Of a stretch of DNA of 64,000 nt, positions 1-64,000 are shown in pieces. Origin of the DNA: Sneathiella sp. P13V-1 (lineage in GTDB: Bacteria; Pseudomonadota; Alphaproteobacteria; Sneathiellales; Sneathiellaceae). Made by a program: the position numbers and the translations under genes. Below the pieces are notes generated by a model. It searched no databases. It was given only the letters and a program-made list of their open reading frames with translations, and was not told the origin of the DNA. The DNA is taken from positions 1,302,001 through 1,366,000 of the forward strand of contig NZ_WYEU01000001.1 in the NCBI RefSeq assembly GCF_015143595.1. The letters run 5' to 3'. The number at the start of each line of letters is the position of its first letter. Position 1 is the first letter of the stretch.

Positions 1-727
1 CGGTGCTTCCGGTCTGGGCGCTGCAACAGCCCGTGCATTGGCAGAAGCTGGTGCCAAGGTTGCTATTTTTGACATGAACGAAGATGCTGCGAACGCAATG
101 GCGTCTGAAATCGGTGGTGTTGCATGTGTGACCAACGTTGCGGATGATGCGTCTGTGGAAGCTGCATTTGACAAAGCACGTGATGCCCACGGTGCGGCAC
201 GTATTCTGGTAAACTGCGCAGGCATCGGCCCAGCTGCAAAAACTGTTTCCAGCAAAGGTATGCACCCACTGGATAAATTTCAGCAGGTGATTAACGTAAA
301 CCTGATCGGTACTTTTAACTGCATCCGCCGTGCATCTGCCGACATGATCGAACAAGAGCCAATGGAAAGCGGTGAGCGCGGTGTTTGTATCAACACAGCA
401 TCTGTAGCCGCATTTGACGGCCAGATCGGCCAGGCTGCTTATTCCGCATCCAAAGGCGGTATCGTTGGCATGACACTCCCGATTGCCCGTGATTTGGCGA
501 ATGTTGGTGTTCGTATCATGACAATTGCCCCAGGTCTGTTCAAAACACCACTTCTTCTGGGTTTGCCACAGGAAGTACAGGATAGCCTTGGCGCGTCTGT
601 TCCTTTCCCAAGCCGTCTTGGCGATCCATCTGAATATGCGGCACTTGCCAAGCATATCGTGGAAAACCAGATGCTGAACGGTGAAGTGATCCGCCTTGAT
701 GGTGCGATCCGTATGGCACCAAAATAA
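1..727 (+). CDS. HSD10-like 3-hydroxyacyl-CoA dehydrogenase (SDR), 5' end missing
   Basis: Short-chain dehydrogenase/reductase whose start lies before the window; the reading frame is open from base 2. The first residues, GASGLG, are the end of the Rossmann TGxxxGxG nucleotide-binding motif, so only about a dozen residues are lost. The catalytic YSASK motif is at about bases 438-452. The C-terminal half ([38 protein letters not shown]) closely matches the HSD17B10 / 2-methyl-3-hydroxybutyryl-CoA dehydrogenase branch rather than FabG. The expected role is NAD-dependent oxidation of 3-hydroxyacyl-CoA in beta-oxidation or isoleucine breakdown. A strong terminator follows. Branch assignment is from memory of the family; substrate is inferred. 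Confidence 0.93.
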
Positions 728-741
728 GAAATACTGACGAG

Positions 742-772
742 ATAAGCGCCGACTATTCGGCGCTTATTTTTT
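742..772 (+). terminator. Rho-independent terminator after the HSD10-like gene
   Basis: An 11-bp perfect stem (742-752 with 757-767), a 4-base loop CTAT and a T run. The stop codon of the convergent pterin dehydratase gene (753-755) sits in the loop. There is no T run on the minus side, so it acts mainly on the plus strand. Confidence 0.9.
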
Positions 773-1046
773 CCATGAGTGCCGCCAATTGCAGGTCAAG
801 CGAACTGACCCCGCCCACGTCATGGGTAGCCAGGGTAACATCAACTCGGGCGTAGACATTGAACCACTCTGGATGATGGTTTATTTGCTCCGCATATAAG
901 GCGACCCGGCTCATAAATCCGAAGGCTTCGTTGAAATCCTTGAAAGTGAATGATTTCCGGATGGCATCACGGTCTTCCTGAAGGTGCCACCCGGGTAATT
1001 CCAGAAGAAGTGTTTCAATATCTTCCCGGCTTAATTTTTCTGTCAT
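753..1046 (-). CDS. phhB: 4a-hydroxytetrahydrobiopterin dehydratase (pterin-4a-carbinolamine dehydratase)
   Basis: A 97-residue protein of the usual PCD length. It dehydrates 4a-hydroxytetrahydropterin so that the cofactor of aromatic amino acid hydroxylases can be recycled. The signature is visible: EQINHHPEW at about residues 53-61, then TLATHDVGG with the later His, and SSLDLQLA. The minus-strand frame stays open further upstream, but that extension would run into the divergent phosphatase gene, and the ATG at 1046 begins a normal PCD (MTEKLSREDIE), so I place the start there. No phenylalanine hydroxylase gene is in the window; many alphaproteobacteria keep phhB apart from phhA. The function is well supported; the partner is unknown. 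Confidence 0.93.
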   Translation of the reverse strand: MTEKLSREDIETLLLELPGWHLQEDRDAIRKSFTFKDFNEAFGFMSRVALYAEQINHHPEWFNVYARVDVTLATHDVGGVSSLDLQLAALMEKISAE

Positions 1047-1120
1047 TTTTTCGTCGTCTCCCAGCCCCTTAAAGAGTATATGTGGCGCAAGGACTGCAAA
1101 TCCAGCTAAAGGAAGTTTTG

Positions 1121-1594
1121 ATGACCCGTGTCCTTTTTGTTTGCCTTGGTAATATCTGCCGCTCTCCCTCTGCCGAAGCTGTCTTTCGCGGACTTGTCCG
1201 TGAACGGGGATTGGAAGATACCATTCTGACCGACAGCGCCGGAACGGGCGCGTGGCATGTGGGCAATCCACCGGATGAGAGGGCCCAACTTGTAGGTCGC
1301 CATTATGGGTATGATATGTCTGATCTTCGGGCGCGAAAAGTGGAAGACACTGACTTTGCGGAATTTGACTATATCCTTGCAATGGACAATAGCAATTTCC
1401 GAAACCTGGAACGAATGCGCCCATCTGCATATGCCGGTACTTTGGCGATGATGATGGATTTTGCCGGGCGAAATGGGGAAGAGGTTCCAGATCCTTATTA
1501 TGGGGATCTCTCTGATTATGAAACTGTATTTGATATGCTAAAACCCGCCGCAGAAGGCCTGCTGGCGCATATCCTTGATGAGATGAAGAAATGA
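1121..1594 (+). CDS. low molecular weight protein-tyrosine phosphatase
   Basis: A 157-residue cytoplasmic LMW-PTP that hydrolyses phosphotyrosine through a cysteinyl-phosphate. The P-loop CLGNICRSP (C-x5-R-S) is at residues 8-16 and the general acid is in DPYYGD near residue 126. Length is normal. The frame is open upstream to 1082, but the ATG at 1121 is preceded by AAGGAA and lets the protein begin directly with the first beta strand (MTRVLFVCLGN). Its stop overlaps the start of the next gene (ATGA, 1591-1594), so the two are translationally coupled. The substrate is unknown; pairing with an aminopropyltransferase is odd and gives no clear hint. Confidence 0.95.
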   Translation: MTRVLFVCLGNICRSPSAEAVFRGLVRERGLEDTILTDSAGTGAWHVGNPPDERAQLVGRHYGYDMSDLRARKVEDTDFAEFDYILAMDNSNFRNLERMRPSAYAGTLAMMMDFAGRNGEEVPDPYYGDLSDYETVFDMLKPAAEGLLAHILDEMKK

Positions 1595-2478
1595 CGAAAA
1601 TCAGCGAACTTAGCCGAAACTGGTGGCATGAAGAGACCGAAGGCGTTGCCTTTACCCATGCGCTGGATATGAAGAAGTTGCATGAGGAGCAAAGCCCTTA
1701 CCAGAAGATCGAGATTTTCGAACATGAGACTTTTGGTCGGGTTTTGACGCTGGATGGATTGGTTCAGGCATCCGAGGCTGATGAATATATGTATCACGAG
1801 ATGGCGGTTCATGTTCCACTTCTGGGCCGTGATTGGGATGATGTGAGTGTTCTGATTGTCGGTGGCGGGGATGGCGGTATCCTTCGTGAAGTGCTGGTCC
1901 ATGACTTTGTCAGCCGCGTCGTGATGGTGGAAATTGACCAGCGTGTTGTTGAATTGTCCCAGGAATATCTGGGGATCAATGGGGATTACAATGACCCTCG
2001 TGCCGAACTGATCATCGGTGATGCCGCAGACTATATGCGCCGTGCACGGGCGCGAAGCGATAAGTTCGACCTGATCATTCTGGATTTGAGTGAGCCTGTA
2101 GGTCCTTCCTCCACGGTGTTCACAGAAGAGTTTTGCGAGAATTTCTCCAACTGCATTACGGATCGTGGTGTGGTTCTGGATAGCGACAGTATTTTTGTTG
2201 GCAAAGACCGCGCCTATTTCCTTCAGGAGCTTTGCGGTGATAAGGACCAGAACTTGGTCAGCATCATGCAGAATAAACAATTGCTGCCCCATGTATCAGG
2301 ATATCGCTCCATTGTGCAGCTATATCCCGCGGCGGAGTTTGGTTTTTTCCTTTATAGTCGTGATGGGCATAGCTATTCCCATCCTGTGAAATCCCATACA
2401 GGACGCCATTACAATCCTGACCTTCATACAGGATCTTTTGCGCTGCCGACCTGGTGGCGGACAAATCTGGGATTTTAA
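1591..2478 (+). CDS. speE: spermidine synthase-family aminopropyltransferase
   Basis: A 295-residue protein that would transfer the aminopropyl group of decarboxylated S-adenosylmethionine to putrescine or another diamine. Seen in order: an N-terminal beta domain with SPYQKIEIFEH, LTLDGLVQASEADEYMYHEM, the nucleotide-binding GGGDGGILREV, acidic VEIDQRVVEL, IIGDAADYM, and the gate region LDLSEPVGPSSTVFTEEF. The gate usually reads D-S-(S/T)-D-P-x-G-P-A; here the second Asp is Glu (SEPVGP), so a different amine acceptor is possible. It starts inside the stop of the phosphatase gene. It overlaps the convergent thpR by four bases. Family certain; exact amine substrate inferred. Confidence 0.85.
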   Translation: MTKISELSRNWWHEETEGVAFTHALDMKKLHEEQSPYQKIEIFEHETFGRVLTLDGLVQASEADEYMYHEMAVHVPLLGRDWDDVSVLIVGGGDGGILREVLVHDFVSRVVMVEIDQRVVELSQEYLGINGDYNDPRAELIIGDAADYMRRARARSDKFDLIILDLSEPVGPSSTVFTEEFCENFSNCITDRGVVLDSDSIFVGKDRAYFLQELCGDKDQNLVSIMQNKQLLPHVSGYRSIVQLYPAAEFGFFLYSRDGHSYSHPVKSHTGRHYNPDLHTGSFALPTWWRTNLGF

Positions 2479-3035
2479 GACGGAGCGTCTTCGGTGGAGA
2501 GGGGTTCCAGATCGAAGATGAACTCTTCTTCGTAGTGGGGCCCACCATGTCCAAGCTGACTGGAAAATAATGTAAAATATTCCATGAGGATCGGTCTGGT
2601 TTTAAACAATCCATGATCCATCAGAAAGCCACGAACACTGTCATATGGACTGTTATGGACGCGGCCAAGTGTGATATGAGGTTTAAACTTCCGATCTTCA
2701 AGTTTGATGCCGTGACGGCTGGCTATGGTGGCGATCTTCTGTTGAAGATGAGTAATCTCAGGTGTCTGTTTCACACCTGCCCATAAAATACGGGGCCGTT
2801 TGGCGTTGCCAAAGACCCCGACCCCTTCGATTTTTACTTCAAAGGCGGGGCAGTTGATCTTTCCCAAGGCAACGCCGAGGTCGATCATCTCGGCCTCGGG
2901 TAGGTCACCTAGAAAGCAAAGGGTGATATGGGCGTTTTCAGGCTTGCTCCAATAGGCGTCCTGCAAGCCAAATTGCAATGCGCCAAGTTGCTGCTTGATG
3001 TCGTCGGGTAAATCAAGGGCAACAAAAAGGCGCAT
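2475..3035 (-). CDS. thpR: RNA 2',3'-cyclic phosphodiesterase (LigT/ThpR)
   Basis: A 186-residue member of the 2H phosphoesterase superfamily, which opens 2',3'-cyclic phosphates on RNA ends and in vitro can join tRNA halves with a 2'-5' bond. Both HxTx catalytic motifs are present: HITLCFLG near residue 37 and HITLGRV near residue 120. An earlier in-frame ATG at 3056 lies inside the upstream reductase gene. The ATG at 3035 has AAAGGAA a few bases before it and begins with the standard MRLFVALDLP, so it is chosen. It follows the aldo/keto reductase gene by 11 bases and may share its transcript. Confidence 0.93.
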   Translation of the reverse strand: MRLFVALDLPDDIKQQLGALQFGLQDAYWSKPENAHITLCFLGDLPEAEMIDLGVALGKINCPAFEVKIEGVGVFGNAKRPRILWAGVKQTPEITHLQQKIATIASRHGIKLEDRKFKPHITLGRVHNSPYDSVRGFLMDHGLFKTRPILMEYFTLFSSQLGHGGPHYEEEFIFDLEPLSTEDAPS

Positions 3036-3046
3036 AACACATTCCT

Positions 3047-4090
3047 TTACGGACAAGGGTAGGGATGTTCGCTGTGAATATCCTCTATAGACTTAAGAAT
3101 GTCTTCTGACAGTTGGATGTCAATACTTCCGATATTTGTCTCCAACTGTGCCATTGTCGTGGCGCCGATGATATTTGAGGTTACAAAACGGCGGGAATTG
3201 ATAAAGGCCAGCGCCATCTGCGACGGATCAAGTCCGTTTTCCTTGGCGAGCGCGACATATTTTTCCGTCATCTTGTAGGCGACTTCTGTTGTGTAACGCT
3301 GAAAGCGTGTAAACAGTGAAAAACGGGACCCTTCAGGCATCTGACCGCCCAAGTATTTCCCGCTCAGCATCCCCATGGCAAGCGGGGAATAGGCGAGCAG
3401 GCCGCATTCTTCACGAATGGAAACTTCAGCAAGACCCACTTCGTAGGAACGATTGAGCAGGTTATACGGATTTTGAACGGAGGCCATGCGGGGCAGGCCC
3501 AGTTTTTCTGAAAGAGCCAGATATTTCATGGTGCCCCAGGCACTTTCGTTGGAAAGGCCTACGTGGCGGATTTTGCCAGATTTCACCAGACCATCCAACG
3601 CCTCCAGTGTTTCCTGAAGCTCAATCGTGTCTTCGTCTTCAACGTGGTTGTAACCCAGCTTTCCAAAGAAGTTGGTGCTGCGTTCTGGCCAGTGAAGTTG
3701 ATAAAGGTCGATATAATCTGTCTTTAGACGCTTAAGGCTTTTATCAACCGCATCGGTGATGTGACGGGCATTCATACGGGACACTTCGCCATTCCCGCGG
3801 AAGTAGGTGCTTTCAGATTTGCCGACGACCTTTGTTGCCAGAATGACCTTGTCACGGTTCCCTGTTTTTTCAAACCAGGTACCGATATATTCTTCGGTTC
3901 TGCCTTGCGTTTCTTCTTTTGGTGGGACGGGATATAACTCAGCGGTATCTAAGAAATTGACGCCTTGATCCAATGCATAATCCATCTGCTCATGGGCTTC
4001 TACTTCGGTGTTTTGTTCACCCCAAGTCATGGTGCCAAGGCAAATGACGCTGACATCCAGACCTGTGCGGCCCAGTTTACGGTATTCCAT
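3047..4090 (-). CDS. tas: aldo/keto reductase, Tas family
   Basis: A TIM-barrel NADP(H)-dependent oxidoreductase of about 347 residues. The catalytic tetrad of aldo/keto reductases is visible: Asp and Tyr in FLDTAELYP (about residues 49-57), Lys in ILATKVVG, and His in YQLHWPER. The length, the start MEYRKLGRTGLDVS and the insert after the Tyr with EETQGRTEEYIG match E. coli Tas rather than shorter AKRs. Two ATGs are close together (4096 and 4090); AGGA is seven bases before the second, so the second is preferred. The physiological substrate is unknown for the family. It is followed by thpR. Confidence 0.9.
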   Translation of the reverse strand: MEYRKLGRTGLDVSVICLGTMTWGEQNTEVEAHEQMDYALDQGVNFLDTAELYPVPPKEETQGRTEEYIGTWFEKTGNRDKVILATKVVGKSESTYFRGNGEVSRMNARHITDAVDKSLKRLKTDYIDLYQLHWPERSTNFFGKLGYNHVEDEDTIELQETLEALDGLVKSGKIRHVGLSNESAWGTMKYLALSEKLGLPRMASVQNPYNLLNRSYEVGLAEVSIREECGLLAYSPLAMGMLSGKYLGGQMPEGSRFSLFTRFQRYTTEVAYKMTEKYVALAKENGLDPSQMALAFINSRRFVTSNIIGATTMAQLETNIGSIDIQLSEDILKSIEDIHSEHPYPCP

Positions 4091-4131
4091 ATTCATATCC
4101 TGAAGAGTTAATTTTTAATGCGCCCCGGAAT

Positions 4132-4800
4132 TTATTTCGGGTTATTGAGAAACTCGATAAGGGAAGGAAGCATTTTTTCGACGATTAATGCAACCCCTTC
4201 TCGGTTTGGATGGATGGCATCCTCTTGATTTAACTCTGGCATCGCGGCAACACCGTCCAGAAAGAAGGGGTAAAAGGCGACGCGGTGTTTTTCCGCAAGT
4301 TCAGGGAAAATACCGTCAAATTCAGTTTGGTAATCAATACCCATATTGGGTGGCGCCCGCATACCTGTAAGAAAAACGGGAATGCTTTTCTCTTTCAGGC
4401 GCTTTAAAATTTCATCCAGATTTTGCTTGGTGACAGATGGTTCAATCCCGCGAAGGGCGTCATTTGCCCCAAGCTCCAGAATGACGGCATCAGCACCGCC
4501 CGCGATAGCCCAATCAAGACGTTGTAAACCCCCTGTTGAGGTGTCGCCAGAAACGCCAGCATTTTCAATGCGGATCTGATGTCCTTTTTCGGCAAGAGCA
4601 GCTTCTAACTGAACGGGAAAGGCATCACTTTGCGGAAGGCCATATCCGGCGGTCAAACTGTCCCCTAAAGCGACAATTTTTTTGATCTCGGCGGCGCTGA
4701 ATGACGTATGAGTGAACAAAATCACGAAAACGAGACTGAAAATATTGAAAGTCAGCCGTCTTTTGCCATATGCCTTTAATGTCAAACTCTTGAAATGCAT
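4132..4800 (-). CDS. tesA: periplasmic SGNH/GDSL hydrolase TesA (arylesterase / lysophospholipase L1)
   Basis: A 222-residue secreted esterase/thioesterase. The first 37 residues form a signal peptide with a basic stretch (KAYGKRR), a hydrophobic core (IFSLVFVILF) and an Ala-rich cleavage site. The SGNH blocks follow: ALGDSLTAGYGL (block I, catalytic Ser), GVSGDTS (Gly), ELGANDALRG (Asn) and DAIHPNREG (catalytic Asp/His). It is divergent from a YbbA/YbbP ABC system, the same partnership as tesA-ybbAP in E. coli. The two start codons share base 4800, so each promoter must lie inside the opposite gene or one start is misplaced. Confidence 0.93.
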   Translation of the reverse strand: MHFKSLTLKAYGKRRLTFNIFSLVFVILFTHTSFSAAEIKKIVALGDSLTAGYGLPQSDAFPVQLEAALAEKGHQIRIENAGVSGDTSTGGLQRLDWAIAGGADAVILELGANDALRGIEPSVTKQNLDEILKRLKEKSIPVFLTGMRAPPNMGIDYQTEFDGIFPELAEKHRVAFYPFFLDGVAAMPELNQEDAIHPNREGVALIVEKMLPSLIEFLNNPK

Positions 4801-5525
4801 TGGAATCTAAATTGCCCCCGTCACCCATTATCTCGCTTGAGAATATTCATCTTACACTTAATTCAGATGCGGGCCCTGTCAATATCCTGCGTGGTATGGA
4901 CTTGCAAATACAAGAGGGACAAACGGTGGGTATTGTGGGACCATCTGGTTCGGGCAAATCTACCTTAATGTCAATCATGGCGGGTCTTGAAAAGCCAAGC
5001 AGTGGCAATGTGAATATCTGTAATGAAAAGATTAATGGCATGACAGAAGATGAATTGTCAGCCTTCAGACGCGACCATATCGGTATCGTTTTTCAATCAT
5101 TCCATCTGGTCCCCACTATGACGGCCCTTGAAAATGTAGCGATCCCGCTAGAGCTTGCAGGTCGTTCCGATGCATTTGATGTGGCACGTCAAAAACTGGA
5201 AACTGTGGGGCTTGGGGAGCGGACCAGCCATTATCCAACGCAGCTATCCGGCGGGGAGCAGCAGCGTGTGGCCCTGGCCCGCGCCGTGGTGACGGAGCCT
5301 CACATTCTTCTGGCAGATGAGCCGACGGGTAATCTGGATGGCTCCACGGGGGATGTGATTATCAACCAGATGTTTGATCTGCATGATGCCCATGACACCA
5401 CGTTGGTCCTGATTACCCACGATGAAAAACTTGCTGCAAAGTGCGATCGCACCATCCGGATCGAGGATGGATTGATTGTTTCCGATACTGGCGCTACTGC
5501 CAAATCTGAAGCAGCGGCGGAGTAA
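4800..5525 (+). CDS. ybbA: ABC transporter ATP-binding protein (YbbA/LolD type)
   Basis: A 241-residue ATPase of the MacB/LolD class. Walker A GPSGSGKST is at about residues 48-56, the Q-loop at FQSFHLVP, signature LSGGEQQRVALARA at about 145-158, and Walker B ILLADEPTGNLD just after. It should power the large membrane protein encoded six bases downstream. The start is a TTG at 4800; another in-frame TTG at 4812 is possible, and no ATG occurs before the conserved ILRGMDL. Linkage to tesA points to envelope lipid or lysophospholipid handling, as assumed for E. coli YbbAP. Confidence 0.9.
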   Translation: MESKLPPSPIISLENIHLTLNSDAGPVNILRGMDLQIQEGQTVGIVGPSGSGKSTLMSIMAGLEKPSSGNVNICNEKINGMTEDELSAFRRDHIGIVFQSFHLVPTMTALENVAIPLELAGRSDAFDVARQKLETVGLGERTSHYPTQLSGGEQQRVALARAVVTEPHILLADEPTGNLDGSTGDVIINQMFDLHDAHDTTLVLITHDEKLAAKCDRTIRIEDGLIVSDTGATAKSEAAAE

Positions 5526-5530
5526 GTGGT

Positions 5531-8071
5531 TTGAGCGGGGCGCAGACAGAGAGCTTAGGGCTTGCCATTCGATATGCCCGCCGCGAGATGCGCGGGGGTC
5601 TAAAAGGATTTCGTATTTTTATTGCCTGCCTGATTTTGGGTGTGGCGGCGATTGCGGGGGTTGGAACTCTCTCCAGTTCCATTAATGAAGGGCTTCGTTC
5701 CAATGGCCGTGTGATTTTGGGCGGCGACATTGATGTTCGTCTGACTTCTCGGGCCGCGACTGCCGATGAATTTAAATGGCTGCAAAGCCAAGGGGAGGTG
5801 AGCCGCATGCATATCATGCGTGCGATGGTACACGCCCCGAAAACAGATCAACGTCTCCTCAGTGAGATGAAAGCTATTGGGGATCTCTACCCCCAATATG
5901 GCGGGCTGACCCTAGAGGGCGGAGAGGCGACGGATGTTGCCGCAATAACCGCCATGAAAGATGGCTATTACGGCGCGCTGGTTGAGCGGGTGCTGTTGGA
6001 TCGCCTCAATGTTGAGGTCGGAGACCGTCTTGTTGCCGGTACCTTGCCTGTTGAAATCCGCGGTGTCATTGAACATGAACCGGACAAAGCGAGTCAGGGG
6101 ATGGCGCTTGGTCCCCGTGTGATTATTTCCAATGATGCGCTGATGCAAACGGGATTGGTGCAACCGGGTAGCTTGGTGCGCTTCCATTACCGTCTCAAAC
6201 TGAACGAAGATCTTTCGGCTGATGATTTTCGCAATAACGCAAAATTGGATCAACCAGATGCAGGTTGGCGGATTACAGATGCCACCAACGGGGCACCGGG
6301 GATCAAGCGGTTCGTTGAACGGGTCGCTATGTTCTTGACCCTTGTAGGGCTGACAGCCCTTGTGGTGGGCGGTGTTGGTGTTGGAAATGCCGTTCGTGCA
6401 TATCTCGATGGGAAGACCGAAACCATCGCAACCTTGAAATGCCTCGGGGCGAGCAGCCAGCTGATTTTCCGCATCCATTATTTCCAGGTGATGGCACTTG
6501 CACTAATCGGATCGGTTATCGGCCTGTCTTTGGGATATGGCGGTGCCTTTGTGGCGTCACAGTTCCTGGCGCAGGCCTTACCGGTCCCCGCGGTTGTGTC
6601 CTTCCAGCCTCTGCCTATGTTATTGGCCGCGGCTTACGGATTGTTGACGGCGACACTGTTTGCTGTGTGGCCCCTTGCCGCCGCGCGGGAGACCCCAGCG
6701 GCGTCTTTGTTCCGGGATTACACCGGCAATAAACATCGTCCAAAGCCTTTTTTCTTAGGTGTGACAATTCTGACTTTTGTAGCGCTTGTTGGATTGGCCG
6801 TCTTTACGGTGGAAGAGAAATTTTTCGCGGTTGTTTTTGTTCTGGCGGCCATTGTGATGTTTGCAGTGCTTTATGTTGTCGGAAAATTGGTGCAGGCAGG
6901 GGCTAAATCCATGCCCCGCTCCCGCATTCCAACGTTGCGACTGGCGCTTGCCAATTTGCACCGTCCGGGATCCGCCACCGCAAGTGTGGTGCTATCTATG
7001 GGGTTGGGGCTGACGCTTTTTGTTACCGTGGCGCTTATCGAAGGAAACCTTCGTGAGCAGGTGCAGGATCAGTTGCCTGAAAATGCACCGGCTTTCTTCT
7101 TCATTGATATTCAGAATACTCAGCTTGATGATTTCCGTGCCTCTGCCGAAGGGGTCACAGGGGTATCAGATGTCAACCATGTACCGAACCTTCGTGGACG
7201 CATTGTGCGGGTGAATGATATTCCGGCGTCTAAAGTGGCGGTCTCATCTGATGTGAAATGGGTGCTGCGGGGAGATCGGGGCCTGACATATTCGCAAGAT
7301 CTTCCGGTAAATGCGGTTGTGGTTGAAGGGGAGTGGTGGCCTGCCGATTACACAGGAAAACCCCTCATCAGCTTGTCTGATGACGCTGCGAAAGGCATGG
7401 GCATTGGTATTGGCGATGAAATGACCATTAATGTGATGGGACGGGAAATTACCGCAGAAATTGCCAACCTTCGCAAAGTGGATTGGAGCAGCCTTGCCAT
7501 CAATTTTGTGATTGTCTTTGACCATCATACTTTGGCGGCAGCCCCACATAGCCTGCTTGCCACCGCGAAAGCGACGGATGAGGCGGAGGTCGGTTTGTTC
7601 CGCGCGATCACCAGTAAGTTCCCAAATATTTCTGTGGTGCGCATGAAGGAAGCGTTACAGACAGTTTCCAAAATTCTGGAACAGTTGTCGTCCTCTGTGA
7701 CAGCAACAGCGTCTGTGACATTGGTATCTGGTATTCTTGTGCTGGCAGGGGCGTTTGCGGCCGGGCATCGGAAACGGGTTTACGATTCTGTGATTTTGAA
7801 AGTCTTGGGCGCAACACGACGCGATATCTTCAAGATTTTCCTCACCGAATATGCGCTTTTGGGGCTGGTAACGTCTGTTATTGCATCGGCGGCGGGATGG
7901 ATTGCTGCCTATTTTGTCATCACAGATGTGTTGGAGGCAAAATGGACTAACTTGCCGATTACGGTTCTTGGAACCGTGGTGATCAGTGTTGGGGTAACCA
8001 TCCTATTTGGCCTTTATGGATCGTGGCGCGCGTTAGGTGAAAAAGCCGCCCCAATTTTACGTTCGGAATGA
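5531..8071 (+). CDS. ybbP: FtsX/MacB-type ABC transporter permease (YbbP family)
   Basis: An 846-residue inner membrane protein forming the transmembrane half of the YbbAP system. Visible layout: an N-terminal membrane segment (IFIACLILGVAAIAGVG, about residues 28-44), a periplasmic domain, an FtsX-type bundle around residues 265-400 (MFLTLVGLTALVVGG, then the coupling motif TIATLKCLGAS), a second periplasmic domain, and a last FtsX bundle ending in YGSWRALGEKAAPIL with the matching VILKVLGATRRD. Two FtsX domains and about 850 residues are typical for YbbP. The apparent start is TTG at 5531. It probably moves or extracts an envelope lipid or lipoprotein; the substrate is not known. Confidence 0.9.
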   Translation: MSGAQTESLGLAIRYARREMRGGLKGFRIFIACLILGVAAIAGVGTLSSSINEGLRSNGRVILGGDIDVRLTSRAATADEFKWLQSQGEVSRMHIMRAMVHAPKTDQRLLSEMKAIGDLYPQYGGLTLEGGEATDVAAITAMKDGYYGALVERVLLDRLNVEVGDRLVAGTLPVEIRGVIEHEPDKASQGMALGPRVIISNDALMQTGLVQPGSLVRFHYRLKLNEDLSADDFRNNAKLDQPDAGWRITDATNGAPGIKRFVERVAMFLTLVGLTALVVGGVGVGNAVRAYLDGKTETIATLKCLGASSQLIFRIHYFQVMALALIGSVIGLSLGYGGAFVASQFLAQALPVPAVVSFQPLPMLLAAAYGLLTATLFAVWPLAAARETPAASLFRDYTGNKHRPKPFFLGVTILTFVALVGLAVFTVEEKFFAVVFVLAAIVMFAVLYVVGKLVQAGAKSMPRSRIPTLRLALANLHRPGSATASVVLSMGLGLTLFVTVALIEGNLREQVQDQLPENAPAFFFIDIQNTQLDDFRASAEGVTGVSDVNHVPNLRGRIVRVNDIPASKVAVSSDVKWVLRGDRGLTYSQDLPVNAVVVEGEWWPADYTGKPLISLSDDAAKGMGIGIGDEMTINVMGREITAEIANLRKVDWSSLAINFVIVFDHHTLAAAPHSLLATAKATDEAEVGLFRAITSKFPNISVVRMKEALQTVSKILEQLSSSVTATASVTLVSGILVLAGAFAAGHRKRVYDSVILKVLGATRRDIFKIFLTEYALLGLVTSVIASAAGWIAAYFVITDVLEAKWTNLPITVLGTVVISVGVTILFGLYGSWRALGEKAAPILRSE

Positions 8072-8147
8072 CTATTGATTTCACTTGAAATATGATAGAG
8101 TTCCACCAATATTTAGACCAATTCTAAAACTTAAGGGTAATGGATAA

Positions 8148-8852
8148 ATGGCGACCGAATATTCAAGAATGAATACTTCAACACGGACTGTGGACCAGGC
8201 CGCCTTGGATGAGGGCCTGCGCAGCCATATGCTGAAGGTATTCAACTACATGGCATCTGGCTTGGCATTGAGTGGTGCCGTAGCAGCATTCACAGCAAAT
8301 ACACCTGCTGTATATAACGCTGTGTTTGGTACACCGCTGCAGTGGGTAGTAATGCTGGCTCCGCTTGGACTGCTTTTTGCGATGTCACGTACAAGTGTCT
8401 CAACAACCAAGGTTCTGTACTGGGTCATGGTGGCAACATTTGGTGTCTCCATTTCCTATATCTTCCATGTCTACACAGCTGAAAGCGTGGTCCGGGTGTT
8501 CTTTATCACCTCGGCGACCTTCGGCGCGGCAAGTCTTTACGGTTATACAACTAAAAAAGACCTGACCGGCATGGGTACATTTATGATGATGGGCCTGATC
8601 GGTATCATTATCGCATCTGTGGTCAATATCTTCCTTGGATCAAGCGCACTACAGTTTGTAGTTAGCATCCTTGGTGTGATCATCTTCACAGGCCTGACAG
8701 CCTTTGACACACAGCGTATCAAGTCTGAATACTACCATGGCCATGACGCAGAAGTTCTGGAAAAAGGCGCCATCATGGGTGCGGTTTCCATGTATTTGAA
8801 CTTCCTGAACCTGTTCATGATGCTGCTAAGCCTGCTTGGTAATCGCGAATAG
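8148..8852 (+). CDS. Bax inhibitor-1/YccA family inner membrane protein
   Basis: A 234-residue polytopic protein with seven hydrophobic segments, the normal BI-1 layout. The family includes pH-gated calcium leak channels and the FtsH modulator YccA. Recognisable features are the soluble N-terminus TRTVDQAALDEGLRSHM, VFNYMASGLALSG in the first membrane segment, GLTAFDTQRIKSEY between helices six and seven (conserved Asp), and the last helix MYLNFLNLFMMLLSLLG. A purine-rich ribosome site (AAGGGTAATGG) precedes the ATG. It stands alone between the ABC genes and a terminator. Function in bacteria is poorly defined. Confidence 0.95.
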   Translation: MATEYSRMNTSTRTVDQAALDEGLRSHMLKVFNYMASGLALSGAVAAFTANTPAVYNAVFGTPLQWVVMLAPLGLLFAMSRTSVSTTKVLYWVMVATFGVSISYIFHVYTAESVVRVFFITSATFGAASLYGYTTKKDLTGMGTFMMMGLIGIIIASVVNIFLGSSALQFVVSILGVIIFTGLTAFDTQRIKSEYYHGHDAEVLEKGAIMGAVSMYLNFLNLFMMLLSLLGNRE

Positions 8853-8881
8853 ATCAAGATTTCTACTTAAGTAGATTTAAG

Positions 8882-8912
8882 AAGCCCGGCCTCATCCGCC
8901 GGGCTTTTGTTT
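8882..8912 (+). terminator. Rho-independent terminator after the Bax-inhibitor-1 gene
   Basis: A 9-bp perfect stem AAGCCCGGC / GCCGGGCTT (8882-8890 with 8898-8906), a 7-base loop, and the T-rich tail TTGTTTT. Confidence 0.9.
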
Positions 8913-8954
8913 TATCGTACGCAGTGAAACCAATTCAGGGCGAGACTGAGATCC

Positions 8955-9581
8955 CTATTTCACAAGGCTGTTCTTGACGAGTTCGGCATTCATCCAATGT
9001 GTTTCGCTCTGCACATGGCCCGGACGAACATATTTTCCCAACTTTGTTGGCATGAACTTTTCTGCAAAGGAAGACACAGTGCGTATGACGAAACCTTCCT
9101 GGGAGGAAAAATCCATCTTTGATACCAATCCGTCAACTAACCGATCGGAAAATTTTCCACGAAATAAAACCGGTACGCTGCATATCCCTAGCTCTTGGAA
9201 CCTCGCCTGTGTGTCATCCCAAGATTGCACTTCGTCTCCAAGTACCCATGCGAAGCCCATGAAATATGACGGTAGAGAACTATATCCAATTGAATGCCGT
9301 GCAAATAAATACTCACCGATGATCCGTTCATCACTGGAGAGCATTGGAGAGATCCCCGCTGCAAAAGCCTTCATCCAATCTCGAGATGGATGATATCTCG
9401 CATCGAGGCTACGGGGGTGACAACCTTTGGAGAAAATGGTTGTATTTTCACCATCCATTTTCTCAGTTGCAATTACCTCAGGTGCTGCTGAAAGGTCAGA
9501 CAGATCGTTCATGATCTTGTCATCATTTGTTGCACCGGGTGAGCTTGGTAGGTGAAAGGTTCGCCCATATTTTCTAGACAT
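8955..9581 (-). CDS. RNA ligase family protein (Rnl2-like nucleotidyltransferase)
   Basis: A 208-residue ATP-dependent polynucleotide ligase core. Motif I is KMDGEN at residues 41-46, with Lys41 the expected adenylated residue. It is followed by ARYHPSRDW (61-69), GEYLFARHSI (motif III, 89-98), EGFVIR (motif IV, 162-167) and LGKYVR (motif V, 181-186). It is a bare adenylyltransferase domain without the extra C-terminal domain of T4 Rnl2, as in the family of small bacterial RNA ligases beginning KYGRTFHLPSSPGA. It should seal RNA nicks or broken tRNAs, but no kinase/phosphatase partner is next to it. Both flanks are AT-richer than the neighbouring genes, and 230 empty bases lie upstream. Family is confident; biological role unknown. 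Confidence 0.87.
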   Translation of the reverse strand: MSRKYGRTFHLPSSPGATNDDKIMNDLSDLSAAPEVIATEKMDGENTTIFSKGCHPRSLDARYHPSRDWMKAFAAGISPMLSSDERIIGEYLFARHSIGYSSLPSYFMGFAWVLGDEVQSWDDTQARFQELGICSVPVLFRGKFSDRLVDGLVSKMDFSSQEGFVIRTVSSFAEKFMPTKLGKYVRPGHVQSETHWMNAELVKNSLVK

Positions 9582-9814
9582 TTAGGCAAAGCCTTATTTC
9601 TGTATATGTGTGGAATAATGAGAAATACCGCGATTTTTGTGAAGCGGCCAGAATAAAGCTAGCCGGAAATCTTCAGAATTATAGAAACTATTACCGAGAA
9701 ATCACATGAATCTCTTTCGTGGATCATTGGTTTGTTTTTACTTGGCAGATGGAGGCTTCGTGCTAAAATAGTTTGAAAGCAAACTAAGTAATTTTATTTG
9801 GGGTAGATATTTAG

Positions 9815-11293
9815 ATGCGCATCCTGATTGCAATGATGAAGCACGAAACCAACACGTTTTCACCAATTCCGGCAAATTGGCAACGATTTGAAGATTGGGG
9901 TGTACATTTCGGCGAAGATGCGCGTGCAGCCTATGAAGGCACGGCGATGCCTATGGGTGCCTATATCGAACTTGCTAAATCCATCGGTGCGGAAATTGTC
10001 ACCCCGGTCGCGGCAGAAGCTATGCCATCCGGTCTTGTCACCGAAGAAGCTTATGAAAAATTGGCTGGTGCCATTTTGGATGAAGTTCGAAATGGCGTTG
10101 ATGCCGCCATGCTCGATTTGCACGGTGCCATGGTATCCGAAGTCACACCAGACGGGGAAGGCACACTGCTGGAGCGTATTCGTGAAATCGATCCAGATCT
10201 TCCTATTGCGGTAACCCTTGATCTGCATTGTAACCTCACCGAAAAAATGGTGAGCAACTGCACCACGTTGATCGGCTACAAAACGTATCCTCATGTGGAT
10301 ATGTATGAGGTCGGCACCCAAATCGGTCAGGCGCTGCTGGACAGCCTTGATGGAAAAGTTGATCCGGTTATGTCTTGGGGGAATGTCCCACTTCTTAGCC
10401 AAACTCTATGTCAGGGCACCGATGATGAACCTATGGCAACCCTGATCCGTATGTGTGTCGAGGCCGAAAAAGAGCCAGGTGTACTGGCAGCGACTGCTTT
10501 TGGCGGATTCGCATTGGCAGATATGCCAGATTCCGGTAACTCCGTGATTATTGTTACTGATGGCGACAAAGCCAAGGCCGACGAAGTGCGTGATCGCATT
10601 CTCGCCGCCGCGTGGGACCGCCGCGAAGATTTCATCTATAAACACGCCCCGTTGGCTGACAAAATCGCCGAAGCCAAAGCCATTGAAGAAGGTCCGGTCA
10701 TTCTTCTGGATCACGCTGATAACTGTGGATCTGGCGCAACGCAGGATGTCATGACAGTTATTGGAGAGCTGCATCGTCAGCAATTGGAAGATGTTGCCGT
10801 TGGTGCGGTTTGGGACCCGGTCGCCGTTCAAGAAATGCAGAAGGCCGGCATCGGTAACAAGGTCACTTTGAAACTTGGCGGTAAGACGGATATGCCATCT
10901 ATCGGTGAAGTGGGCGAGCCGCTTGAAATTACTGGTACGGTGAAGGTCCTGACCAATGGCGAATGGACCGTTCACGGCCCTATGTATACTGGTGTGAAGG
11001 TGTTTATGGGACCGTCGGCGGTTCTGGATACTGGACGGATGGAGATCGTGATTGTCTCCAACCATCATGAACCATGGGATGTGGGGGTATTCACCTCCAT
11101 GGGTATCCAGCCAGAGCACAAAAAATACATAGTTCTGAAAAGCCGTATTCATTACCGCGCAGGCTTTGCAGGCCTTGCCAAAGCGACCCTGACACTGGAC
11201 GGTAAAGGGGTGACCACATCGGATAATAACCTTCTTGAGTATAAGAACGTGCGCCGCCCGATTTACCCACTGGATCTGATTAACGAGGCGTGA
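9815..11293 (+). CDS. M81 family metallopeptidase (MlrC / microcystinase C family)
   Basis: A 492-residue protein of the full MlrC length. The family is named after the enzyme that finishes linearised microcystin degradation, but most members sit in ordinary bacteria and act on unknown small amide substrates. Seen: the opening MRILIAMMKHETNTFSP, the D-L-H metal-site candidates DLHGAM (about residue 96) and DLHCNLT (about 133), YKTYPHVDMYE, LDHADNCGSGATQD (about 298), and the C-terminal domain with GPMYTGVKVFMGPSAVL. The ATG at 9815 begins directly with the conserved strand. It is four bases upstream of the TPR gene, so they form an operon. The real substrate cannot be read from sequence; microcystin is unlikely. 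Confidence 0.9.
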   Translation: MRILIAMMKHETNTFSPIPANWQRFEDWGVHFGEDARAAYEGTAMPMGAYIELAKSIGAEIVTPVAAEAMPSGLVTEEAYEKLAGAILDEVRNGVDAAMLDLHGAMVSEVTPDGEGTLLERIREIDPDLPIAVTLDLHCNLTEKMVSNCTTLIGYKTYPHVDMYEVGTQIGQALLDSLDGKVDPVMSWGNVPLLSQTLCQGTDDEPMATLIRMCVEAEKEPGVLAATAFGGFALADMPDSGNSVIIVTDGDKAKADEVRDRILAAAWDRREDFIYKHAPLADKIAEAKAIEEGPVILLDHADNCGSGATQDVMTVIGELHRQQLEDVAVGAVWDPVAVQEMQKAGIGNKVTLKLGGKTDMPSIGEVGEPLEITGTVKVLTNGEWTVHGPMYTGVKVFMGPSAVLDTGRMEIVIVSNHHEPWDVGVFTSMGIQPEHKKYIVLKSRIHYRAGFAGLAKATLTLDGKGVTTSDNNLLEYKNVRRPIYPLDLINEA

Positions 11294-11297
11294 CCAT

Positions 11298-12614
11298 ATG
11301 AAGGATCTTTACGGAAACGACGTTACGACGCAATCTGAGAAAACCATTGATGCGATTAATCGCTTCACCACCAGCCTGATCGGTTATGGGACAGATTTTG
11401 CGGCAATATTTGAAGCTTCCGATGAAGATCCAAATTGTGCAGTGGCCGCCACTTTAGGCGGCATTCTGGGCCTGTTTATCGAAACACCAGACCGTCTTGA
11501 AATTGCCGACAAGTATTTTAATCGCGCCCTTGAAGCGGCCGCCATGTCAACCGAGCGCGAGCAGCTGCTGGTGGAGGCTATGTGGGCGTCTCGCCAAGGG
11601 GATTTGAAAAAATCGCTTGGCTGTTTTAGAAAACTGGCCGCTTTGTATCCACGGGATTTGTTGTCTGCGAAAATGGGCCAAACCCATTATTTCAATCTTG
11701 GGGATGATGAGGGCATGCTCTGGCTTGCTGATCAGGTCATCGACGCCCATCAAGAGACTGCCTACGCCCATGGGATGCGTGCCTTTGGTCTTGAGCAGAT
11801 GAGCCAGCTTGAAGAGGCAGAAGAAGCGGCCCGCCGGGCTACAGAGATGCAGCGATGTGAGCCATGGGCCCATCACGCGGTTGCCCATGTAATGGTAACG
11901 CAAGGCCGCCATGAGGAAGGGATTGACTGGATGTCTTCCTTGTCTGGTGAATGGGACGGCTGCAATTCCTTTATGTATACCCACAACTGGTGGCATCTGG
12001 CGCTGTTTCATCTGGAACGGGAAGAGTTCAAGAAAGCGCTCACCCTTTATGACACCCATGTATGGGGGCGGGACAAAACCTATAGTCAGGATCAGATCAA
12101 CGCCATATCCCTCCTCTGGCGATTGGAAATTGCAGGTGTTGATGTAGGGGATCGTTGGACGGATGTGGCGAATTATGTGTCCGACAGAAGTTTCGTTCAG
12201 GATCAACCCTTCCTTGATATGCAATACGCCTTTGCCCTCGCACGTGGCGGTAAAGAGTTGGAGCTGAACAATCTTCTGGCTGGAATGGAAATGATGACAG
12301 TGGATGCGCCCCAAATGACCAGAGGCGCATGGGAAGATGTGGCGATCCCAGCAACACGTGCCTTTGTGGCTTACGCAGATGGAGATTATGCCGGGGCGGA
12401 GGAGTTGTTGGCACCCGCACGGGAAAATATGCAGTCCATTGGTGGTAGTCACGCCCAACGCGATTTGTTCGAGCAGGTCTGGATCCAAAGTCTGCTGCGA
12501 CAAAACAAATTTGATGAGGCGTTACCGTTGCTGCAGGCGCGCGTAGATTTCAGGAAAGCCCCTGAACTGGATCTGCATTTATTTGAAAAAGTAAAAGCTG
12601 CTGCGAGCGCTTAA
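11298..12614 (+). CDS. tetratricopeptide repeat protein, TTC38-like
   Basis: A 438-residue soluble all-helical protein similar to animal TTC38 and its bacterial relatives (StaR-like TPR family). Diagnostic stretches are AYAHGMRAFGLEQM, EPWAHHAVAHVMVTQGRHEEG (residues about 195-215), the tryptophan-rich YTHNWWHLALFHLE (about 229-242), and ALTLYDTHVWG. There is no signal peptide or membrane segment. It follows the MlrC-like gene by four bases, so the two are probably made together and may act on the same substrate. Its end overlaps the convergent DUF2794 gene by four bases. No catalytic activity has been established for TTC38 proteins to my knowledge. Confidence 0.85.
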   Translation: MKDLYGNDVTTQSEKTIDAINRFTTSLIGYGTDFAAIFEASDEDPNCAVAATLGGILGLFIETPDRLEIADKYFNRALEAAAMSTEREQLLVEAMWASRQGDLKKSLGCFRKLAALYPRDLLSAKMGQTHYFNLGDDEGMLWLADQVIDAHQETAYAHGMRAFGLEQMSQLEEAEEAARRATEMQRCEPWAHHAVAHVMVTQGRHEEGIDWMSSLSGEWDGCNSFMYTHNWWHLALFHLEREEFKKALTLYDTHVWGRDKTYSQDQINAISLLWRLEIAGVDVGDRWTDVANYVSDRSFVQDQPFLDMQYAFALARGGKELELNNLLAGMEMMTVDAPQMTRGAWEDVAIPATRAFVAYADGDYAGAEELLAPARENMQSIGGSHAQRDLFEQVWIQSLLRQNKFDEALPLLQARVDFRKAPELDLHLFEKVKAAASA

Positions 12615-12985
12615 TCAACCGTTTCGAAACGTTTCTTGTCGAACAGGCGAAGAACCTGTTCCAGTGTTTTGCCGCGCTTCAGGATCCGACCGTTTTGCCC
12701 TTCTATGGAAAAGGCACCTTGTTTGTTGGCAAGTTTGGGTTCTTTGAAGATTTTATAGAGTGGTTTTTCGGTGGTTCTATGAAACACCGCGAAAGAACAG
12801 GTCGTTTTTGTCTGGCCAATAGCATAGTCACGCCATTCGGATTTGGCGACCATTCGACCATAGACCTGCAAGATCATTCCAAGTTCACGGCGATTAAAGA
12901 AAACAGGGGCTGGTGTGCGGCTGCCATTTATACTGCGTCCCGCATCATGAGGCTGGTACTGGTTTAACTGTATAATGTCGCTCAT
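12611..12985 (-). CDS. DUF2794 domain-containing protein
   Basis: A 124-residue protein matching the alphaproteobacterial DUF2794 family: FFNRRELGMILQVYGRMVA, EWRDYAIGQTKTTCSFAVF, TEKPLYKIFKEPKL and ILKRGKTLEQVLRLF. The function of the family is unknown. It is small, basic and soluble with no signal peptide, and is transcribed alone, divergent from msrB. It is a useful marker that the host is an alphaproteobacterium. Confidence 0.88.
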   Translation of the reverse strand: MSDIIQLNQYQPHDAGRSINGSRTPAPVFFNRRELGMILQVYGRMVAKSEWRDYAIGQTKTTCSFAVFHRTTEKPLYKIFKEPKLANKQGAFSIEGQNGRILKRGKTLEQVLRLFDKKRFETVD

Positions 12986-13109
12986 ATGCCATTCCTGTTC
13001 ACGTGATTGTCACCTGATGAGGCCTTGCCGTCAAGTTTTGTGACATTAAATAGACGGATTAGCGTATAATATGGTGAGTGGAGTGAAATCATCAATTGGG
13101 AGATTGAAG

Positions 13110-13511
13110 ATGGATAAGGTCGTCAAAACCGATGCTGAGTGGAAAGCACAGCTGAACCCGGAACAATATAAAGTCACCCGTAAAAAAGGGACGGAGCGGG
13201 CGTTTACCGGCAAGTATCACGATAACAAACGCAAAGGCGTCTACAACTGCCTTTGCTGTGGGGAGCCGCTATTTTCCTCAGAAACAAAGTATGAATCCGG
13301 AACAGGTTGGCCGAGCTTTTATCAACCACTGAACCAGGAAATGATCGGCGAAGTGGATGATCGGAGTTTCTTTATGCGCCGCACGGAAGTGATCTGCAAT
13401 CGCTGCGATGCCCATTTGGGGCATGTCTTCCCGGATGGGCCAGAGCCAACGGGCCTTCGGTATTGCCTGAATTCTGCAGCGCTGGATTTTGAAGAAAGCG
13501 GGGAAGACTAG
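13110..13511 (+). CDS. msrB: peptide-methionine (R)-S-oxide reductase
   Basis: A 133-residue cytoplasmic repair enzyme that reduces R-methionine sulfoxide in proteins. Two zinc-binding CxxC pairs are visible (CLCC near residue 48, CNRC near 98), with the GTGWPSF motif and the catalytic Cys in LRYCLNS near residue 120. The frame is open up to 13071, but the ATG at 13110 has GGGAGA upstream and gives the normal length. Its last four bases overlap the convergent dppF gene. The stand-alone MsrB form (no MsrA fusion) is usual in alphaproteobacteria. Confidence 0.96.
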
Positions 13512-14503
13512 GCCGTCTTCCCAAGATCTTTCACTTTATCGGAAAAATGACAGGCGGCCAGATGGTCGCCTTTTACCGTGGACAAGGTCGGGGTTTCCCG
13601 GCGGCAGCGATCTTCCACCATGGGGCAGCGATCCTGAAACGCGCATCCATTGCGTTTTTCGGTCTGACCCGTCACTCCACCATCAAGGCGAATGCGTTTC
13701 CGGTTCTTACCAGCGGCTGGATTTGGAACAGCATCAAGCAAAATACGTGTATAAGGATGCGCCGGATTGGCATAGAGATCTTCTGTGCGACCTTTTTCAA
13801 CGATAGATCCCAAATACATCACCGCCATTTCATCACAGAGATATTCCACCACCGCCAGATCATGGCTGATGAACATATAGGTCACACCAAATTCATCCTG
13901 AAGATCGCGCAACAGATTGAGCACCTGCGCTTGAACCGATACGTCTAGGGCAGAAACCGGCTCGTCGGCAACAATCAATGATGGCCGTGTGATCAATGCG
14001 CGGGCAATGGCGATACGTTGACGTTGTCCGCCTGAAAACTCATGAGGGTATTTCTCCGCATCTGTTGGTTTGAGGCCTACAGATGACAGAACTTCTGCAA
14101 CCCGCTTCTCTTTTTCCGCTTTATCCAGCGACCCAATAACGGTGAGCGGTTCCGCAACGATGCGACCAACTGTGTGATGGGGATCTAGGGATCCATAAGG
14201 GTCTTGAAACACCATCTGGAAATGCTCTCGCAAGGGGCGGAGCTCAGAAAAAGATTTTCCAACCACTTCATTGCCGAGGATTTCTACTGATCCGGAGTCT
14301 GTGTCTTCCAAGGCCATCACGTTACGCGCAAGTGTGGATTTACCGCAGCCACTTTCGCCGACGATGCCAAAACTGCTGCCTTCCTTGATTTCAAAACTGA
14401 CGCCGTTCAAGGCGTAGACAAAGCGTGGGGCCGCAAACAGGCTTTCCTTTGGAAGTGGATAATGGCGGACAAGATCGGTGACTTTAAGAACTGTTTTTGT
14501 CAT
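13508..14503 (-). CDS. dppF: oligopeptide/dipeptide ABC transporter ATP-binding protein, DppF type
   Basis: A 331-residue ATPase, last gene of a four-gene importer operon. Walker [14 protein letters not shown] is at about residues 48-60, signature [15 protein letters not shown] at about 157-171, Walker [13 protein letters not shown] follows, and the C-terminal oligopeptide-ABC domain has the Cys-containing [14 protein letters not shown]. This C-terminal Cys cluster binds an iron-sulfur centre in several DppD/DppF proteins. The start overlaps the end of dppD by four bases. Substrates could be di- or oligopeptides or other solutes of this family; no binding protein gene is present to decide. 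Confidence 0.92.
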
Positions 14504-15498
14504 TGATACAGCCCCCCTGATTTACGGGCCTCTTCGGCCTTCTCCATATTGTGACAGGCGACAGAGTGACTCTCTGACATGGCGTCATGGGTGGGAACAG
14601 TATCGCGGCATGTATCTGACGCCAGCGGACAGCGATCCGTAAATGTACACCCTGTTGGCAGGTTGATCAGATCAGGAACCGTGCCGGGAATGGTGGTGAG
14701 GCGCTTATTTCGGCCCATGCCGACCTTCGGCATGGCAGCGAAAAGCCCTTGTGTATAGGGATGGGTCAGTTCATCAAAGATCTTGTCTGTCTCGCCGCTT
14801 TCCACAACTGTTCCGCCATACATCACCATCACTTTTTGGGTGTTTTCTGCAATCACGCCAAGATCGTGGGAGATAAGGACAAGCGACATGCCTTCTTCCT
14901 GAACCAGAGACTGGATGAGATCTAGGATCTGATCCTGAATGGTCACATCCAAAGCTGTGGTTGGCTCGTCCGCGATCAGAATATCTGGCGCGCAGGAAAG
15001 TGCTAATGCGATCATGACACGCTGACGCTGACCACCGGATAGTTGGTGTGGATAGTTGCGCACCCGTTCTGCCGGATTTGGAATACCCACGCGATCGAGA
15101 AGACGAATGGTCTCTTCCAGCGCCGCTTTTTTATTCAGACCGCGATGAAGCCGCAGCGGTTCCATGATCTGCCGGCCGATGGTGTGAACCGGGTTCAAAG
15201 ACGTCATGGGTTCCTGGAAAATCATGGCAATCCGGTTGCCGCGGATTTTGCACATGTCCGCTTCGGACTTTTGCAGCAAATCTTCACCGGCCAAACGAAT
15301 GGCACCAGTGGAGGTTCCATTTTCAGGCAGCAGTCCCATCAAAGCAAGGGCTGTCATGGATTTACCGCAACCGCTTTCCCCAACAATGCCAAGGGTCTCC
15401 CCCTTGTTCAGCTGGATGTTTAGATTGCGCACAGCACGGGCAGGGCCCCTTGCCGTTGCCAGATCCACATTTAAATTTTCGACATCAAGAAGCAACAT
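14500..15498 (-). CDS. dppD: oligopeptide/dipeptide ABC transporter ATP-binding protein, DppD type
   Basis: A 332-residue ATPase, partner of DppF. Walker [15 protein letters not shown] is at about residues 37-50, Q-loop IFQEPMTSLNP, signature LSGGQRQRVMIALAL, Walker B ILIADEPTTALD, and the C-terminal CTFTDRCPLASDTCRD. The frame stays open to 15549, but that extension lies inside the permease gene. The ATG at 15498 gives the normal start MLLLDVENLNVDL and begins one base after the permease stop, as expected in a tight operon. Confidence 0.92.
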   Translation of the reverse strand: MLLLDVENLNVDLATARGPARAVRNLNIQLNKGETLGIVGESGCGKSMTALALMGLLPENGTSTGAIRLAGEDLLQKSEADMCKIRGNRIAMIFQEPMTSLNPVHTIGRQIMEPLRLHRGLNKKAALEETIRLLDRVGIPNPAERVRNYPHQLSGGQRQRVMIALALSCAPDILIADEPTTALDVTIQDQILDLIQSLVQEEGMSLVLISHDLGVIAENTQKVMVMYGGTVVESGETDKIFDELTHPYTQGLFAAMPKVGMGRNKRLTTIPGTVPDLINLPTGCTFTDRCPLASDTCRDTVPTHDAMSESHSVACHNMEKAEEARKSGGLYQ

Positions 15499-15499
15499 A

Positions 15500-16351
15500 T
15501 TACCGTTTCCTGCTGAGACGTGGATCAAGAACATCACGAAGGCCATCACCCAACAGGTTCAGTCCGAACACTGCAAGGGCAATTGCCGCACCCGGATAAA
15601 CCGCCTGCATGGGCTGCAGGAACATGAGCGTTTGCGCTTCGTTCAGCATGCGCCCCCATGAAGGATGCGGTGGTTGTGTGCCAAGACCCAGATAGGAAAG
15701 CGCAGCCTCCGCCAAAATGGCGATCGCAAACTGAATGGTTGCCTGCACGATAATGATGGACAGGATATTGGGTAGGATATGTTCGATAGTAATCCGGAAC
15801 TTGCCCTTACCTGACGCTCGGGAGGCCATCACATATTCCCGGGTCCAGATGGCGTTAGCAGAACCGCGGGTCAAACGGGCGAACACAGGGATATTGTAGA
15901 TGCCGATGGCGATGATGGAGTTGACGCCGCCCGGACCCAAAATCGCCGTGATCATAATCGCCGACAGGATGGCTGGAAAGGCGAATGAGAAATCGCTGAG
16001 CCGCATGATAAGCTCTTCCGTCCAGCCCCGCTTGGCGGAGGCGTAAAGGCCAAGCGCCACACCTGCAAACAAACCGATAGAGACCGCCACAACACCAACC
16101 GTGATTGAGTTCTGGGTCCCTGTCATCAACATGGACATGACATCACGGCCAAACTGATCGGTTCCAAGCCAATGCTCAAGCGAAGGACCTTTAAAGCGAT
16201 CTTTAACAGTGATGACGATCGCCTCACCCGGGGTCCAAAAAAGCGAAACCGCGGCGTTGATTAAGAGAAAAATCGTAATCAGGCCGCCAACCAGAAAGCT
16301 GCGACTGCGCATACAGCGGGCGGCAAATGATTGAGACGTAGCAATACTCAT
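15500..16351 (-). CDS. dppC: peptide-type ABC transporter permease, DppC type
   Basis: A 283-residue inner membrane protein with an N-terminal membrane anchor (FLVGGLITIFLLINAAVSLF), the conserved GTDQFGRDVMSMLMTGT segment, and five further hydrophobic stretches. The EAA loop that contacts the ATPase is at EYVMASRASG (about residues 180-190). The end (ALAVFGLNLLGDGLRDVLDPR) is typical of the OppC/DppC family. It overlaps the dppB stop by four bases. Confidence 0.93.
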   Translation of the reverse strand: MSIATSQSFAARCMRSRSFLVGGLITIFLLINAAVSLFWTPGEAIVITVKDRFKGPSLEHWLGTDQFGRDVMSMLMTGTQNSITVGVVAVSIGLFAGVALGLYASAKRGWTEELIMRLSDFSFAFPAILSAIMITAILGPGGVNSIIAIGIYNIPVFARLTRGSANAIWTREYVMASRASGKGKFRITIEHILPNILSIIIVQATIQFAIAILAEAALSYLGLGTQPPHPSWGRMLNEAQTLMFLQPMQAVYPGAAIALAVFGLNLLGDGLRDVLDPRLSRKR

Positions 16352-17298
16352 ATGTCGTGCGCCTTCAATCGTGGGTCAACTACAGCATACAAAATGTCGA
16401 CAACAAAGTTGGTGACAACCACCATGGCCGCGAGCAACAGCACCACATTTTCAACAACGATGGTATCGCGGTTATTGATGGCTTTCAGAACTGTGGAGCC
16501 AAGGCCCGGCATGTTAAACACATTTTCCACCACGACGGCACCGACCAGCAGGTTGCCAAATTGAAGTCCCATGACGGTGAGGACCGGGATCATTGCGTTT
16601 CTTAAAACATGTGTCCAAAGGGTCGCCTGACGGCTGAGGCCTTTGGCACGGGCGGTTCTGACAAAATCCTCACGATAGACTTCCAAAACGGAGGAGCGGG
16701 TAATACGAGCAAGGATCGCGCCTTGCACCGTTGCCAAAGCTACCGCTGGCAAAATCAGGGCGCGAATGGCAGGCCAGATACCATCTTCCCAACCGGGGAA
16801 ACCACCTGGTGGCAGCCAGCGCAGATTAACGGCAAAGAAAAGGATCAAAAGAACTGCAAGCCAGAAGTTTGGAACTGAGATCCCCAATTGGCTGATCCCC
16901 ATCAATGTGACATCACTTGCCTTATTATGATGGGCCGCAGCATATAGACCGATGACCAAGGCGATGGTCACGCTTAGGATCATGGACATGATGGCCAATG
17001 GAATTGTGATCTTGAGCGCACTTTCCACCAGTTCGGTAACCGGAACCTTGTAAGCGTAGCTGTTACCAAGCTCACCAACCAGCAGGCCGCTGATCCAGGT
17101 GAAATACCGTTCTATTGCGGGGCGATCCAGCCCCAGCTCTTTTGTAAGTGCAACGACCGCATCCGGGGTCGCATCAACGCCTAATATAACCAGTGCGGGA
17201 TCACCGGGAAGGATTTCCATCACTGTAAAAATCACCACCGAGGCACCGATCAAGGTCGCCAGTAGCGTTAAAAACCGTTTCGCAAAGAAAACACTCAT
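16348..17298 (-). CDS. dppB: peptide-type ABC transporter permease, DppB type
   Basis: A 316-residue inner membrane protein, first gene of the operon. It has the DppB N-terminal segment FFAKRFLTLLATLIGASVVIF after the chosen start, then MEILPGDPA, six membrane segments, and the EAA-type loop YREDFVRTARAKGL. The C-terminus ILYAVVDPRLK is characteristic. An in-frame ATG at 17388 would add a 30-residue hydrophilic leader unlike the family, so the ATG at 17298 is preferred, although its ribosome site is weak. No substrate-binding protein gene lies upstream or downstream, which is unusual for this type. Confidence 0.9.
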   Translation of the reverse strand: MSVFFAKRFLTLLATLIGASVVIFTVMEILPGDPALVILGVDATPDAVVALTKELGLDRPAIERYFTWISGLLVGELGNSYAYKVPVTELVESALKITIPLAIMSMILSVTIALVIGLYAAAHHNKASDVTLMGISQLGISVPNFWLAVLLILFFAVNLRWLPPGGFPGWEDGIWPAIRALILPAVALATVQGAILARITRSSVLEVYREDFVRTARAKGLSRQATLWTHVLRNAMIPVLTVMGLQFGNLLVGAVVVENVFNMPGLGSTVLKAINNRDTIVVENVVLLLAAMVVVTNFVVDILYAVVDPRLKAHDI

Positions 17299-17495
17299 AC
17301 TTTTGTGCTCAGACTGCCCTGTTAATTGCCATAAAGGCCCGTTCTCTTTTGTTGGGTCGACTGTATGCAAATAAATGTTTGAAGTCAATCATTTGCCTAA
17401 ACCCGCAAAAGTCTTGTTGATTGTTGCCCTAATGACGCCTTTTTAGCAATGATAATTCTCTTGCAGCAAAAGGGGATGTGAATTAGTGTCCGGGC

Positions 17496-17951
17496 ATGTC
17501 CAACGTCGCTGAAATAGGGCCTCATAAACCTTTAAAGCACACCTTTAACGAAAGCAGAAAAGGTGTCTGGGGACGTGTATTTGCGTTCCTCGCGATTTTG
17601 GCAATTTCCCTGAATTTGATGGTTCCCATGACGCACAGTGCTTACGCTGCGGCGGCGTCAGGGTCAGACTTTATTGAAGTTTGCACTAAGAACGGGATCG
17701 AGCTTGTCTCAGCGAAAGAGATATTTGGGGAAGAGCAACAGGCCGCAGCGGACGCGGAACCATGTGATGCATGCCCTGATTGCCCGCTTTGCTGGTTCGG
17801 AGGCAATGTTGGCGTAAATAATGTTGCCGTAGTTGCGCTAGCGCAAAAACAGCTTATCAGTTCAGGCATATCATTATCGGAAGAAATCGGTTTTTCTTCC
17901 CCGCCCTTTTGGGGCTATCCGGCTTTGAGGGCGCCACCAGAAACCGTTTGA
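17496..17951 (+). CDS. DUF2946-like membrane-anchored/secreted protein
   Basis: A 151-residue protein with a hydrophobic segment at about residues 26-44 followed by an AYAAAA cleavage-like site, so the rest is periplasmic or anchored. The Cys-rich part EPCDACPDCPLCW (about residues 88-100) and the ending PALRAPPET fit the DUF2946 family, whose members often sit in metal-related loci and carry exactly this Cys cluster and a final RAPP. Clustered Cys suggests metal (copper) binding, consistent with the SCO and PCuAC genes right after it. Family call moderate; function inferred from neighbours. Confidence 0.72.
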   Translation: MSNVAEIGPHKPLKHTFNESRKGVWGRVFAFLAILAISLNLMVPMTHSAYAAAASGSDFIEVCTKNGIELVSAKEIFGEEQQAAADAEPCDACPDCPLCWFGGNVGVNNVAVVALAQKQLISSGISLSEEIGFSSPPFWGYPALRAPPETV

Positions 17952-18033
17952 CTGTCAATTTAAATGATTGGTGGGATACCCCCACCAGTTCGTCAAACAC
18001 CGATTTCTTTCGGTTGATGTTTATGGTGATAAA

Positions 18034-18648
18034 ATGAACAAGATCTTTGCATATTCCGTCGCAGCCCTCGTCCTTGTTGGTGTGGTTATTACAGCATTGG
18101 TGCTTACAGGCGCCTTGCCGGAACCTAACAGTTCCCGTCAGCGCTCCGGTACGATTGTTGGGGCACCTCAAATCGGGGGCGCTTTTACACTGACCAATAA
18201 CAAAGGGCAGGTGGTAACGGCAGAAGATTTCAAAGGCAAACTGATGCTGGTCTTCTTTGGTTACACTTTCTGCCCGGATGTGTGCCCAACAGAAATGAAC
18301 GTTTATGCGCAAGTTATTCAAGGTTTGGGTGATAAGGCAGATGGTGTGACCCCTGTCTTTATTACAGTGGACCCTGAACGCGATACAGTTGAAGTTATGG
18401 ACGAGTTCGTAAATGCTTTTGACCCACGCATTGTGGGGCTTACAGGCACAAACGAACAAATCGCCGAGGTGAAGAAAGCTTACCGTGCATACGGTCAAGC
18501 AGTGAACAAGGAAGATGACCCGGATTACTATCTGGTAGATCATACCTCCTTCAGCTACCTGATGGATAAAGAAGGTAACCTGAGCACTGTCTTCTCCTAT
18601 GGAACATCCCCGGAAGAGATCATTAAGAAAATTAGTGAACAACTTTGA
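18034..18648 (+). CDS. SCO1/SenC family copper chaperone for cytochrome c oxidase
   Basis: A 204-residue thioredoxin-fold protein anchored by one N-terminal membrane segment (IFAYSVAALVLVGVVITALVL). The copper ligands are visible: CPDVCP in GYTFCPDVCPTEM (about residues 86-98) and the distal His in YLVDHTSFSYL (about residue 175). It delivers copper to the CuA site of cytochrome oxidase. The open frame reaches back to 17968, but the ATG at 18034 places the membrane anchor right at the start. It overlaps the upstream end of the PCuAC open frame, and the three genes 17.5-19.2 kb read as one assembly operon. Confidence 0.94.
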   Translation: MNKIFAYSVAALVLVGVVITALVLTGALPEPNSSRQRSGTIVGAPQIGGAFTLTNNKGQVVTAEDFKGKLMLVFFGYTFCPDVCPTEMNVYAQVIQGLGDKADGVTPVFITVDPERDTVEVMDEFVNAFDPRIVGLTGTNEQIAEVKKAYRAYGQAVNKEDDPDYYLVDHTSFSYLMDKEGNLSTVFSYGTSPEEIIKKISEQL

Positions 18649-18665
18649 GAATGAGGGATGATCTC

Positions 18666-19217
18666 ATGATGAAAATGACAAAACGCGCTGTTATGGCAAC
18701 CGTAGCAGCAACCATGGCACTTGGTCTGATGGGTGGAACTTCTTTTGCGGGAAGCCACGGCACGCATTCTACACACGGTAAATTGGAAGTAAGCGATGCC
18801 TGGGCACGTGCACGGACAGCTACAGCCAAAGTTGCGGGTGCCTTTATGAATATCCATAACATGGGCAAAGAAGACGATCGTCTTGTGTCAGCAACTTCCA
18901 GCATTTCAGAGCGTGTCGAAATTCACACCACCAAAATGGAAAAAGGTGTGATGCGTATGATGCAAATGAAAGAAGGCATCGACGTTAAAGCCGGCGAAAT
19001 GCTGGAGCTAAAACCAGGTGGATATCACGTGATGTTCTTGGGTCTGAAGCAGAAGCTGGAGGAAGGCACCGAGTTTCCTGTGAAACTACAGTTTGAAAAA
19101 GCAGGCGCCGTGGACATTATGGTCAAAGTGAAAGCGTCTGGTGCCATGGGCGATATGAAACACGGTCATCATGGCGACATGAAACATGACGGCATGAAGA
19201 AAATGAAATCCAACTAA
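18666..19217 (+). CDS. periplasmic copper chaperone PCuA(C)
   Basis: A 183-residue secreted copper(I) carrier that cooperates with SCO in building the CuA centre. After a signal peptide (AVMATVAATMALGLMGGTSFAGS) comes the DUF461/PCuAC domain with DAWARARTATAKVAGAFMNI and the Met/His ligand set VEIHTTKMEKGVMRMM ... GGYHVMFLGL. The C-terminal tail is rich in His, Met and Lys (MKHGHHGDMKHDGMKKM), a second likely copper-binding stretch found in some family members. Of several early ATGs, the one at 18666 has GAGGGATGATCTC just before it. A strong terminator follows. Confidence 0.94.
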   Translation: MMKMTKRAVMATVAATMALGLMGGTSFAGSHGTHSTHGKLEVSDAWARARTATAKVAGAFMNIHNMGKEDDRLVSATSSISERVEIHTTKMEKGVMRMMQMKEGIDVKAGEMLELKPGGYHVMFLGLKQKLEEGTEFPVKLQFEKAGAVDIMVKVKASGAMGDMKHGHHGDMKHDGMKKMKSN

Positions 19218-19228
19218 TCGGATTTAAG

Positions 19229-19259
19229 AAAATGGGAAGCCTTGGCTTCCCATTTTTTT
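19229..19259 (+). terminator. Rho-independent terminator after the copper operon
   Basis: A 13-bp perfect stem (19229-19241 with 19244-19256) around a very short loop, containing TGGGAAGCC / GGCTTCCCA and ending in a T run. Confidence 0.92.
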
Positions 19260-19260
19260 C

Positions 19261-20091
19261 CTAAAACTTGGCGGTTGCAAAAACCGCAAGTTCGCCGTCC
19301 GGGCCTTTGGCCCAAACTTCACAAGTGTTCTCATCCACTTTCCGGCCGCAAAGGGTGAAACTGTTGATGTCGAACACCGGGTTCGAATTTCTGAAATCAA
19401 ATTGCTTCAGGCTTTTACCGGGCATCTTTTCGGTCGCCAGTCTCATCAGCAATGTACCGATTAGTGGTCCGTGTACCAGAAGACCCGGATAACCTTCTTC
19501 CTGAGTGACATAATCCCGATCATAATGAATACGGTGACCATTATAGGTGAGGGCTGAGTAGCGGAACAGCATCACTGGATCTGGTGTGATAACCTCTTCC
19601 CAATCCGTATCAGTTGGGGCCATTTCAGGGGCTTTTTTAGGGGCTTTTGGATCTGGTGCATCGCGATAGACAATATCAGTCTCTTCTTTGATATAGCTGC
19701 CATCAGGATCACTAAGACCATGTTCAACCGTGACAAAAATGAGCTTTCCTGTACGCCCTTCTTTTTCAGTTACGGACCGGACGGTGGAGGTTTTTGTTAC
19801 TTTATCACCGCTCTCCAGAGGCCGGAAAAAATGAATGCGTCCACCTGCCCACATGCGGCGGGGAAGGTCCACAGGGGGCAGAAACCCGCCTTTGTAGGAA
19901 TGACCGTCAATCGCAAGATCAGACTGTTTCGTTTGCGGTGTAAAATACATCCAATGCCCACCCGGTGGGACAAATGTAGAGGCGGGAACATCTTCGTCCA
20001 TAAGGGCGGCAAAACCGTCCAGAGATTGTTGGTGAATGATTTCAACGCGCGTTTCTGAATTTCCAACCCAGTCTTGAAGATTTTTTTTCAT
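19261..20091 (-). CDS. FAS1-like / MaoC-type acyl-CoA dehydratase (HTD2 family)
   Basis: A 276-residue protein with two hotdog parts. The N-terminal half resembles the FAS1-like dehydratase domain (residues about 1-130: FVPPGGHWMYF, GGFLPPVDLPRRMWAGG, FFRPLESGDKV). The C-terminal half is MaoC-like (FRYSALTYNGHRIHYDRDY, YPGLLVHGPLIGTLL), where the Asn-His-Arg-Ile-His stretch is the hydratase-type catalytic segment. Relatives are described as itaconyl/mesaconyl-C4-CoA hydratases or HTD2-like 3-hydroxyacyl dehydratases. It stands alone, divergent from the CHAD gene across an 86-base spacer with a perfect inverted repeat. Exact substrate is open. Confidence 0.83.
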   Translation of the reverse strand: MKKNLQDWVGNSETRVEIIHQQSLDGFAALMDEDVPASTFVPPGGHWMYFTPQTKQSDLAIDGHSYKGGFLPPVDLPRRMWAGGRIHFFRPLESGDKVTKTSTVRSVTEKEGRTGKLIFVTVEHGLSDPDGSYIKEETDIVYRDAPDPKAPKKAPEMAPTDTDWEEVITPDPVMLFRYSALTYNGHRIHYDRDYVTQEEGYPGLLVHGPLIGTLLMRLATEKMPGKSLKQFDFRNSNPVFDINSFTLCGRKVDENTCEVWAKGPDGELAVFATAKF

Positions 20092-20149
20092 TTTTCTTGT
20101 GCTTCTCTTGCGTTTTCTTTCGTTTATATTTTAGCATAAGGAACTATAT

Positions 20150-20166
20150 ATAGTGTTATACACTAT
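20150..20166. promoter_or_regulatory. 17-bp inverted repeat in a divergent promoter region
   Basis: ATAGTGT-TAT-ACACTAT, perfect 7-bp arms with a 3-base spacer, between the divergent dehydratase (start 20091) and CHAD (start 20178) genes. Its shape fits a dimeric repressor operator. The binding protein is unknown; there is no adjacent regulator gene. Confidence 0.5.
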
Positions 20167-20177
20167 TCCAGCCGTCT

Positions 20178-21149
20178 ATGGGACGGGAATTTGGGGCAAC
20201 AGGCGCGATGAAAATGGAAGTTTATAAACTGCCAGAATTAAATATGAAACTCTGTGAGACTGTTGGAGACGCGGCCCAGCAGGTATTCAAAGAGTGCGCG
20301 GCCCACTTGTTTATCAACTTTGAACGCTTTCGGGATAACCATGATGAAGCGTCATTGATGCAGATCCGCATTGGGATGCGGCGCACACGTGTTGCCATGC
20401 AGATCTTTAAACCCATTATCCCGCCTGAAATTCAAAAACGGATCACTAGAGAGTTTCGATATTTTGGAAATCTGCTAGGTGAAGCCCGTGATATGGATGT
20501 GTTTTTATCCGGTATGCTGGACGAAAACTGCCCCCTTGAGGAAATGAAGGCGGATTACGCCCATCTTAGGTATCACGCAGAGCTGATGCGCGAAGATGAG
20601 TATCAGATTATTGAACAGGAGCTTATGGGCGGGCGCTTCGAAAAAACCTTCAAGCGGTTCGATAAATGGAGGCTTTCGGACTGGTCGTCGCATTTAGGGC
20701 GTACCGGTAACAAGCTCTTGAGCAGTCCGCTAAAGCCATTTGTTCTGGATGTTCTGGAAGACGGACGCATGAACCTTTTGAGCAAGGGCGCGTATATCGA
20801 GGAACGTTCAACGCAGGAGCTGCACCGGGTTCGAAAATATGTGAAACGTTGCCGATACCATCTTCGGTTTTTCTCATCTCTCATCCACGAAGGTAAGCTG
20901 AACGAAGGCTATGACATACTGGTTGAGATGCAGGATACGTTGGGTCATGTGAATGATGTAAAAGAAGGAATGTTGCTTCTTAGCCGCCTGTCCGCGGATG
21001 TAAAAGCGGAGCATGTGGCCAATATTCTGACCCTGATGTCGGTTAAAATTAACGCGGCCAGTGATCAGGTGGCAGACCAGCTTCACGCCTTCCAACAAAG
21101 CTGGCATCGCTTTGAAGATTACGCTATCCAAAGTGACGATCTTCTCTAA
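20178..21149 (+). CDS. CHAD domain-containing protein
   Basis: A 323-residue alpha-helical protein of the CHAD family (conserved histidine, alpha-helical domain), which binds inorganic polyphosphate and is often found with CYTH triphosphatases. Here the CYTH domain is absent. Typical basic helices are visible: LMQIRIGMRRTRVAMQIF (residues about 62-79), FGNLLGEARDMDVF, and the Lys/Arg/His-rich ELHRVRKYVKRCRYHLRFF (about 215-233). The start is uncertain: ATGs at 20178, 20208 and 20214 are all in frame. Its last four bases overlap the convergent desaturase gene. Confidence 0.88.
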   Translation: MGREFGATGAMKMEVYKLPELNMKLCETVGDAAQQVFKECAAHLFINFERFRDNHDEASLMQIRIGMRRTRVAMQIFKPIIPPEIQKRITREFRYFGNLLGEARDMDVFLSGMLDENCPLEEMKADYAHLRYHAELMREDEYQIIEQELMGGRFEKTFKRFDKWRLSDWSSHLGRTGNKLLSSPLKPFVLDVLEDGRMNLLSKGAYIEERSTQELHRVRKYVKRCRYHLRFFSSLIHEGKLNEGYDILVEMQDTLGHVNDVKEGMLLLSRLSADVKAEHVANILTLMSVKINAASDQVADQLHAFQQSWHRFEDYAIQSDDLL

Positions 21150-21946
21150 CGTTTAAACGGCAGCAAGATCATCCAGAGGATACTTTGCTTTAGATCTTTC
21201 TGGTACTTTTCCAGCCCAATGGTCATACCCAATTGACCGTCATCAGGCGCTTTTTTGTAAGTGCCGAAAATCCGATCCCAGATGGACAGGTTAAATCCGA
21301 AATTGTGATTAAACTCCGGGTAATAGGCTGAATGATGCACCCGGTGCATGTCTGGCGTCACTACAAACAACCGGACGATTTTATCAATTGGACCCGGCAA
21401 TGTTGCATTGGCATGATTGAACATGGCCATGGAGCTTAGCAGGATTTCAAAAATGATAACTGCAATGACGGGCGGGCCCAATAGGAAGACAACACCCAGC
21501 TTGATACCCATGGACAGGCAAATTTCGATCGGGTGGAAACGGGCGCCTGTGGTCACATCGTAATCTGGATCTGCATGATGCATTTTATGAAGGCGCCACA
21601 AAATCGGAACATGGTGAAAGATAACATGTTGCCCGTAAATAATCAGATCCTGAACAATTACGGCAATAATAACAGATGCCCATAGGGGCAGGTTGATTAT
21701 ATTTAAGAGGCCCCAACCATTTTCTGCCGCGAGTGCCGCCATGCCCACGGCAAGAATAGGAAAAGCGATCCGCAAAATGAAGGAGTTCAAAAAGGTAAGG
21801 CCTAGATTATTTGCCCATCGCCACCACTTGGTCACACGAAGCTCCCGTCTTGGCGACAAAATCTCCCACAACGCAACAAGAGCTAGGGTTCCAAAAAAGA
21901 ATACCAGCCTGATTGTCGGTTCATTTTCCATAATCTGATCAAACAT
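21146..21946 (-). CDS. sterol desaturase / fatty acid hydroxylase family membrane protein
   Basis: An integral membrane di-iron oxygenase of about 266 residues. Histidine boxes are seen in order: HVIFHH (about residue 122), LHKMHH, and HRVHH (about residue 205), with DLIIYGQHVIFHH on one membrane segment. This superfamily hydroxylates or desaturates fatty acids, sterols or carotenoids. The frame opens with GTG at 21952; the ATG two codons later (21946) begins MFDQIMENEP and is preferred. It stands alone between convergent CHAD and a divergent hydrolase gene. Substrate unknown. Confidence 0.9.
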   Translation of the reverse strand: MFDQIMENEPTIRLVFFFGTLALVALWEILSPRRELRVTKWWRWANNLGLTFLNSFILRIAFPILAVGMAALAAENGWGLLNIINLPLWASVIIAVIVQDLIIYGQHVIFHHVPILWRLHKMHHADPDYDVTTGARFHPIEICLSMGIKLGVVFLLGPPVIAVIIFEILLSSMAMFNHANATLPGPIDKIVRLFVVTPDMHRVHHSAYYPEFNHNFGFNLSIWDRIFGTYKKAPDDGQLGMTIGLEKYQKDLKQSILWMILLPFKR

Positions 21947-22037
21947 GGTCACGATACTAATTGTTGCGTCCTTGCTTTGATATAGGGATTATTGCCGCTC
22001 CGGTTCAATATTTCGTTAGAAAAGCGAGAAGGGCTTT

Positions 22038-22655
22038 ATGGATTTACTAAAAAACGGATCTGAAAACGCAAAAACAAAGATTATCCTGGCTCATGGGGCG
22101 GGCGCGCCCATGGATAGTCCGTTTATGGTGTTCTTTGCTGAAAAACTCGCAGAGCTTGGCCATGAAACTGTTCGCTTTGAATTTCCTTATATGCAGCAGC
22201 GCCGCGAAACCGGATCAAAGCGGCCACCAGATCGCCAGCCGAAATTGTTGGAGCGCTGGCAGGAGGTAATTGGGGCTGAAAGAAATGACGGTCAGAAACT
22301 GATCATTGGCGGGAAATCAATGGGTGGGCGCATGGCGTCACTGATTGCGGATGAAGTGGGCGCTGATGGGCTGGTGTGTCTCGGGTATCCGTTTTATGCC
22401 ATGGGTAAGCCGGACAAGCCACGGATCGACCATCTAATGGACATTAAAACCCCCACTTTGATCGCCCAAGGGGAGAGGGACACCATGGGTAATCGTGAAA
22501 ATGTCGCGAAACTTACCCTTGCCAGTTCGGTTGAGTATCACTGGCTGCCAGATGGAGATCATAGTTTCAAGCCACGAAAAGCGTCCGGCCGGACGGAGGA
22601 AGAAAACTGGCTGGACGCTATGGAAGCTGTGGATCAGTTCGTTCAAAAACTCTAG
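22038..22655 (+). CDS. alpha/beta hydrolase, KANL3/TEX30 family
   Basis: A 205-residue soluble hydrolase-fold protein. It starts with the strand and oxyanion turn IILAHGAGAPMDSPF, has FEFPYMQQRRETG, the nucleophile elbow IIGGKSMGGRMAS (GKSMGG, Ser at about residue 96), PTLIAQGERDTMG with the acid residue, and PDGDHSFKPRK with the catalytic His near residue 182. This combination is the KANL3/TEX30 family of small bacterial dienelactone-hydrolase-like proteins. The natural substrate is not known. It ends one base before the stop of the convergent dehydrogenase-like gene. Confidence 0.9.
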   Translation: MDLLKNGSENAKTKIILAHGAGAPMDSPFMVFFAEKLAELGHETVRFEFPYMQQRRETGSKRPPDRQPKLLERWQEVIGAERNDGQKLIIGGKSMGGRMASLIADEVGADGLVCLGYPFYAMGKPDKPRIDHLMDIKTPTLIAQGERDTMGNRENVAKLTLASSVEYHWLPDGDHSFKPRKASGRTEEENWLDAMEAVDQFVQKL

Positions 22656-23201
22656 TTAGCTCGGGGCGAGGGCGGCACTTTGCCCGCTGCCAATGTCCCC
22701 TTCCAGTTTGATGTCTTTCGACACTAAATCAAGTAGAGGTTTTACAGTGCTCAGATTTTTCTGGTTTCCGCCTGCAGATAATTTGAGTTTTCCTTCGATG
22801 GCTTCTTCATCATTTCCGCGCGCTGGGATATCTATCCAGTCACCGCCTCTTGCGCGTGCAAGTTTGGCGTAATGTTTTGTGTCTGTGACAGATGTTGTCG
22901 ACATGTCGACAATAAGGGTTTCCGCCGCCAGATTTTTAAGAAGCCCGTCATCCCCTTCCATAACTTCCGGCATTTCAGTTGGGTCCAGAAACAGGAAAAC
23001 CGGCTGGCCACTCATTTTTGCGGCGAGATCAGACAATGAAGCGGTAAGGCTGATCCCCATTCGGGCGATTTCGTAGCGAATGGCAGGCCTGATATGATAG
23101 GCGAAAATTTGTACTTTATGGTCAAGAAAACGGCGGATAATGGGTCGCCCCATTCCGCCGATACCTACAACACCAATTGTTGTTCCGGATAAATTCCCCA
23201 A
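22656..23201 (-). CDS. short NAD(P)-binding protein, N-terminal half of a 3-hydroxyisobutyrate dehydrogenase
   Basis: About 181 residues carrying only the Rossmann domain of the beta-hydroxyacid dehydrogenase family. GVVGIGGMGRPIIRRF is the dinucleotide-binding motif, followed by VFLFLDP and LIVDMSTTS, and LKLSAGGNQKNLSTVKPLL. Full-length enzymes have about 290 residues; here the chain stops at GSGQSAALAPS, exactly where the inter-domain helix with the catalytic Lys (usually GxGxxxK) begins. It is therefore either a remodelled binding protein or a truncated remnant. The start is probably the TTG at 23201, which has GGGAGGG six bases upstream; the ATG at 23216 is in fact part of that site and has none of its own. 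Confidence 0.72.
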   Translation of the reverse strand: MGNLSGTTIGVVGIGGMGRPIIRRFLDHKVQIFAYHIRPAIRYEIARMGISLTASLSDLAAKMSGQPVFLFLDPTEMPEVMEGDDGLLKNLAAETLIVDMSTTSVTDTKHYAKLARARGGDWIDIPARGNDEEAIEGKLKLSAGGNQKNLSTVKPLLDLVSKDIKLEGDIGSGQSAALAPS

Positions 23202-23207
23202 TGTTGT

Positions 23208-23257
23208 CCCTCCCATTAGTTTTATTTAATTAAGAATAATATAATAAAATGGGAGGG
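23208..23257 (-). promoter_or_regulatory. inverted repeat covering the Shine-Dalgarno site of the short dehydrogenase gene
   Basis: Ten-base perfect arms, CCCTCCCATT at 23208-23217 and AATGGGAGGG at 23248-23257, separated by 30 bases of nearly pure A+T. In the minus-strand mRNA the downstream arm contains the GGGAGGG ribosome site of the TTG start at 23201, so pairing would hide it. It lies 19 bases after the terB stop codon, between two genes of the same direction. Confidence 0.6.
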
Positions 23258-23276
23258 ATTTCTACGGGATAATGGT

Positions 23277-23684
23277 CTAGAGGCGCTGGAAGCGCGTCGC
23301 TGCACCGCGTTCGATGGCTGCGGCTGTTAAACGATCCACATTCAGGCCATGACGTAGGATTTCAAGAAGGCGCAATTCTTCCTGACTTAACTGTCCATCA
23401 CATACAGCAATGTCACACGCCAAGGCATAGGCCATATCGTGAAGTTTCTTTGGAAGAACGGCCTTGATCTTGGCGACCATGGCATCCAAGCCTTCGGTTT
23501 CCTGCAGCAATTCCATGGAGCTTTTGGCGTCCGCTGGCAGATGTTCTTCGTTATATTCCGCAAAAATCGGAAGCATACGGACGACTTCACCAATTGTATT
23601 AAATTCGCGGTCTGTCATGTCGCCGTCAGCCGCGGAAACGATCACCATGGTCGAAATCAGTGCGGTATGAAGATTTAGGGACAT
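23277..23684 (-). CDS. TerB-like tellurite resistance family protein
   Basis: A 135-residue all-helical acidic protein. The TerB/DjlA fold markers are the two helical-hairpin metal sites: STMVIVSAADGDMTDREFNTI (about residues 11-31) and CDIAVCDGQLSQEELRLLEIL (about 89-109), each with an Asp-Gly turn followed by an acidic helix. Such proteins bind divalent metal and are linked to envelope stress, but the exact role is unknown. No terA, terC or terD gene is nearby. It may be co-transcribed with the short dehydrogenase gene that follows, across the inverted repeat. Confidence 0.85.
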   Translation of the reverse strand: MSLNLHTALISTMVIVSAADGDMTDREFNTIGEVVRMLPIFAEYNEEHLPADAKSSMELLQETEGLDAMVAKIKAVLPKKLHDMAYALACDIAVCDGQLSQEELRLLEILRHGLNVDRLTAAAIERGAATRFQRL

Positions 23685-23736
23685 TCAGTTTTGCTCCTGT
23701 TGCAAAGTTTTATTTCGTTAGAGCAGGATATGGCGA

Positions 23737-26526
23737 TCAGCTTTTAATATCCAAGGAAATTTTTGCCTCTTCCTGCTCTTTCTCCGCCAGGAAATTCCGT
23801 GTGAGGCTTATGGCGTCTTTCAATCCCACCCTCTCAATTTCAACACCGGGCGGGAAAGCCGTTGCTAATCTGGATGGCATCATACTGTCTAACATGACAA
23901 ACACACCATAGTCAGTATCGCGGCGAAGAAGGCGACCATAGGCCTGTTTCAGCTTCAACCGGGTGAGCATATCATCGTAGCGACTTCCCCCAAAGGCGGC
24001 TTTTCGGGCTTTGTGTTTCAAATCCGGGCGAGGCCATGGGACGCGGTCAAATACCATCAAGCGCAAAGAACGTCCGGGGACATCAACACCATCGCGAACA
24101 GCATCCGTTCCCAACAGAACGGAGTTCTCCTCCTCGCGGAAGATATCCACCAAAGTTGCTGTATCCATGGCATCCATGTGCTGCGCATAGAGATCAATAC
24201 CGTTTTCGGACATGCTATCGGCGATGTTTTTGTGCACTTCACGCAAGCGCCAGATAGCGGTGAACAGACCGATGCCGCCACCTCCTGCCGCAAGGAAAAG
24301 TTCACGATAGGCGCTGGACACCTCTTTCATATGATCACGCCGTACATCGGTGACAACAATGACCCGTGTACGGTTTTTGAAATCAAACGGGGATGTCAGA
24401 TGCGTGCGTTTGGGCGGCAGGACCAGATGACTGGCACCGGTACGCATATCAGCGGAGGTCCAGTCATCATCTTCTTCGATTTGATCACGCAAAGTTGCTG
24501 AGGCAATTAAAACACCATGGGAGGGTTTCAACATAACTTCGGAGAAGGGCTTCGTTGGGTCGACCCAGCTTCGGTAATAACCTAAATCAAAATCACGTCC
24601 TCCCACGCGCTCCAAACCCAACCAGTCCACAAAGGCGTCAGGTGTTGGCTCGTTCAGGTTTTTAAGGATATCAATCCATGGCGAGATCATGGTGGCTGTT
24701 CGTCGGGACAAGCCCTGAACCGCAGCTTCGATCCTTTGGCGTGTGGCGGTATCCAGCTCCTCCGCATCTTCATCAAGGCGTTTCACCAATGTCTTGGCGA
24801 GTTTCATCAACGGGGTTGCCAAATCGGCCAGCGCTTTTTCAAGTTTGAGTGCCGCTTCTTCAACCCCATCCACAAATTCAGTGGCGGCACATTCGATGCT
24901 ATAGGGGCTATCCGGGGCACCAGAACGCGCCCGTACCTGCCCTTTGATTAAGTGGAGGAAAGTTTCCATGGGGCCATTGGGAAGGCCATCTTCCAGCCGT
25001 TTCATCCATCCATCTTTTGGCAGGCAAAAGCTTGCGTTGATAGCATCCTGCAGATGAGCTTGGCCTTCTTCATTGTCGCCAAGCAGGTCAGAAATGCGCT
25101 TTTCAAGGCCGCGCATACGGCCTTTCCGGGCGGTATCACTTCCTGATATCCAGCGGCGAAGTTCTGCGCCTTCAAGGCCGGTTAGATGAACAGAAAAGGC
25201 GCTGTCAGCCGCATCAAACAAATGATGCCCTTCGTCAAAAACATGACGCTTTGGCAGGTTTGGATCATCCGGGCGAGAAGCGGCATTGATCATGACAAGC
25301 GCATGATTGGCAATGACGATATCTGCTTTGCGGGCTTTGCGCGTAGATTTCTCGATAAAGCATTTCTTGTAATGACTACAGGCGGAGTAAATGCATTCCC
25401 CCCGTCGATCCGCCAGTCGGTTAATCCGGCCATGTCCTGCAAGTTCAAATAACCATCCCGGCAGGTCGCCGCCCATATCGCCATCACGGGTCGCAGATAA
25501 CCAACGGGCAATCATGCCCAAGATAATACGGTCTCCGGCCATGGCTGCGCCGCCCTGCAATGCTTCTTCATAATTTAGAAGGCAGACGTAATTTTCGCGG
25601 CCTTTACGAACCACGGCTTTTTGGCGTTTGATGGCGGGATCGGGGTAAAGCCGGTCCAGTTCTTCATCAATTTGACGTTGCAGGTTCTTTGTGTAGGTAG
25701 AAATCCAGACGGCGGTTCCGTTTTTCTCCGCCCAAACACTCGCCGGGGCGATATAACCCAAGGTTTTACCCGTACCAGTGCCAGCCTCCGCCAGCACAAG
25801 GCGCGGGCAATCTTCTTGCTCCCGTGGGGTGAAGGCATGGGATGCCGCCGCACTGAAGTCAGCTTGTTGGGGACGGGCTTCCGCCCCTTCATGTAAAATC
25901 TCCTGAAGACGCACGCGGGCTTCCTGATCGCTTACCGGTTCATCATCGGGCGGCGGGTCGGGGGCAAAATCAGGCCATTCCGGCAGATCTTTCCAAATAT
26001 CAAGCCCGCCATAGGGACCTTTGCCTTCTGCGACACCCAATGCGGCCAAAACATACGGGGCCCAATTCCAGCCCGCCTGTCCCATCGTCATCGCGATGCG
26101 GGAAGCTGCTTTTCGATGATCTGCCGGTAAGCGCGTTAAGCGATCCAGAAGAAGGTTCACAACCTCATACAATCTGAAGGCTTGATCTTCTAAGCTGTCA
26201 GGTTCGTCTAACCCCAGCGCTTGCGCGATGCCGCGGGCGGTTGGCAGGCAGGATTTCGCAGGGCAAGTGAACGCAAACAGCTCCAGAATATCGAAAGCAG
26301 TAAATGGGTTCAGGCCCATTTTTCGGGCAGTTGCCAAACGATGGATAACAAGTGGCGGCACATCACCGATTTTGGGAATGGCCTCATTTACTGATTCTTC
26401 GACAATTTCACCGTCACTGGTCAACCATGTGACGTGACTGCCATAGACCACCAGAACAGGGGCTTCCGGCAGGCGGATTTCCCCGCCATTGTCTCCCTTT
26501 TGCCTGTCTGTCTGGTTTTCTTCCAT
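23737..26526 (-). CDS. DinG/XPD-like ATP-dependent DNA helicase
   Basis: A 929-residue superfamily 2 helicase with an iron-sulfur cluster. Walker A EAGTGTGKTLGYIAP is at about residues 247-261, the DEAH-type motif is FDEGHHLFDAAD at about 428-439, and four cysteines lie between them (one in YVCLLNYEE, three in ECIYSACSHYKKC), as in DinG and XPD. The C-terminal helicase motif V/VI segments are LLGTDAVRDGVDVPG and KQAYGRLLRRDTDYG. The N-terminal 200 residues are an extra domain starting VLVVYGSHVTWLTSDGE, found in alphaproteobacterial members. It should unwind 5' to 3' during repair of blocked replication. A monocistronic unit by spacing. Confidence 0.92.
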   Translation of the reverse strand: MEENQTDRQKGDNGGEIRLPEAPVLVVYGSHVTWLTSDGEIVEESVNEAIPKIGDVPPLVIHRLATARKMGLNPFTAFDILELFAFTCPAKSCLPTARGIAQALGLDEPDSLEDQAFRLYEVVNLLLDRLTRLPADHRKAASRIAMTMGQAGWNWAPYVLAALGVAEGKGPYGGLDIWKDLPEWPDFAPDPPPDDEPVSDQEARVRLQEILHEGAEARPQQADFSAAASHAFTPREQEDCPRLVLAEAGTGTGKTLGYIAPASVWAEKNGTAVWISTYTKNLQRQIDEELDRLYPDPAIKRQKAVVRKGRENYVCLLNYEEALQGGAAMAGDRIILGMIARWLSATRDGDMGGDLPGWLFELAGHGRINRLADRRGECIYSACSHYKKCFIEKSTRKARKADIVIANHALVMINAASRPDDPNLPKRHVFDEGHHLFDAADSAFSVHLTGLEGAELRRWISGSDTARKGRMRGLEKRISDLLGDNEEGQAHLQDAINASFCLPKDGWMKRLEDGLPNGPMETFLHLIKGQVRARSGAPDSPYSIECAATEFVDGVEEAALKLEKALADLATPLMKLAKTLVKRLDEDAEELDTATRQRIEAAVQGLSRRTATMISPWIDILKNLNEPTPDAFVDWLGLERVGGRDFDLGYYRSWVDPTKPFSEVMLKPSHGVLIASATLRDQIEEDDDWTSADMRTGASHLVLPPKRTHLTSPFDFKNRTRVIVVTDVRRDHMKEVSSAYRELFLAAGGGGIGLFTAIWRLREVHKNIADSMSENGIDLYAQHMDAMDTATLVDIFREEENSVLLGTDAVRDGVDVPGRSLRLMVFDRVPWPRPDLKHKARKAAFGGSRYDDMLTRLKLKQAYGRLLRRDTDYGVFVMLDSMMPSRLATAFPPGVEIERVGLKDAISLTRNFLAEKEQEEAKISLDIKS

Positions 26527-26612
26527 AATACTTTAAGTTAATCCCACCGTTTCGTTGACGCCGTCACTTTGTACGCCTAAATTCCGCCGACGACAAATAT
26601 GGAGAGTAAATA

Positions 26613-28202
26613 ATGTCATCAGATGCTGAAATCGCGCTGTCTAGCAACTCCTGGGCGTTTGCCGAGGCGAAGAAACTTGCAGATCGTTATGCGAAAGAAG
26701 CGCCTGCCAAGGGATACGTCCTTTTTGAAACTGGCTATGGCCCATCAGGCCTGCCGCATCTTGGGACTTTTGGCGAAGTGGCGCGCACAACATGGGTAAT
26801 GCATGCCTTTCAGAAGCTGTCTGACATTCCAACTAAACTGGTTGCATTCTCTGACGATATGGATGGACTGCGTAAAGTTCCAGACAATGTTCCCAACAAA
26901 GAACTGTTGGCTGAAAATCTGGACAAGCCACTGACGGCTGTGCCTGATCCATTTGGTACACATAACAGCTTTGGTGAGCATAACAATAGCCGCCTGATCG
27001 CTTTCTTGGATCAGTTCGGTTTTGATTATGAATTTAAATCATCAACAGAAGCCTACAAATCTGGTGAGTTTGACGACACACTGAAACTGGTTCTTGAAAA
27101 ATATGACCAGGTTATCAATGTCATCCTGCCAACTTTGGGTGAGGAGCGTCAGGCAACCTATTCACCGTTCCTGCCGGTATGTCCGCGCACTGGAAAAGTG
27201 TTGCAGGTGCCAATTATTACCCGTGATGTGGATGCGGCAACGGTGACATATAACGATCCTGAAACAGGGGAAGAGATAACCGTTCCGGTCACTGGTGGCC
27301 ATTGTAAGCTGCAGTGGAAAGTGGACTGGGCCATGCGCTGGCATGCGCTGGAAGTTGACTATGAAATGGCAGGTAAAGACCTCATTGATAGTGTGACCTT
27401 GTCTAGTAAGATCGTGCGCATTCTGGGTAAGAAACCACCTGAAGGCTTTAACTACGAACTGTTCCTCGATCAGGATGGAAAGAAAATTTCCAAGTCTAAA
27501 GGTAACGGGATCAGCATTGAAGAATGGCTGACCTATGCGTCACCTGAAAGTCTTGCGCTATACATGTATCAGAACCCGAAAAAGGCGAAGCGTCTCTATT
27601 TTGACGTGATTCCGAAAGCGGTTGATGAATATTACACATTCCTGGATAAATTCCCTGAGCAGGAAGCCAAACAGCAATTTGGCAACCCGGTTTGGCATCT
27701 TCATAACGGTAATCCTCCTGCGGCCAATATGCCAATTTCCTTTGGTATGTTGCTGAACCTCGCCGCGGTTGTGAACCCTGATGACAAATCTGTTCTGTGG
27801 GGCTTTATCAGCCGCTATGCGGATGGTGCGACACCAGAAAATAATCCGGCGCTGGATCAATTGGCGGGCTATGCGGTGGCTTACTATAATGATTTTGTGA
27901 AGCCACACAAAAAATACCGTCAGCCAACAGATCAGGAAAAAGCGGCAATGGAACAGCTGGTTGGCATGCTGAAAGAGGCAGACCAAACAACCGATGCTGG
28001 TGACCTACAAAGCATGGTCTTCCAGGTGGGTAAAGATCATGAATTTGAAAACCTGCGTGATTGGTTCAAGGCGCTTTACGAAACGCTTCTTGGTCAATCT
28101 CAAGGTCCGCGCATGGGATCTTTCATTTCCTTGTATGGCGTGAAGGAAAGCACAGCGTTGATCGAGCGGGTTCTGGCAGGTGAAGATCTCGCCGCTGGAT
28201 AA
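26613..28202 (+). CDS. lysK: lysine--tRNA ligase, class I
   Basis: A 529-residue class I lysyl-tRNA synthetase, the archaeal-type enzyme also used by alphaproteobacteria and spirochaetes in place of class II LysS. The HIGH-like motif is [11 protein letters not shown] at about residues 43-53 and the KMSKS-like motif is [10 protein letters not shown] at about 289-298. CPRTGKVL and [19 protein letters not shown] mark the catalytic insertion; the C-terminal part is the helical anticodon-binding cage. The ATG at 26613 follows GGAGAGTAAATA. A strong terminator closes the unit. No class II lysS is in the window. Confidence 0.97.
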
Positions 28203-28220
28203 GCCCAAGAAAAATCAATA

Positions 28221-28252
28221 AAAAAGGCCGCAATAATTTGCGGCCTTTTTTG
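28221..28252. terminator. bidirectional terminator between lysK and the aminotransferase gene
   Basis: A 13-bp perfect stem (28221-28233 with 28238-28250), AAAAAGGCCGCAA / TTGCGGCCTTTTT, loop TAAT. T runs are present on both strands, so it serves both convergent genes. Confidence 0.92.
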
Positions 28253-28267
28253 TTACTAAAACCAGTC

Positions 28268-29113
28268 TTAAAAGATCTGGCTTGCTTTCGAGAAGTCCAT
28301 ATACATATCGCGTAGTTTTGATGCGACAGGGCCCGGTTGGAATTCACGGTCTTCAACGCGGGTGACCGGCATGATTTTGCCGTAGTTGCCGCTGTTAAAG
28401 ACTTCATCAGCTGTCATGATGTCTTCCTTGCTCATGAAGGTTTCGCTTACCTCAATACCTGCTTCTTCAGCAAGTTTGATAACGCGGGCACGTGTAATAC
28501 CTGCAAGGAAGCAGCCGGTTGGTGCCGGTGTAAATGCAACACCGTCTTTAACTGTCCAGATGTTGGAAGTGGCAAATTCAGCGACGTTATTATTGGCGTC
28601 CATCATAATGGCGTTATCGAAACCAAGCTGACGGGCGTGGGCAACTGCGCGGCCTGAGTTCGGATATAACGCAGATGCTTTCGCATTTGTCGGGGCCATG
28701 TCACTTGCGGGGCGACGAAGTGGCGAGAAATGCGCACTGAAGCCACCTGAATCTGGCATCGGGCTGTCATAAACCGCGAGAACGAAATCTGTGCTTGCCG
28801 GATCCGGGTCGATAAAGCCACCGCGGGCAAAATACATCGGGCGAATATACAGTTCAGATTCTTTCGGTAATTTCTTGATGGCCGTCTTACACAGTTCAAC
28901 AATTTCACCGCTTTCCATTGTTGGTGTCATGCCCAACGCTTGAGCTGAACGACCAAGGCGTTCACAGTGCAGGTCCAGATCCGGGGCCATACCCCGAAAA
29001 GAACGGGCACCGTCAAACACGGATGAAGACATCCAGAAAGCATGATCTTCCGGGCCTAGGATGCGTGGGTTTTCATCATACCATTTGCCGTCATAAAAAT
29101 AGACACCAGCCAT
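28268..29113 (-). CDS. branched-chain-type (class IV) aminotransferase
   Basis: A 281-residue PLP enzyme of fold type IV (IlvE/D-amino acid aminotransferase/ADC lyase). Visible: FWMSSSVFDGARSFRG with the substrate-pocket Arg, IRPMYFARGG, the PLP Lys in NAKASALYPNSGRAVAHA (about residue 143), EFATSNIWTV, and GCFLAGITRARVI. In IlvE the stretch after the lysine domain normally reads EGTGENIF; here EFATSNIW is different, so the amino donor may not be a branched-chain amino acid. The upstream ATG at 29131 is possible, but AGGAATTC before the ATG at 29113 favours MAGVYFYDGK. Shares a bidirectional terminator with lysK. Confidence 0.85.
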   Translation of the reverse strand: MAGVYFYDGKWYDENPRILGPEDHAFWMSSSVFDGARSFRGMAPDLDLHCERLGRSAQALGMTPTMESGEIVELCKTAIKKLPKESELYIRPMYFARGGFIDPDPASTDFVLAVYDSPMPDSGGFSAHFSPLRRPASDMAPTNAKASALYPNSGRAVAHARQLGFDNAIMMDANNNVAEFATSNIWTVKDGVAFTPAPTGCFLAGITRARVIKLAEEAGIEVSETFMSKEDIMTADEVFNSGNYGKIMPVTRVEDREFQPGPVASKLRDMYMDFSKASQIF

Positions 29114-29274
29114 ATTTCGAATTCCTGTCATTTATCGAAAAAAGAATGATCCACACCCATATCAGAAACACCCATGCCCCTGCAACCTAACTTGCCGTGA
29201 AGGTGTTTGTTGCCCCTGTTCAAAAGGTGTTGGATCGGGTAGGTTGCGGGCAAATAGATGGCTGAGGCGTTAAG

Positions 29275-29616
29275 ATGACTTTGATTTATCACATGGCAAA
29301 CCGTCCCGATTGGGAACAAGCGGTAAAAGACGGCAAATATGAGGGCACGGCGATGGATAAAGCCGATGGCTATATGCATTTCTCCACCGCTGAAACCATC
29401 AAAGGAAGCGCCGCCAAACATCGTGCTGGTGAGATGGATTTGGTTCTGATTACGGTCAACTCAGAAAAAATGGAAGATAAGTTGGTGTGGGAGCCTGCCC
29501 GCGGCGGTATTCTTTTCCCGCATCTATATGAAGCGCTGGATGTGAAGCTGGTGGATAAGGTGGAACCGCTGCCGCTTGGGGATGATGGGGTTCATATTTT
29601 CCCGGAACTTGGATGA
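29275..29616 (+). CDS. DUF952 domain-containing protein
   Basis: A 113-residue protein matching DUF952: IYHMANRPDWEQAVKDGKY, DGYMHFSTAETI, VLITVNSEKMEDKLVWEP, FPHLYEALDVKLV. The fold is related to ADP-ribosyl-binding proteins and 2'-phosphotransferases, but no activity is assigned. Its TGA overlaps the first possible ATG of pyrD, so they are an operon; a DUF952-pyrD neighbourhood is common in alphaproteobacteria as I recall. Confidence 0.88.
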   Translation: MTLIYHMANRPDWEQAVKDGKYEGTAMDKADGYMHFSTAETIKGSAAKHRAGEMDLVLITVNSEKMEDKLVWEPARGGILFPHLYEALDVKLVDKVEPLPLGDDGVHIFPELG

Positions 29617-30686
29617 GGCAGCGAAACATGTACAAGTTACTTTCCCGCGCGTTGTTTCTAATGGATCCCGAGAAAGCACACGGGCTTTCCATTAAAGGCC
29701 TTCAATCAGGCCTTATGAAAGCAGTGCCTGCTGATGTGGATCCGGTTCTCAATATCAGTCGTTTTGGTCTGGATTTTCCAAACCCTATCGGGTTGTCCGC
29801 CGGATTCGATAAGAACGGGGATGTACTTGATTCACTGTTAGGTCTGGGTTTTGGTTTTGTTGAAGCGGGCAGCGTTACCCCGCGGGCGCAGGATGGAAAC
29901 CCAAAACCGCGGGTGTTTAGATTGGAAGAAGACAAGGCGGTTATAAACCGTCTCGGGTTTAATAACCGGGGCTTGCAGGCGGCGATTTCAAACTTTTCCA
30001 AACCGCGGCGGAGCGGCATTGTCGGCGCCAATCTTGGGGCCAATAAAACCAGTGAAGATCGCATAGGTGATTATGTGAAAGGCCTTGAGGCCTTGAGCCC
30101 GTTTTCGGATTATGTGACGGTAAATATCTCTTCTCCCAACACACCGGGGCTTCGGGCCTTGCAAGGGCGCGGGGAGTTGGAAGAATTGCTCGGCCGTCTT
30201 ATGGAAGCCCGTAAAAACCTACCGCGGGAGCGAGAGCAAAATATCCCGTTGCTTCTTAAAATTGCGCCCGATCTGACAGGTGAAGATAAAGAAGATATTG
30301 CCACCGTTGCAAAATCCACAAATCTGGATGGTCTGATTATTAACAATACGACCATTACCCGGCCAGACAGCTTGCGAAGTGGGCAAAAAACGGAAACTGG
30401 CGGTTTAAGTGGCGCTCCGCTTAAACCCATTGCTCAAGAATTGATGGCGGATATGTATAAACTGACAGGCGGTGATATTCCGCTTGTGGGTGTTGGGGGT
30501 ATCGCAAGTGCTGAAGATGCCTACGCCCGTATTCGTGCGGGCGCAAGCCTGATCCAGTTTTATTCCGCCATGGTTTATGAGGGGCCGTATTTGGCCCATC
30601 ATATGGCTAAAGGGCTTGCTGGTCTTCTTAAGAGAGATGGCTATTCAAGTGTTGAAGATGCCATTGGCGTGGATGTAAAACTTTAG
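29613..30686 (+). CDS. pyrD: dihydroorotate dehydrogenase (quinone), class 2
   Basis: A 357-residue membrane-associated FMN enzyme that oxidises dihydroorotate to orotate in pyrimidine synthesis, passing electrons to ubiquinone. Class 2 marks: an amphipathic N-terminus (MYKLLSRALFLMDPEKAHGLS), LDFPNPIGLSAGFDKNG, the catalytic-Ser loop NISSPNTPGLRALQG (about residue 172), LLLKIAPDL, IINNTT, GLSGAPLKPIA and VGVGGIASAEDAY with the FMN phosphate site. The ATG at 29628 (MYKLL) has GAGG nine bases before it and may be the true start. It overlaps the convergent regulator gene by four bases. Confidence 0.96.
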   Translation: MRQRNMYKLLSRALFLMDPEKAHGLSIKGLQSGLMKAVPADVDPVLNISRFGLDFPNPIGLSAGFDKNGDVLDSLLGLGFGFVEAGSVTPRAQDGNPKPRVFRLEEDKAVINRLGFNNRGLQAAISNFSKPRRSGIVGANLGANKTSEDRIGDYVKGLEALSPFSDYVTVNISSPNTPGLRALQGRGELEELLGRLMEARKNLPREREQNIPLLLKIAPDLTGEDKEDIATVAKSTNLDGLIINNTTITRPDSLRSGQKTETGGLSGAPLKPIAQELMADMYKLTGGDIPLVGVGGIASAEDAYARIRAGASLIQFYSAMVYEGPYLAHHMAKGLAGLLKRDGYSSVEDAIGVDVKL

Positions 30687-31231
30687 AAACTTGGTGGGGT
30701 GCAGGCGCTGACCACAACAGCGTCTTCATCCCCGATACAGCGAAAACGATGGGGTTGGTGGCTTTCGAAATAGAAAGCATCACCGGCTTTTAATACCTTG
30801 ATTTCTGCTCCAACGGTGACTTCCAGTTTTCCTTTGACAACCACTCCTGATTCTTCCCCGTGATGGGTGAGCATATTGCGTCCCGTATCAGCGCCCGGAT
30901 GATAGGTTTCGTGCAGAACCTGCAATGCTTTTCCGGTTAAATCGCGGCCCACCTGTTTATATTGAATTTTGCCGTCGGAAATGGTGGTGAGGTCTTTTTC
31001 CGCGAAAAAGATTTTCCGGTTTGTAGAAAAGTCGCTCGCGAAAAACTCGGACATGGCGATGGGTATTCCATCTAGCACCTTTTTCAAGGAGCCGACAGAG
31101 GGACTGATCCGGTTTTGCTCTATCATGGAAATGGTGCCGTTTGTAACGCCGGCGCGTTTTGCCAATTCTCTTTGGGATAATCCATGTTGCGCCCTTAACG
31201 CGCGCAGGCGGGACCCTATATCAATATCCAT
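30683..31231 (-). CDS. XRE-family transcriptional regulator with C-terminal cupin domain
   Basis: A 182-residue DNA-binding protein of the PuuR type. An N-terminal helix-turn-helix (residues about 7-60, GLSQRELAKRAGVTNGTISMIEQ) is followed by a cupin sensor domain (ETYHPGADTG, HHGEESGVVVKGKLEV, AGDAFYFESHQPHRF). PuuR-like proteins control polyamine or omega-amino acid catabolism. It is divergent from the omega-aminotransferase/alanine dehydrogenase pair with a 155-base spacer that holds a 29-bp inverted repeat, so it is the obvious candidate regulator of those genes and of itself. The effector is not visible. Confidence 0.9.
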   Translation of the reverse strand: MDIDIGSRLRALRAQHGLSQRELAKRAGVTNGTISMIEQNRISPSVGSLKKVLDGIPIAMSEFFASDFSTNRKIFFAEKDLTTISDGKIQYKQVGRDLTGKALQVLHETYHPGADTGRNMLTHHGEESGVVVKGKLEVTVGAEIKVLKAGDAFYFESHQPHRFRCIGDEDAVVVSACTPPSF

Positions 31232-31255
31232 ATCGCTAAATCCAGATTCAAAATA

Positions 31256-31284
31256 GTGGTTAGTATATTAAACACATTAACCAC
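31256..31284. promoter_or_regulatory. 29-bp inverted repeat, candidate operator for the XRE-cupin regulator
   Basis: GTGGTTA at 31256-31262 and TAACCAC at 31278-31284, perfect arms with a 15-base A+T-rich spacer. It sits 25 bases before the regulator start and 103 bases before the aminotransferase start. Location and symmetry suggest an operator; it could act on both promoters. Confidence 0.55.
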
Positions 31285-31386
31285 GGAAGTAAATTGAAGA
31301 GCGCAGAAAACTGCGGAAAAATTTTATGCTTGTGTAGTTTAATTACCTTGATACGGTCTTTCCCAATTCTTGACAGGGAGTGAGTG

Positions 31387-32715
31387 ATGAGCAGTAATTC
31401 TACAAGTGCCGCCAACAATATGGATGCCTTCTGGATGCCATTTACGGCAAACCGCCAGTTTAAATCCAACCCACGTATGTTGGTAAGTGCCAAAGACATG
31501 TATTACCAAAATGCAGAAGGTAAGCAGGTTCTGGATGGAACCGCAGGCCTTTGGTGTTGTAACGCGGGTCATGCGCGCCAGAAAATTGTCGAGGCTGTCA
31601 GCAGCCAAATCGGCGAACTGGACTATGCTCCTGCTTTCCAAATGGGTCATCCAAAAGTGTTTGAATTGGCAGCGCGAGTTTCTGCTATGTTGCCAAACGG
31701 TCTGGATCATGTGTTTTTCACAAATTCAGGTTCTGAATCCGTTGATACAGCGCTTAAAATTGCATTGGCATATCACCGTGCCAAAGGGGAGGGTGCCCGT
31801 ACCCGTCTGATCGGCCGGGAGCGTGGTTATCATGGTGTTGGCTTTGGTGGTATCTCCGTCGGTGGTATCGTTGCCAACCGGAAAAATTTTGGCACGCTGC
31901 TCGCGGGTGTAGATCATATGCCGCATACACATCTGCCTGAGAAAAACGCCTTCTCCCGTGGTATCCCTGAACATGGCGCAGAACTCGCGGATGAACTGGA
32001 GCGGATTGTGACCCTTCACGATGCATCCACTATCGCCGCCGTGATCGTAGAGCCTATTGCCGGATCCACCGGTGTGATCATGCCTCCAAAAGGCTATCTG
32101 GAGCGCTTGCGCGAGATTTGTACAAAACACGGTATCCTGCTGATTTTTGATGAAGTGATTACTGGTTTTGGTCGTTTGGGTTCTTCTTTCGCGACTGACT
32201 ATTTCGGTGTTCAACCTGACATGATCACAATGGCTAAAGGCCTGACCAGCGGCACGATCCCTATGGGTGGCGTGGCTTGTTCTTCAGAGATTTACAACAC
32301 TTTTATGACCGGTCCAGAGAATATGATCGAGCTGTTCCATGGCTATACATATTCCGGTCATCCGGTTGCCGCTGCGGCAGGTCTTGCAACTTTGGATATC
32401 TACAAGGAAGAAGGTCTGTTTGAACGCGCAAATGATCTTGCCCCATATTGGGAAGATGCCGTTCATTCCCTGAAAGACTGTAAAAACGTTATTGATATCC
32501 GTAACCTTGGCTTGATCGGTGCAATCGAACTGGCGCCAATTGAAGGCAAACCGACAGCACGGGCGTTTGATGCGTTTTTGAAAGCCTACGAAAAAGGCGT
32601 CCTTATTCGGACAACTGGCGACATTATCGCCCTGTCCCCTCCGCTTATTATTGATAAGCCGCAGATTGACCAGATTTTTGAAACCCTGCGCGATGTTTTG
32701 AACGCGCTCGACTAA
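31387..32715 (+). CDS. omega-amino acid--pyruvate aminotransferase (class III)
   Basis: A 442-residue PLP-dependent fold type I enzyme. It strongly resembles beta-alanine/omega-amino acid:pyruvate transaminases (MDAFWMPFTANRQFKSNPRM, LDGTAGLWCCNAGHARQKI). Other marks: FTNSGSESVDTALK (PLP phosphate), ERGYHGVGFGGISVGG, FDEVITGFGRLG, the PLP lysine at about residue 284 in MAKGLTSGTIPMGG, and HGYTYSGHPVAAAA. The amino acceptor would be pyruvate, giving alanine, which the next gene re-oxidises. Donor candidates are beta-alanine, taurine, hypotaurine or polyamine-derived amines. GTG at 31384 directly precedes the ATG at 31387; AGGGAG lies upstream. Confidence 0.92.
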   Translation: MSSNSTSAANNMDAFWMPFTANRQFKSNPRMLVSAKDMYYQNAEGKQVLDGTAGLWCCNAGHARQKIVEAVSSQIGELDYAPAFQMGHPKVFELAARVSAMLPNGLDHVFFTNSGSESVDTALKIALAYHRAKGEGARTRLIGRERGYHGVGFGGISVGGIVANRKNFGTLLAGVDHMPHTHLPEKNAFSRGIPEHGAELADELERIVTLHDASTIAAVIVEPIAGSTGVIMPPKGYLERLREICTKHGILLIFDEVITGFGRLGSSFATDYFGVQPDMITMAKGLTSGTIPMGGVACSSEIYNTFMTGPENMIELFHGYTYSGHPVAAAAGLATLDIYKEEGLFERANDLAPYWEDAVHSLKDCKNVIDIRNLGLIGAIELAPIEGKPTARAFDAFLKAYEKGVLIRTTGDIIALSPPLIIDKPQIDQIFETLRDVLNALD

Positions 32716-32742
32716 CATTTATTTTTATAAAGGTATTTAATC

Positions 32743-33861
32743 ATGTTGATTGGTGTTCCTGCAGAAATTAAGACGCTGGAATCCCGCGTCGGGATGACAC
32801 CTGCAGCCGTGCGTGAAGCGGTTGCTCATGGCCACCAGGTGGTCGTGCAAAAAGACGGTGGTGCGAAAATTGGTCTGACCGACGATTTATATATCTCGGC
32901 AGGTGCCAAAATCGCAGAAACGGCAGAGGAGATTTTTGCGTCTGCCGATATGATTGTGAAGGTGAAAGAGCCTCAACCACAAGAATGCGCTATGTTGCGT
33001 GAAGGCCAGATTCTGTTCACATATCTGCATTTGGCCCCGGATCCTGTTCAAGCGCAGGGTCTGCTTGATTCTGGATGCGTGGCAATTGCCTATGAAACAG
33101 TAACAAGCGCCCGTGGTGGTCTGCCTCTTTTGGCACCAATGAGTGAAGTTGCAGGCCGCATGTCTATTCAGGCAGGTGCCCATTGCCTTGAGATGCGTCA
33201 GGGCGGTGAAGGTATCTTGCTAGGTGGTGTTCCGGGTGTTCCTGCTGCCAATGTTGTCGTACTTGGCGGTGGCGTCGTGGGTGTTAACGCGGCACGTATG
33301 GCACTGGGTATGGGCGCGAATGTTACCGTTCTGGATCGTTCCATTCCGCGCCTTGCGGAACTGGATGGTCTTTATGGGCCGCAGCTTAAAACGATCTACT
33401 CCAATGCGGACACGGTTGAAGAATATGTCACAAATGCAGATCTGGTAATCGGTGCTGTGCTAATTCCGGGCGCGGCAGCGCCAAAACTGGTGAATACAGG
33501 TCACTTGAAGAAAATGAAGCAGGGATCCGTTGTCGTGGACGTTGCCATTGATCAGGGTGGGTGTTTTGAAACCTCCCGCGCCACAACGCATCTGGAGCCA
33601 ACCTTTGAGGTGGAAGGTGTTGTTCATTACTGCGTGGCAAATATGCCAGGCGGTGTGGCCCGTACATCAACCTTTGCACTTAACAATGCAACCATGCCAT
33701 TTACCTTGGCGCTGGCGGACAAGGGTTATAAGCAAGCTCTGGCCGATGACCCATATCTTCTGGAAGGTCTGAATGTCCATCATGGCAACCTGACCAATGA
33801 AGCAGTTGCCCGTGATTTAGGTAAATCATTTGTTTCAGCGCAAAGCGCCATTGCAGCGTAA
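32743..33861 (+). CDS. ald: alanine dehydrogenase
   Basis: A 372-residue NAD-dependent enzyme converting L-alanine to pyruvate and ammonia. It has the family opening [20 protein letters not shown], substrate-site Lys in [10 protein letters not shown], the catalytic His in FTYLHLAPD, the NAD-binding [15 protein letters not shown], and the catalytic Asp in [13 protein letters not shown] with [14 protein letters not shown]. Placed 27 bases after the aminotransferase gene, it should recycle the alanine formed there back to pyruvate, releasing ammonium. A terminator closes this two-gene unit. Confidence 0.97.
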
Positions 33862-33885
33862 CTGTTAAGAGAGATTTCAACGAGC

Positions 33886-33915
33886 GGGAAAGCGGAATCG
33901 CTTTCCCATTTTTTT
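33886..33915 (+). terminator. Rho-independent terminator after ald
   Basis: A 9-bp perfect stem GGGAAAGCG / CGCTTTCCC (33886-33894 with 33899-33907), loop GAAT, followed by ATTTTTTT. Confidence 0.93.
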
Positions 33916-33927
33916 GGAAATATATTT

Positions 33928-33946
33928 GCGAACGATTATCATAATT
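33928..33946 (-). promoter_or_regulatory. distal Fur-box-like site upstream of the ferric iron binding protein gene
   Basis: Read on the minus strand it matches the 19-base classical Fur box at about 14 positions, with the core GATAATC intact. It lies 71 bases before the gene start. A second, better box is 34 bases downstream of it. Confidence 0.6.
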
Positions 33947-33980
33947 AGTTGCCTTTAGTTTTTTGGAGTGATATACGGCT

Positions 33981-33999
33981 GTAAATGATAATCATTCGC
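33981..33999 (+). promoter_or_regulatory. proximal Fur box
   Basis: GTAAATGATAATCATTCGC agrees with the classical Fur consensus at about 15 of 19 positions and has the central ATGATAATCAT. It ends 17 bases before the ATG of the iron-binding protein gene, so an iron-loaded Fur bound here would block transcription. Confidence 0.8.
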
Positions 34000-34016
34000 A
34001 TGTTAGAGGAAATGTA

Positions 34017-35039
34017 ATGCGCGTCTCTTTTGGTCTTTTTGCCGCTGCGGCACTCATGACGTCTGTCGCAGGCACAACTGCCGCCTATGCAGAAGAAGTG
34101 AATCTGTATTCTTATCGTCAGGAAAAGCTGATCCGTCCCATCCTGGATGAGTTTGAAAAAGATACAGGCATTAAGGTAAATGTCGTTTTCGCCAAAAAAG
34201 GGATGCTGCAGCGTCTGAAATCTGAAGGTATGAACAGCCCGGCTGACGCCATCCTCACAACAGATATCAGCCGCCTACAGGCGCATAAAGCGGCAGGTGT
34301 GTTGCAGTCTGTTTCTTCTGACAAGCTGAACGCGAATATCCCATCGCAGTATCGCGATCCTGAAGGCGTATGGTATGGCTTAACTGTACGCAGCCGTGTG
34401 ATCTTTTTTGCGAAAGACCGTGTCAAAGCGGAAGAACTTTCCACATATGAAGATCTGGCAGATCCAAAATGGAAGGGTCGTATCTGCATTCGTTCTTCTT
34501 CCAACGTCTATAACCAGTCTCTGATGGCCTCCATGATTGCAAATCTCGGTGCGGAAGCCGCTGAAAAATGGGCAGCTGGTATCAAAGCAAATCTTGCACG
34601 TAAACCACAGGGCGGTGACCGTGATCAGATTAAAGCAGCTGCGGCTGGTGAATGTGATGTGGCTGTCGGAAACACGTATTACTACGGGAAAATGGTGAAC
34701 GGCAAAGACGAAGCGCAAAAAGCAGCAGCAGCGAAAACAGCGATGTTCTGGCCTAACCAGGATGGTCGCGGTGCGCACGTGAATATATCTGGTGCCGCTG
34801 TAACCAAGGCGTCCAAGAACAAAGAAGCTGCGATCAAGCTGATCGAGTTTTTATCAGGCGAAAAAGCGCAGAAATTTTATGCGTCTTCTAACTATGAATA
34901 TCCTGTACTTGCTGGTGTAGAATTGGATGGAACAGTTGCCTCTTGGGGTAAACCAAAATTCGATGTAATCGGCCTCGATAAAGTCGCAGATAGTCAGGTT
35001 GAAGCTGTCAAAATCTTCGACCGTGTAGGATGGCGATAA
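34017..35039 (+). CDS. ferric iron ABC transporter substrate-binding protein (FutA/FbpA/IdiA family)
   Basis: A 340-residue periplasmic binding protein with a signal peptide (FGLFAAAALMTSVAGTTAAYAEE, cleavage after about residue 25). The mature start VNLYSYRQEKLIRPILDEFEKDTGIKV is typical of Fe(III) binders. Iron-ligand Tyr pairs are expected in GNTYYYGKMVNG (about residues 220-231). YNQSLMASMI and GAHVNISGAAV are family signatures. Two Fur-like boxes stand in the 101 bases between the ald terminator and this gene, so it should be made in low iron. The usual permease and ATPase genes are not adjacent; it must work with a transporter encoded elsewhere. A terminator follows. Confidence 0.95.
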   Translation: MRVSFGLFAAAALMTSVAGTTAAYAEEVNLYSYRQEKLIRPILDEFEKDTGIKVNVVFAKKGMLQRLKSEGMNSPADAILTTDISRLQAHKAAGVLQSVSSDKLNANIPSQYRDPEGVWYGLTVRSRVIFFAKDRVKAEELSTYEDLADPKWKGRICIRSSSNVYNQSLMASMIANLGAEAAEKWAAGIKANLARKPQGGDRDQIKAAAAGECDVAVGNTYYYGKMVNGKDEAQKAAAAKTAMFWPNQDGRGAHVNISGAAVTKASKNKEAAIKLIEFLSGEKAQKFYASSNYEYPVLAGVELDGTVASWGKPKFDVIGLDKVADSQVEAVKIFDRVGWR

Positions 35040-35058
35040 GTCCATCTTCATGAAATTG

Positions 35059-35085
35059 AAAAGGGGCCTTGTGGCCCCTTTTTTT
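35059..35085. terminator. bidirectional terminator between the iron-binding protein and hydrolase genes
   Basis: AAAAGGGGCC / GGCCCCTTTT (35059-35068 with 35073-35082), loop TTGT, with a T run on the plus side and TTTT on the minus side. The stop codon of the minus-strand hydrolase lies in its tail. Confidence 0.9.
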
Positions 35086-36022
35086 ATGTCCTAAAGGCAG
35101 CCTGTAAAGCAGCAACCCCTTCAGCGATAGCCTCATTGGCCTGATCAATTGCTCCACCAAGATTGATAAATCCATGGATCATACCGGGATATTCCGTATG
35201 CGAGGCGGTTGATCCTTCTTTGTTCATACGCGTGCAATAGGCAACTGCCTCGTCTTTTAAGGGATCATATCCTGCTGTTTGTATTAGGGCGGGTGGCAAA
35301 TCCGCTAAACTTACCGCCTGGAGAGGAGACGCACGCCAGTCGTCAATATCACCTTCATTCTGCAGGTAATGCCCCTGGAACCACTTCATCAGATCACGGG
35401 TCAGAAAATAGCCTTCCGCCAGTGCCTCATGTGAGGCTGTATCCATTTTGGCATCTGTTGCGGGATAAATCAGCCACTGAAAAACAGGGGCTTGAATGCC
35501 TTTGTCTCTCGCCATCAGAGATACGACGGCACTTAGATTGCCACCTGCGCTGTCACCGCCCACCGCAATGCGAGAAGCGTCCAAGCCGTAGGATGAAATA
35601 TTCTCGACTGTCCATTGATAGGCAGTAAAGCAATCTTCCGGCGCGGCTGGAAAAGCAAATTCCGGTCCCATGCGATAATCAACGGACAGGACAGCAAATT
35701 CACCTTCATTGGCAACCTGTCGGCAGAGAGCATCATGGCTGTCGCGGCTACCGATTACCCATCCACCGCCATGGAAAAAGACAAGCACAGGAAGGTCGTC
35801 CCCACCGCTTACAGGTTTATAGAGGCGTACGGGGATAGGGCCATTTGGACCAGGCACCTCAAAATCCTTCACACTGCCGATAGGAACATCTTTGAGGCAT
35901 AACTTCTGCGCACGCTGTTCATAGGCTGCCTTTGCTTCGGTGGCGTTCATTGTTTCCAGTGGGGGGACCTTATTTTGGATAGCGATATCCAGTACCCATT
36001 TCGCCTGCGGGTCGAGTGTCAT
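35084..36022 (-). CDS. alpha/beta hydrolase, hormone-sensitive lipase family
   Basis: A 312-residue esterase of family IV. The oxyanion motif FFHGGGWVIGSRDSH is at about residues 82-96, the nucleophile is in GGDSAGGNLS (about residue 157), the acid is in AGYDPLKDEA, and the His is in YPGMIHGFINLGG (about 284). It acts on short acyl esters and resembles acetyl esterases. No signal peptide. It lies four bases after the end of the isomerase gene in the same direction, so the two form an operon. Substrate unknown. Confidence 0.93.
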   Translation of the reverse strand: MTLDPQAKWVLDIAIQNKVPPLETMNATEAKAAYEQRAQKLCLKDVPIGSVKDFEVPGPNGPIPVRLYKPVSGGDDLPVLVFFHGGGWVIGSRDSHDALCRQVANEGEFAVLSVDYRMGPEFAFPAAPEDCFTAYQWTVENISSYGLDASRIAVGGDSAGGNLSAVVSLMARDKGIQAPVFQWLIYPATDAKMDTASHEALAEGYFLTRDLMKWFQGHYLQNEGDIDDWRASPLQAVSLADLPPALIQTAGYDPLKDEAVAYCTRMNKEGSTASHTEYPGMIHGFINLGGAIDQANEAIAEGVAALQAAFRT

Positions 36023-36025
36023 TGG

Positions 36026-36634
36026 TTAGTTTCCTCCAACTTCTTGTAGTTTTCTTTCAACGAAATCCAGACGATCCTGCCCCCAGAATAGATCATTTTC
36101 AATGACATAGGTGGGGGCGCCAAAAACGCCTTTTCTCAGGGCTTCGTCAGTATATTCCTCGTAAATTTCAAGAATATCAGCGTCATTGCTTTTTAAGAAT
36201 AATGACGTGCCATCCAGGCCTTGCTCGTTGGCAATGGTGATAACCGTTTCCTCATCGTCAATATTGCGCTGTTCCATCCAAACAGCTTTCATATATGCGT
36301 GCGCCAATTCCATGACAGGGTGGCCAGCCTGTTCGGCTGCGATAATCAGCAAGGCACCTTTGGTATGGGGAACTGGAAAATATTTTGGCTCAAGATGCAG
36401 TTGCACACCCGTTGCATCGCGCCATCTGATGAGCTCCTGCATACGGTAGGCGCGTCTCGCCGGGGGTCTCTTGTCTAGCGGCAGGCCTCCCGTCTGGCTG
36501 AAGATCCGTTGCAGGTCTACAGGCTTGAAGTGTATTTTCGCATCGTATTGATCGGCAAGTTCCTGAAGTCTGTTATGTCCGAGGTAGGTCCAAGGGGAGG
36601 ATAATCCCCCGAAATAGTCGATTGTTATTGTCAT
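36026..36634 (-). CDS. 2-hydroxychromene-2-carboxylate isomerase-like protein (DsbA family, kappa-GST type)
   Basis: A 202-residue thioredoxin-fold protein. It begins ITIDYFGGLSSPWTYLGHNRL; the Ser in LSSPW replaces the CxxC of DsbA and is the glutathione-contacting residue in HCCA isomerases and kappa GSTs. The helical insert follows, and the end GVFGAPTYVIENDLFWGQDRLDFVERKL is diagnostic of the family. The upstream frame is open to 36685, but GGGAGG precedes the ATG at 36634. HCCA isomerase itself acts in naphthalene breakdown; in this setting the substrate is probably another glutathione-dependent isomerisation. Co-transcribed with the downstream esterase. Confidence 0.88.
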   Translation of the reverse strand: MTITIDYFGGLSSPWTYLGHNRLQELADQYDAKIHFKPVDLQRIFSQTGGLPLDKRPPARRAYRMQELIRWRDATGVQLHLEPKYFPVPHTKGALLIIAAEQAGHPVMELAHAYMKAVWMEQRNIDDEETVITIANEQGLDGTSLFLKSNDADILEIYEEYTDEALRKGVFGAPTYVIENDLFWGQDRLDFVERKLQEVGGN

Positions 36635-36697
36635 TTTTCCCTCCCTTTTAACCATATATTGGCAAGCAACAGAGGAATTGTCCATGGAGGGTAAAGT

Positions 36698-37339
36698 TTA
36701 AATCTGAGATTTCTGCATGAGGCGCTGCGCCACTAACATGGCTTGGGTTCTATTGGATACACCGAAAGCCCTCAAAATAGCAGTGACATGCACCTTGACC
36801 GTTCCTTCTGATAACTTCAAGTGCCGTGCAATCTCACGGTTGCTTTTTCCAAAAGCAATCAGTCTCAAGACGTCCTGTTGTCGTGGTGTTAGTTTCGACG
36901 TTGCGCCAAAATATAGCGTGGCTTTTGGAGGAAGTCGTGATTTGCGATGTTGCCCTTCTTCTCCCTTGGATATCAATAGATTTTCTATAACAGTTTTAAA
37001 GCTTCCCATATCACAGGATTTGTCCAATACATCATCAATTGGAGAATGAGACGGTGTCAGTGCAGAGAGCCTTGTGGGTTTGGTTTCCTCAATCAAAAGC
37101 ATGGGGGTGTTTGGTTGTAGATTCCTGATCCGGAAAATATCACAGTTTTCAGGCTTGCCTTTTGGGCAGATGTTACTGCTGAGCACAATAAGGTCATATG
37201 TGAAAGCACTTAATTCGCGGAAAAACGACTCCAGACAACTTGCTTCAACAACCTTGGCAGACGGCAAAGGAATGTCTTCAAATAAACGTGTAAGACTTTC
37301 TCTGAACAAGTCATGTCGATCGGCTACTAGGGCGCGCAT
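36698..37339 (-). CDS. LuxR/NarL-type response regulator with degenerate receiver domain
   Basis: A 213-residue protein with an N-terminal receiver-like domain (about 1-120) and a C-terminal LuxR helix-turn-helix (SKLTPRQQDVLRLIAFGKSNREIARHLKLSEGTVK..., about 146-205). The acidic pocket (VADRHD) and the conserved Lys (LDKS) are present, but the position of the phosphorylated Asp after strand 3 is Ser (DLIVLSSN, Ser54). It therefore probably does not use ordinary phosphotransfer. No histidine kinase is adjacent. It lies between a DUF2336 gene and metabolic genes and is transcribed alone. Confidence 0.88.
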   Translation of the reverse strand: MRALVADRHDLFRESLTRLFEDIPLPSAKVVEASCLESFFRELSAFTYDLIVLSSNICPKGKPENCDIFRIRNLQPNTPMLLIEETKPTRLSALTPSHSPIDDVLDKSCDMGSFKTVIENLLISKGEEGQHRKSRLPPKATLYFGATSKLTPRQQDVLRLIAFGKSNREIARHLKLSEGTVKVHVTAILRAFGVSNRTQAMLVAQRLMQKSQI

Positions 37340-37475
37340 TGTTATTTCTCAGGTCATCAAGTGTGGAGTAGGGGACCGAAAAAACATACTTTTTTGTTTG
37401 TTATACAAAAGTTACAGATGCAAGTATTAGCTGTATAGAAGAAAAATATTTTTCGTATTATCGCGCTGGTTTAAT

Positions 37476-38582
37476 TTAGATGTCCCCAAAATGATGGAGT
37501 TTTTCGAAGATTTCTTCGATGGTCATCGGTGCGTGGAAATTGTAGATATTCTTTAGCTGATGGAGGAAATTGGCGCGGAGAATTTCCTTTTCTTCTATTG
37601 AAGCGTCTTTCATTCGAAGGATCTGGGGCGTGATTTTCTTGAAAGCAGGTATCAGGTGTTCTGGAGGGGAGGATTGTTTCAGGATTTTAGAAAGCGGTTT
37701 CTCTTTCCCCTCATGCAGAAGGTCTGTTATTTCTTGTTCGGATCGGCCGCTCTTTGATGACAGTGCGATCACAAGAAACTCACCGTCCAGAGCCAAATAT
37801 TTGCGCAGCATTAGTGTATGCGTAAGGCGCCCATCTTCATACAGTTGGTGGATGGCCTTTCTCTTAAGCTTAACAGGCCAATTAATATCAATGACGCTGG
37901 CCAGTTTCTGCTCTTCCTTAGTATCAATGGCTCTGTTTTCAATTTCAATTGGGACAGTTTTAAATGCAGCCAATATCTCCTGCAGATCCATATCAGTTTG
38001 GGAGAGAATAGGTTTGATAAGACTTTCGGGAAGGGATTTCCTGCTAAGGATCAGTTTGATGATTCCCGGATATTTGCTGGCAAATCGATCTAACAGATTT
38101 CTGTATCCTCCTCCCGTAATCGGAGAGCTCATATTCTTCAAACAGATTTCAACGGTACTCAATTCACAGTATTTGCAGATGTAGTCTGTGAGTTGGTGGG
38201 TTAGATCAGGGCGCTCAGCTATCGCGTCCCGCACGCTTTGGCTACCCGCTAACACCAATGTATAAAGGTCGCTTTCCGTAAAATTCTCAAAGTGATGAAG
38301 CAGCCAGTTCGTGGGGTTGAGGTTACTTAGAATGATCTGCACGGCGATGCCTCCAGACAGTGTCGGGCTTTTGGCAACAAGCGAGGCAACGTGATTTTGA
38401 ATCTGCTCATCCTTGTCCCCCAAGGGGAGTTTGAGCAATTTTTCATAAGTGGCGTGATTGGGAGAATCGACAGGGGTATTCAGGAATTTGTCTGCAACAG
38501 ATTGAGCGGCGAAATGCCGCTCCCTTTCAGTTTGGGACATATACAGATCTACGTCCGTTACATCAATTGCGATTGTTTGCAC
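37476..38582 (-). CDS. DUF2336-like helical repeat protein
   Basis: A 368-residue soluble protein made of repeated short helices, such as ESDLYTLVLAGSQSVRDAIAERPDLTHQL and GIIKLILSRKSLPESLIKPIL. This heat-repeat-like pattern of failing/alive counts resembles the alphaproteobacterial DUF2336 family, some of whose members occur near chemotaxis and cell-cycle signalling genes. No signal peptide or membrane segment. Here it sits between the LuxR-type regulator and the dGTPase on the same strand. The family call is tentative and the function unknown. Confidence 0.55.
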   Translation of the reverse strand: MQTIAIDVTDVDLYMSQTERERHFAAQSVADKFLNTPVDSPNHATYEKLLKLPLGDKDEQIQNHVASLVAKSPTLSGGIAVQIILSNLNPTNWLLHHFENFTESDLYTLVLAGSQSVRDAIAERPDLTHQLTDYICKYCELSTVEICLKNMSSPITGGGYRNLLDRFASKYPGIIKLILSRKSLPESLIKPILSQTDMDLQEILAAFKTVPIEIENRAIDTKEEQKLASVIDINWPVKLKRKAIHQLYEDGRLTHTLMLRKYLALDGEFLVIALSSKSGRSEQEITDLLHEGKEKPLSKILKQSSPPEHLIPAFKKITPQILRMKDASIEEKEILRANFLHQLKNIYNFHAPMTIEEIFEKLHHFGDI

Positions 38583-38680
38583 CAGAATGCACCCTAATTC
38601 GGCGTTAATACATTAGCATGTATTGTTATAAGGTAAATTGCAATAAATAATATAATATTAATGCACGCAATGGGAGTGAA

Positions 38681-40015
38681 TTACCGGAGACCCTTTAAAT
38701 CCTTAAATTGTTTTACGGCAAAGGAATCTGTCATGCCGGAGACAAAATCTGTAATGTCCAACAACCAGTTATATCTGCCCTTTAGTGTATTTCTGTTTTC
38801 GGGAAACAGGTTCATGATAACTTGAGATCGGGGGGCGGGGGCCGCCTTTTCTTTCAGATAGGCTTCCCATTCATGGTTTGCAGTATAGAAAGCGTCCAGC
38901 AAACAGGTGATAATTTCTGAGCCACGTAATTCTGCCTCAACACGTTCTCTATGATTGAAAATGCTGTTTCTGCATAATTCTTCGATCTGTTCAAAAACAG
39001 AGGCACTGCGGGAGTGATGAAGTAGATCGCCCTTATAGGTTCCTGACAGGATTTGATTTTCGTGGTCTGCGAAGATTTCTGAAATTTCTCCGATCAAATG
39101 ACCAATGCATTTCGCGCGAAGATAAGAGATTTTCTCGGATTTATCCTCAAGTTCTCCATAACGGGCCGGTGGAGTGCCTAGAATTTCAAGCATAAGCTCT
39201 TCTGTTTCAGTAAACTCCAGGCGACCTAGTTTAAACCCGTCTTCGATATCGACGACGAGATAACAAATGTCATCTGCGGCTTCCACTAGATATGTGAGGG
39301 GATGGCGACACCAGTAATCTTCGTGCCCGCGCCTTATAAGGCCGATTTCCGCTGCAATTTCTCTGAAGAATTCGGCCTCTGACTGCATAACACCAAATTT
39401 CTTCGCCGCCTGGTCTCTCGCCAAAGGGTTGGCAATGGAAGAAACTCTCGGATATTTCATGAAGGTTCCGAGGGTCGCATAAGTGAGGCGAAGTCCACCA
39501 TCATTGCGCCAGTTTTGAAGGCGTGTCAGGATTCTGAACCCCTGGGCGTTGCCTTCAAATTTCAGGAAATCCTGTTTTTGGGTTTCCGTCAGGTTGTTCA
39601 GGTACCCTTTTGCGAGAGGTCCAGTTTTAAACCAGTGGCGAATGGTTTCTTCCCCGAAGTGTCCGAAAGGCGGATTGCCAATGTCATGTGCCAGACAGGC
39701 GGCAGAGACAATATGCCCAAACTCAGCGGCAGAAAAATCGGTATTTTTCATGTGCCGATCAATGATCACTTGTCCAGCATTTGCGCCTAAAGACCGGCCG
39801 ACAGAAGCCACTTCCATGGAGTGAGTAAGCCGGGTTCGGACATAATCACTTTCCGCCATTGAATGGACTTGGGTTTTATCTTGAAGTCTTCGAAAAGCGG
39901 ATGAAAAGACAATCCTGTCCTGATCTTTATGGAAGGGACTTCGCGAATCTGATATGGGTTCCAGAAAGTCCTGACCATACCGCTTGGTCGAGAGCAGTTT
40001 GTTCCAGTCCATCAT
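38681..40015 (-). CDS. dgt: deoxyguanosinetriphosphate triphosphohydrolase family protein (dGTPase)
   Basis: A 444-residue HD-domain hydrolase that splits dNTPs (typically dGTP) into deoxynucleoside and triphosphate. Seen: DRIVFSSAFRRLQDKTQVH, RTRLTHSMEVASVGRSLG (first metal His), CLAHDIGNPPFGHFGEE (the HD pair, about residue 113), FEGNAQGFRILTRLQ, and YLVEAADDICYLVVDIEDGFKLG with the last metal Asp. This is the longer Dgt form close to E. coli Dgt in size. It should balance dNTP pools; related enzymes can starve phage. Possible starts are 40015 and 40012. Confidence 0.94.
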   Translation of the reverse strand: MMDWNKLLSTKRYGQDFLEPISDSRSPFHKDQDRIVFSSAFRRLQDKTQVHSMAESDYVRTRLTHSMEVASVGRSLGANAGQVIIDRHMKNTDFSAAEFGHIVSAACLAHDIGNPPFGHFGEETIRHWFKTGPLAKGYLNNLTETQKQDFLKFEGNAQGFRILTRLQNWRNDGGLRLTYATLGTFMKYPRVSSIANPLARDQAAKKFGVMQSEAEFFREIAAEIGLIRRGHEDYWCRHPLTYLVEAADDICYLVVDIEDGFKLGRLEFTETEELMLEILGTPPARYGELEDKSEKISYLRAKCIGHLIGEISEIFADHENQILSGTYKGDLLHHSRSASVFEQIEELCRNSIFNHRERVEAELRGSEIITCLLDAFYTANHEWEAYLKEKAAPAPRSQVIMNLFPENRNTLKGRYNWLLDITDFVSGMTDSFAVKQFKDLKGLR

Positions 40016-40179
40016 TAGTCACATACCTTTCTGGGAGCCACCGATTCTGATGAGTGGTCTTAGTTCATCTTTTTCAAAGGATATTAATTGAGAAGTTTGA
40101 AGAAATTATAATTTTTTCCCGTACGGGGTGTGCAAATATGTAACGGTTTCAAAGGACTCAAATTTTAACATTACTAACG

Positions 40180-40533
40180 TTATGTTTTACCCCACCCCGG
40201 ATAGGTCATAATCAAGTCAGCAGTGAGTTCGCGATTATTTGCATCCATGGAATGGATCAGTTTGGAAATACTTCCCAGCCCTTCTGAAAAGACGCGGTCT
40301 GCCTCGTTTCCCTCCCACAAGGCGACAAGCAGCATCAGCATTCTGCGTTGCGCATGGGATAGTTTTAGTCCTCCTGCAGACGCTTTGTCTTTTTCAATTT
40401 CCGGGATATCTGGTTGAATGTCGAAATGGCTTTCGACACTGTCCATTTCGCCACCCTTTGGGAAAAAATACCGCTCCAATTGGTTATAAACAATTGCCTC
40501 GCGCACAATTTTTGTAAAATCTGCTTCAAACAT
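40180..40533 (-). CDS. hypothetical protein
   Basis: A 117-residue soluble acidic protein I do not recognise. It has an N-terminal amphipathic helix (FTKIVREAIVYNQLERYFFP), a polar linker, and a helical C-terminal half (LSHAQRRMLMLLVALWEGNEADRVFSEGLGSISKLIHSMDANNR). No signal peptide. It is divergent from the CheY-like gene at 40599 and upstream of dgt in the same direction. Unbroken frame, divergent spacing and the lack of any better frame support it as a real gene. Position suggests a link to the signalling genes, nothing more. Confidence 0.7.
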   Translation of the reverse strand: MFEADFTKIVREAIVYNQLERYFFPKGGEMDSVESHFDIQPDIPEIEKDKASAGGLKLSHAQRRMLMLLVALWEGNEADRVFSEGLGSISKLIHSMDANNRELTADLIMTYPGWGKT

Positions 40534-40598
40534 GTATGATGTTCACATAGTTTAATGATGTATTTGTTTGAAATTAAATAAAGAAAACCTTTTTAGCA

Positions 40599-40964
40599 AT
40601 GAGTGATAAGCGCGCACTAATTATTGATGACGAAAAAATGTTTGCTGATTTCGTCAGGCAAGTAGCCGAAGGCATGGGATACGAAGTCCGCGTGACTGAT
40701 GAAGCTGAGGTTTTCAAGCAGACATATATGGATTTTGATCCGACCGTGATCATTCTTGATATGGTGATGCCAGGGGTGGAAGGCATCGAGTTGGTCAATT
40801 GGCTCGCTGAAGAAGGCTGTTCGGCGCGCATTATGGTCGTTACCGGCTATAATCCACACTATGTGGATTTTGCTAAAACCATCGGAAGTGCACGTGGCCT
40901 TGTTGAAGTGCAAAGCTACACGAAACCCATTAGCCTTGCGGATTTGCGTAAAGCCCTCTCCTGA
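40599..40964 (+). CDS. single-domain response regulator (CheY-like)
   Basis: A 121-residue stand-alone receiver domain. The acidic pair D10-D11 (ALIIDDEKMF), phosphoacceptor Asp54 (VIILDMVMPG), Thr82 (MVVTGYN) and Lys109 with cis-Pro (SYTKPIS) are all intact, so it should be phosphorylated normally. There is no output domain, so it acts by protein contact or as a phosphate relay. No kinase or chemotaxis gene adjoins it. It lies just before the FMN riboswitch, in the same direction as ribH2 but with a 304-base gap. Confidence 0.92.
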   Translation: MSDKRALIIDDEKMFADFVRQVAEGMGYEVRVTDEAEVFKQTYMDFDPTVIILDMVMPGVEGIELVNWLAEEGCSARIMVVTGYNPHYVDFAKTIGSARGLVEVQSYTKPISLADLRKALS

Positions 40965-41039
40965 TTTTGTGATTTCTGTCATCTTGCGTTGACGCCGGGG
41001 ATATGAGATTATCCCGGTGATGTTACGCCTCATATAGAG

Positions 41040-41180
41040 GTGAAGCGTTCTCAGGGCAGGGTGAAAGTCCCTACCGGCGGTAAGAATGATATTCAAGCCC
41101 GCGAGCGCCTGTGCAAACAGGGTCAGCAGATCTGGTGCAACTCCAGAGCCGACGGTTATAGTCCGGATGGAAGAGAACAG
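41040..41180 (+). ncRNA. FMN riboswitch (RFN element)
   Basis: The conserved RFN blocks are all present in order: TCTCAGGGCAGGGTGAAAG, CCCTACCGGCGGTAA, AGCCCGCGAGCGCC, GCAGATCTGGTGCAACTCC, GAGCCGACGGTTATAG and TCCGGATGGAAGAGAA. The basal stem surrounds these. FMN binding should switch off the lumazine synthase gene that begins 89 bases downstream. The element lies in a 304-base gap that holds no other gene; a bulged G+C hairpin at 40995-41017 precedes it. Confidence 0.97.
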
Positions 41181-41225
41181 CATACTTGGCTCGCATACCC
41201 GTGGTGTGTGGGTGCTTGTCTGTCT

Positions 41226-41262
41226 TGCCTTGAGTTTTTGATGTTTTTAAGAAAACGAGGCA
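41226..41262 (+). promoter_or_regulatory. candidate Shine-Dalgarno sequestering hairpin of the FMN riboswitch
   Basis: TGCCTTG (41226-41232) can pair with CGAGGCA (41256-41262), with an inner TTTT/AAAA helix. The right arm contains GAGG, the ribosome site of ribH2 (ATG 41269). No T run follows, so control at translation start is more likely than at termination. Confidence 0.6.
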
Positions 41263-41268
41263 CATAAA

Positions 41269-41778
41269 ATGACAACAGAAAAACAAGCAAGTGTCCTTCC
41301 TAAGGTCAAAAGCTCATCCCGCAAAATCGCAGTTATTCAGGCAAATTGGCATAAAGATATCGTGTCCCAAGCGACCGAAGCTTTTATTGTCGATCTGGAA
41401 AAGGCTGGAATATCTCGCGACAAAGTGGAAGTTTTTGACGTCCCGGGAAGCCTTGAAATTCCTTTAATGTCCCAGAAATTGGCGATGACAGGTGGGTATG
41501 ACCTGATCATGGCAACAGGACTGATCGTGGATGGTGGTATCTACCGTCATGACTTTGTCGCAGGCACCGTTCTGGACGGGATGATGCGGGTTCAACTGGA
41601 TACAGGTGTCCCGGTTCTATCCGTTGTATTGACACCGCATAATTTCCAGGAAGTGCCCGCCCATATGGATTTCTTCCGTAACCACTTTGTTCATAAAGGT
41701 CAGGAAGCTGCCAATGCGGCTGTACAGATGCTGAACAATTTGGCTGAATTGCCAGTAGATGTGAGGTTGGCATCTTAG
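41269..41778 (+). CDS. ribH2: 6,7-dimethyl-8-ribityllumazine synthase, type II (RibH2)
   Basis: A 169-residue enzyme that joins ribityl-aminouracil with dihydroxybutanone phosphate, the next-to-last step of riboflavin synthesis. The sequence follows the Brucella/Mesorhizobium RibH2 type, which forms decamers rather than 60-subunit shells: [61 protein letters not shown]..., VLTPHNFQE. It differs from ordinary RibH, which is usually in ribDECBA-H-nusB operons. Here it stands alone behind an FMN riboswitch, as in Brucella. Confidence 0.94.
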
Positions 41779-41805
41779 AAAAAAAGGGGCGGTTTTCCGC
41801 CCCTT
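41777..41805 (-). terminator. terminator for the acyl-CoA synthetase operon
   Basis: A 9-bp perfect stem AAGGGGCGG / CCGCCCCTT (41784-41792 with 41797-41805), loop of four T. The T run is on the minus side, so it ends transcription of the minus-strand genes; on the plus strand it has no T tail and is at most weak for ribH2. Confidence 0.87.
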
Positions 41806-41813
41806 ATCAACAA

Positions 41814-43355
41814 CTAGATGATCTTGTTTTCGTGATCTTTCCAGTACTGATCACGTAATAATCGTTTGTAGAGCTTTCCTGTTGGGTGCCGGGGGAGTTC
41901 TTCAGTGAAGTCCACAGTTTTGGGGCACTTGATGTGGCTGATATGATCGCGGCAGAAAGCGATCAATTCCTGCTCCAGATCCTCGCCCGCATCTTTCATG
42001 TGAACAGGCTGAACAACGGCTTTGACCTCTTCACCAAATTCTTCATGAGGAATGCCGAACACCGCCACATCATAAACCCGTGGATGAGTCACAAGTAGGT
42101 CTTCCACCTCTTGCGGATATATGTTCACACCACCGGAAATGATCATGAAGCTCTTGCGATCGGTGAGATATAGAAACCCTTCCTCATCTACATATCCCAC
42201 ATCTCCCAGAGTGCTCCATCCTTTCTCGTTATAGCTCTCTTTTGTTCTGTCAGGATCATTGTGGTAGACGAAATCCTTCCCATCTGAAAAATACACCACA
42301 CCGGTTTGCCCGGCAGGAAGTTCTTCTCCCTCTTCACCGGCGATATGGATGTTGCCAATGACAGCGCGACCAACAGTCCCGGGATGGGCAAGCCATTCTT
42401 CGGGAGTTACTGTGCAATAGCCGTTGCCTTCGGTGCCGCCGTAATACTCGTATATTATCGGCCCCCACCAATCGAGCATTTGCCGTTTGACTTTTTCAGG
42501 ACATGGAGCGGCGGCATGGATCGCAAACTTCATGCTGCTGACATCGTATTTGTTCCGTATTTCCTCAGGCAGTTTCAACATGCGAATAAACATGGTCGGG
42601 ACAAGCTGACTATGCGTTGTCTGGTATTTTTCAACCAGTTGCAGATACCATTCAGGATCAAAATGATCCATGACGATACAGGTTCCCCCAAATCGCTGCA
42701 CACGCATATTGTAGCGAAGAGGTGCCGCATGATAGAGCGGGGCTGGAGATAAATAGACAATATCATCTCCAAATCCATAAAGCCCTTTTAATACGTTATA
42801 GAGATTGTCTTCAGATCCAATGGGATCCCCTATTTCAGTTGGCTTGACCCCTTTGGGTTTCCCAGTTGTGCCAGATGAATAGAGCATATCAGCGCCTTCA
42901 CATTCATCCTTAATAGGCGTTTGGGGCATGGCGGACATGATATCTTCGTATGATGTGTACCCTTCGCGCACGCCGCCCATCATAAGGCGATGGTCCACAT
43001 TCGGGATCAGGGGTAGAATTTCTTCGGCGAGCTCCCCCTTATAATCCGAGGTCAGGAAAAGTTCAGCGCCGCAATCATTTACAATATAGGCCGCTTCTTC
43101 GGCGGAGAGGCGCGAAGAGATCGCGGTGTAATACAGTCCGGCCCTTTGCGCGCCCCACAGAACTTCATGAAAGCGGTTGTTGTTTTCTATCAAGAGAGCG
43201 ACATGGTCCCCAACTTTTAGACCCAGCTTTCTGAAATATTGCGCGACCCTGTTGGAGCGTGCATTGAGTTCAGCGTAGGTAATAACCTCGCCTGTTGCCG
43301 CCATGATGACGGCAGGCGAGTCTGGTCGGGTAGCAGCAAAGTCCCGGATATGCAT
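41814..43355 (-). CDS. AMP-dependent acyl-CoA synthetase (CaiC/FadD-like)
   Basis: A 513-residue adenylate-forming ligase that would activate a carboxylic acid with ATP and CoA. Visible core motifs: YSSGTTGKPKGV (P-loop, about residues 165-176), EYYGGTEGNGY (A5), STLGDVGYVDEEGFLYLTDRKSFMIISGG... (A7/A8) with the hinge, and the C-terminal catalytic Lys in HPTGKLYKRLLRD (about 500). The length and N-terminus fit the short/medium-chain and CaiC-like branch. It is the last gene of a group with a CaiB-type CoA transferase and an acyl-CoA dehydrogenase, a combination like caiABC. Substrate unknown. Confidence 0.9.
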   Translation of the reverse strand: MHIRDFAATRPDSPAVIMAATGEVITYAELNARSNRVAQYFRKLGLKVGDHVALLIENNNRFHEVLWGAQRAGLYYTAISSRLSAEEAAYIVNDCGAELFLTSDYKGELAEEILPLIPNVDHRLMMGGVREGYTSYEDIMSAMPQTPIKDECEGADMLYSSGTTGKPKGVKPTEIGDPIGSEDNLYNVLKGLYGFGDDIVYLSPAPLYHAAPLRYNMRVQRFGGTCIVMDHFDPEWYLQLVEKYQTTHSQLVPTMFIRMLKLPEEIRNKYDVSSMKFAIHAAAPCPEKVKRQMLDWWGPIIYEYYGGTEGNGYCTVTPEEWLAHPGTVGRAVIGNIHIAGEEGEELPAGQTGVVYFSDGKDFVYHNDPDRTKESYNEKGWSTLGDVGYVDEEGFLYLTDRKSFMIISGGVNIYPQEVEDLLVTHPRVYDVAVFGIPHEEFGEEVKAVVQPVHMKDAGEDLEQELIAFCRDHISHIKCPKTVDFTEELPRHPTGKLYKRLLRDQYWKDHENKII

Positions 43356-43377
43356 AAGGTCCCCCAGATTATTATTT

Positions 43378-44595
43378 TTATTTCTTGGCCCCTTTTATTA
43401 TTACCTTTTCATCAATTAATTCCGCAATGGTTTTTTCATCCAGGCCGATTTCACGAAGAACTTCTTCTGAATGCTCCCCAAGAGCTGGAGCGTGTTTGTG
43501 AATACCGCCTGGTGTCTTTGAAAAACCGGTTGGGATCCCCGGATATTTAAGCTTTCCTTCTGTTGGATGATCGACACTTTTCCAAAACCCAGTGGCTTTG
43601 AGATGTGGATCGTCAATCAAATCATCTGCTGTATTTATCGGTACATTTGGAATGTTGGCTTCTTCCAGCAGTTCTAACCATTCCGCGGCTGGTTTGGTTT
43701 CGATAATGTCAGACAACAAGCCGTAAAGCTCTGTGATATTGGCAAGGCGGGCCGATACATGATTGAATCTGGGGTCCTCTTTCAGTTCTGAATGTCCGGA
43801 CAAGTCAAAGAAAGCAGCCCATTGCCGGTCGGTATAAGGCAACACACCAATCATTTTACCATCGCTAGCGCGATAAGGGCGTTTGTTGGGGGAAAGTGCC
43901 CGCGGATATCCGGCGGTGCCAATCGGTGGGTCGAAATTCATACCATAGAGATGCTCCAGCATATGAAACTGTACCATTGTTTCGAACATGGGCACGGTAA
44001 CTTCCTGCCCTTCTCCTGTCCGCTCTTTGTGGAAGAGGGCCATTGTTATGGCATAGACAAGCGTCAGGCCGCTGGCCTTATCTGCGAGGACAGTCGGAAC
44101 ATATGCAGGGCGTCCAACCACATCACTTTGAACCGCGGAGATACCACTTACGCCCTGGATCATGTCGTCATAGGCCGGCTTATCCGCATAGGGTCCCGAT
44201 TGATCAAAGCCAAAAGCCCCACAATAGATGATCCCCGGGTTCACTTTCCTGACCTCTTCATAGGACAGTCCCAGTCGGTCTACAGCGGACGGGCGCATAT
44301 TATGTACAAAAACATCTACTGTTTTCAGAAGTGCCATGATCGCAGCGTGACCCTTATCCGATTTCAAATCGATACAGATGTCACGTTTATTGCGGTTGGC
44401 GTTGAGATACATCGCCGCCATGCGGTCGGATCTGCCGGGGCCAATATCCCGGGTCATATCCCCGTCCGGGCTTTCTATCTTGATAACATCGGCGCCGTGA
44501 TCCCCCAGGATTTGGGTGGCAAAGGGACCCAACAAAACTGTTGTCAGGTCCGCAACTCGCACGCCGGTTAAAGGTCCTTTGTTGTTATTATTCAT
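43378..44595 (-). CDS. CaiB/BaiF family (class III) CoA transferase
   Basis: A 405-residue enzyme that moves CoA between acids. It starts GPLTGVRVADLTTVLLGPFATQILGDHGADVIKIE, has LNANRNKRDICIDLKSDKG, VDVFVHNMRPSAVDRLGL, and the catalytic-Asp segment KPAYDDMIQGVSGIS (Asp at about residue 155). The end EVLREIGLDEKTIAELID is typical. Lies 21 bases after the dehydrogenase gene and 22 before the ligase gene. Having both a ligase and a transferase means the acid can be activated by ATP first and then by exchange with the product, as in carnitine metabolism. Confidence 0.93.
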   Translation of the reverse strand: MNNNNKGPLTGVRVADLTTVLLGPFATQILGDHGADVIKIESPDGDMTRDIGPGRSDRMAAMYLNANRNKRDICIDLKSDKGHAAIMALLKTVDVFVHNMRPSAVDRLGLSYEEVRKVNPGIIYCGAFGFDQSGPYADKPAYDDMIQGVSGISAVQSDVVGRPAYVPTVLADKASGLTLVYAITMALFHKERTGEGQEVTVPMFETMVQFHMLEHLYGMNFDPPIGTAGYPRALSPNKRPYRASDGKMIGVLPYTDRQWAAFFDLSGHSELKEDPRFNHVSARLANITELYGLLSDIIETKPAAEWLELLEEANIPNVPINTADDLIDDPHLKATGFWKSVDHPTEGKLKYPGIPTGFSKTPGGIHKHAPALGEHSEEVLREIGLDEKTIAELIDEKVIIKGAKK

Positions 44596-44616
44596 TTGGA
44601 ACCACCGGTATTGTGA

Positions 44617-45783
44617 TTAGTAGGATTTGGGAAGACCCAACGCTTTTTCAGCGATAAAGCAAAGGATCAATTGCGGGCTAATGGGTGCAATTCGACAGAT
44701 CATCACTTCCCGCATAAGACGCTCCACCGTGAATTCTTTGGCATAGCCAACGCCACCGTGAGTGAGTACCGCTTGAGAACAGGCTTTAAAGCCTGCCTCA
44801 CCGCCCATATATTTGGCGGCATTGGCATAGGTTCCGCATTCCTGACCGTTGTCATAAAGATAGGCAGCGCGCATCGCCATCAGATAGGCAGCTTCCAGTT
44901 CCATCCAGTTTTCAGCGAGTGGATGCTGGATTGACTGGTTCATGCCAATAGGCCGCCCGAAGACTTCACGCTCATTGGCATATTTCGCTGCGCGAGCAAG
45001 CGCATTTTGACCAATGCCAATCCCTTCCATCCCCACAAGAACACGTTCCGGGTTGAGGGAATGCAGAAGGTAGTAGAAGCCTTTGCCTTCCTCACCAACC
45101 AGATCCTCTTCCGGGATTGGCAGGTCATTGATAAATACCTCGTTAGAATCCACAGCTTTGCGGCCCATTTTGTCGATGACGCGGACATCACAATAGTCGC
45201 GGTTTAAATCTGTAAAGAAAAGAGACAGGCCATCGGTTGGTTTCTTACAGTCTTCTTTGGGGGTGGTGCGGGCGAGAAGCATAATTTTATCAGCTTCCTG
45301 ACCGGTGGTTGTCCACATTTTCTGCCCGTTGGCGATGTATTTATCACCCTGTTTTACCGCGCGGGTTTGAAGGGATGTGGTGTTGAGGCCCGCATTGGGT
45401 TCTGTCACACCGAAGCATGATTTGATCTCACCTTTAATGAGCGGTGTCAGCCAACGTTCTTTTTGCTCATCTGTGCCAAAAACCACAATGGGGTGAGGGC
45501 CAAAGATATTTATATGGATTGCACTGGCGGCCGACATACCACCAGAGGAATTGGCAACCGTATGCATCATAATGGCGGCCTCAGTAACCCCTAAGCCCGC
45601 ACCGCCATATTGTTCCGGCATGGTAATCCCAAGCCAACCAGCATCTGCCATGGCGCGGTGAAACTCATGGGGAAATTCGCCGGTCCGATCATGATCGCGC
45701 CAGTATTCGTCATCAAATTTGGCGCAAAGGGCGGCAACATTATCGCGGATGGCAAGCTGTTCATCCGTTAGAGAAAAATCCAT
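44617..45783 (-). CDS. acyl-CoA dehydrogenase family protein
   Basis: A 388-residue flavoprotein. FAD and substrate motifs are CFGVTEPNAGLNTTS (about 123-137), GQKMWTTTGQEAD, and EREVFGRPIG...QHPLAENWMELEAAYL, with THGGVGYAKEFTVERLMR. The usual catalytic Glu in the C-terminal YEGT motif is missing: the aligned segment reads RIAPISPQ (Pro at about 367). A Glu at 246 (LNPERV) lies where isovaleryl- and long-chain acyl-CoA dehydrogenases keep their base. First gene of the acyl-CoA group; resembles CaiA-like enzymes in context. Substrate unknown. Confidence 0.92.
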   Translation of the reverse strand: MDFSLTDEQLAIRDNVAALCAKFDDEYWRDHDRTGEFPHEFHRAMADAGWLGITMPEQYGGAGLGVTEAAIMMHTVANSSGGMSAASAIHINIFGPHPIVVFGTDEQKERWLTPLIKGEIKSCFGVTEPNAGLNTTSLQTRAVKQGDKYIANGQKMWTTTGQEADKIMLLARTTPKEDCKKPTDGLSLFFTDLNRDYCDVRVIDKMGRKAVDSNEVFINDLPIPEEDLVGEEGKGFYYLLHSLNPERVLVGMEGIGIGQNALARAAKYANEREVFGRPIGMNQSIQHPLAENWMELEAAYLMAMRAAYLYDNGQECGTYANAAKYMGGEAGFKACSQAVLTHGGVGYAKEFTVERLMREVMICRIAPISPQLILCFIAEKALGLPKSY

Positions 45784-45893
45784 CAGATACTCCGATTTTT
45801 ATTGTTTTTTATTTTGCCCTAACCTGCCCCAATTTACGGGCAGATGCAAGTTATCCGTATAAGTTTCGTATATGCGAACATAAGACGAGGCGG

Positions 45894-45921
45894 AAAAAAA
45901 GCCCGGCACGGAACCGGGCTT
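45894..45921 (-). terminator. terminator after the TRAP transporter genes
   Basis: An 8-bp stem AAGCCCGG / CCGGGCTT (45899-45906 with 45914-45921) with a run of seven T on the minus side, 15 bases after the dctM stop. It separates the TRAP genes from the acyl-CoA genes. Confidence 0.9.
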
Positions 45922-45935
45922 CTTCAACTTGTATG

Positions 45936-47243
45936 TTAATTCAACATCTGTTGTGGTAGCCACAAGATCAATGATGGGAACGCAATAAACAGCGCCACCG
46001 TCAGGACGTCGGCGATAAAGAAAGGCCCGATACCGCGGAAAACATCCGCCAGCGGTATGTCTGGTCTCACCCCGTTCACCACATAACAATTGAGCCCGAT
46101 CGGCGGTGTGATCAGGCAAATTTCCACCATCTTCACCACGATGATACCAAACCAGATCGGATCATAGCCAAGACCGATGACGGCGGGATATACCACTGGA
46201 AGCGTGAGAAGCAGCATCCCGATGGCATCCATGAACATTCCCAAAATGGCATAACCCACCAGAATCAGCAGAATGATAACAGTTGGCGGGAACGGAAGGG
46301 CAAGGATCCATTCAGCAAAGGCTTCTGGCAGGCCAGAAAAACCAAGGAAGCGAACAAACACCAACACACCCCAGATGATGGAGAAGATCATCACAGTTAG
46401 CTTAGCGGTTTCAAACAGGGCTTCTTTTAAGGCCTTTGTGCGCATTCCATGGATAAGTGCCAGAATGAACACGACAAATGCGCCGAGAGCACCAGCTTCT
46501 GTTGGGGTCGCCCAGCCGCCATAAATGGCGCTGAAAATAATGCCGATCACCGCAACAATTGGAAGTGTTCCCGGTAAAGACTTGAAGCGCTCCGCCATTG
46601 TAAAGCCACGAACCGGAGGGCCCAACTTAGGGTTCACACCAGCGCGGCCCATAATGATTAGGGCGTAAATCAACGCGGACACAATCCCGGGGATGAAGCC
46701 CGCCAGAAGCAAGGCACCCACAGATTGCTCCACAATAATGGCGTAGATCACCAAAATTGCACTTGGCGGAATAAGAGAGGCGAGCGTACCACCGGCAGCA
46801 ACAACACCAGCTGCCAGTCGTTTATCATATCCAGCAGCCAACATTTCCGGAATGGCAACACGGCTAAAAACGGCTGCAGTGGCTGTACTCGCTCCTGACA
46901 CGGCAGCGAAACCAGCTGCGGCAAAAACGGACGCAACGGCAAGACCACCCGGGACCCAACCAAACCATTTTTTCGCGGCATCGAAAGCCTTTGTGGTGAT
47001 ACCTGCATGGAAGGCGAGATACCCGATCAGGATAAACATGGGCAGAACACTTAAAGAATAAAGTGTTGATTTGGAGTGCGGGATGGTTCCCACAATACCC
47101 GTGCCAGCATCCCATCCAATAATGGATACGATGCCAATCATTCCGACAATGGTGGCTGCTACATATACACGAACGCCCAGAAATACCATGAGCATCAGGG
47201 CGCCCATACCGATAATGCCAGTTGTAAGCGGATCAAGTTCCAT
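45936..47243 (-). CDS. dctM: TRAP transporter large permease (DctM family)
   Basis: A 435-residue inner membrane protein with about 12 hydrophobic segments, the sodium-coupled translocating subunit of a TRAP importer. Family signatures: LPMFILIGYLAFHAGIT, GFAAVSGASTATAAVFSRVAIPEML, LIPPSAILVIYAIIVEQSVG, GWATPTEAGALGAF, and MEICLITPPIGLNCYVVNG. It overlaps dctQ by one base (TAATG). The solute is probably an organic acid; the acyl-CoA activation genes just downstream suggest a shared substrate. Confidence 0.94.
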   Translation of the reverse strand: MELDPLTTGIIGMGALMLMVFLGVRVYVAATIVGMIGIVSIIGWDAGTGIVGTIPHSKSTLYSLSVLPMFILIGYLAFHAGITTKAFDAAKKWFGWVPGGLAVASVFAAAGFAAVSGASTATAAVFSRVAIPEMLAAGYDKRLAAGVVAAGGTLASLIPPSAILVIYAIIVEQSVGALLLAGFIPGIVSALIYALIIMGRAGVNPKLGPPVRGFTMAERFKSLPGTLPIVAVIGIIFSAIYGGWATPTEAGALGAFVVFILALIHGMRTKALKEALFETAKLTVMIFSIIWGVLVFVRFLGFSGLPEAFAEWILALPFPPTVIILLILVGYAILGMFMDAIGMLLLTLPVVYPAVIGLGYDPIWFGIIVVKMVEICLITPPIGLNCYVVNGVRPDIPLADVFRGIGPFFIADVLTVALFIAFPSLILWLPQQMLN

Positions 47244-47929
47244 TACGCGTCTCCTCCGCTTTTTCTGTTCTGGCGGTATGTTTCATCAAATTTTGCTTCC
47301 GCAGCAACTTCTTCACCCAAGGCGTCCGCAATTTCATGACGGGCTTGTTCTTCAACATCTTCGATCACGGGTACCGCCACAACGGGCGCTCCTGGGAAGA
47401 TGAAAAGACGGGTGAAACCGGCAACCTGAATGGCAAAGCGAATCCAGAGAACACAGAACGCAGCAGGAATGATGAGCTTAGCCGGCCAGATCGGCAGCTG
47501 AATATCAATGGTAGAGTCGCCAAACTCCCAGGCACGAAGGAAGTGCAGCCAGCTTTTGTCAATCAGGACCGTGATAACGAAAAGGCCGATCAATGTGGCA
47601 ATGGCTTCAAAGAAATAAAGGGTCCTGCCATTAAACTTGGCCATAAACAGGTCCATCCGCACATGACCGCCGAGCCGCTGACAATAGGCGATGCCGAAGA
47701 AGGCAAAAACCACCATGCTTTGTTCGATAAAATCGATATATCCGGGAACCGGCATATTTAGAAGTTTCCTTCCAAATACCTGGGCGACGCCCAGAAACAT
47801 AACGGCAAAAATAGCGAATGCGGAAATGCCGTTGAGGAAGTTTTCGATCTTGCTGTACCAGTGATCGAATACGGCAAGTGCCCCTTGGGGTGGTGATTGC
47901 GACGGTGCGGAATGCGTAATCATTTTCAA
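47243..47929 (-). CDS. dctQ: TRAP transporter small permease (DctQ family)
   Basis: A 228-residue protein with four membrane segments (IENFLNGISAFAIFAVMFLGVAQ is the first, about 31-54). GRKLLNMPVPGYIDFIEQSMVVFAFFGIAYCQRLGGHVRMDLF is characteristic of DctQ, including the conserved Gly-Gly-His. The C-terminal 45 residues form a longer, acidic cytoplasmic tail than usual. It couples the binding protein to DctM. Preceded by a 122-base gap with a terminator-like hairpin after dctP. Confidence 0.9.
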   Translation of the reverse strand: MKMITHSAPSQSPPQGALAVFDHWYSKIENFLNGISAFAIFAVMFLGVAQVFGRKLLNMPVPGYIDFIEQSMVVFAFFGIAYCQRLGGHVRMDLFMAKFNGRTLYFFEAIATLIGLFVITVLIDKSWLHFLRAWEFGDSTIDIQLPIWPAKLIIPAAFCVLWIRFAIQVAGFTRLFIFPGAPVVAVPVIEDVEEQARHEIADALGEEVAAEAKFDETYRQNRKSGGDA

Positions 47930-47943
47930 TACCTTAACATGTG

Positions 47944-47999
47944 GATATTAATCCGATGATCCACCGATTATTCTTATTGTTATTAGGTGGATTAATATC
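47944..47999 (-). repeat. two overlapping inverted repeats between dctP and dctQ
   Basis: GATATTAATCC (47944-47954) pairs with GGATTAATATC (47989-47999), 11 perfect bases. A second pair, ATCCACC (47959-47965) with GGTGGAT (47986-47992), uses part of the same right arm, so the two hairpins exclude each other. They lie between the terminator-like hairpin and the dctQ start. Confidence 0.55.
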
Positions 48000-48034
48000 A
48001 AAAAAGCCGACTATCTGTGTGGATAGTCGGCTTT
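47998..48034 (-). terminator. terminator-like hairpin between dctP and dctQ
   Basis: A 13-bp perfect stem (AAAGCCGACTATC / GATAGTCGGCTTT, 48003-48015 with 48022-48034) and six T on the minus side. It follows the dctP stop by about 18 bases. It probably lets only part of the transcripts continue into dctQM and protects the dctP message. Confidence 0.87.
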
Positions 48035-48051
48035 CCCGTGTCAAACAGATG

Positions 48052-49086
48052 TTACTGTTTCGCAGTTGCCATAATCAGGTCGAGGAGTTCCTGTGCAGGA
48101 AGACCTTTGTCTGACATTTCCTTGATCCAGTCATCCCAAACGGGCTTCGCGCCTACTTTACGGAATTCAGCAAGTTCAGCATCGCTGTACTCGACAGCTG
48201 TCAGGCCTTTTTCCTTCATCATTGGAAGGTTCTTGGCGTCCGCTTTTTCATACGCAGAAATCAGAGCGTCATAAGCTGGTGCTTTGGCATCCAGCAAGAG
48301 TTGACGATACTGTTCAGGCAGAGATTGCCATGCAGGCAGGTTGACGACAACCGGGCAGTTCAGCGCGCCTGGTGACAGGTTTGCAGTGTACCAGTTGCCA
48401 ACGTCAGTAAGTTTGTAGGCTACGTGCGCGTAGGTGAACGGGAAGGATGCCGCCTCAACTGTGCCACGCTCCAGTGCAGTGTAGGTTTCAGCAGCAACGG
48501 TTGTTGTTGGGATTGCACCGATTTTAGCCATGGCTTTACCAATACCACCGGCAGCGCGAACACGTTTGCCTTTCCAGTCAGCCAGCGTTTTTGGTGGCGT
48601 GCCGACACCTGTAAATTCATACTGAGGCAACAGAGAGCTCATCAGAAGATATGCCTGCCAGCGCGCCAAGTCTTTTTGAACAGCTGGATGCTGATAGTAA
48701 GTGTCATGAACTTTGGCCTGAACGGTCAGGTTCGGGAATGGCAGGAATGGAAGATCCAGACCAGTCAATGTCGGGTTCTTCGCTGGGTGATAAGCGGAGC
48801 AGAACATTGCCATCTGGAAAGCGCCAAGCGTAATACCGTCCAGATTTTCTTTCGCTTTAGACAGTGCAGCACCATAATGGATCTTAATGTTAAACTTGCC
48901 GCCAGTACGTTCTGCAGCGATATCACGGAGGGTCTCAATACCTGCTGTGAAAGCACGCTGTTTACCCCAAACGGAAAGATTCCAGTTTACTTTTGGCCCA
49001 TCCACCATTTCTGCGGCAGAGGCGCCAAAGGCAAAGCCGGCGACCGTAGCGGCTGCAGCAACGGACAGGATTGTTTTCTTGATCAT
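48052..49086 (-). CDS. dctP: TRAP transporter substrate-binding protein (DctP family)
   Basis: A 344-residue periplasmic protein with a signal peptide (ILSVAAAATVAGFAFGASAAE, cleaved near residue 24). The DctP core shows GIETLRDIAAERTGGKFNI, GAFQMAMFCSAYHPAKNP, LADWKGKRVRAAGGIGKAM (about 168-186, containing the conserved Arg that binds carboxylates), and EAASFPFTYAHVAYKL. GGGAGA precedes the ATG. It is the first gene of the TRAP operon. The solute is likely a carboxylate; the family's conserved Arg fits this. Confidence 0.93.
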   Translation of the reverse strand: MIKKTILSVAAAATVAGFAFGASAAEMVDGPKVNWNLSVWGKQRAFTAGIETLRDIAAERTGGKFNIKIHYGAALSKAKENLDGITLGAFQMAMFCSAYHPAKNPTLTGLDLPFLPFPNLTVQAKVHDTYYQHPAVQKDLARWQAYLLMSSLLPQYEFTGVGTPPKTLADWKGKRVRAAGGIGKAMAKIGAIPTTTVAAETYTALERGTVEAASFPFTYAHVAYKLTDVGNWYTANLSPGALNCPVVVNLPAWQSLPEQYRQLLLDAKAPAYDALISAYEKADAKNLPMMKEKGLTAVEYSDAELAEFRKVGAKPVWDDWIKEMSDKGLPAQELLDLIMATAKQ

Positions 49087-49299
49087 TTAGCTTCTCCCTT
49101 TAAAACTGTTGCGAAACTGAATTGTATTTTTATCGTTGAGCACAGTTGAAAAAAATAAAGCATGGTTTATCTGGCATTTCAACAAGTTGTTCAGCAAAGC
49201 GCTAAATACATGCTCCTCAGGCGAGCAAATAATTGCCTGACACATTCAGGAGGAGAAGTGGTCGCGTGTTAATCCTCGCGCCTATAAGGAATCGAATTT

Positions 49300-50064
49300 A
49301 TGCCATCGCGCCCGTCACTCATCATTGTTGGACATGGTTCCTCCACAAGCTCTGCAGCCGAAGAAGCGGCAAATGAACATGCGATTACCCTGCGTCAAAG
49401 TCGTCGCTTTGGATCCGTGCTCACTCATTTCATTCAGAAAGGAAAGGGTCTACCACCTTTACCAGACGGAGAAGTGTTTATCCTGCCCTTTTTTATGAGT
49501 GATGGTTTTTTTGTGAACCGGAAAATACCCGAGTTATTTGATCTTGTCGGCGGTGAGAGACGCTCAGCCAGGCAGCATATTACACTATGTGATGCCATTG
49601 GTATGGATCCGGAACTCGCAGACATTATTGATGGATGTGCAGCAGAGGTTCGTCAGCGCCACCGAATATTTACAAAAGATCTCGGACTGCTTCTTGTCGC
49701 CCATGGGTCAACGAAAAATAGTGCTTCCCGAGACGCCGCTGTAAAGCAGCAGCAAGCTGTACAAACGAGAAACATTGCAGATTGCGTGGAGGTGGCCTTC
49801 CTGGAGGAGCCTCCCTCCATTGAAGAGTGCCTTGTTCGATTGGGGAAAACTTACAAACATATCGTGATGATTGGTCTTTTCTCAGCGAACGGGCCCCACG
49901 CCACGGAAGATGTTGCAGAAGCGATATGCCGTTTTGAGAGGAAAATAGGCTCAAACGATACCGCCAGACCCGCGTTATATTATCAAGGAGCTATCGGTGT
50001 GAGGCCTGAAATTGTTCGCCTGATCCAAAATAGCATTAGTCGCAAGGCAGCAGCGGTCGGGTGA
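49300..50064 (+). CDS. CbiX/SirB family chelatase-like protein
   Basis: A 254-residue protein with two CbiX-like halves. The first has LIIVGHGSSTSSAAEEAA (residues 7-24) and FILPFFMSDGFFV; the second has LLLVAHGSTKNSASRDAAV (about 130-148), EVAFLEEPPSIEE and VIGLFSANGPHATEDV. The H-G-S histidine after the first strand of each half is the expected metal-chelatase residue. Long CbiX proteins insert cobalt or iron into sirohydrochlorin. No cobalamin or siroheme genes are near, and there is no cobalamin riboswitch upstream. Function is therefore probable, pathway unproven. Confidence 0.82.
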   Translation: MPSRPSLIIVGHGSSTSSAAEEAANEHAITLRQSRRFGSVLTHFIQKGKGLPPLPDGEVFILPFFMSDGFFVNRKIPELFDLVGGERRSARQHITLCDAIGMDPELADIIDGCAAEVRQRHRIFTKDLGLLLVAHGSTKNSASRDAAVKQQQAVQTRNIADCVEVAFLEEPPSIEECLVRLGKTYKHIVMIGLFSANGPHATEDVAEAICRFERKIGSNDTARPALYYQGAIGVRPEIVRLIQNSISRKAAAVG

Positions 50065-50154
50065 TTTGTCCCACACGATCTCGCAAAAACTTGGAGAAAA
50101 TAATAGAATTGATTGAGATTCCTGCAATTCTTCTGTATTGGAGAGGGCAGTTTA

Positions 50155-50178
50155 ATGAATGAGGTCCGCACCGGATGA
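50155..50178 (+). CDS. possible 7-residue leader peptide before the cold-shock gene
   Basis: A reading frame of seven codons (MNEVRTG) with a good ribosome site, GGAGAGGG, seven bases before its ATG. Its TGA overlaps the ATG of the cold-shock gene (ATGA at 50175-50178), so the two could be translationally coupled. Conservation cannot be judged here; it may simply be a chance frame. Confidence 0.35.
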   Translation: MNEVRTG

Positions 50179-50663
50179 ATGATCGCAAGCAGCAAAAATC
50201 TGTTCGTAAAAATATTACGGCAACCGTAAAGTTCTTTGATGAGGCTAAAGGCTTCGGGTTTGTATCCCCGGCTGATGGCTCCCCAGATGCATTTATTCAT
50301 ATTTCTGTTTTGCAAAACACTTCCTACACTGAACTTGCAGAGGGAATGAAAATTGTCTGTGATCTGGTTGCTGGTGATCGCGGACCACAGGTTTCTGCGG
50401 TTTACGAGCCAGAAGAGGGTGAAGTTGCTTCTGCGCCGGGACAGGATACAGAAATTGAAGGTGTGGTTACCACTTACGTTCCAGAACATCGCTATGGTTT
50501 GATTACGCCTGATAATGGCGGGAAGGAAGTTTTCTTCCACACAAACATGTTGGAGCGATCCGAAGTGGATATGGAAAACTTTGGTATGGATGCCAAAGTG
50601 AAATGCGTTGTTCGTATGGGAATCAAAGGCCCTATCGCTGACAGTTTGGAAGTATTGGAATAG
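50175..50663 (+). CDS. cold-shock protein with two cold-shock domains
   Basis: A 162-residue RNA/ssDNA-binding protein. The first domain (about 13-75) has RNP1 KGFGFV and RNP2 DAFIHIS in the order usual for Csp; the second (about 90-160) has YGLITPD and EVFFHTNML and is more divergent. The two-domain form is typical of alphaproteobacteria, where single-domain CspA is about 70 residues. It probably melts RNA structure on cold or stationary-phase stress. A possible leader peptide overlaps its start. DUF3126 follows 10 bases later. Confidence 0.95.
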   Translation: MNDRKQQKSVRKNITATVKFFDEAKGFGFVSPADGSPDAFIHISVLQNTSYTELAEGMKIVCDLVAGDRGPQVSAVYEPEEGEVASAPGQDTEIEGVVTTYVPEHRYGLITPDNGGKEVFFHTNMLERSEVDMENFGMDAKVKCVVRMGIKGPIADSLEVLE

Positions 50664-50673
50664 GGACTAGAAG

Positions 50674-50892
50674 ATGACACGTTCAGAAGCACTTCGCATT
50701 CAACGCTACCTTCGTGAGAAGTTTGAAAATGACGACTTCGTTGTCAGAGAACGCCGCCCGTCTGACGGAAGCGCGGAAGTTCTGCTTGATGATGAATTTA
50801 TTGGCGTTGTCTACCGCGACGAAGAAGATGGGGATGTTTCATTCGCGTTTCATATGACAATTCTGGATATGGATCTTCCAGAAACGTCTTAG
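50674..50892 (+). CDS. DUF3126 family protein
   Basis: A 72-residue acidic protein matching DUF3126: SEALRIQRYLREKFE, SAEVLLDDEFIGVVYRDEEDGDVSFAFHMTILDMDL. The family is restricted to alphaproteobacteria and its function is unknown. It begins 10 bases after the cold-shock gene, so it is probably co-transcribed with it. Confidence 0.9.
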   Translation: MTRSEALRIQRYLREKFENDDFVVRERRPSDGSAEVLLDDEFIGVVYRDEEDGDVSFAFHMTILDMDLPETS

Positions 50893-50937
50893 TAGACAAA
50901 ACCTATTTTCGACATATTCGAGAAATAGAATGAAGGC

Positions 50938-51339
50938 ATGATGAGAAACTTACATCGTGCCTTTTTTATTGTCTTGCTTTTTGTTGCTGCTATTCAAGCA
51001 CCTGCAATGGCTATGGAGATGCTTGAACTTCGTATTGAAGGTGCGGAGGGACAGGCGTTTAGCGGGGATTGCGTGTTCCAGCAGAAACTGGGCCCTGCCA
51101 AGAGGCAGCGTATTTCCGGATCGTCCCCGACACGGATCCTGTTTCCTGCAAAAACCCTACAATGTAATATCCAAAAATCGAAAATCGATGGGTTTTTTAA
51201 AGTAACAATCTCACGGGGAAATACGGTAGAGATTATCCAAAATAGTCGATACCCCTTCAAATGGATACTTGTGCAAAGCACGGGGGCATGGGGCGATGCG
51301 CGGGGCAGTACCCACGCTGCCAGGCCCACTTTCCGTTAA
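50938..51339 (+). CDS. secreted protein of unknown function
   Basis: A 133-residue protein with a clear signal peptide (RAFFIVLLFVAAIQAPAMAMEM, cleavage near residue 24). The mature part (LELRIEGAEGQAFSGDCVFQQK, then SGSSPTRILFPAKTLQCNIQKS, KVTISRGNTVEIIQ) looks like a small beta-rich domain with two Cys (in GDC and LQC) that could form a disulfide in the periplasm. The start has two ATGs in a row. I do not recognise the family. It follows DUF3126 by 45 bases. Confidence 0.75.
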   Translation: MMRNLHRAFFIVLLFVAAIQAPAMAMEMLELRIEGAEGQAFSGDCVFQQKLGPAKRQRISGSSPTRILFPAKTLQCNIQKSKIDGFFKVTISRGNTVEIIQNSRYPFKWILVQSTGAWGDARGSTHAARPTFR

Positions 51340-51676
51340 CTTTTTGTTAAGATATGCCCGGCGAAACTCGGGGGCAGCTAGTCTATAGTATATGATCTTA
51401 TAAATTTCACGATTGTGCGTAAAAGTTGCCTTGTTCGGGGTGTAATCAATGAAGAGTGTAATGGCGTATGTAAAATGCAACAAATTTATCACTCTATGTT
51501 GATTAATGACATTTTCACATTACTTTGCTCTGACACAAGTAATTGTGTAATCTATTAATGTAAAGTTGTGGAATTACGGTGTTGTGTGATGCGTTGAACT
51601 GTTGAAGGCGGGCATACAGCGCTATTGCTGAGTGGCCAATTGGGCTTAATTTCCTACCGTTTGCTAGGGGAGAGAT
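51340..51676. other. 337-base gap before the OmpA-like lipoprotein gene
   Basis: A+T-rich stretch without a supportable gene. It must hold the promoter and probably a long 5' leader of the lipoprotein gene, whose ribosome site is GGGGAGAG just before 51677. Only a 17-codon chance frame (51449-51502) is visible. I see no tRNA fold, no riboswitch blocks and no clean promoter hexamers. Confidence 0.6.
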
Positions 51677-52546
51677 ATGAAAAAACTGATTACTGTAGCT
51701 GTGCTTGGGGCAGCGTCTGTGACATTGGCGGCTTGTGGTGGCAAGCTGGGTGAAGCCGAAATGATGAGTGCATCCGGCTCTGCATTTAGCAAAGCGCTAT
51801 ACAATGACTATATTGCACTCTCCAAAGGTGAATATGGCGAAGGTGACTACACTGATTCTGACCGTTTTGCTGAAAAAGCAATGATGGCAGCATCCGGTAA
51901 AGAGGTAGGTCCTTACAATCCAGGTGAGTGGCAGATCCCTTCAAACCGCGAAGCTGTAATGCGCGGTGCATATGATCGTTTGACTGCAGCACTTAACGGC
52001 ACAGCTAAAGACAAAGCAACTGTTCAGCTTGCTCGCGCTCAAACCAGCTTTGATTGCTGGGTGCAGGAGCAGGAAGAAAACTTCCAGCCAGATCACATCG
52101 CAGCTTGTCGCGACGCTTTCATCGCAGCAATGGCAGATGTTGATAAAATGACAATGGTTGCCAAACCAGCACCAGCACCGGCACCAGCACCGAAAGCGAT
52201 GGTAGCTAAGCCAAAAACTTGGAGCATTCTGTTCCACTTTGACAGCGTGAAAATGCTGCCAGGTACAAATGCGAAAATTAAAGAAGCTATCGCATATGTT
52301 GGTAACTTTAAGCGTCCTCGCGTAACAATTGCTGGTTACACAGATACTTCCGGTTCCAAGAAGTACAACGCGGCTCTTTCCGAGCGTCGCTCTGAAGAAC
52401 TGGCTCTGACTGCTATGGATATGGGTCTGGATCCAAAAAATGTTGTCATGCGCAGTTACGGTGAAGACAAACTTGCTGAACAAACAGCTGATGGCGTGAA
52501 AAACCAGGCGAACCGCCGCGCGACAATCACAGTTGAAAGCAAATAA
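51677..52546 (+). CDS. OmpA-family outer membrane lipoprotein
   Basis: A 289-residue lipoprotein. The lipobox is LAAC (Cys at residue 20) after a short signal sequence. Next comes a helical domain of unknown type (about 25-155) with ALYNDYIALSKGEYGEGDYTDSDRFAEKAM, a PAPAPAPAP linker (about 165-175), and a C-terminal OmpA peptidoglycan-binding domain (ILFHFDSVKMLPGTNAKIKEA, VTIAGYTDTSGSKKYNAALSERR, NRRATITVE). The TDxxG(S)xxYNxxLSxRR diaminopimelate-binding motif is intact. It anchors the outer membrane to the cell wall. The codon use looks like a highly expressed gene. A terminator follows. Confidence 0.94.
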   Translation: MKKLITVAVLGAASVTLAACGGKLGEAEMMSASGSAFSKALYNDYIALSKGEYGEGDYTDSDRFAEKAMMAASGKEVGPYNPGEWQIPSNREAVMRGAYDRLTAALNGTAKDKATVQLARAQTSFDCWVQEQEENFQPDHIAACRDAFIAAMADVDKMTMVAKPAPAPAPAPKAMVAKPKTWSILFHFDSVKMLPGTNAKIKEAIAYVGNFKRPRVTIAGYTDTSGSKKYNAALSERRSEELALTAMDMGLDPKNVVMRSYGEDKLAEQTADGVKNQANRRATITVESK

Positions 52547-52557
52547 TTGATTTGGTT

Positions 52558-52585
52558 AAGGCAGGGAAACTCCCTGCCTTTTCTT
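52558..52585 (+). terminator. Rho-independent terminator after the OmpA-like gene
   Basis: A 10-bp perfect stem AAGGCAGGGA / TCCCTGCCTT (52558-52567 with 52571-52580), 3-base loop, tail TTCTTTTT. Confidence 0.93.
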
Positions 52586-52596
52586 TTTGTTGAGTG

Positions 52597-52773
52597 ATGA
52601 ACATGATGAAATCTATCGGAACTGTTATTGGGATCTCTGCGCTTCTCGCTATCTTGGCGGCCTGCTCTCCAGAAGTAGGAAGTAAAGAGTGGTGCGAAGA
52701 TATCAAAGCAAGAGATAAAACAGATATTACAGCGCAAGAAGCCGCAGATTTTGCGAAACATTGCGTATTTTAG
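52597..52773 (+). CDS. small DUF3012 lipoprotein
   Basis: A 58-codon gene, short enough to be missed by ordinary cut-offs. It encodes a lipoprotein: hydrophobic signal (GTVIGISALLAIL), lipobox LAAC with Cys at residue 23, then SPEVGSKEWCEDIKA, and the ending TAQEAADFAKHC. The C-S-P-E-V-G-S-x-x-W-C and final A-x-D-F/Y-A-K-H-C pattern is the DUF3012 family, whose function is unknown. Two Cys in the mature part could form a disulfide. ATGs at 52597, 52603 and 52606 are all possible starts. It sits directly after the OmpA terminator and has a very strong terminator of its own. Confidence 0.83.
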   Translation: MNMMKSIGTVIGISALLAILAACSPEVGSKEWCEDIKARDKTDITAQEAADFAKHCVF

Positions 52774-52822
52774 GCACGCAGCTTAAAACTTTTTAAGCAA
52801 CATGTAAGCCTAGACCAGTTTG

Positions 52823-52867
52823 ATGGCCGCACGGAAACTTTTATATGTTTCCGTGCGGCCATTTTTC
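52823..52867 (+). terminator. strong Rho-independent terminator after the DUF3012 gene
   Basis: A 16-bp perfect stem, ATGGCCGCACGGAAAC with its complement (52823-52838 with 52847-52862), 8-base A+T loop and a T run. It isolates the lipoprotein genes from the sigma factor operon. Confidence 0.94.
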
Positions 52868-52910
52868 TTGAGTAGAAAATCTGATTTTTGGGTTTGAGCT
52901 TAGAAGGGGG

Positions 52911-52939
52911 CGGCAATTAGAAATTGTTCTTTATTGCCG
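52911..52939. promoter_or_regulatory. 29-bp inverted repeat before the ECF sigma gene
   Basis: CGGCAAT (52911-52917) and ATTGCCG (52933-52939), perfect 7-bp arms with a 15-base spacer, ending 20 bases before the sigma factor ATG. It could be an operator or a 5' leader hairpin controlling the sigma operon; no binding protein is evident. Confidence 0.45.
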
Positions 52940-52959
52940 GTTTCGGCTATATTCTTGTC

Positions 52960-53481
52960 ATGTTTGTACGCCGTAAAATCGCCAGCTTAATGCCAGAGTT
53001 AAAGGCCTATGCGATCGCGCTTAGCCAGAACTTGGATGAAGCGGAGGATCTTGTTCAAGATGCCTTCCAGAAAGCGCTAGGCTCAAAAAAGACCCCTTCG
53101 AAGATTTCAGACCTGAAACCTTGGATGTTTCGGATTATTCGAAATCAGTATATTGACCAAAAGCGTAAAGAGAAAACACGTTTGGAATATTCTGAGGAAG
53201 TCATTCGTTTATATTCCGACGAACCTTCTCATACGCCAGCAATTATGGAAGAAATACTTGTAAGGCAGGCACTAACCAAGGTTACAACACAAGAACGTGA
53301 AATCTTATATCTAGTAGATGTGCTGGGCCTTAAATATGCAGAGGCTGCAATTGTTCTTGGTATCCCTAGCGGTACCGTCATGAGTAGACTAAGCCGTGCC
53401 CGCAAATCTTTGCTTGATGAGGTGGAGCAAACAAATATTACCCCGTTGCATCAGATGAGTAAGAGTAATGGCAGTGAATGA
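52960..53481 (+). CDS. ECF-type RNA polymerase sigma factor
   Basis: A 173-residue group 4 sigma factor. Region 2 reads AIALSQNLDEAEDLVQDAFQKAL (about residues 23-45) with the -10 melting segment LKPWMFRIIRNQYIDQKRK. Region 4 reads ILYLVDVLGLKYAEAAIVLGIPSGTVMSRLSRARKSL (about 118-154), a standard HTH. The frame opens with TTG at 52924, but the ATG at 52960 gives a normal start. The next gene, a membrane anti-sigma factor, overlaps it by 14 bases. The stress sensed and the target genes are unknown; an autoregulated promoter upstream is likely. Confidence 0.93.
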   Translation: MFVRRKIASLMPELKAYAIALSQNLDEAEDLVQDAFQKALGSKKTPSKISDLKPWMFRIIRNQYIDQKRKEKTRLEYSEEVIRLYSDEPSHTPAIMEEILVRQALTKVTTQEREILYLVDVLGLKYAEAAIVLGIPSGTVMSRLSRARKSLLDEVEQTNITPLHQMSKSNGSE

Positions 53482-54232
53482 GTTTGAGTGGCAAAAACTG
53501 AACGCCTATGTGGATGGTGAATTGTCACCTGAAGAAACTAGGATGTTTATGAAGGGACTTCATGACCGCGAAGACCTGAAAGCGGAATATGAAAAACTGA
53601 TACAACTGAAATCAAATTTATCTGCCCTAGCTCCTGTAGCGAAGGTGCCAGTCCAAGAGACCGCGATCGTTAGCAAACGGTTTCGGAATATTGCTGCCGC
53701 CATCGTTCTTGCCTTTGGTCTCGGCAGTTCTTTAGTGGTCTGGAACTCATTAAGTGAGACTTCATCGCCTGAAAAAATTCACGCGACTTTCTCAGAAAAA
53801 ACCTATTTGCTGGACAAGTCCAGACCAGCTTTGCATGTGTCCAGTTTCACCTCTGGTGATTTTGATATTCCTGATTTGACACTGACACGGCTTCAACTCG
53901 CAGATATTCAAACCCGAGGCGAGGGGGAAAATGAGGTTATTTCCGCACATTATCGCGGGTATAGAGGGTGCCGTTTAACGCTGGTTTCCACCGCAGGAAA
54001 CAAAGTTAATCCAGACGGAATTTTCCAGTTTTCCAAATCAGAAAAGTTGCTGAAAATATCTTGGAGCAGCGAACGTGCCGCCTTTACTTTGCTTGCAACT
54101 GGCATGGACAAAAACCGCTTTATGTCCATTGCAAATTACGTAAGAGATAGTATTTCGGAAAAGGAGAAAAAGCGGGAGAGCCTGAAGATCGCCATGCACG
54201 AAGCGTATAAGTCGGCCCTCCCTTGCGCGTAA
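53468..54232 (+). CDS. transmembrane anti-sigma factor
   Basis: A 254-residue regulator of the preceding sigma factor. The cytoplasmic N-terminus has the typical LNAYVDGELSPEETRMF opening but no zinc H-x3-C-x2-C motif. A single membrane segment follows (NIAAAIVLAFGLGSSLVVW, about 74-92), so residues beyond about 95 are periplasmic and could sense the signal. That C-terminal domain (VSAHYRGYRGCRLTLVSTAG, RAAFTLLATGMDKNRF) is not one I recognise. The overlap with the sigma gene supports the functional pair. Confidence 0.85.
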   Translation: MAVNEFEWQKLNAYVDGELSPEETRMFMKGLHDREDLKAEYEKLIQLKSNLSALAPVAKVPVQETAIVSKRFRNIAAAIVLAFGLGSSLVVWNSLSETSSPEKIHATFSEKTYLLDKSRPALHVSSFTSGDFDIPDLTLTRLQLADIQTRGEGENEVISAHYRGYRGCRLTLVSTAGNKVNPDGIFQFSKSEKLLKISWSSERAAFTLLATGMDKNRFMSIANYVRDSISEKEKKRESLKIAMHEAYKSALPCA

Positions 54233-54235
54233 AAC

Positions 54236-54553
54236 CTATTTGGGGAAATTAGGCCTGTCCAGATTGTAGTGTTTGCTCAGGTAATCGATAACGAGAGAAT
54301 AGTCAGGTTCTTCTATCGGATCCATTTCCTGTTCATCAACCATCCATTGCAAAAGTTCAATCCAGCCCTTTCGGTCCAGCCCCTGTTGGGCAACTATTCG
54401 TTCAGAATGACAGGCTGAGCAATAGATGAAAGTCTCTTCAGCACCGGGCTTATCGATCAGTACGCCATATTCTGAATCACTATCTCCACTTGCGAAAGCA
54501 GGCGACGTCATAGTTGCTGCCAATAAACCGGCAGCCGCAATTTTTTTTAACAC
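54236..54553 (-). CDS. sorB: sulfite dehydrogenase cytochrome c subunit (SorB-like)
   Basis: A 105-residue periplasmic monohaem cytochrome. It has a signal peptide (LKKIAAAGLLAATMTSPAFAS) and one haem site CSACH at about residues 45-49 (TFIYCSACHSERIV). The rest, GLDRKGWIELLQWMVDEQEM and IDYLSKHYNLDRPNFP, matches SorB-type subunits. It accepts electrons from the molybdenum subunit encoded 52 bases upstream and passes them to the respiratory chain. Downstream end is three bases from the convergent anti-sigma gene. Confidence 0.88.
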   Translation of the reverse strand: MLKKIAAAGLLAATMTSPAFASGDSDSEYGVLIDKPGAEETFIYCSACHSERIVAQQGLDRKGWIELLQWMVDEQEMDPIEEPDYSLVIDYLSKHYNLDRPNFPK

Positions 54554-54605
54554 TTAAACCACTCCATCCAAAAAAGGGAGCAGATAAACTGCTCCCAATA
54601 TCATC

Positions 54606-55907
54606 TTATGAATACCGAACTGCCACACGGTGCATCGTGTTGTTCAGATAACCTTTCGGATTCCAGTTGATGGCATGTGGCTGCATCTCTCCTTCACTAT
54701 CTGTCGCACGGGCCCAAATTTCATAGTAGCCCTTCTCAGGAAGCTTCACCTTCAAACGCCAATTTTGCCAAGCCCCGGAATTTACAGGCGCATCCAGATC
54801 CGCAGTGACCCAGGTCGTCCCGAAGTCAATGGAAACGTCCACCTGCTTGACTGTTCGGTCGCCAGACCATGCGTGGCCACGGACTTCCACTTCAGATCCT
54901 GCAACTGTTGCCCCAGTAGCAGGGGCTGTTACTAGAGACTTCACAGGCATTCTGTGAATGATTTCAAAGTCTTTTTTGTCAATTTTCTCACCTGGCTCTA
55001 CTGGGCGATTAGGAACGCGATACGCCGTGCCTGTCATTTTTGGCCCGTCATGAACTATGTCGCGCAAATAGATTCGAGTCAGCCATTTCTGGGAACATGA
55101 ACCCGGCCAACCCGGTACAACCAGCCGTAGAGGTGCCCCATTATTTGGATGCAGTGGCGCACCGTTCTGCTCAAAGGCAATCAGAATGTCATCCGTCATG
55201 GCTTTCTCAATTGGCATCCCACGGGACAGGGACAGTTTACCTTCCTTGCCGGAAAGATGAGTGTCCGCGCCCACATGCGCTGTGTAAATGGCCTCTTTCT
55301 TGACACCAGCGGCGTTGAGAACGTCTTTAAGACGCACTCCTGTCCATTCGGAGCAGGCTACGGCACCATAGGTCCATTGGTTGCCTTTTGCCGGTGGGTT
55401 AAAGAAGGCGCGGCCGTTGCCTCCGCATTCGATGGTCAATGCCATGGTGACAACTTCAAATTTGGATTTAAGGTCAGCAATTGACAGGGTCATTGGATTA
55501 TCAACTAACCCATCAATCGTCAGCTTCCATGTTGTCGGATTCATTTCTTCAGGAGGCAAGCCATTGTTACGAATGAAATGGCGTTTCGTTGGGGTAATTG
55601 CATCGTCTAACAGATGAGGTGGTGTTTCCGCATTGACGGGGCGATCGTTCAAAAGCGTCAATCCATCTTTACCCGCAAGAATGTCTTCTTCGGCAAGAGC
55701 CACGGGTACCAACCCGGATGGAAAATTACGATGAAAGGGAATGGATGCACCAAGCAAACCTCCAAGTGTTGCAAGGCCAGCCCCTTTCAAAAAACCGCGG
55801 CGGTCATTATGTGCTACACGGCCCAAAAACACGCGATCTGCTTCAACGGGGTCTTTTTCATACAGTTCAAGTAAATTCTGATGTTTTAAATCCTGATTGT
55901 CTGACAT
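54606..55907 (-). CDS. sorA: sulfite dehydrogenase molybdenum subunit (SorA-like sulfite oxidase)
   Basis: A 433-residue molybdopterin enzyme that oxidises sulfite to sulfate. A twin-arginine export signal is visible (NDRRGFLKGAGLATLGGLLGA, about 35-55). The molybdenum-binding Cys is in LTIECGGNGRAFF (about residue 160). GNQWTYGAVACSEWTGVRL and VPGWPGSCSQKWLTRI mark the oxidoreductase fold, and the C-terminal dimerisation domain starts VEVRGHAWSGDRTVKQVDVS. The frame is open to 55931, but GGGAGAG precedes the ATG at 55907. With SorB it forms a periplasmic respiratory sulfite oxidase, useful when sulfonates are broken down. Confidence 0.93.
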   Translation of the reverse strand: MSDNQDLKHQNLLELYEKDPVEADRVFLGRVAHNDRRGFLKGAGLATLGGLLGASIPFHRNFPSGLVPVALAEEDILAGKDGLTLLNDRPVNAETPPHLLDDAITPTKRHFIRNNGLPPEEMNPTTWKLTIDGLVDNPMTLSIADLKSKFEVVTMALTIECGGNGRAFFNPPAKGNQWTYGAVACSEWTGVRLKDVLNAAGVKKEAIYTAHVGADTHLSGKEGKLSLSRGMPIEKAMTDDILIAFEQNGAPLHPNNGAPLRLVVPGWPGSCSQKWLTRIYLRDIVHDGPKMTGTAYRVPNRPVEPGEKIDKKDFEIIHRMPVKSLVTAPATGATVAGSEVEVRGHAWSGDRTVKQVDVSIDFGTTWVTADLDAPVNSGAWQNWRLKVKLPEKGYYEIWARATDSEGEMQPHAINWNPKGYLNNTMHRVAVRYS

Positions 55908-56016
55908 TTTCTCTCCCTTCAATGTAAACAATAGTAGTTAGAGAAAAAACGTGTCAGCTCTGGATATTATTCCATTCTAATGAATATTTGTTTCAACCTG
56001 ATTTATATGCCTAGAC

Positions 56017-56487
56017 ATGAATCTAAAAATTAGAACAGCAAAAGACGATGATGCGGCGGAGATTGCGCGGATATTAAAGCAGTCTCGCGAAGTTGCGATC
56101 CCTTACGCCCTTATTCCCTATTCGTTTGCGGAAATAGAAAATTGGGTAAGAGGGAGCTTGCTGGAGGAATGTCAGGTGTTTGTCGTTGAAGCGGAGGTGG
56201 GGAATAAAACACTGGGCGCTGTTGCCGCTCTTTCCTCCGGTTGGTTGGAGCAGCTATATGTGGATCCTGAGTATTTTGGAAAGGGTCTTGGGGCGGCGCT
56301 GATAGAGCAAGTCAAAAATCTAAGCGAGGGAAGTCTTTCGCTGCATTGTTTTGAGCAAAATACCAAAGCCCGCCAATTTTATGAAAAGCATGGGTTTAAG
56401 TTGGTTGAATATCGGGATGGCGCCGCCAATGAAGAAGGGGTGCCTGACTGCCTTTACAGATGGTCAGCCCCTAAACATTCCGATTAA
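56017..56487 (+). CDS. GNAT family N-acetyltransferase
   Basis: A 156-residue acetyl-CoA-dependent transferase. The GNAT fold is clear: IRTAKDDDAAEIARIL at the start, VAALSSGWLEQLYVDPEYFGKGLGAALIEQV with the acetyl-CoA pyrophosphate loop (about 75-96), and FEQNTKARQFYEKHGFKLVE near the end. The acceptor is unknown. It overlaps the convergent LysE gene by 17 bases, so the two transcripts run into each other. Confidence 0.9.
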   Translation: MNLKIRTAKDDDAAEIARILKQSREVAIPYALIPYSFAEIENWVRGSLLEECQVFVVEAEVGNKTLGAVAALSSGWLEQLYVDPEYFGKGLGAALIEQVKNLSEGSLSLHCFEQNTKARQFYEKHGFKLVEYRDGAANEEGVPDCLYRWSAPKHSD

Positions 56488-57097
56488 CGGCTGCCAGAAA
56501 CCCGCCCATAACAATAAATAAAGATCCTGTGGAGCGATTGAACCACTTACCTACATTACCGCGGCTCAGCCATGGGATCATCCGGTTTGCACTGGCGGAT
56601 AAAATGAGTTCCACAAGGAATTCTGTCACAGCAAAGGTGACGGCCAAGATTGCAAACTGAAGTAACTGAGGCTGCTGAGGGTCGATGAATTGAGGTAGAA
56701 AAGCTGCGAAGAAGATAATGACCTTCGGGTTGGAAAGGGCCACAAACAGGCCTTGGCTAAACAATGCCTTGGCCGGTTTAGTGTTTTCTGGATTTTGCGC
56801 TTCTACGTGTGGGGGAGGCGCGCGCCAGGTCTTAATGCCAAGATAAACAAGGTAGAGCGCACCAATAATCTTGGCGATGAAAAACGCCTGCTCGGATGCT
56901 AGTAACAAAGCCCCCATACCCGCCATGGAGATGGCCATCAAAATGACAAATCCAAACACGCCGCCGGCAATGGTTGCTGTTGAGCGCCGAACGCCGTGGG
57001 ACGCACCATGAGACAGGGCCAGAAGTCCGTTTGGGCCTGGTGTGAGCGACAATCCAATGGTGGCGCCCAGATATAATAACCAGATTTCAAATGACAT
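56471..57097 (-). CDS. LysE family amino acid exporter
   Basis: A 208-residue inner membrane protein with six hydrophobic segments. The RhtB/LysE family mark is the N-terminal TPGPNGLLALSHGASHG (about 18-34), with YLVYLGIKTWRAPP, FLVALSNPKVIIFFAAFLPQF and the terminal GSLFIVMGGFLAA. Family members export basic or neutral amino acids. It lies 64 bases downstream of a LysR gene on the same strand. Its neighbours handle guanidino or polyamine compounds, so a basic amino acid or amine is a plausible cargo. Confidence 0.92.
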   Translation of the reverse strand: MSFEIWLLYLGATIGLSLTPGPNGLLALSHGASHGVRRSTATIAGGVFGFVILMAISMAGMGALLLASEQAFFIAKIIGALYLVYLGIKTWRAPPPHVEAQNPENTKPAKALFSQGLFVALSNPKVIIFFAAFLPQFIDPQQPQLLQFAILAVTFAVTEFLVELILSASANRMIPWLSRGNVGKWFNRSTGSLFIVMGGFLAAVNRNV

Positions 57098-57161
57098 GAT
57101 GCCGTACCTGTTTCAGAAAAGACCGGCGGAGATTAATCTGAAATTCTAATGTTGCCAATAG

Positions 57162-58112
57162 TTATGAATTGGTTCTGCGCCTGCGCATAGAAATGCGCCG
57201 TCCGGAGAGGGAACGGATCGTGTTTGGGGTGTCTTCTTCAAGCATGGCAAAAAGCCAGTCGATAAACGTGTTGACGATATTGCTCGTGCGCTTTTCAGAC
57301 CGGCAGGCTAGATAGAAGGCATCATTGGCAGGAACAGCAAGATCAAAAGGAACAACAAGTTCACCTTTGGACAAGAGATTGCTGGCAGTTAGCGTATCCC
57401 CAAGGGCAATCCCCAACCCCAATAAAGCAGCGTCAATGGCACCGCGCGCGTCCCCCATATAGTGTTGGCGTTCAGATGCGTGAATATGTGCCTCAGCCGT
57501 TCCAAGCCATGTATGCCATTCGCGCCCTTCATCAGCATGCAGCATCACCTGATTTTTCAAATCCCGAAAATGACGGATCTGGTTTCGGTTCATATAGGTG
57601 GGGGAGGCTACTGGGAACAGATCAAAGGGGGTCCAAAGGCTGGTCCAGCAATCGAGGCGCGGTGCCTCACCATATAAAATTGATAGATCCACATTTGGAG
57701 AAAAAACCATCGCATTATCAGCTGAGGCATGAAATTCAATTTGAATATCTGGGTACTGTTCTGTGAAATGATGAAGCCGTGGCATCAACCAGAAAGAAAG
57801 TAGGGCCGGTGGGCAGGTGACAGAAAGGCGGCCGCTTGTCTGCTCACTCCCCAGCTTATTGATTGCTTCTGTGATGCCTTCAAACGCCTCTGTAACTGCA
57901 GGAAGTAGAAGCGCCCCTTGCGGTGTTAGTTTTAGGCGTTTGGCCTCTCTTTCAAAAAGCTTGATGCCTAAGGAGGCTTCCAGACTTTTTATCTGGTGGC
58001 TTATCGCGCTATGGGTCACATTGAGTTCCGCCGCCGCAGCTGTTACTGATCCCGCCCGAACGGTTGCTTCAAACGCGCGTAGTGGTTTTAAGGGCGGTAA
58101 TCGACCTGACAT
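57162..58112 (-). CDS. LysR family transcriptional regulator (GcvA-like)
   Basis: A 316-residue regulator. The N-terminal winged HTH is PLKPLRAFEATVRAGSVTAAAAELNVTHSAISHQIKSLEASLG... (residues 6-50), typical of the GcvA subgroup, followed by a periplasmic-binding-like effector domain (about 95-300). It is divergent from the ureohydrolase/ABC operon at 58229, with a 116-base spacer holding a LysR-type inverted repeat, and is upstream of lysE. The likely role is activator of the ureohydrolase operon with a guanidino or amine effector; the effector itself is not visible. Confidence 0.92.
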   Translation of the reverse strand: MSGRLPPLKPLRAFEATVRAGSVTAAAAELNVTHSAISHQIKSLEASLGIKLFEREAKRLKLTPQGALLLPAVTEAFEGITEAINKLGSEQTSGRLSVTCPPALLSFWLMPRLHHFTEQYPDIQIEFHASADNAMVFSPNVDLSILYGEAPRLDCWTSLWTPFDLFPVASPTYMNRNQIRHFRDLKNQVMLHADEGREWHTWLGTAEAHIHASERQHYMGDARGAIDAALLGLGIALGDTLTASNLLSKGELVVPFDLAVPANDAFYLACRSEKRTSNIVNTFIDWLFAMLEEDTPNTIRSLSGRRISMRRRRTNS

Positions 58113-58126
58113 ATTAGCCTCATTTC

Positions 58127-58145
58127 ATGTGAGAAAAATTCACAT
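58127..58145. promoter_or_regulatory. candidate LysR-type operator
   Basis: ATGTGA-N7-TCACAT, perfect 6-bp arms, containing the T-N11-A pattern of LysR sites. It begins 15 bases from the regulator start and 84 bases before the ureohydrolase start, the normal position of an LTTR recognition site in a divergent promoter. Confidence 0.6.
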
Positions 58146-58228
58146 CAAACTCTATAACAATATCAATTGCTTTTTCAAACTTGATTCACAAGAATTAGCG
58201 AATGGTCTGAAATCGCAGGGATGATGAG

Positions 58229-59287
58229 ATGGCATCTGATTGGAATGAAGATAAGCTGAAAGAGCTCCAGGAGTTATATGGGGAGAGCCATGGCGGAGAA
58301 CTCCATAAACCTGAATTCCAAAAAGTGGCGAACAACATATTCTCAGAAGGCGGAACCCGTCTTGCGCCTTATTCCGGCATTCCGACATTTCTCGATGCGC
58401 CCTATCGGCAAGTAGATCCTTCTAATCCGGATATTTCTGATCTTGAGGTGGCCCTGATTGGTATCCCGATGGATCTGGGGGTTACAAACCGTCCCGGTGC
58501 GCGTTTTGGCCCGAGGGCTCTTCGCGCCATCGAACGAATAGGCCCCTATAATCATGTATTGGATTGTGCCCCCGTTCACGAGATGAAAGTGGCGGACATC
58601 GGGGATATCCCTTTTGATAGCCGTTACCGTCTTGAAAAAAGCCTCGATAACATTGAAGACTATATGAAGCGCATCGTGGAGGCGGGGGTAGTGCCATTGT
58701 CCGTTGGTGGGGACCATTCTATAACCCATCCCATTTTGAAGGCCATCGGTAAAGAGAAACCAGTTGCCCTTATCCATATTGATGCGCACTGTGATACGGG
58801 GGGATCTTTTGATGAGACAAAATTTCATCATGGGGGGCCCTTTAGAAACGCTGTTCTTGATGGTGTGTTGGATCCGACCCGCACGATCCAGATCGGTATT
58901 CGCGGGTCGGCCGAGTATCTTTGGGAGTTTTCTGAAAAATCCGGCATGACAGTTGTCCACGCGGAGGAAGTGCCGCATATGGGTATTCCCGCACTTATTC
59001 AGAAAACCAAAGACGTGATTGGTGATGGACCGGTTTATGTGACATTTGATATTGATGGGATTGATCCTTCATTTGCCCCGGGAACAGGGACACCGGAAGT
59101 AGGTGGTCTGACCACCCGCGAAGTCCTGGAGTTTTTACGGGGGCTTAAAGGGATTAATATCTGTGGCGGTGATGTGGTAGAGGTCGCCCCGCAATATGAC
59201 CCTACAACCAATTCCGCCCATGTCGGGGCACAAGTTCTGTTTGAGATTTTAAGTTTGATGCACCACAACGTGCACATAAGAAAATAA
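58229..59287 (+). CDS. agmatinase/guanidinobutyrase-family ureohydrolase
   Basis: A 352-residue metal-dependent enzyme that removes urea from a guanidino group. Two-manganese ligands are visible: VGGDHSITHP (about 159-168), IHIDAHCDTGG (about 182-192) and FDIDGIDPSFAPGTGTPE (about 272-290). An N-terminal extension of about 70 residues with YSGIPTFLDAPYR is longer than E. coli SpeB (306) and resembles guanidinobutyrase-like members. Agmatine, guanidinobutyrate or guanidinopropionate are possible substrates. It starts a plus-strand operon with a polyamine-type importer and an amidase, under a divergent LysR regulator. Confidence 0.88.
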   Translation: MASDWNEDKLKELQELYGESHGGELHKPEFQKVANNIFSEGGTRLAPYSGIPTFLDAPYRQVDPSNPDISDLEVALIGIPMDLGVTNRPGARFGPRALRAIERIGPYNHVLDCAPVHEMKVADIGDIPFDSRYRLEKSLDNIEDYMKRIVEAGVVPLSVGGDHSITHPILKAIGKEKPVALIHIDAHCDTGGSFDETKFHHGGPFRNAVLDGVLDPTRTIQIGIRGSAEYLWEFSEKSGMTVVHAEEVPHMGIPALIQKTKDVIGDGPVYVTFDIDGIDPSFAPGTGTPEVGGLTTREVLEFLRGLKGINICGGDVVEVAPQYDPTTNSAHVGAQVLFEILSLMHHNVHIRK

Positions 59288-59355
59288 GGGGAAACGCCTT
59301 TCGAGGTGCTTAATTTTTAAATTAGCCGAAAGGCTCATTTGCAGAGGAGGCAGTA

Positions 59356-60444
59356 ATGCAAAAATTTAATAAATCACAGGTGAGCCGTCGTGCGGTCCTC
59401 GCCGCGGGTGCAGCGGGTGCTGCGGCCCTTTCCATGCCATCTATTCTTTCCGCGAACGAACGTTCCCTGAAAGTGGGTGTCTATGGAGGTTACTTTAAAA
59501 AATCTTTCGATACACATATCTTTAGCGAATTCACCGCCGCAACAGGCATTAAAGTGGAATCTGTAGCTGAACCAACAGGTGAAGCATGGCTTGTTCAATT
59601 GGAGCAGGCGGCCCGTGCGAAACGCGCACCAGCAGACGTTTCCATGATGTCACAGGTGTCCCTGCTGAAAGGTCAGACAACAAAGCTTTGGGCGCCACTT
59701 GATATGGCAAAAATCCCAAATTCATCTAACCTGCTGGATACTTTCGTCAACAAGTACCCTGATGGTAAAGTTGCCGGTATCGGTGCCGTTTCCTGGTACA
59801 TCACCTTGGTATCCAATACGGAAGAAATCAAAGAAGCGCCAACATCTTGGGCGGCTATGTGGGATCCTGCCCGTAAAGACCAGCTGGGTCTTCTGGCGCT
59901 GGTCTCCAACTCCTTCCTGCTGGAAGTTACCGCGACAACTTACTTCGGTGGCACAGCCATTCTGGACACAGAAGAAGGTATCCTGAAAGTTATGGGTAAA
60001 CTTGCCGAACTGAAGGACAATGTTCGTCTTTGGTACCGTGATGAAGCACAGTTTGAACAAGGCCTCAAAACTGGTGAGATTCCAATGGGTCAGTATTATC
60101 ACGACGTAACCGGCCTTGCGGTTGCTGATGGTCACCCGGTGCGGTCTACCTTCCCGAAAGAAGGTGGCATTCTTGATAGTGGTAGCTGGGCAGTTTCTCG
60201 TGCCTCCAGCAAGCTGGAAGAAGCCCATGTCTTTATCAATTACATGTGTCAGCCGGATATTCAGGCGAAAATGTCCCGCAAAGTGGGAACAGCACCAACT
60301 GTGAAGCGTTCTCTGACTGATCTGACAGCAGACGAATTTGCATCTGTGTCATCAGACATTGCGCCAATTGTTCCGCGTTATGACATGTATCAGACACGGA
60401 GCGACTGGTTGAACCAGAAGTGGACTGAATTGATTGTCGGTTAA
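59356..60444 (+). CDS. polyamine-type ABC transporter substrate-binding protein
   Basis: A 362-residue periplasmic binding protein of the PotD/PotF superfamily. It carries a twin-arginine-like export signal (SRRAVLAAGAAGAAAL, about 10-25). The mature part begins LKVGVYGGYFKKSFDTHIFSEFTAATGIKVE, and GQYYHDVTGLAVADG and GSWAVSRASSKLEEAHVFINYM are typical of spermidine/putrescine-like binders. The PotD acidic pocket cannot be assigned with certainty, so the ligand may be a guanidino compound. Follows the ureohydrolase by 68 bases; a strong hairpin lies between it and the ATPase gene. Confidence 0.9.
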   Translation: MQKFNKSQVSRRAVLAAGAAGAAALSMPSILSANERSLKVGVYGGYFKKSFDTHIFSEFTAATGIKVESVAEPTGEAWLVQLEQAARAKRAPADVSMMSQVSLLKGQTTKLWAPLDMAKIPNSSNLLDTFVNKYPDGKVAGIGAVSWYITLVSNTEEIKEAPTSWAAMWDPARKDQLGLLALVSNSFLLEVTATTYFGGTAILDTEEGILKVMGKLAELKDNVRLWYRDEAQFEQGLKTGEIPMGQYYHDVTGLAVADGHPVRSTFPKEGGILDSGSWAVSRASSKLEEAHVFINYMCQPDIQAKMSRKVGTAPTVKRSLTDLTADEFASVSSDIAPIVPRYDMYQTRSDWLNQKWTELIVG

Positions 60445-60486
60445 TCCGTCATTTCAGTTGAATATCTCAGTTTCTTGATATAATCC

Positions 60487-60512
60487 CTCGCAGTCGGTTG
60501 TCCGACTGCGAG
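60487..60512 (+). repeat. intercistronic hairpin after the binding-protein gene
   Basis: An 11-bp perfect stem, CTCGCAGTCGG / CCGACTGCGAG (60487-60497 with 60502-60512), loop TTGT, with no T run. It is not a terminator; it probably protects the upstream mRNA end and so gives more binding protein than membrane components. Confidence 0.75.
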
Positions 60513-60539
60513 AATACTTGAAGTTTATGTGAGGCCAGA

Positions 60540-61577
60540 ATGTCTGGATTAAGTTTGCGCGGTATTCGAAAGGAATTTGGGACTTTCGTTGCTGTAGAAA
60601 AAATTGACCTGGAAATCCCTACAGGCAGCTTTGTTTGTCTTTTGGGGCCATCTGGCTGCGGTAAAACCACATTGCTTCGGATGATCGCGGGACTTGAACA
60701 GCCAACCGAGGGCGGCATTCTGATGGATGATGCCGACATTACTGGTATCCCCACCCATAAACGCGAACTTGGGATGGTTTTCCAATCTTTGGCCCTGTTC
60801 CCGCATCTCACCGTCGCTGAAAATATTGCTTATGCGCTTCGTATCCGGAAAAGCAGCAAAGTGGAACAGGACGCGCGGGTAAAAGAGCTTCTTTCCATGA
60901 TCCATCTGGATGGATATGGAGACCGGAAAGTATCACAGCTATCTGGCGGGCAACGTCAGCGTGTCGCCATTGCAAGGGCTCTGGCGTTATCACCAAAACT
61001 GTTTTTGCTGGATGAGCCGCTTTCCGCGCTGGATGCGAAACTGCGCGAAGACATGCAGGTAGAACTTCGCCAGCTGCAACAGAATTTGGGCATTACCACC
61101 ATTGTTGTGACCCATGATCAACGTGAAGCCATGACCATGGCTGATATGGTTGTCGTGATGGGCGAAGGACGTATTCGTCAGGCGGCTCCGCCCATTGAAA
61201 TTTACAGAAATCCTGCAGACAAGTTTGTTGCTGACTTTATTGGCGCGACGAATTTGCTTCCAATTACCCGGCACGAAAGTGGCAATGCCGCCTTTAACGG
61301 TACTGTTCTTGAAGGGGTTGCCGTCGAAACAGGTAACAACACAGCGACACTTTCGGTTCGCCCAGAAGACGTTGAACTGATCCCGGGGGCAACGGACGGC
61401 GTTGTCGGTGAGGTCGCCTTTGTTCGTGATCTTGGGGCGGTAATTGAAACCTTTGTCACTGTTGGTGGTGAAAGCGTTATGTCCTGTACAACACCCCGGA
61501 ACCGTATTCCCTTAAGTGTTGGAGACAAAGTAGGTCTTCGGTTTTGTGACGAAGCGTCTGTGGTGCTGACAAAATGA
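60540..61577 (+). CDS. potA: polyamine-type ABC transporter ATP-binding protein (PotA-like)
   Basis: A 345-residue ATPase. Walker A GPSGCGKTTLLRMIAGLEQ is at about residues 37-55, Q-loop FQSLALFPHLT, signature LSGGQRQRVAIARAL (about 138-152) and Walker B LFLLDEPLSALDAKL. The C-terminal TOBE domain (about 240-345) is present (SVRPEDVELIPG), as in PotA and FbpC/UgpC-type importers. The ATG follows GTGAGG. It ends with a four-base overlap on the next permease gene. Confidence 0.93.
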   Translation: MSGLSLRGIRKEFGTFVAVEKIDLEIPTGSFVCLLGPSGCGKTTLLRMIAGLEQPTEGGILMDDADITGIPTHKRELGMVFQSLALFPHLTVAENIAYALRIRKSSKVEQDARVKELLSMIHLDGYGDRKVSQLSGGQRQRVAIARALALSPKLFLLDEPLSALDAKLREDMQVELRQLQQNLGITTIVVTHDQREAMTMADMVVVMGEGRIRQAAPPIEIYRNPADKFVADFIGATNLLPITRHESGNAAFNGTVLEGVAVETGNNTATLSVRPEDVELIPGATDGVVGEVAFVRDLGAVIETFVTVGGESVMSCTTPRNRIPLSVGDKVGLRFCDEASVVLTK

Positions 61578-62431
61578 GCCAAGCCACGCCGCAATCGATA
61601 AAAGACTACGGAACGATTGTCTATCCGGCTTTGATGTTGCTGGTGTTTTTTGCCATCCCCTTTGGCATCATGATTGCCGTCAGCTTTTTCCAGCGTGATC
61701 CAGCAGGTTTCTATACCGTTGATTTCGTCTGGAGCAATTATGAGAGATTCTTGAGCACCTTCTTTGCGAAGATCCTAGGCTTCTCAGTGGGATTGGCTGT
61801 TTTGGTATCTATCATATGTACGGCCATTTCTTTCCCCTTTACCTTTCTGCTGACCCGTTTGTCGCGTCCCGCACAAGTGGTGTGGTTGGTGGGGATATTG
61901 TCCGTATTGTCCCTCTCAGAGGTGATCATTGGGTTCTCCTGGTCGTCTCTTTTCTCACGAACAGCAGGATTGACAAACATTCTGGTCTCCCTTGGAATTA
62001 TGGATGAGGCAGTGTCGCTTTACCCAAGTTTCGGGGCGGTGTTGACGGCCATGGTGTATCAGGCGTTGCCATACACAATTCTGGTCCTCTATCCCTCTTT
62101 GGCGCGGTTTGATCTTTCCTATGTGGAAGCCGCTAAAACAATGGGAGCATCCCCGTTTCGCGCCTTTATGAACGTTATGATCCCCATTCAGCGGAACACC
62201 ATTGTGGCAACTCTGATCATGGTGTTTGTCTTTGCACTGGGCTCCTATCTGCTGCCTCAGATCCTTGGGCGTCCGTCTCATTGGACATTGTCCGTGCTGA
62301 TTACGGATCAGGCCATTTACCAATCCAATATGCCATTTGCTGCCGCCATGGCTGTGTTCCTTGTCCTGATATCCTTGGCACTTATTGGCCTGACGTTGCT
62401 TGTCGGTAAGGAAGGGGGGGGGCAGAAATAA
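61574..62431 (+). CDS. potB: polyamine-type ABC transporter permease (PotB-like)
   Basis: A 285-residue inner membrane protein with six hydrophobic segments (YPALMLLVFFAIPFGIMIAVSFF first). The ATPase-contact EAA loop reads YVEAAKTMGASPFRAF (about 189-204), the family consensus, and PLxxPxxx-type features follow. It corresponds to PotB by operon position. Overlaps both the ATPase gene (four bases) and the next permease (one base). Confidence 0.92.
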   Translation: MSQATPQSIKDYGTIVYPALMLLVFFAIPFGIMIAVSFFQRDPAGFYTVDFVWSNYERFLSTFFAKILGFSVGLAVLVSIICTAISFPFTFLLTRLSRPAQVVWLVGILSVLSLSEVIIGFSWSSLFSRTAGLTNILVSLGIMDEAVSLYPSFGAVLTAMVYQALPYTILVLYPSLARFDLSYVEAAKTMGASPFRAFMNVMIPIQRNTIVATLIMVFVFALGSYLLPQILGRPSHWTLSVLITDQAIYQSNMPFAAAMAVFLVLISLALIGLTLLVGKEGGGQK

Positions 62432-63228
62432 TGCGCTTCTGGAACTATCTTTTCCTTTTCCTAATTGCTGGATTTTTGCTTCTGCCGCTCGTCGTTGTGT
62501 TTGGCGTGTCGCTCAATGAAAAACAGTCACTCACCTTCCCGCCAGAAGGTTTCTCGCTTGCTTGGTATGGACAGATTTTTACCGACCCTGAGTGGCGAAG
62601 CGCGCTGTTCAATTCCTTATTTCTGGCAATTGGATCAGCATTTCTGTCCATCTCTATTGCGTTGCCATTGTCCTGGTTCTTATGGCGTTGGTATGCCCCT
62701 TGGGCCAATATATTCAGGCTCTTAGGCGTAGCGCCGTTTATTCTGCCACCCGTGATCACGGCCCTTGGATTTTTGACCTTCTGGGCAACCTCCGGATTTT
62801 ATGGGGAGCCTTGGACGGCCATCATCAGTCACGGTATTTTCTTCGTGACCCTGCCGTTGGTAACAACCACCCTCGGCTTTACCTCAATCGATCGGTCGGT
62901 AATTGAAGCGGCGTCGACGTTAGGGGCAAATGAGAGAACTGTTTTTAGAACGGTGATTTTCCCGCTAATTCTGCCTTATCTGATTTCAGGCTTCGCCTTC
63001 ACGTTTGTGTTGTCACTTAACGAATATATTGTGGCTTATATGTCTGTTGGCTTCACGATGGAAACATTGCCGATCAAGATCTTCAACGCGCTTCGCTATG
63101 GCTATACGCCAACCATGGCGGCAGTTTCCTTCCTGTTCGTTGCTGTTGCAGCAGTGATTTTTGCGGTTGTTGCGCGATTTGGCGATCTTCCGAAATTGCT
63201 CGGAAATCATTCAGGGGCGGATAAGTAA
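62431..63228 (+). CDS. potC: polyamine-type ABC transporter permease (PotC-like)
   Basis: A 265-residue inner membrane protein. It opens with YLFLFLIAGFLLLPLVVVFGVSLNEKQSLTFPPEGFSLAWYGQIF, the PotC/PotI pattern, has six membrane segments and the EAA loop VIEAASTLGANERTVFRTV (about 156-174). With PotB it forms the membrane channel. It starts one base inside the stop of the preceding gene and its stop overlaps the amidase ATG (TAATG at 63226-63230). Confidence 0.92.
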   Translation: MRFWNYLFLFLIAGFLLLPLVVVFGVSLNEKQSLTFPPEGFSLAWYGQIFTDPEWRSALFNSLFLAIGSAFLSISIALPLSWFLWRWYAPWANIFRLLGVAPFILPPVITALGFLTFWATSGFYGEPWTAIISHGIFFVTLPLVTTTLGFTSIDRSVIEAASTLGANERTVFRTVIFPLILPYLISGFAFTFVLSLNEYIVAYMSVGFTMETLPIKIFNALRYGYTPTMAAVSFLFVAVAAVIFAVVARFGDLPKLLGNHSGADK

Positions 63229-64000
63229 TGAAAATCGCAGGCGCCCAATTCCAACCAGCCGCCGGAGATGTTCAGGCAAATCTGGACAAGATCTGGAGCT
63301 TTGCCGAACAGGCACGGGAGCATAAAGCGCGCCTGCTGATCGTTCCTGAACTTGCAGTTCAAGGCTACGGAGCCGCAGATCAGATGGGACAGCTTGCCAA
63401 TTTTGGTGGTCATAGCGCCATTAGTATCTTGCAGCAGATTAGCCGTGATACAGGTGTGGCTCTGATTGCTGGAAGTTCGGAGAAATCAGGCGTTAAGTTA
63501 CATAACAGCGCGGTCTTTGTGGACGGAGACCGAGAGCCAGTCATCTATCGCAAAAGCAATCTTTATGGCCCGTATGAGAAAGGCCTGTTTAAAGATGCTG
63601 AACCCTCCACAGTAGTGTTTGAACTGGACGGCCTCTCCATCGGGATGTTGATTTGCTATGATGTGGAGTTTCCAGAAAATGTCAGGCGGCTGGCGAAGGC
63701 AGGGGTCGATTTAATTGCGGTTCCGACAGCCACACCGGAAGGGTCAAGTGGCAAATTCATTGCAGAGAAGATGCTGCCCACGCGTTCTTTTGAAAATCAG
63801 GTTTTCATTGCCTATATCAATTTTACAGGAACTGATGGGCGTTTCACCTATCAAGGCGGGGCAGGCATTCACGCGCCGGATGGTCAGACACTCGCAGAAG
63901 CTGGTAAAAATGAAGGGATCATTTTTGCTGACATAGAAACAGAAAATTACGCCCAATCTCGCGCGGAAAACACATATCTGGTTGATCTGAAGCCCGGTCA
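63228..64000 (+). CDS. nitrilase-superfamily amidase (DavA-like), 3' end beyond the window
   Basis: A carbon-nitrogen hydrolase cut by the window end after 257 codons; a full protein of this type has about 265-290. The Glu-Lys-Cys triad is in place: Glu41 (VPELAVQGYG), Lys109 (YRKSNLYG), Cys143 (LICYDVEFPENVRRL). The sequence around the Cys and the PTAT loop is close to 5-aminovaleramide amidase DavA and its relatives that hydrolyse omega-amino or guanidino amides. Overlapping the importer gene by one base, it is in the same operon as the ureohydrolase. The substrate might be 4-guanidinobutyramide; this is inference. Confidence 0.88.
   Translation, partial: MKIAGAQFQPAAGDVQANLDKIWSFAEQAREHKARLLIVPELAVQGYGAADQMGQLANFGGHSAISILQQISRDTGVALIAGSSEKSGVKLHNSAVFVDGDREPVIYRKSNLYGPYEKGLFKDAEPSTVVFELDGLSIGMLICYDVEFPENVRRLAKAGVDLIAVPTATPEGSSGKFIAEKMLPTRSFENQVFIAYINFTGTDGRFTYQGGAGIHAPDGQTLAEAGKNEGIIFADIETENYAQSRAENTYLVDLKPG

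Follow-up and report, generated by a model that had tools for sequence, protein, structure and literature searches.

We propose that the spacer between a terB-like gene and a downstream gene for an NAD-binding protein in Sneathiella sp. P13V-1 may insulate the second gene from the first at the level of translation, by means of a promoter nested in a hairpin that masks the Shine-Dalgarno (SD) sequence. From sequence comparison and modelled folds, we assign this reading a probability of roughly 0.42. In the proposed mechanism, the spacer contains a promoter, and its −10 box is situated between the hairpin arms in the window (by which we mean the whole 64,000-nucleotide stretch of DNA that was analysed) and inside the 5′ arm in other Sneathiella. 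RNA reading through from terB would contain both arms and fold, such that the SD would be hidden and the downstream gene would go untranslated, whereas RNA from the local promoter would begin inside the hairpin, lack the 5′ arm and be translated from a free SD. The arms, the SD, the start codon, the conserved box, the masking in read-through RNA and the complementarity between diverged species are computed, and we infer both the existence of terB read-through and a negative effect of masking on translation. Our search of the literature found no description of the terB/NAD-binding-gene spacer locus; the one Sneathiella paper retrieved that mentions transcription start sites appears to deal with a different topic, and the accessible part of PMC8450116 has no bearing on read-through.

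The inverted repeat and the gene behind it

The first-pass annotation of this DNA had described an inverted repeat with perfect 10-base arms. The repeat is real and its arms are perfect, but they are 11 nt long rather than 10 (TCCCTCCCATT at 23207–23217 and AATGGGAGGGA at 23248–23258), with 30 nt between them. The 30 bases that had been placed between 10-base arms and called A+T include two C, and so are not purely A+T. Read on the minus strand, the 5′ arm is UCCCUCCCAUU (23248–23258), which lies between the −35-like and −10-like elements described below, and the 3′ arm is AAUGGGAGGGA (23207–23217), which contains the SD. The loop is itself partly paired: repeat search and folding both identify an imperfect inner stem (23220–23249, minus strand; arms 23237–23249 and 23220–23232, 85%) that lengthens the main one. 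The predicted fold of the 52-nt hairpin by itself is −19.7 kcal/mol, and the fold of a 121-nt region has a z score of −2.61, with an equally good fold in 1 of 200 shuffles.

Considered as a bare inverted repeat, the pair of 11-nt arms is not above the chance rate. Across 464 kb of the strain's own genome, the window included, there are 4 perfect repeats with arms of at least 11 nt and loops of 20–40 nt, and the same count in five Markov resamples gave 4, 2, 1, 4 and 3. When loops of 3–60 nt are allowed, the same 464 kb (again with the window) holds 31 perfect repeats with arms of at least 11 nt, against 2–10 in Markov resamples, and this excess contrasts with the lack of one for loops of 20–40 nt. 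The arm pair, searched for as a pattern with a gap of 20–50 nt, was found in 0 of 23 other genomes and is single-copy in its own genome, which rules out a dispersed repeat.

The SD, GGGAGGG (23208–23214, minus strand), sits 7 nt before a TTG codon (23201–23199), and SD-like purine runs are found at the same place in the spacers of 22 relatives. The first-pass annotation had taken the second arm to be the SD for a TTG codon at 23201, and this is supported by the alignment of the 22 relatives, in which the proteins begin at the TTG column. Start codons in this set are TTG in three (L001, L002 and L003) and ATG in 19, and the aligned N-termini share the common pattern M..L.G..(V/I)G (L042 was masked beyond its N-terminus in the protein alignment). 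The same annotation had correctly treated an apparent ATG (23216–23214) as part of the arm. This ATG is not a likely start because the five extra residues that it would add are missing in relatives, and we have rejected it as a candidate.

From its TTG start, the target gene (22656–23201, minus strand) encodes a protein of 181 aa that corresponds to the NAD-binding half of a beta-hydroxyacid dehydrogenase (PF03446, Pfam E 2.1e-29) and is without the C-terminal domain of these enzymes. The protein ends with GSGQSAALAPS, and is cut right at what we take to be the motif bearing the catalytic lysine of beta-hydroxyacid dehydrogenases. The terB-adjacent relatives outside the genus (L021 and L054) are full enzymes, continuing with GAGQIAK. 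Judging from sequence, the Sneathiella target seems to be a Rossmann-only protein whose catalytic half has been lost. The upstream gene, which would be the source of read-through RNA, is a terB-like ORF of 135 aa (23277–23684, minus strand; PF05099, Pfam TerB E 4.1e-8) that was found in 23 of the 24 Sneathiella genomes searched; the first arm of the hairpin begins 18 nt past its stop. On the other side, an alpha/beta hydrolase gene on the opposite strand converges on the end of the target gene.

A promoter-like box and predicted masking of the SD

Between the arms of the window lies a promoter-like box, TATTATATT (23238–23246, minus strand), which was absent from the first-pass annotation and which reads TATAATATT in many relatives. 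Conservation of this −10-like box was assessed in 18 representatives, hand-picked from the 22 spacers. Its columns are T in 18/18, A in 17/18, A in 18/18, T in 18/18 and A in 18/18; the near-invariant TATAATA is the best-kept block of the terB-to-gene spacer, and the box stands 38–48 nt before the start in all 18. The columns of the window's 5′ arm, at 0.07–0.6 bits for offsets −12 to −4, rank with the most variable positions in the spacer. Upstream of the box, a weak −35-like hexamer, TAGAAA (23259–23264, minus strand), occupies the place of TTGCCA, TTGCAA or TTGGCA in relatives, and a TTGCCA-like hexamer is present 12–14 nt before the box in most of the 18 representatives. A distance of 12–14 nt from the hexamer to TATAAT is too close for standard sigma-70, and the distance becomes 15–17 nt if AATATT is used. 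A sigma-70 promoter scan returned nothing in relatives L032, L077 and L018; in the window one site overlaps the box, and the 2 sites found there are not above shuffles (mean 1.5). The spacing and the scan count against a promoter, but we propose that the box may be a working one, apparently of housekeeping type, and that transcription would start in the region 23227–23234 (minus strand), some 7 nt past whichever of the two possible −10 hexamers is used. RNA started at the box would not include the 5′ arm, and therefore the hairpin is expected only in terB read-through RNA.

This arrangement divides the earlier claim that the hairpin hides the SD. In any RNA that contains both arms, the claim agrees with prediction (0.0001 unpaired at 37 °C). 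For the gene's own mRNA it is not supported, as this RNA should miss the upstream arm, given the promoter-like box between the arms; the SD is predicted to be 0.81 unpaired for a transcription start at about 23234 or 23228. The window SD has the lowest predicted unpaired probability, 6.6e-5, of 240 SD-bearing ORFs from 464 kb of the same genome (the control set comprising only ORFs of at least 450 nt with a purine-rich SD), and when its upstream sequence was shuffled 100 times this value was reached in 0 cases. As a modelled SD-masking structure, then, the window hairpin is more than chance. The control ORFs resemble their own shuffles, with means of 0.373 vs 0.381 and a mean rank of 0.496.

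Across 22 Sneathiella spacers, the SD is predicted to be unpaired with a mean of 0.15 in read-through RNA vs 0.56 in RNA started 7 nt past the box, and the mean shuffle ranks are 0.24 for read-through RNA and 0.64 for own RNA. Alignments were used to assign the −10 positions and start codons of the 22 manually; L021, an outgroup without a comparable spacer, was removed from the set, and L097, the first 75 nt of which are the same as those of L042, was not counted. The read-through rank is at most 0.045 in eight of the 22 (L001, L002, L005, L008, L011, L014, L015 and L020), and it is 0.42–0.85, meaning that the spacer fails, in L017, L007, L006, L077, L013 and L042. Trimming the leader from 75 to 31 nt increases the unpaired probability of the SD by an average of 0.32 in the 22 spacers vs 0.06 in the 240 control ORFs. 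An SD that is masked in the long leader and free in the short one occurs in 5/22 spacers vs 4/240 controls, the window gene being present in both sets; the Fisher p value is 1.3e-4 with the window gene taken out of the controls and 9.6e-4 without the window gene.

Complementarity across the genus and competing readings

Comparison of the arms in related genomes, the check suggested in the first-pass annotation, gave a divided answer: the letters of the arms are not conserved, but the halves of the spacer appear to stay complementary genus-wide by using different letters. The evidence comes from a chimera test, in which the left half of one species' spacer was joined to the right half of another's and folded. 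In the first split, cognate halves averaged −13.6 kcal/mol vs −11.2 kcal/mol over all pairs, and 0 of 5000 permutations were as good. When the right half ended 3 nt inside the gene, the 22 spacers gave a cognate residual of −2.4 to −2.6 kcal/mol (p < 1/5000). When each group was represented by one member, using either 9 clusters (a tighter cut of the same tree) or a hand-made list of 14 groups, both chosen after the fact, the residual was −2.9 to −3.4 kcal/mol, and it was −2.6 to −3.1 without the sequence of the window's own spacer; the 9-group test gave −2.9 to −3.2, with a median p of at most 0.002 with L001 left out. An initial division into 3 clusters lacked power (p 0.17, and 0.50 without L001). 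The dinG-terB spacer, taken as a control from the same 20 genomes, gave a residual of +0.1 to +0.7 (p 0.56–0.95).

Only the total fold energy is cognate-specific. SD masking by itself is not (p 0.10–0.26 for the unpaired probability), because the pyrimidine-rich leaders mask any SD of the set, and the left half of any species masks any SD about equally. In L007, L009, L013 and others, cognate energies are no better than those of chimeras; the left half of the window's spacer ranks 1/22 both in fold energy and in how strongly it masks the SD of its own gene. As to position, the cognate signal is found in the 12 nt before the box (p 0.001; 0.007 without L001) and from the box to +17 (p 0.002; 0.001 without L001), and the segment from −30 to the box alone has none (p 0.13; 0.38 without L001).

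The main rival to translational insulation is an operator acting at the level of DNA, in which a dyad around the promoter start would serve as a repressor's binding site and pairing in the RNA would be incidental. With only Watson-Crick pairs allowed, the complementarity signal is nearly equal on both strands, which is what would be expected of a DNA dyad. When G.U pairs are allowed (middle split), the sense strand has a z of −4.8 vs −3.6 for the antisense strand, with G.U raising the sense signal and lowering the antisense one, and this strand comparison leans toward RNA rather than a DNA dyad. A one-protein operator should also keep its letters, whereas those of the dyad differ between species, conserved half-site letters were not found, and the arm pair recurs in none of the other genomes; nor does a regulator gene adjoin. 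For these reasons we regard a DNA operator as unlikely, although the strain's own genome supplies a possible parallel in its favor: in L108, a dyad (~18080–18137, 19-nt-type arms) with strong SD masking precedes a MarR-like ORF. This long dyad (plus strand) has TTGACA in its left arm and an SD in its right arm, and the ORF after it looks, by eye, like a winged-helix, MarR-like regulator; the dyad probably serves as an operator for autoregulation, and in read-through RNA it would hide the SD as well. A further case of strong SD masking in the same genome (L117, ~5868, minus strand) involves an SD overlapped by AGGACAATTGTCCTAA-type palindromes.

It could also be that, whether or not the weaker genus-wide dyad matters, the 11-nt arms in the window pair by chance and have no function. 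The near-chance rate of such repeats, the absence of the arms from the other 23 genomes and the promiscuous masking by pyrimidine-rich leaders all fit this account, and the rank of the window gene among the 240 ORFs for SD masking, together with the first rank of the left half of its spacer among the 22, argues against it; on balance it too seems rather improbable. The proposal of the first-pass annotation, that the gene's own mRNA carries a regulated translational switch (a thermosensor, or a hairpin opened by a protein or by ribosomes), would need only a transcription start upstream of 23258, and in the relatives L011, L003 and L014 letters downstream of the box are able to pair with the SD. 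We nonetheless find it very unlikely in view of the conserved box between the arms. With 18 nt between the terB stop and the first arm, ribosomes leaving terB seem unlikely to open the stem, and opening by heat is also unlikely: the SD of read-through RNA is predicted to be still only 0.0006 unpaired at 65 °C, a predicted stability on which we reject a thermosensor. No Rfam family reaches its gathering score, all 12 matches in 23000–23500 at E up to 10 falling below it. Finally, the position of the stem 18 nt after the terB stop might suggest a terminator or 3′-end stabiliser of terB, but there is no T run after either arm and a scan of 22600–23750 found 0 terminator-like sites, which makes this role highly improbable; an intrinsic terminator in the window is rejected on the same evidence.

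Related systems and extension to Sneathiella

Translational insulation by a nested promoter has a counterpart in phage T4. In the available portions of PMC3014915 and PMC2988022, the late promoter of T4 gene e is described as lying within the region that encodes the 5′ strand of the hairpin, and for e, soc, 49 and I-TevI, RNAs started upstream hide the SD, whereas RNAs from nearby promoters are without the 5′ strand and are translated. Like these genes, the Sneathiella spacer is predicted to have its promoter nested in an RBS-sequestering hairpin. Unlike T4, the Sneathiella case involves a chromosomal gene and what is apparently a housekeeping-type promoter, without a known timing role. We liken the spacer to this T4-type class from its sequence and predicted folds and do not claim membership. 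Nested-promoter masking is a known phage device that is predicted here, by modelling, for a bacterial chromosome.

In IS10/Tn10, transcripts that read in from outside base-pair over the transposase start and conceal it, which the element's own transcript does not do. The spacer is similar in that its read-through RNA is predicted to be masked and its own RNA is not, and it differs in that no mobile element is seen at the Sneathiella locus. RNA thermometers of the ROSE and fourU types also have a stem that covers the SD, but the Sneathiella stem is predicted to be too stable for heat. Autoregulatory operator dyads are likewise symmetric around the transcription start and pair in RNA, whereas the Sneathiella letters vary across the genus.

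A broader version of our proposal is a genus-wide chromosomal insulator following the T4 logic, in which the promoter is itself the 5′ strand of the hairpin, selection keeps fast-evolving letters complementary, and in some species a terminator after terB replaces or joins the hairpin. Taken jointly, these statements are doubtful, and we put them forward tentatively. In two Sneathiella genomes, the target gene is not near terB and 0 of 22 query proteins were matched (loci L033/L083 and L036/L090, each pair being probably one genome). These loci retain the convergent hydrolase, and inspection by eye found no TATAATA-type box after terB, an absence that speaks for the nested-promoter reading. The terminator scan identified a terminator-like site 3′ of terB in L018; in L033 it placed sites behind terB on one strand. 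A stem followed by a T run is present after terB in L020 and L077 by eye only, the scan having found none in L077 and none in L032, which is the contig of L020. Terminators after terB in some relatives may replace the hairpin masking that may be at work elsewhere.

If translational insulation is correct, bacteria can insulate adjacent genes at translation without a terminator, needing only a promoter set within a hairpin over the ribosome site. Distance-based operon prediction programs, which would join terB and the downstream gene, would then misjudge the expression of the latter. The half-swapping chimera test also provides a simple search for similar cases in which letters diverge too fast for covariance models.
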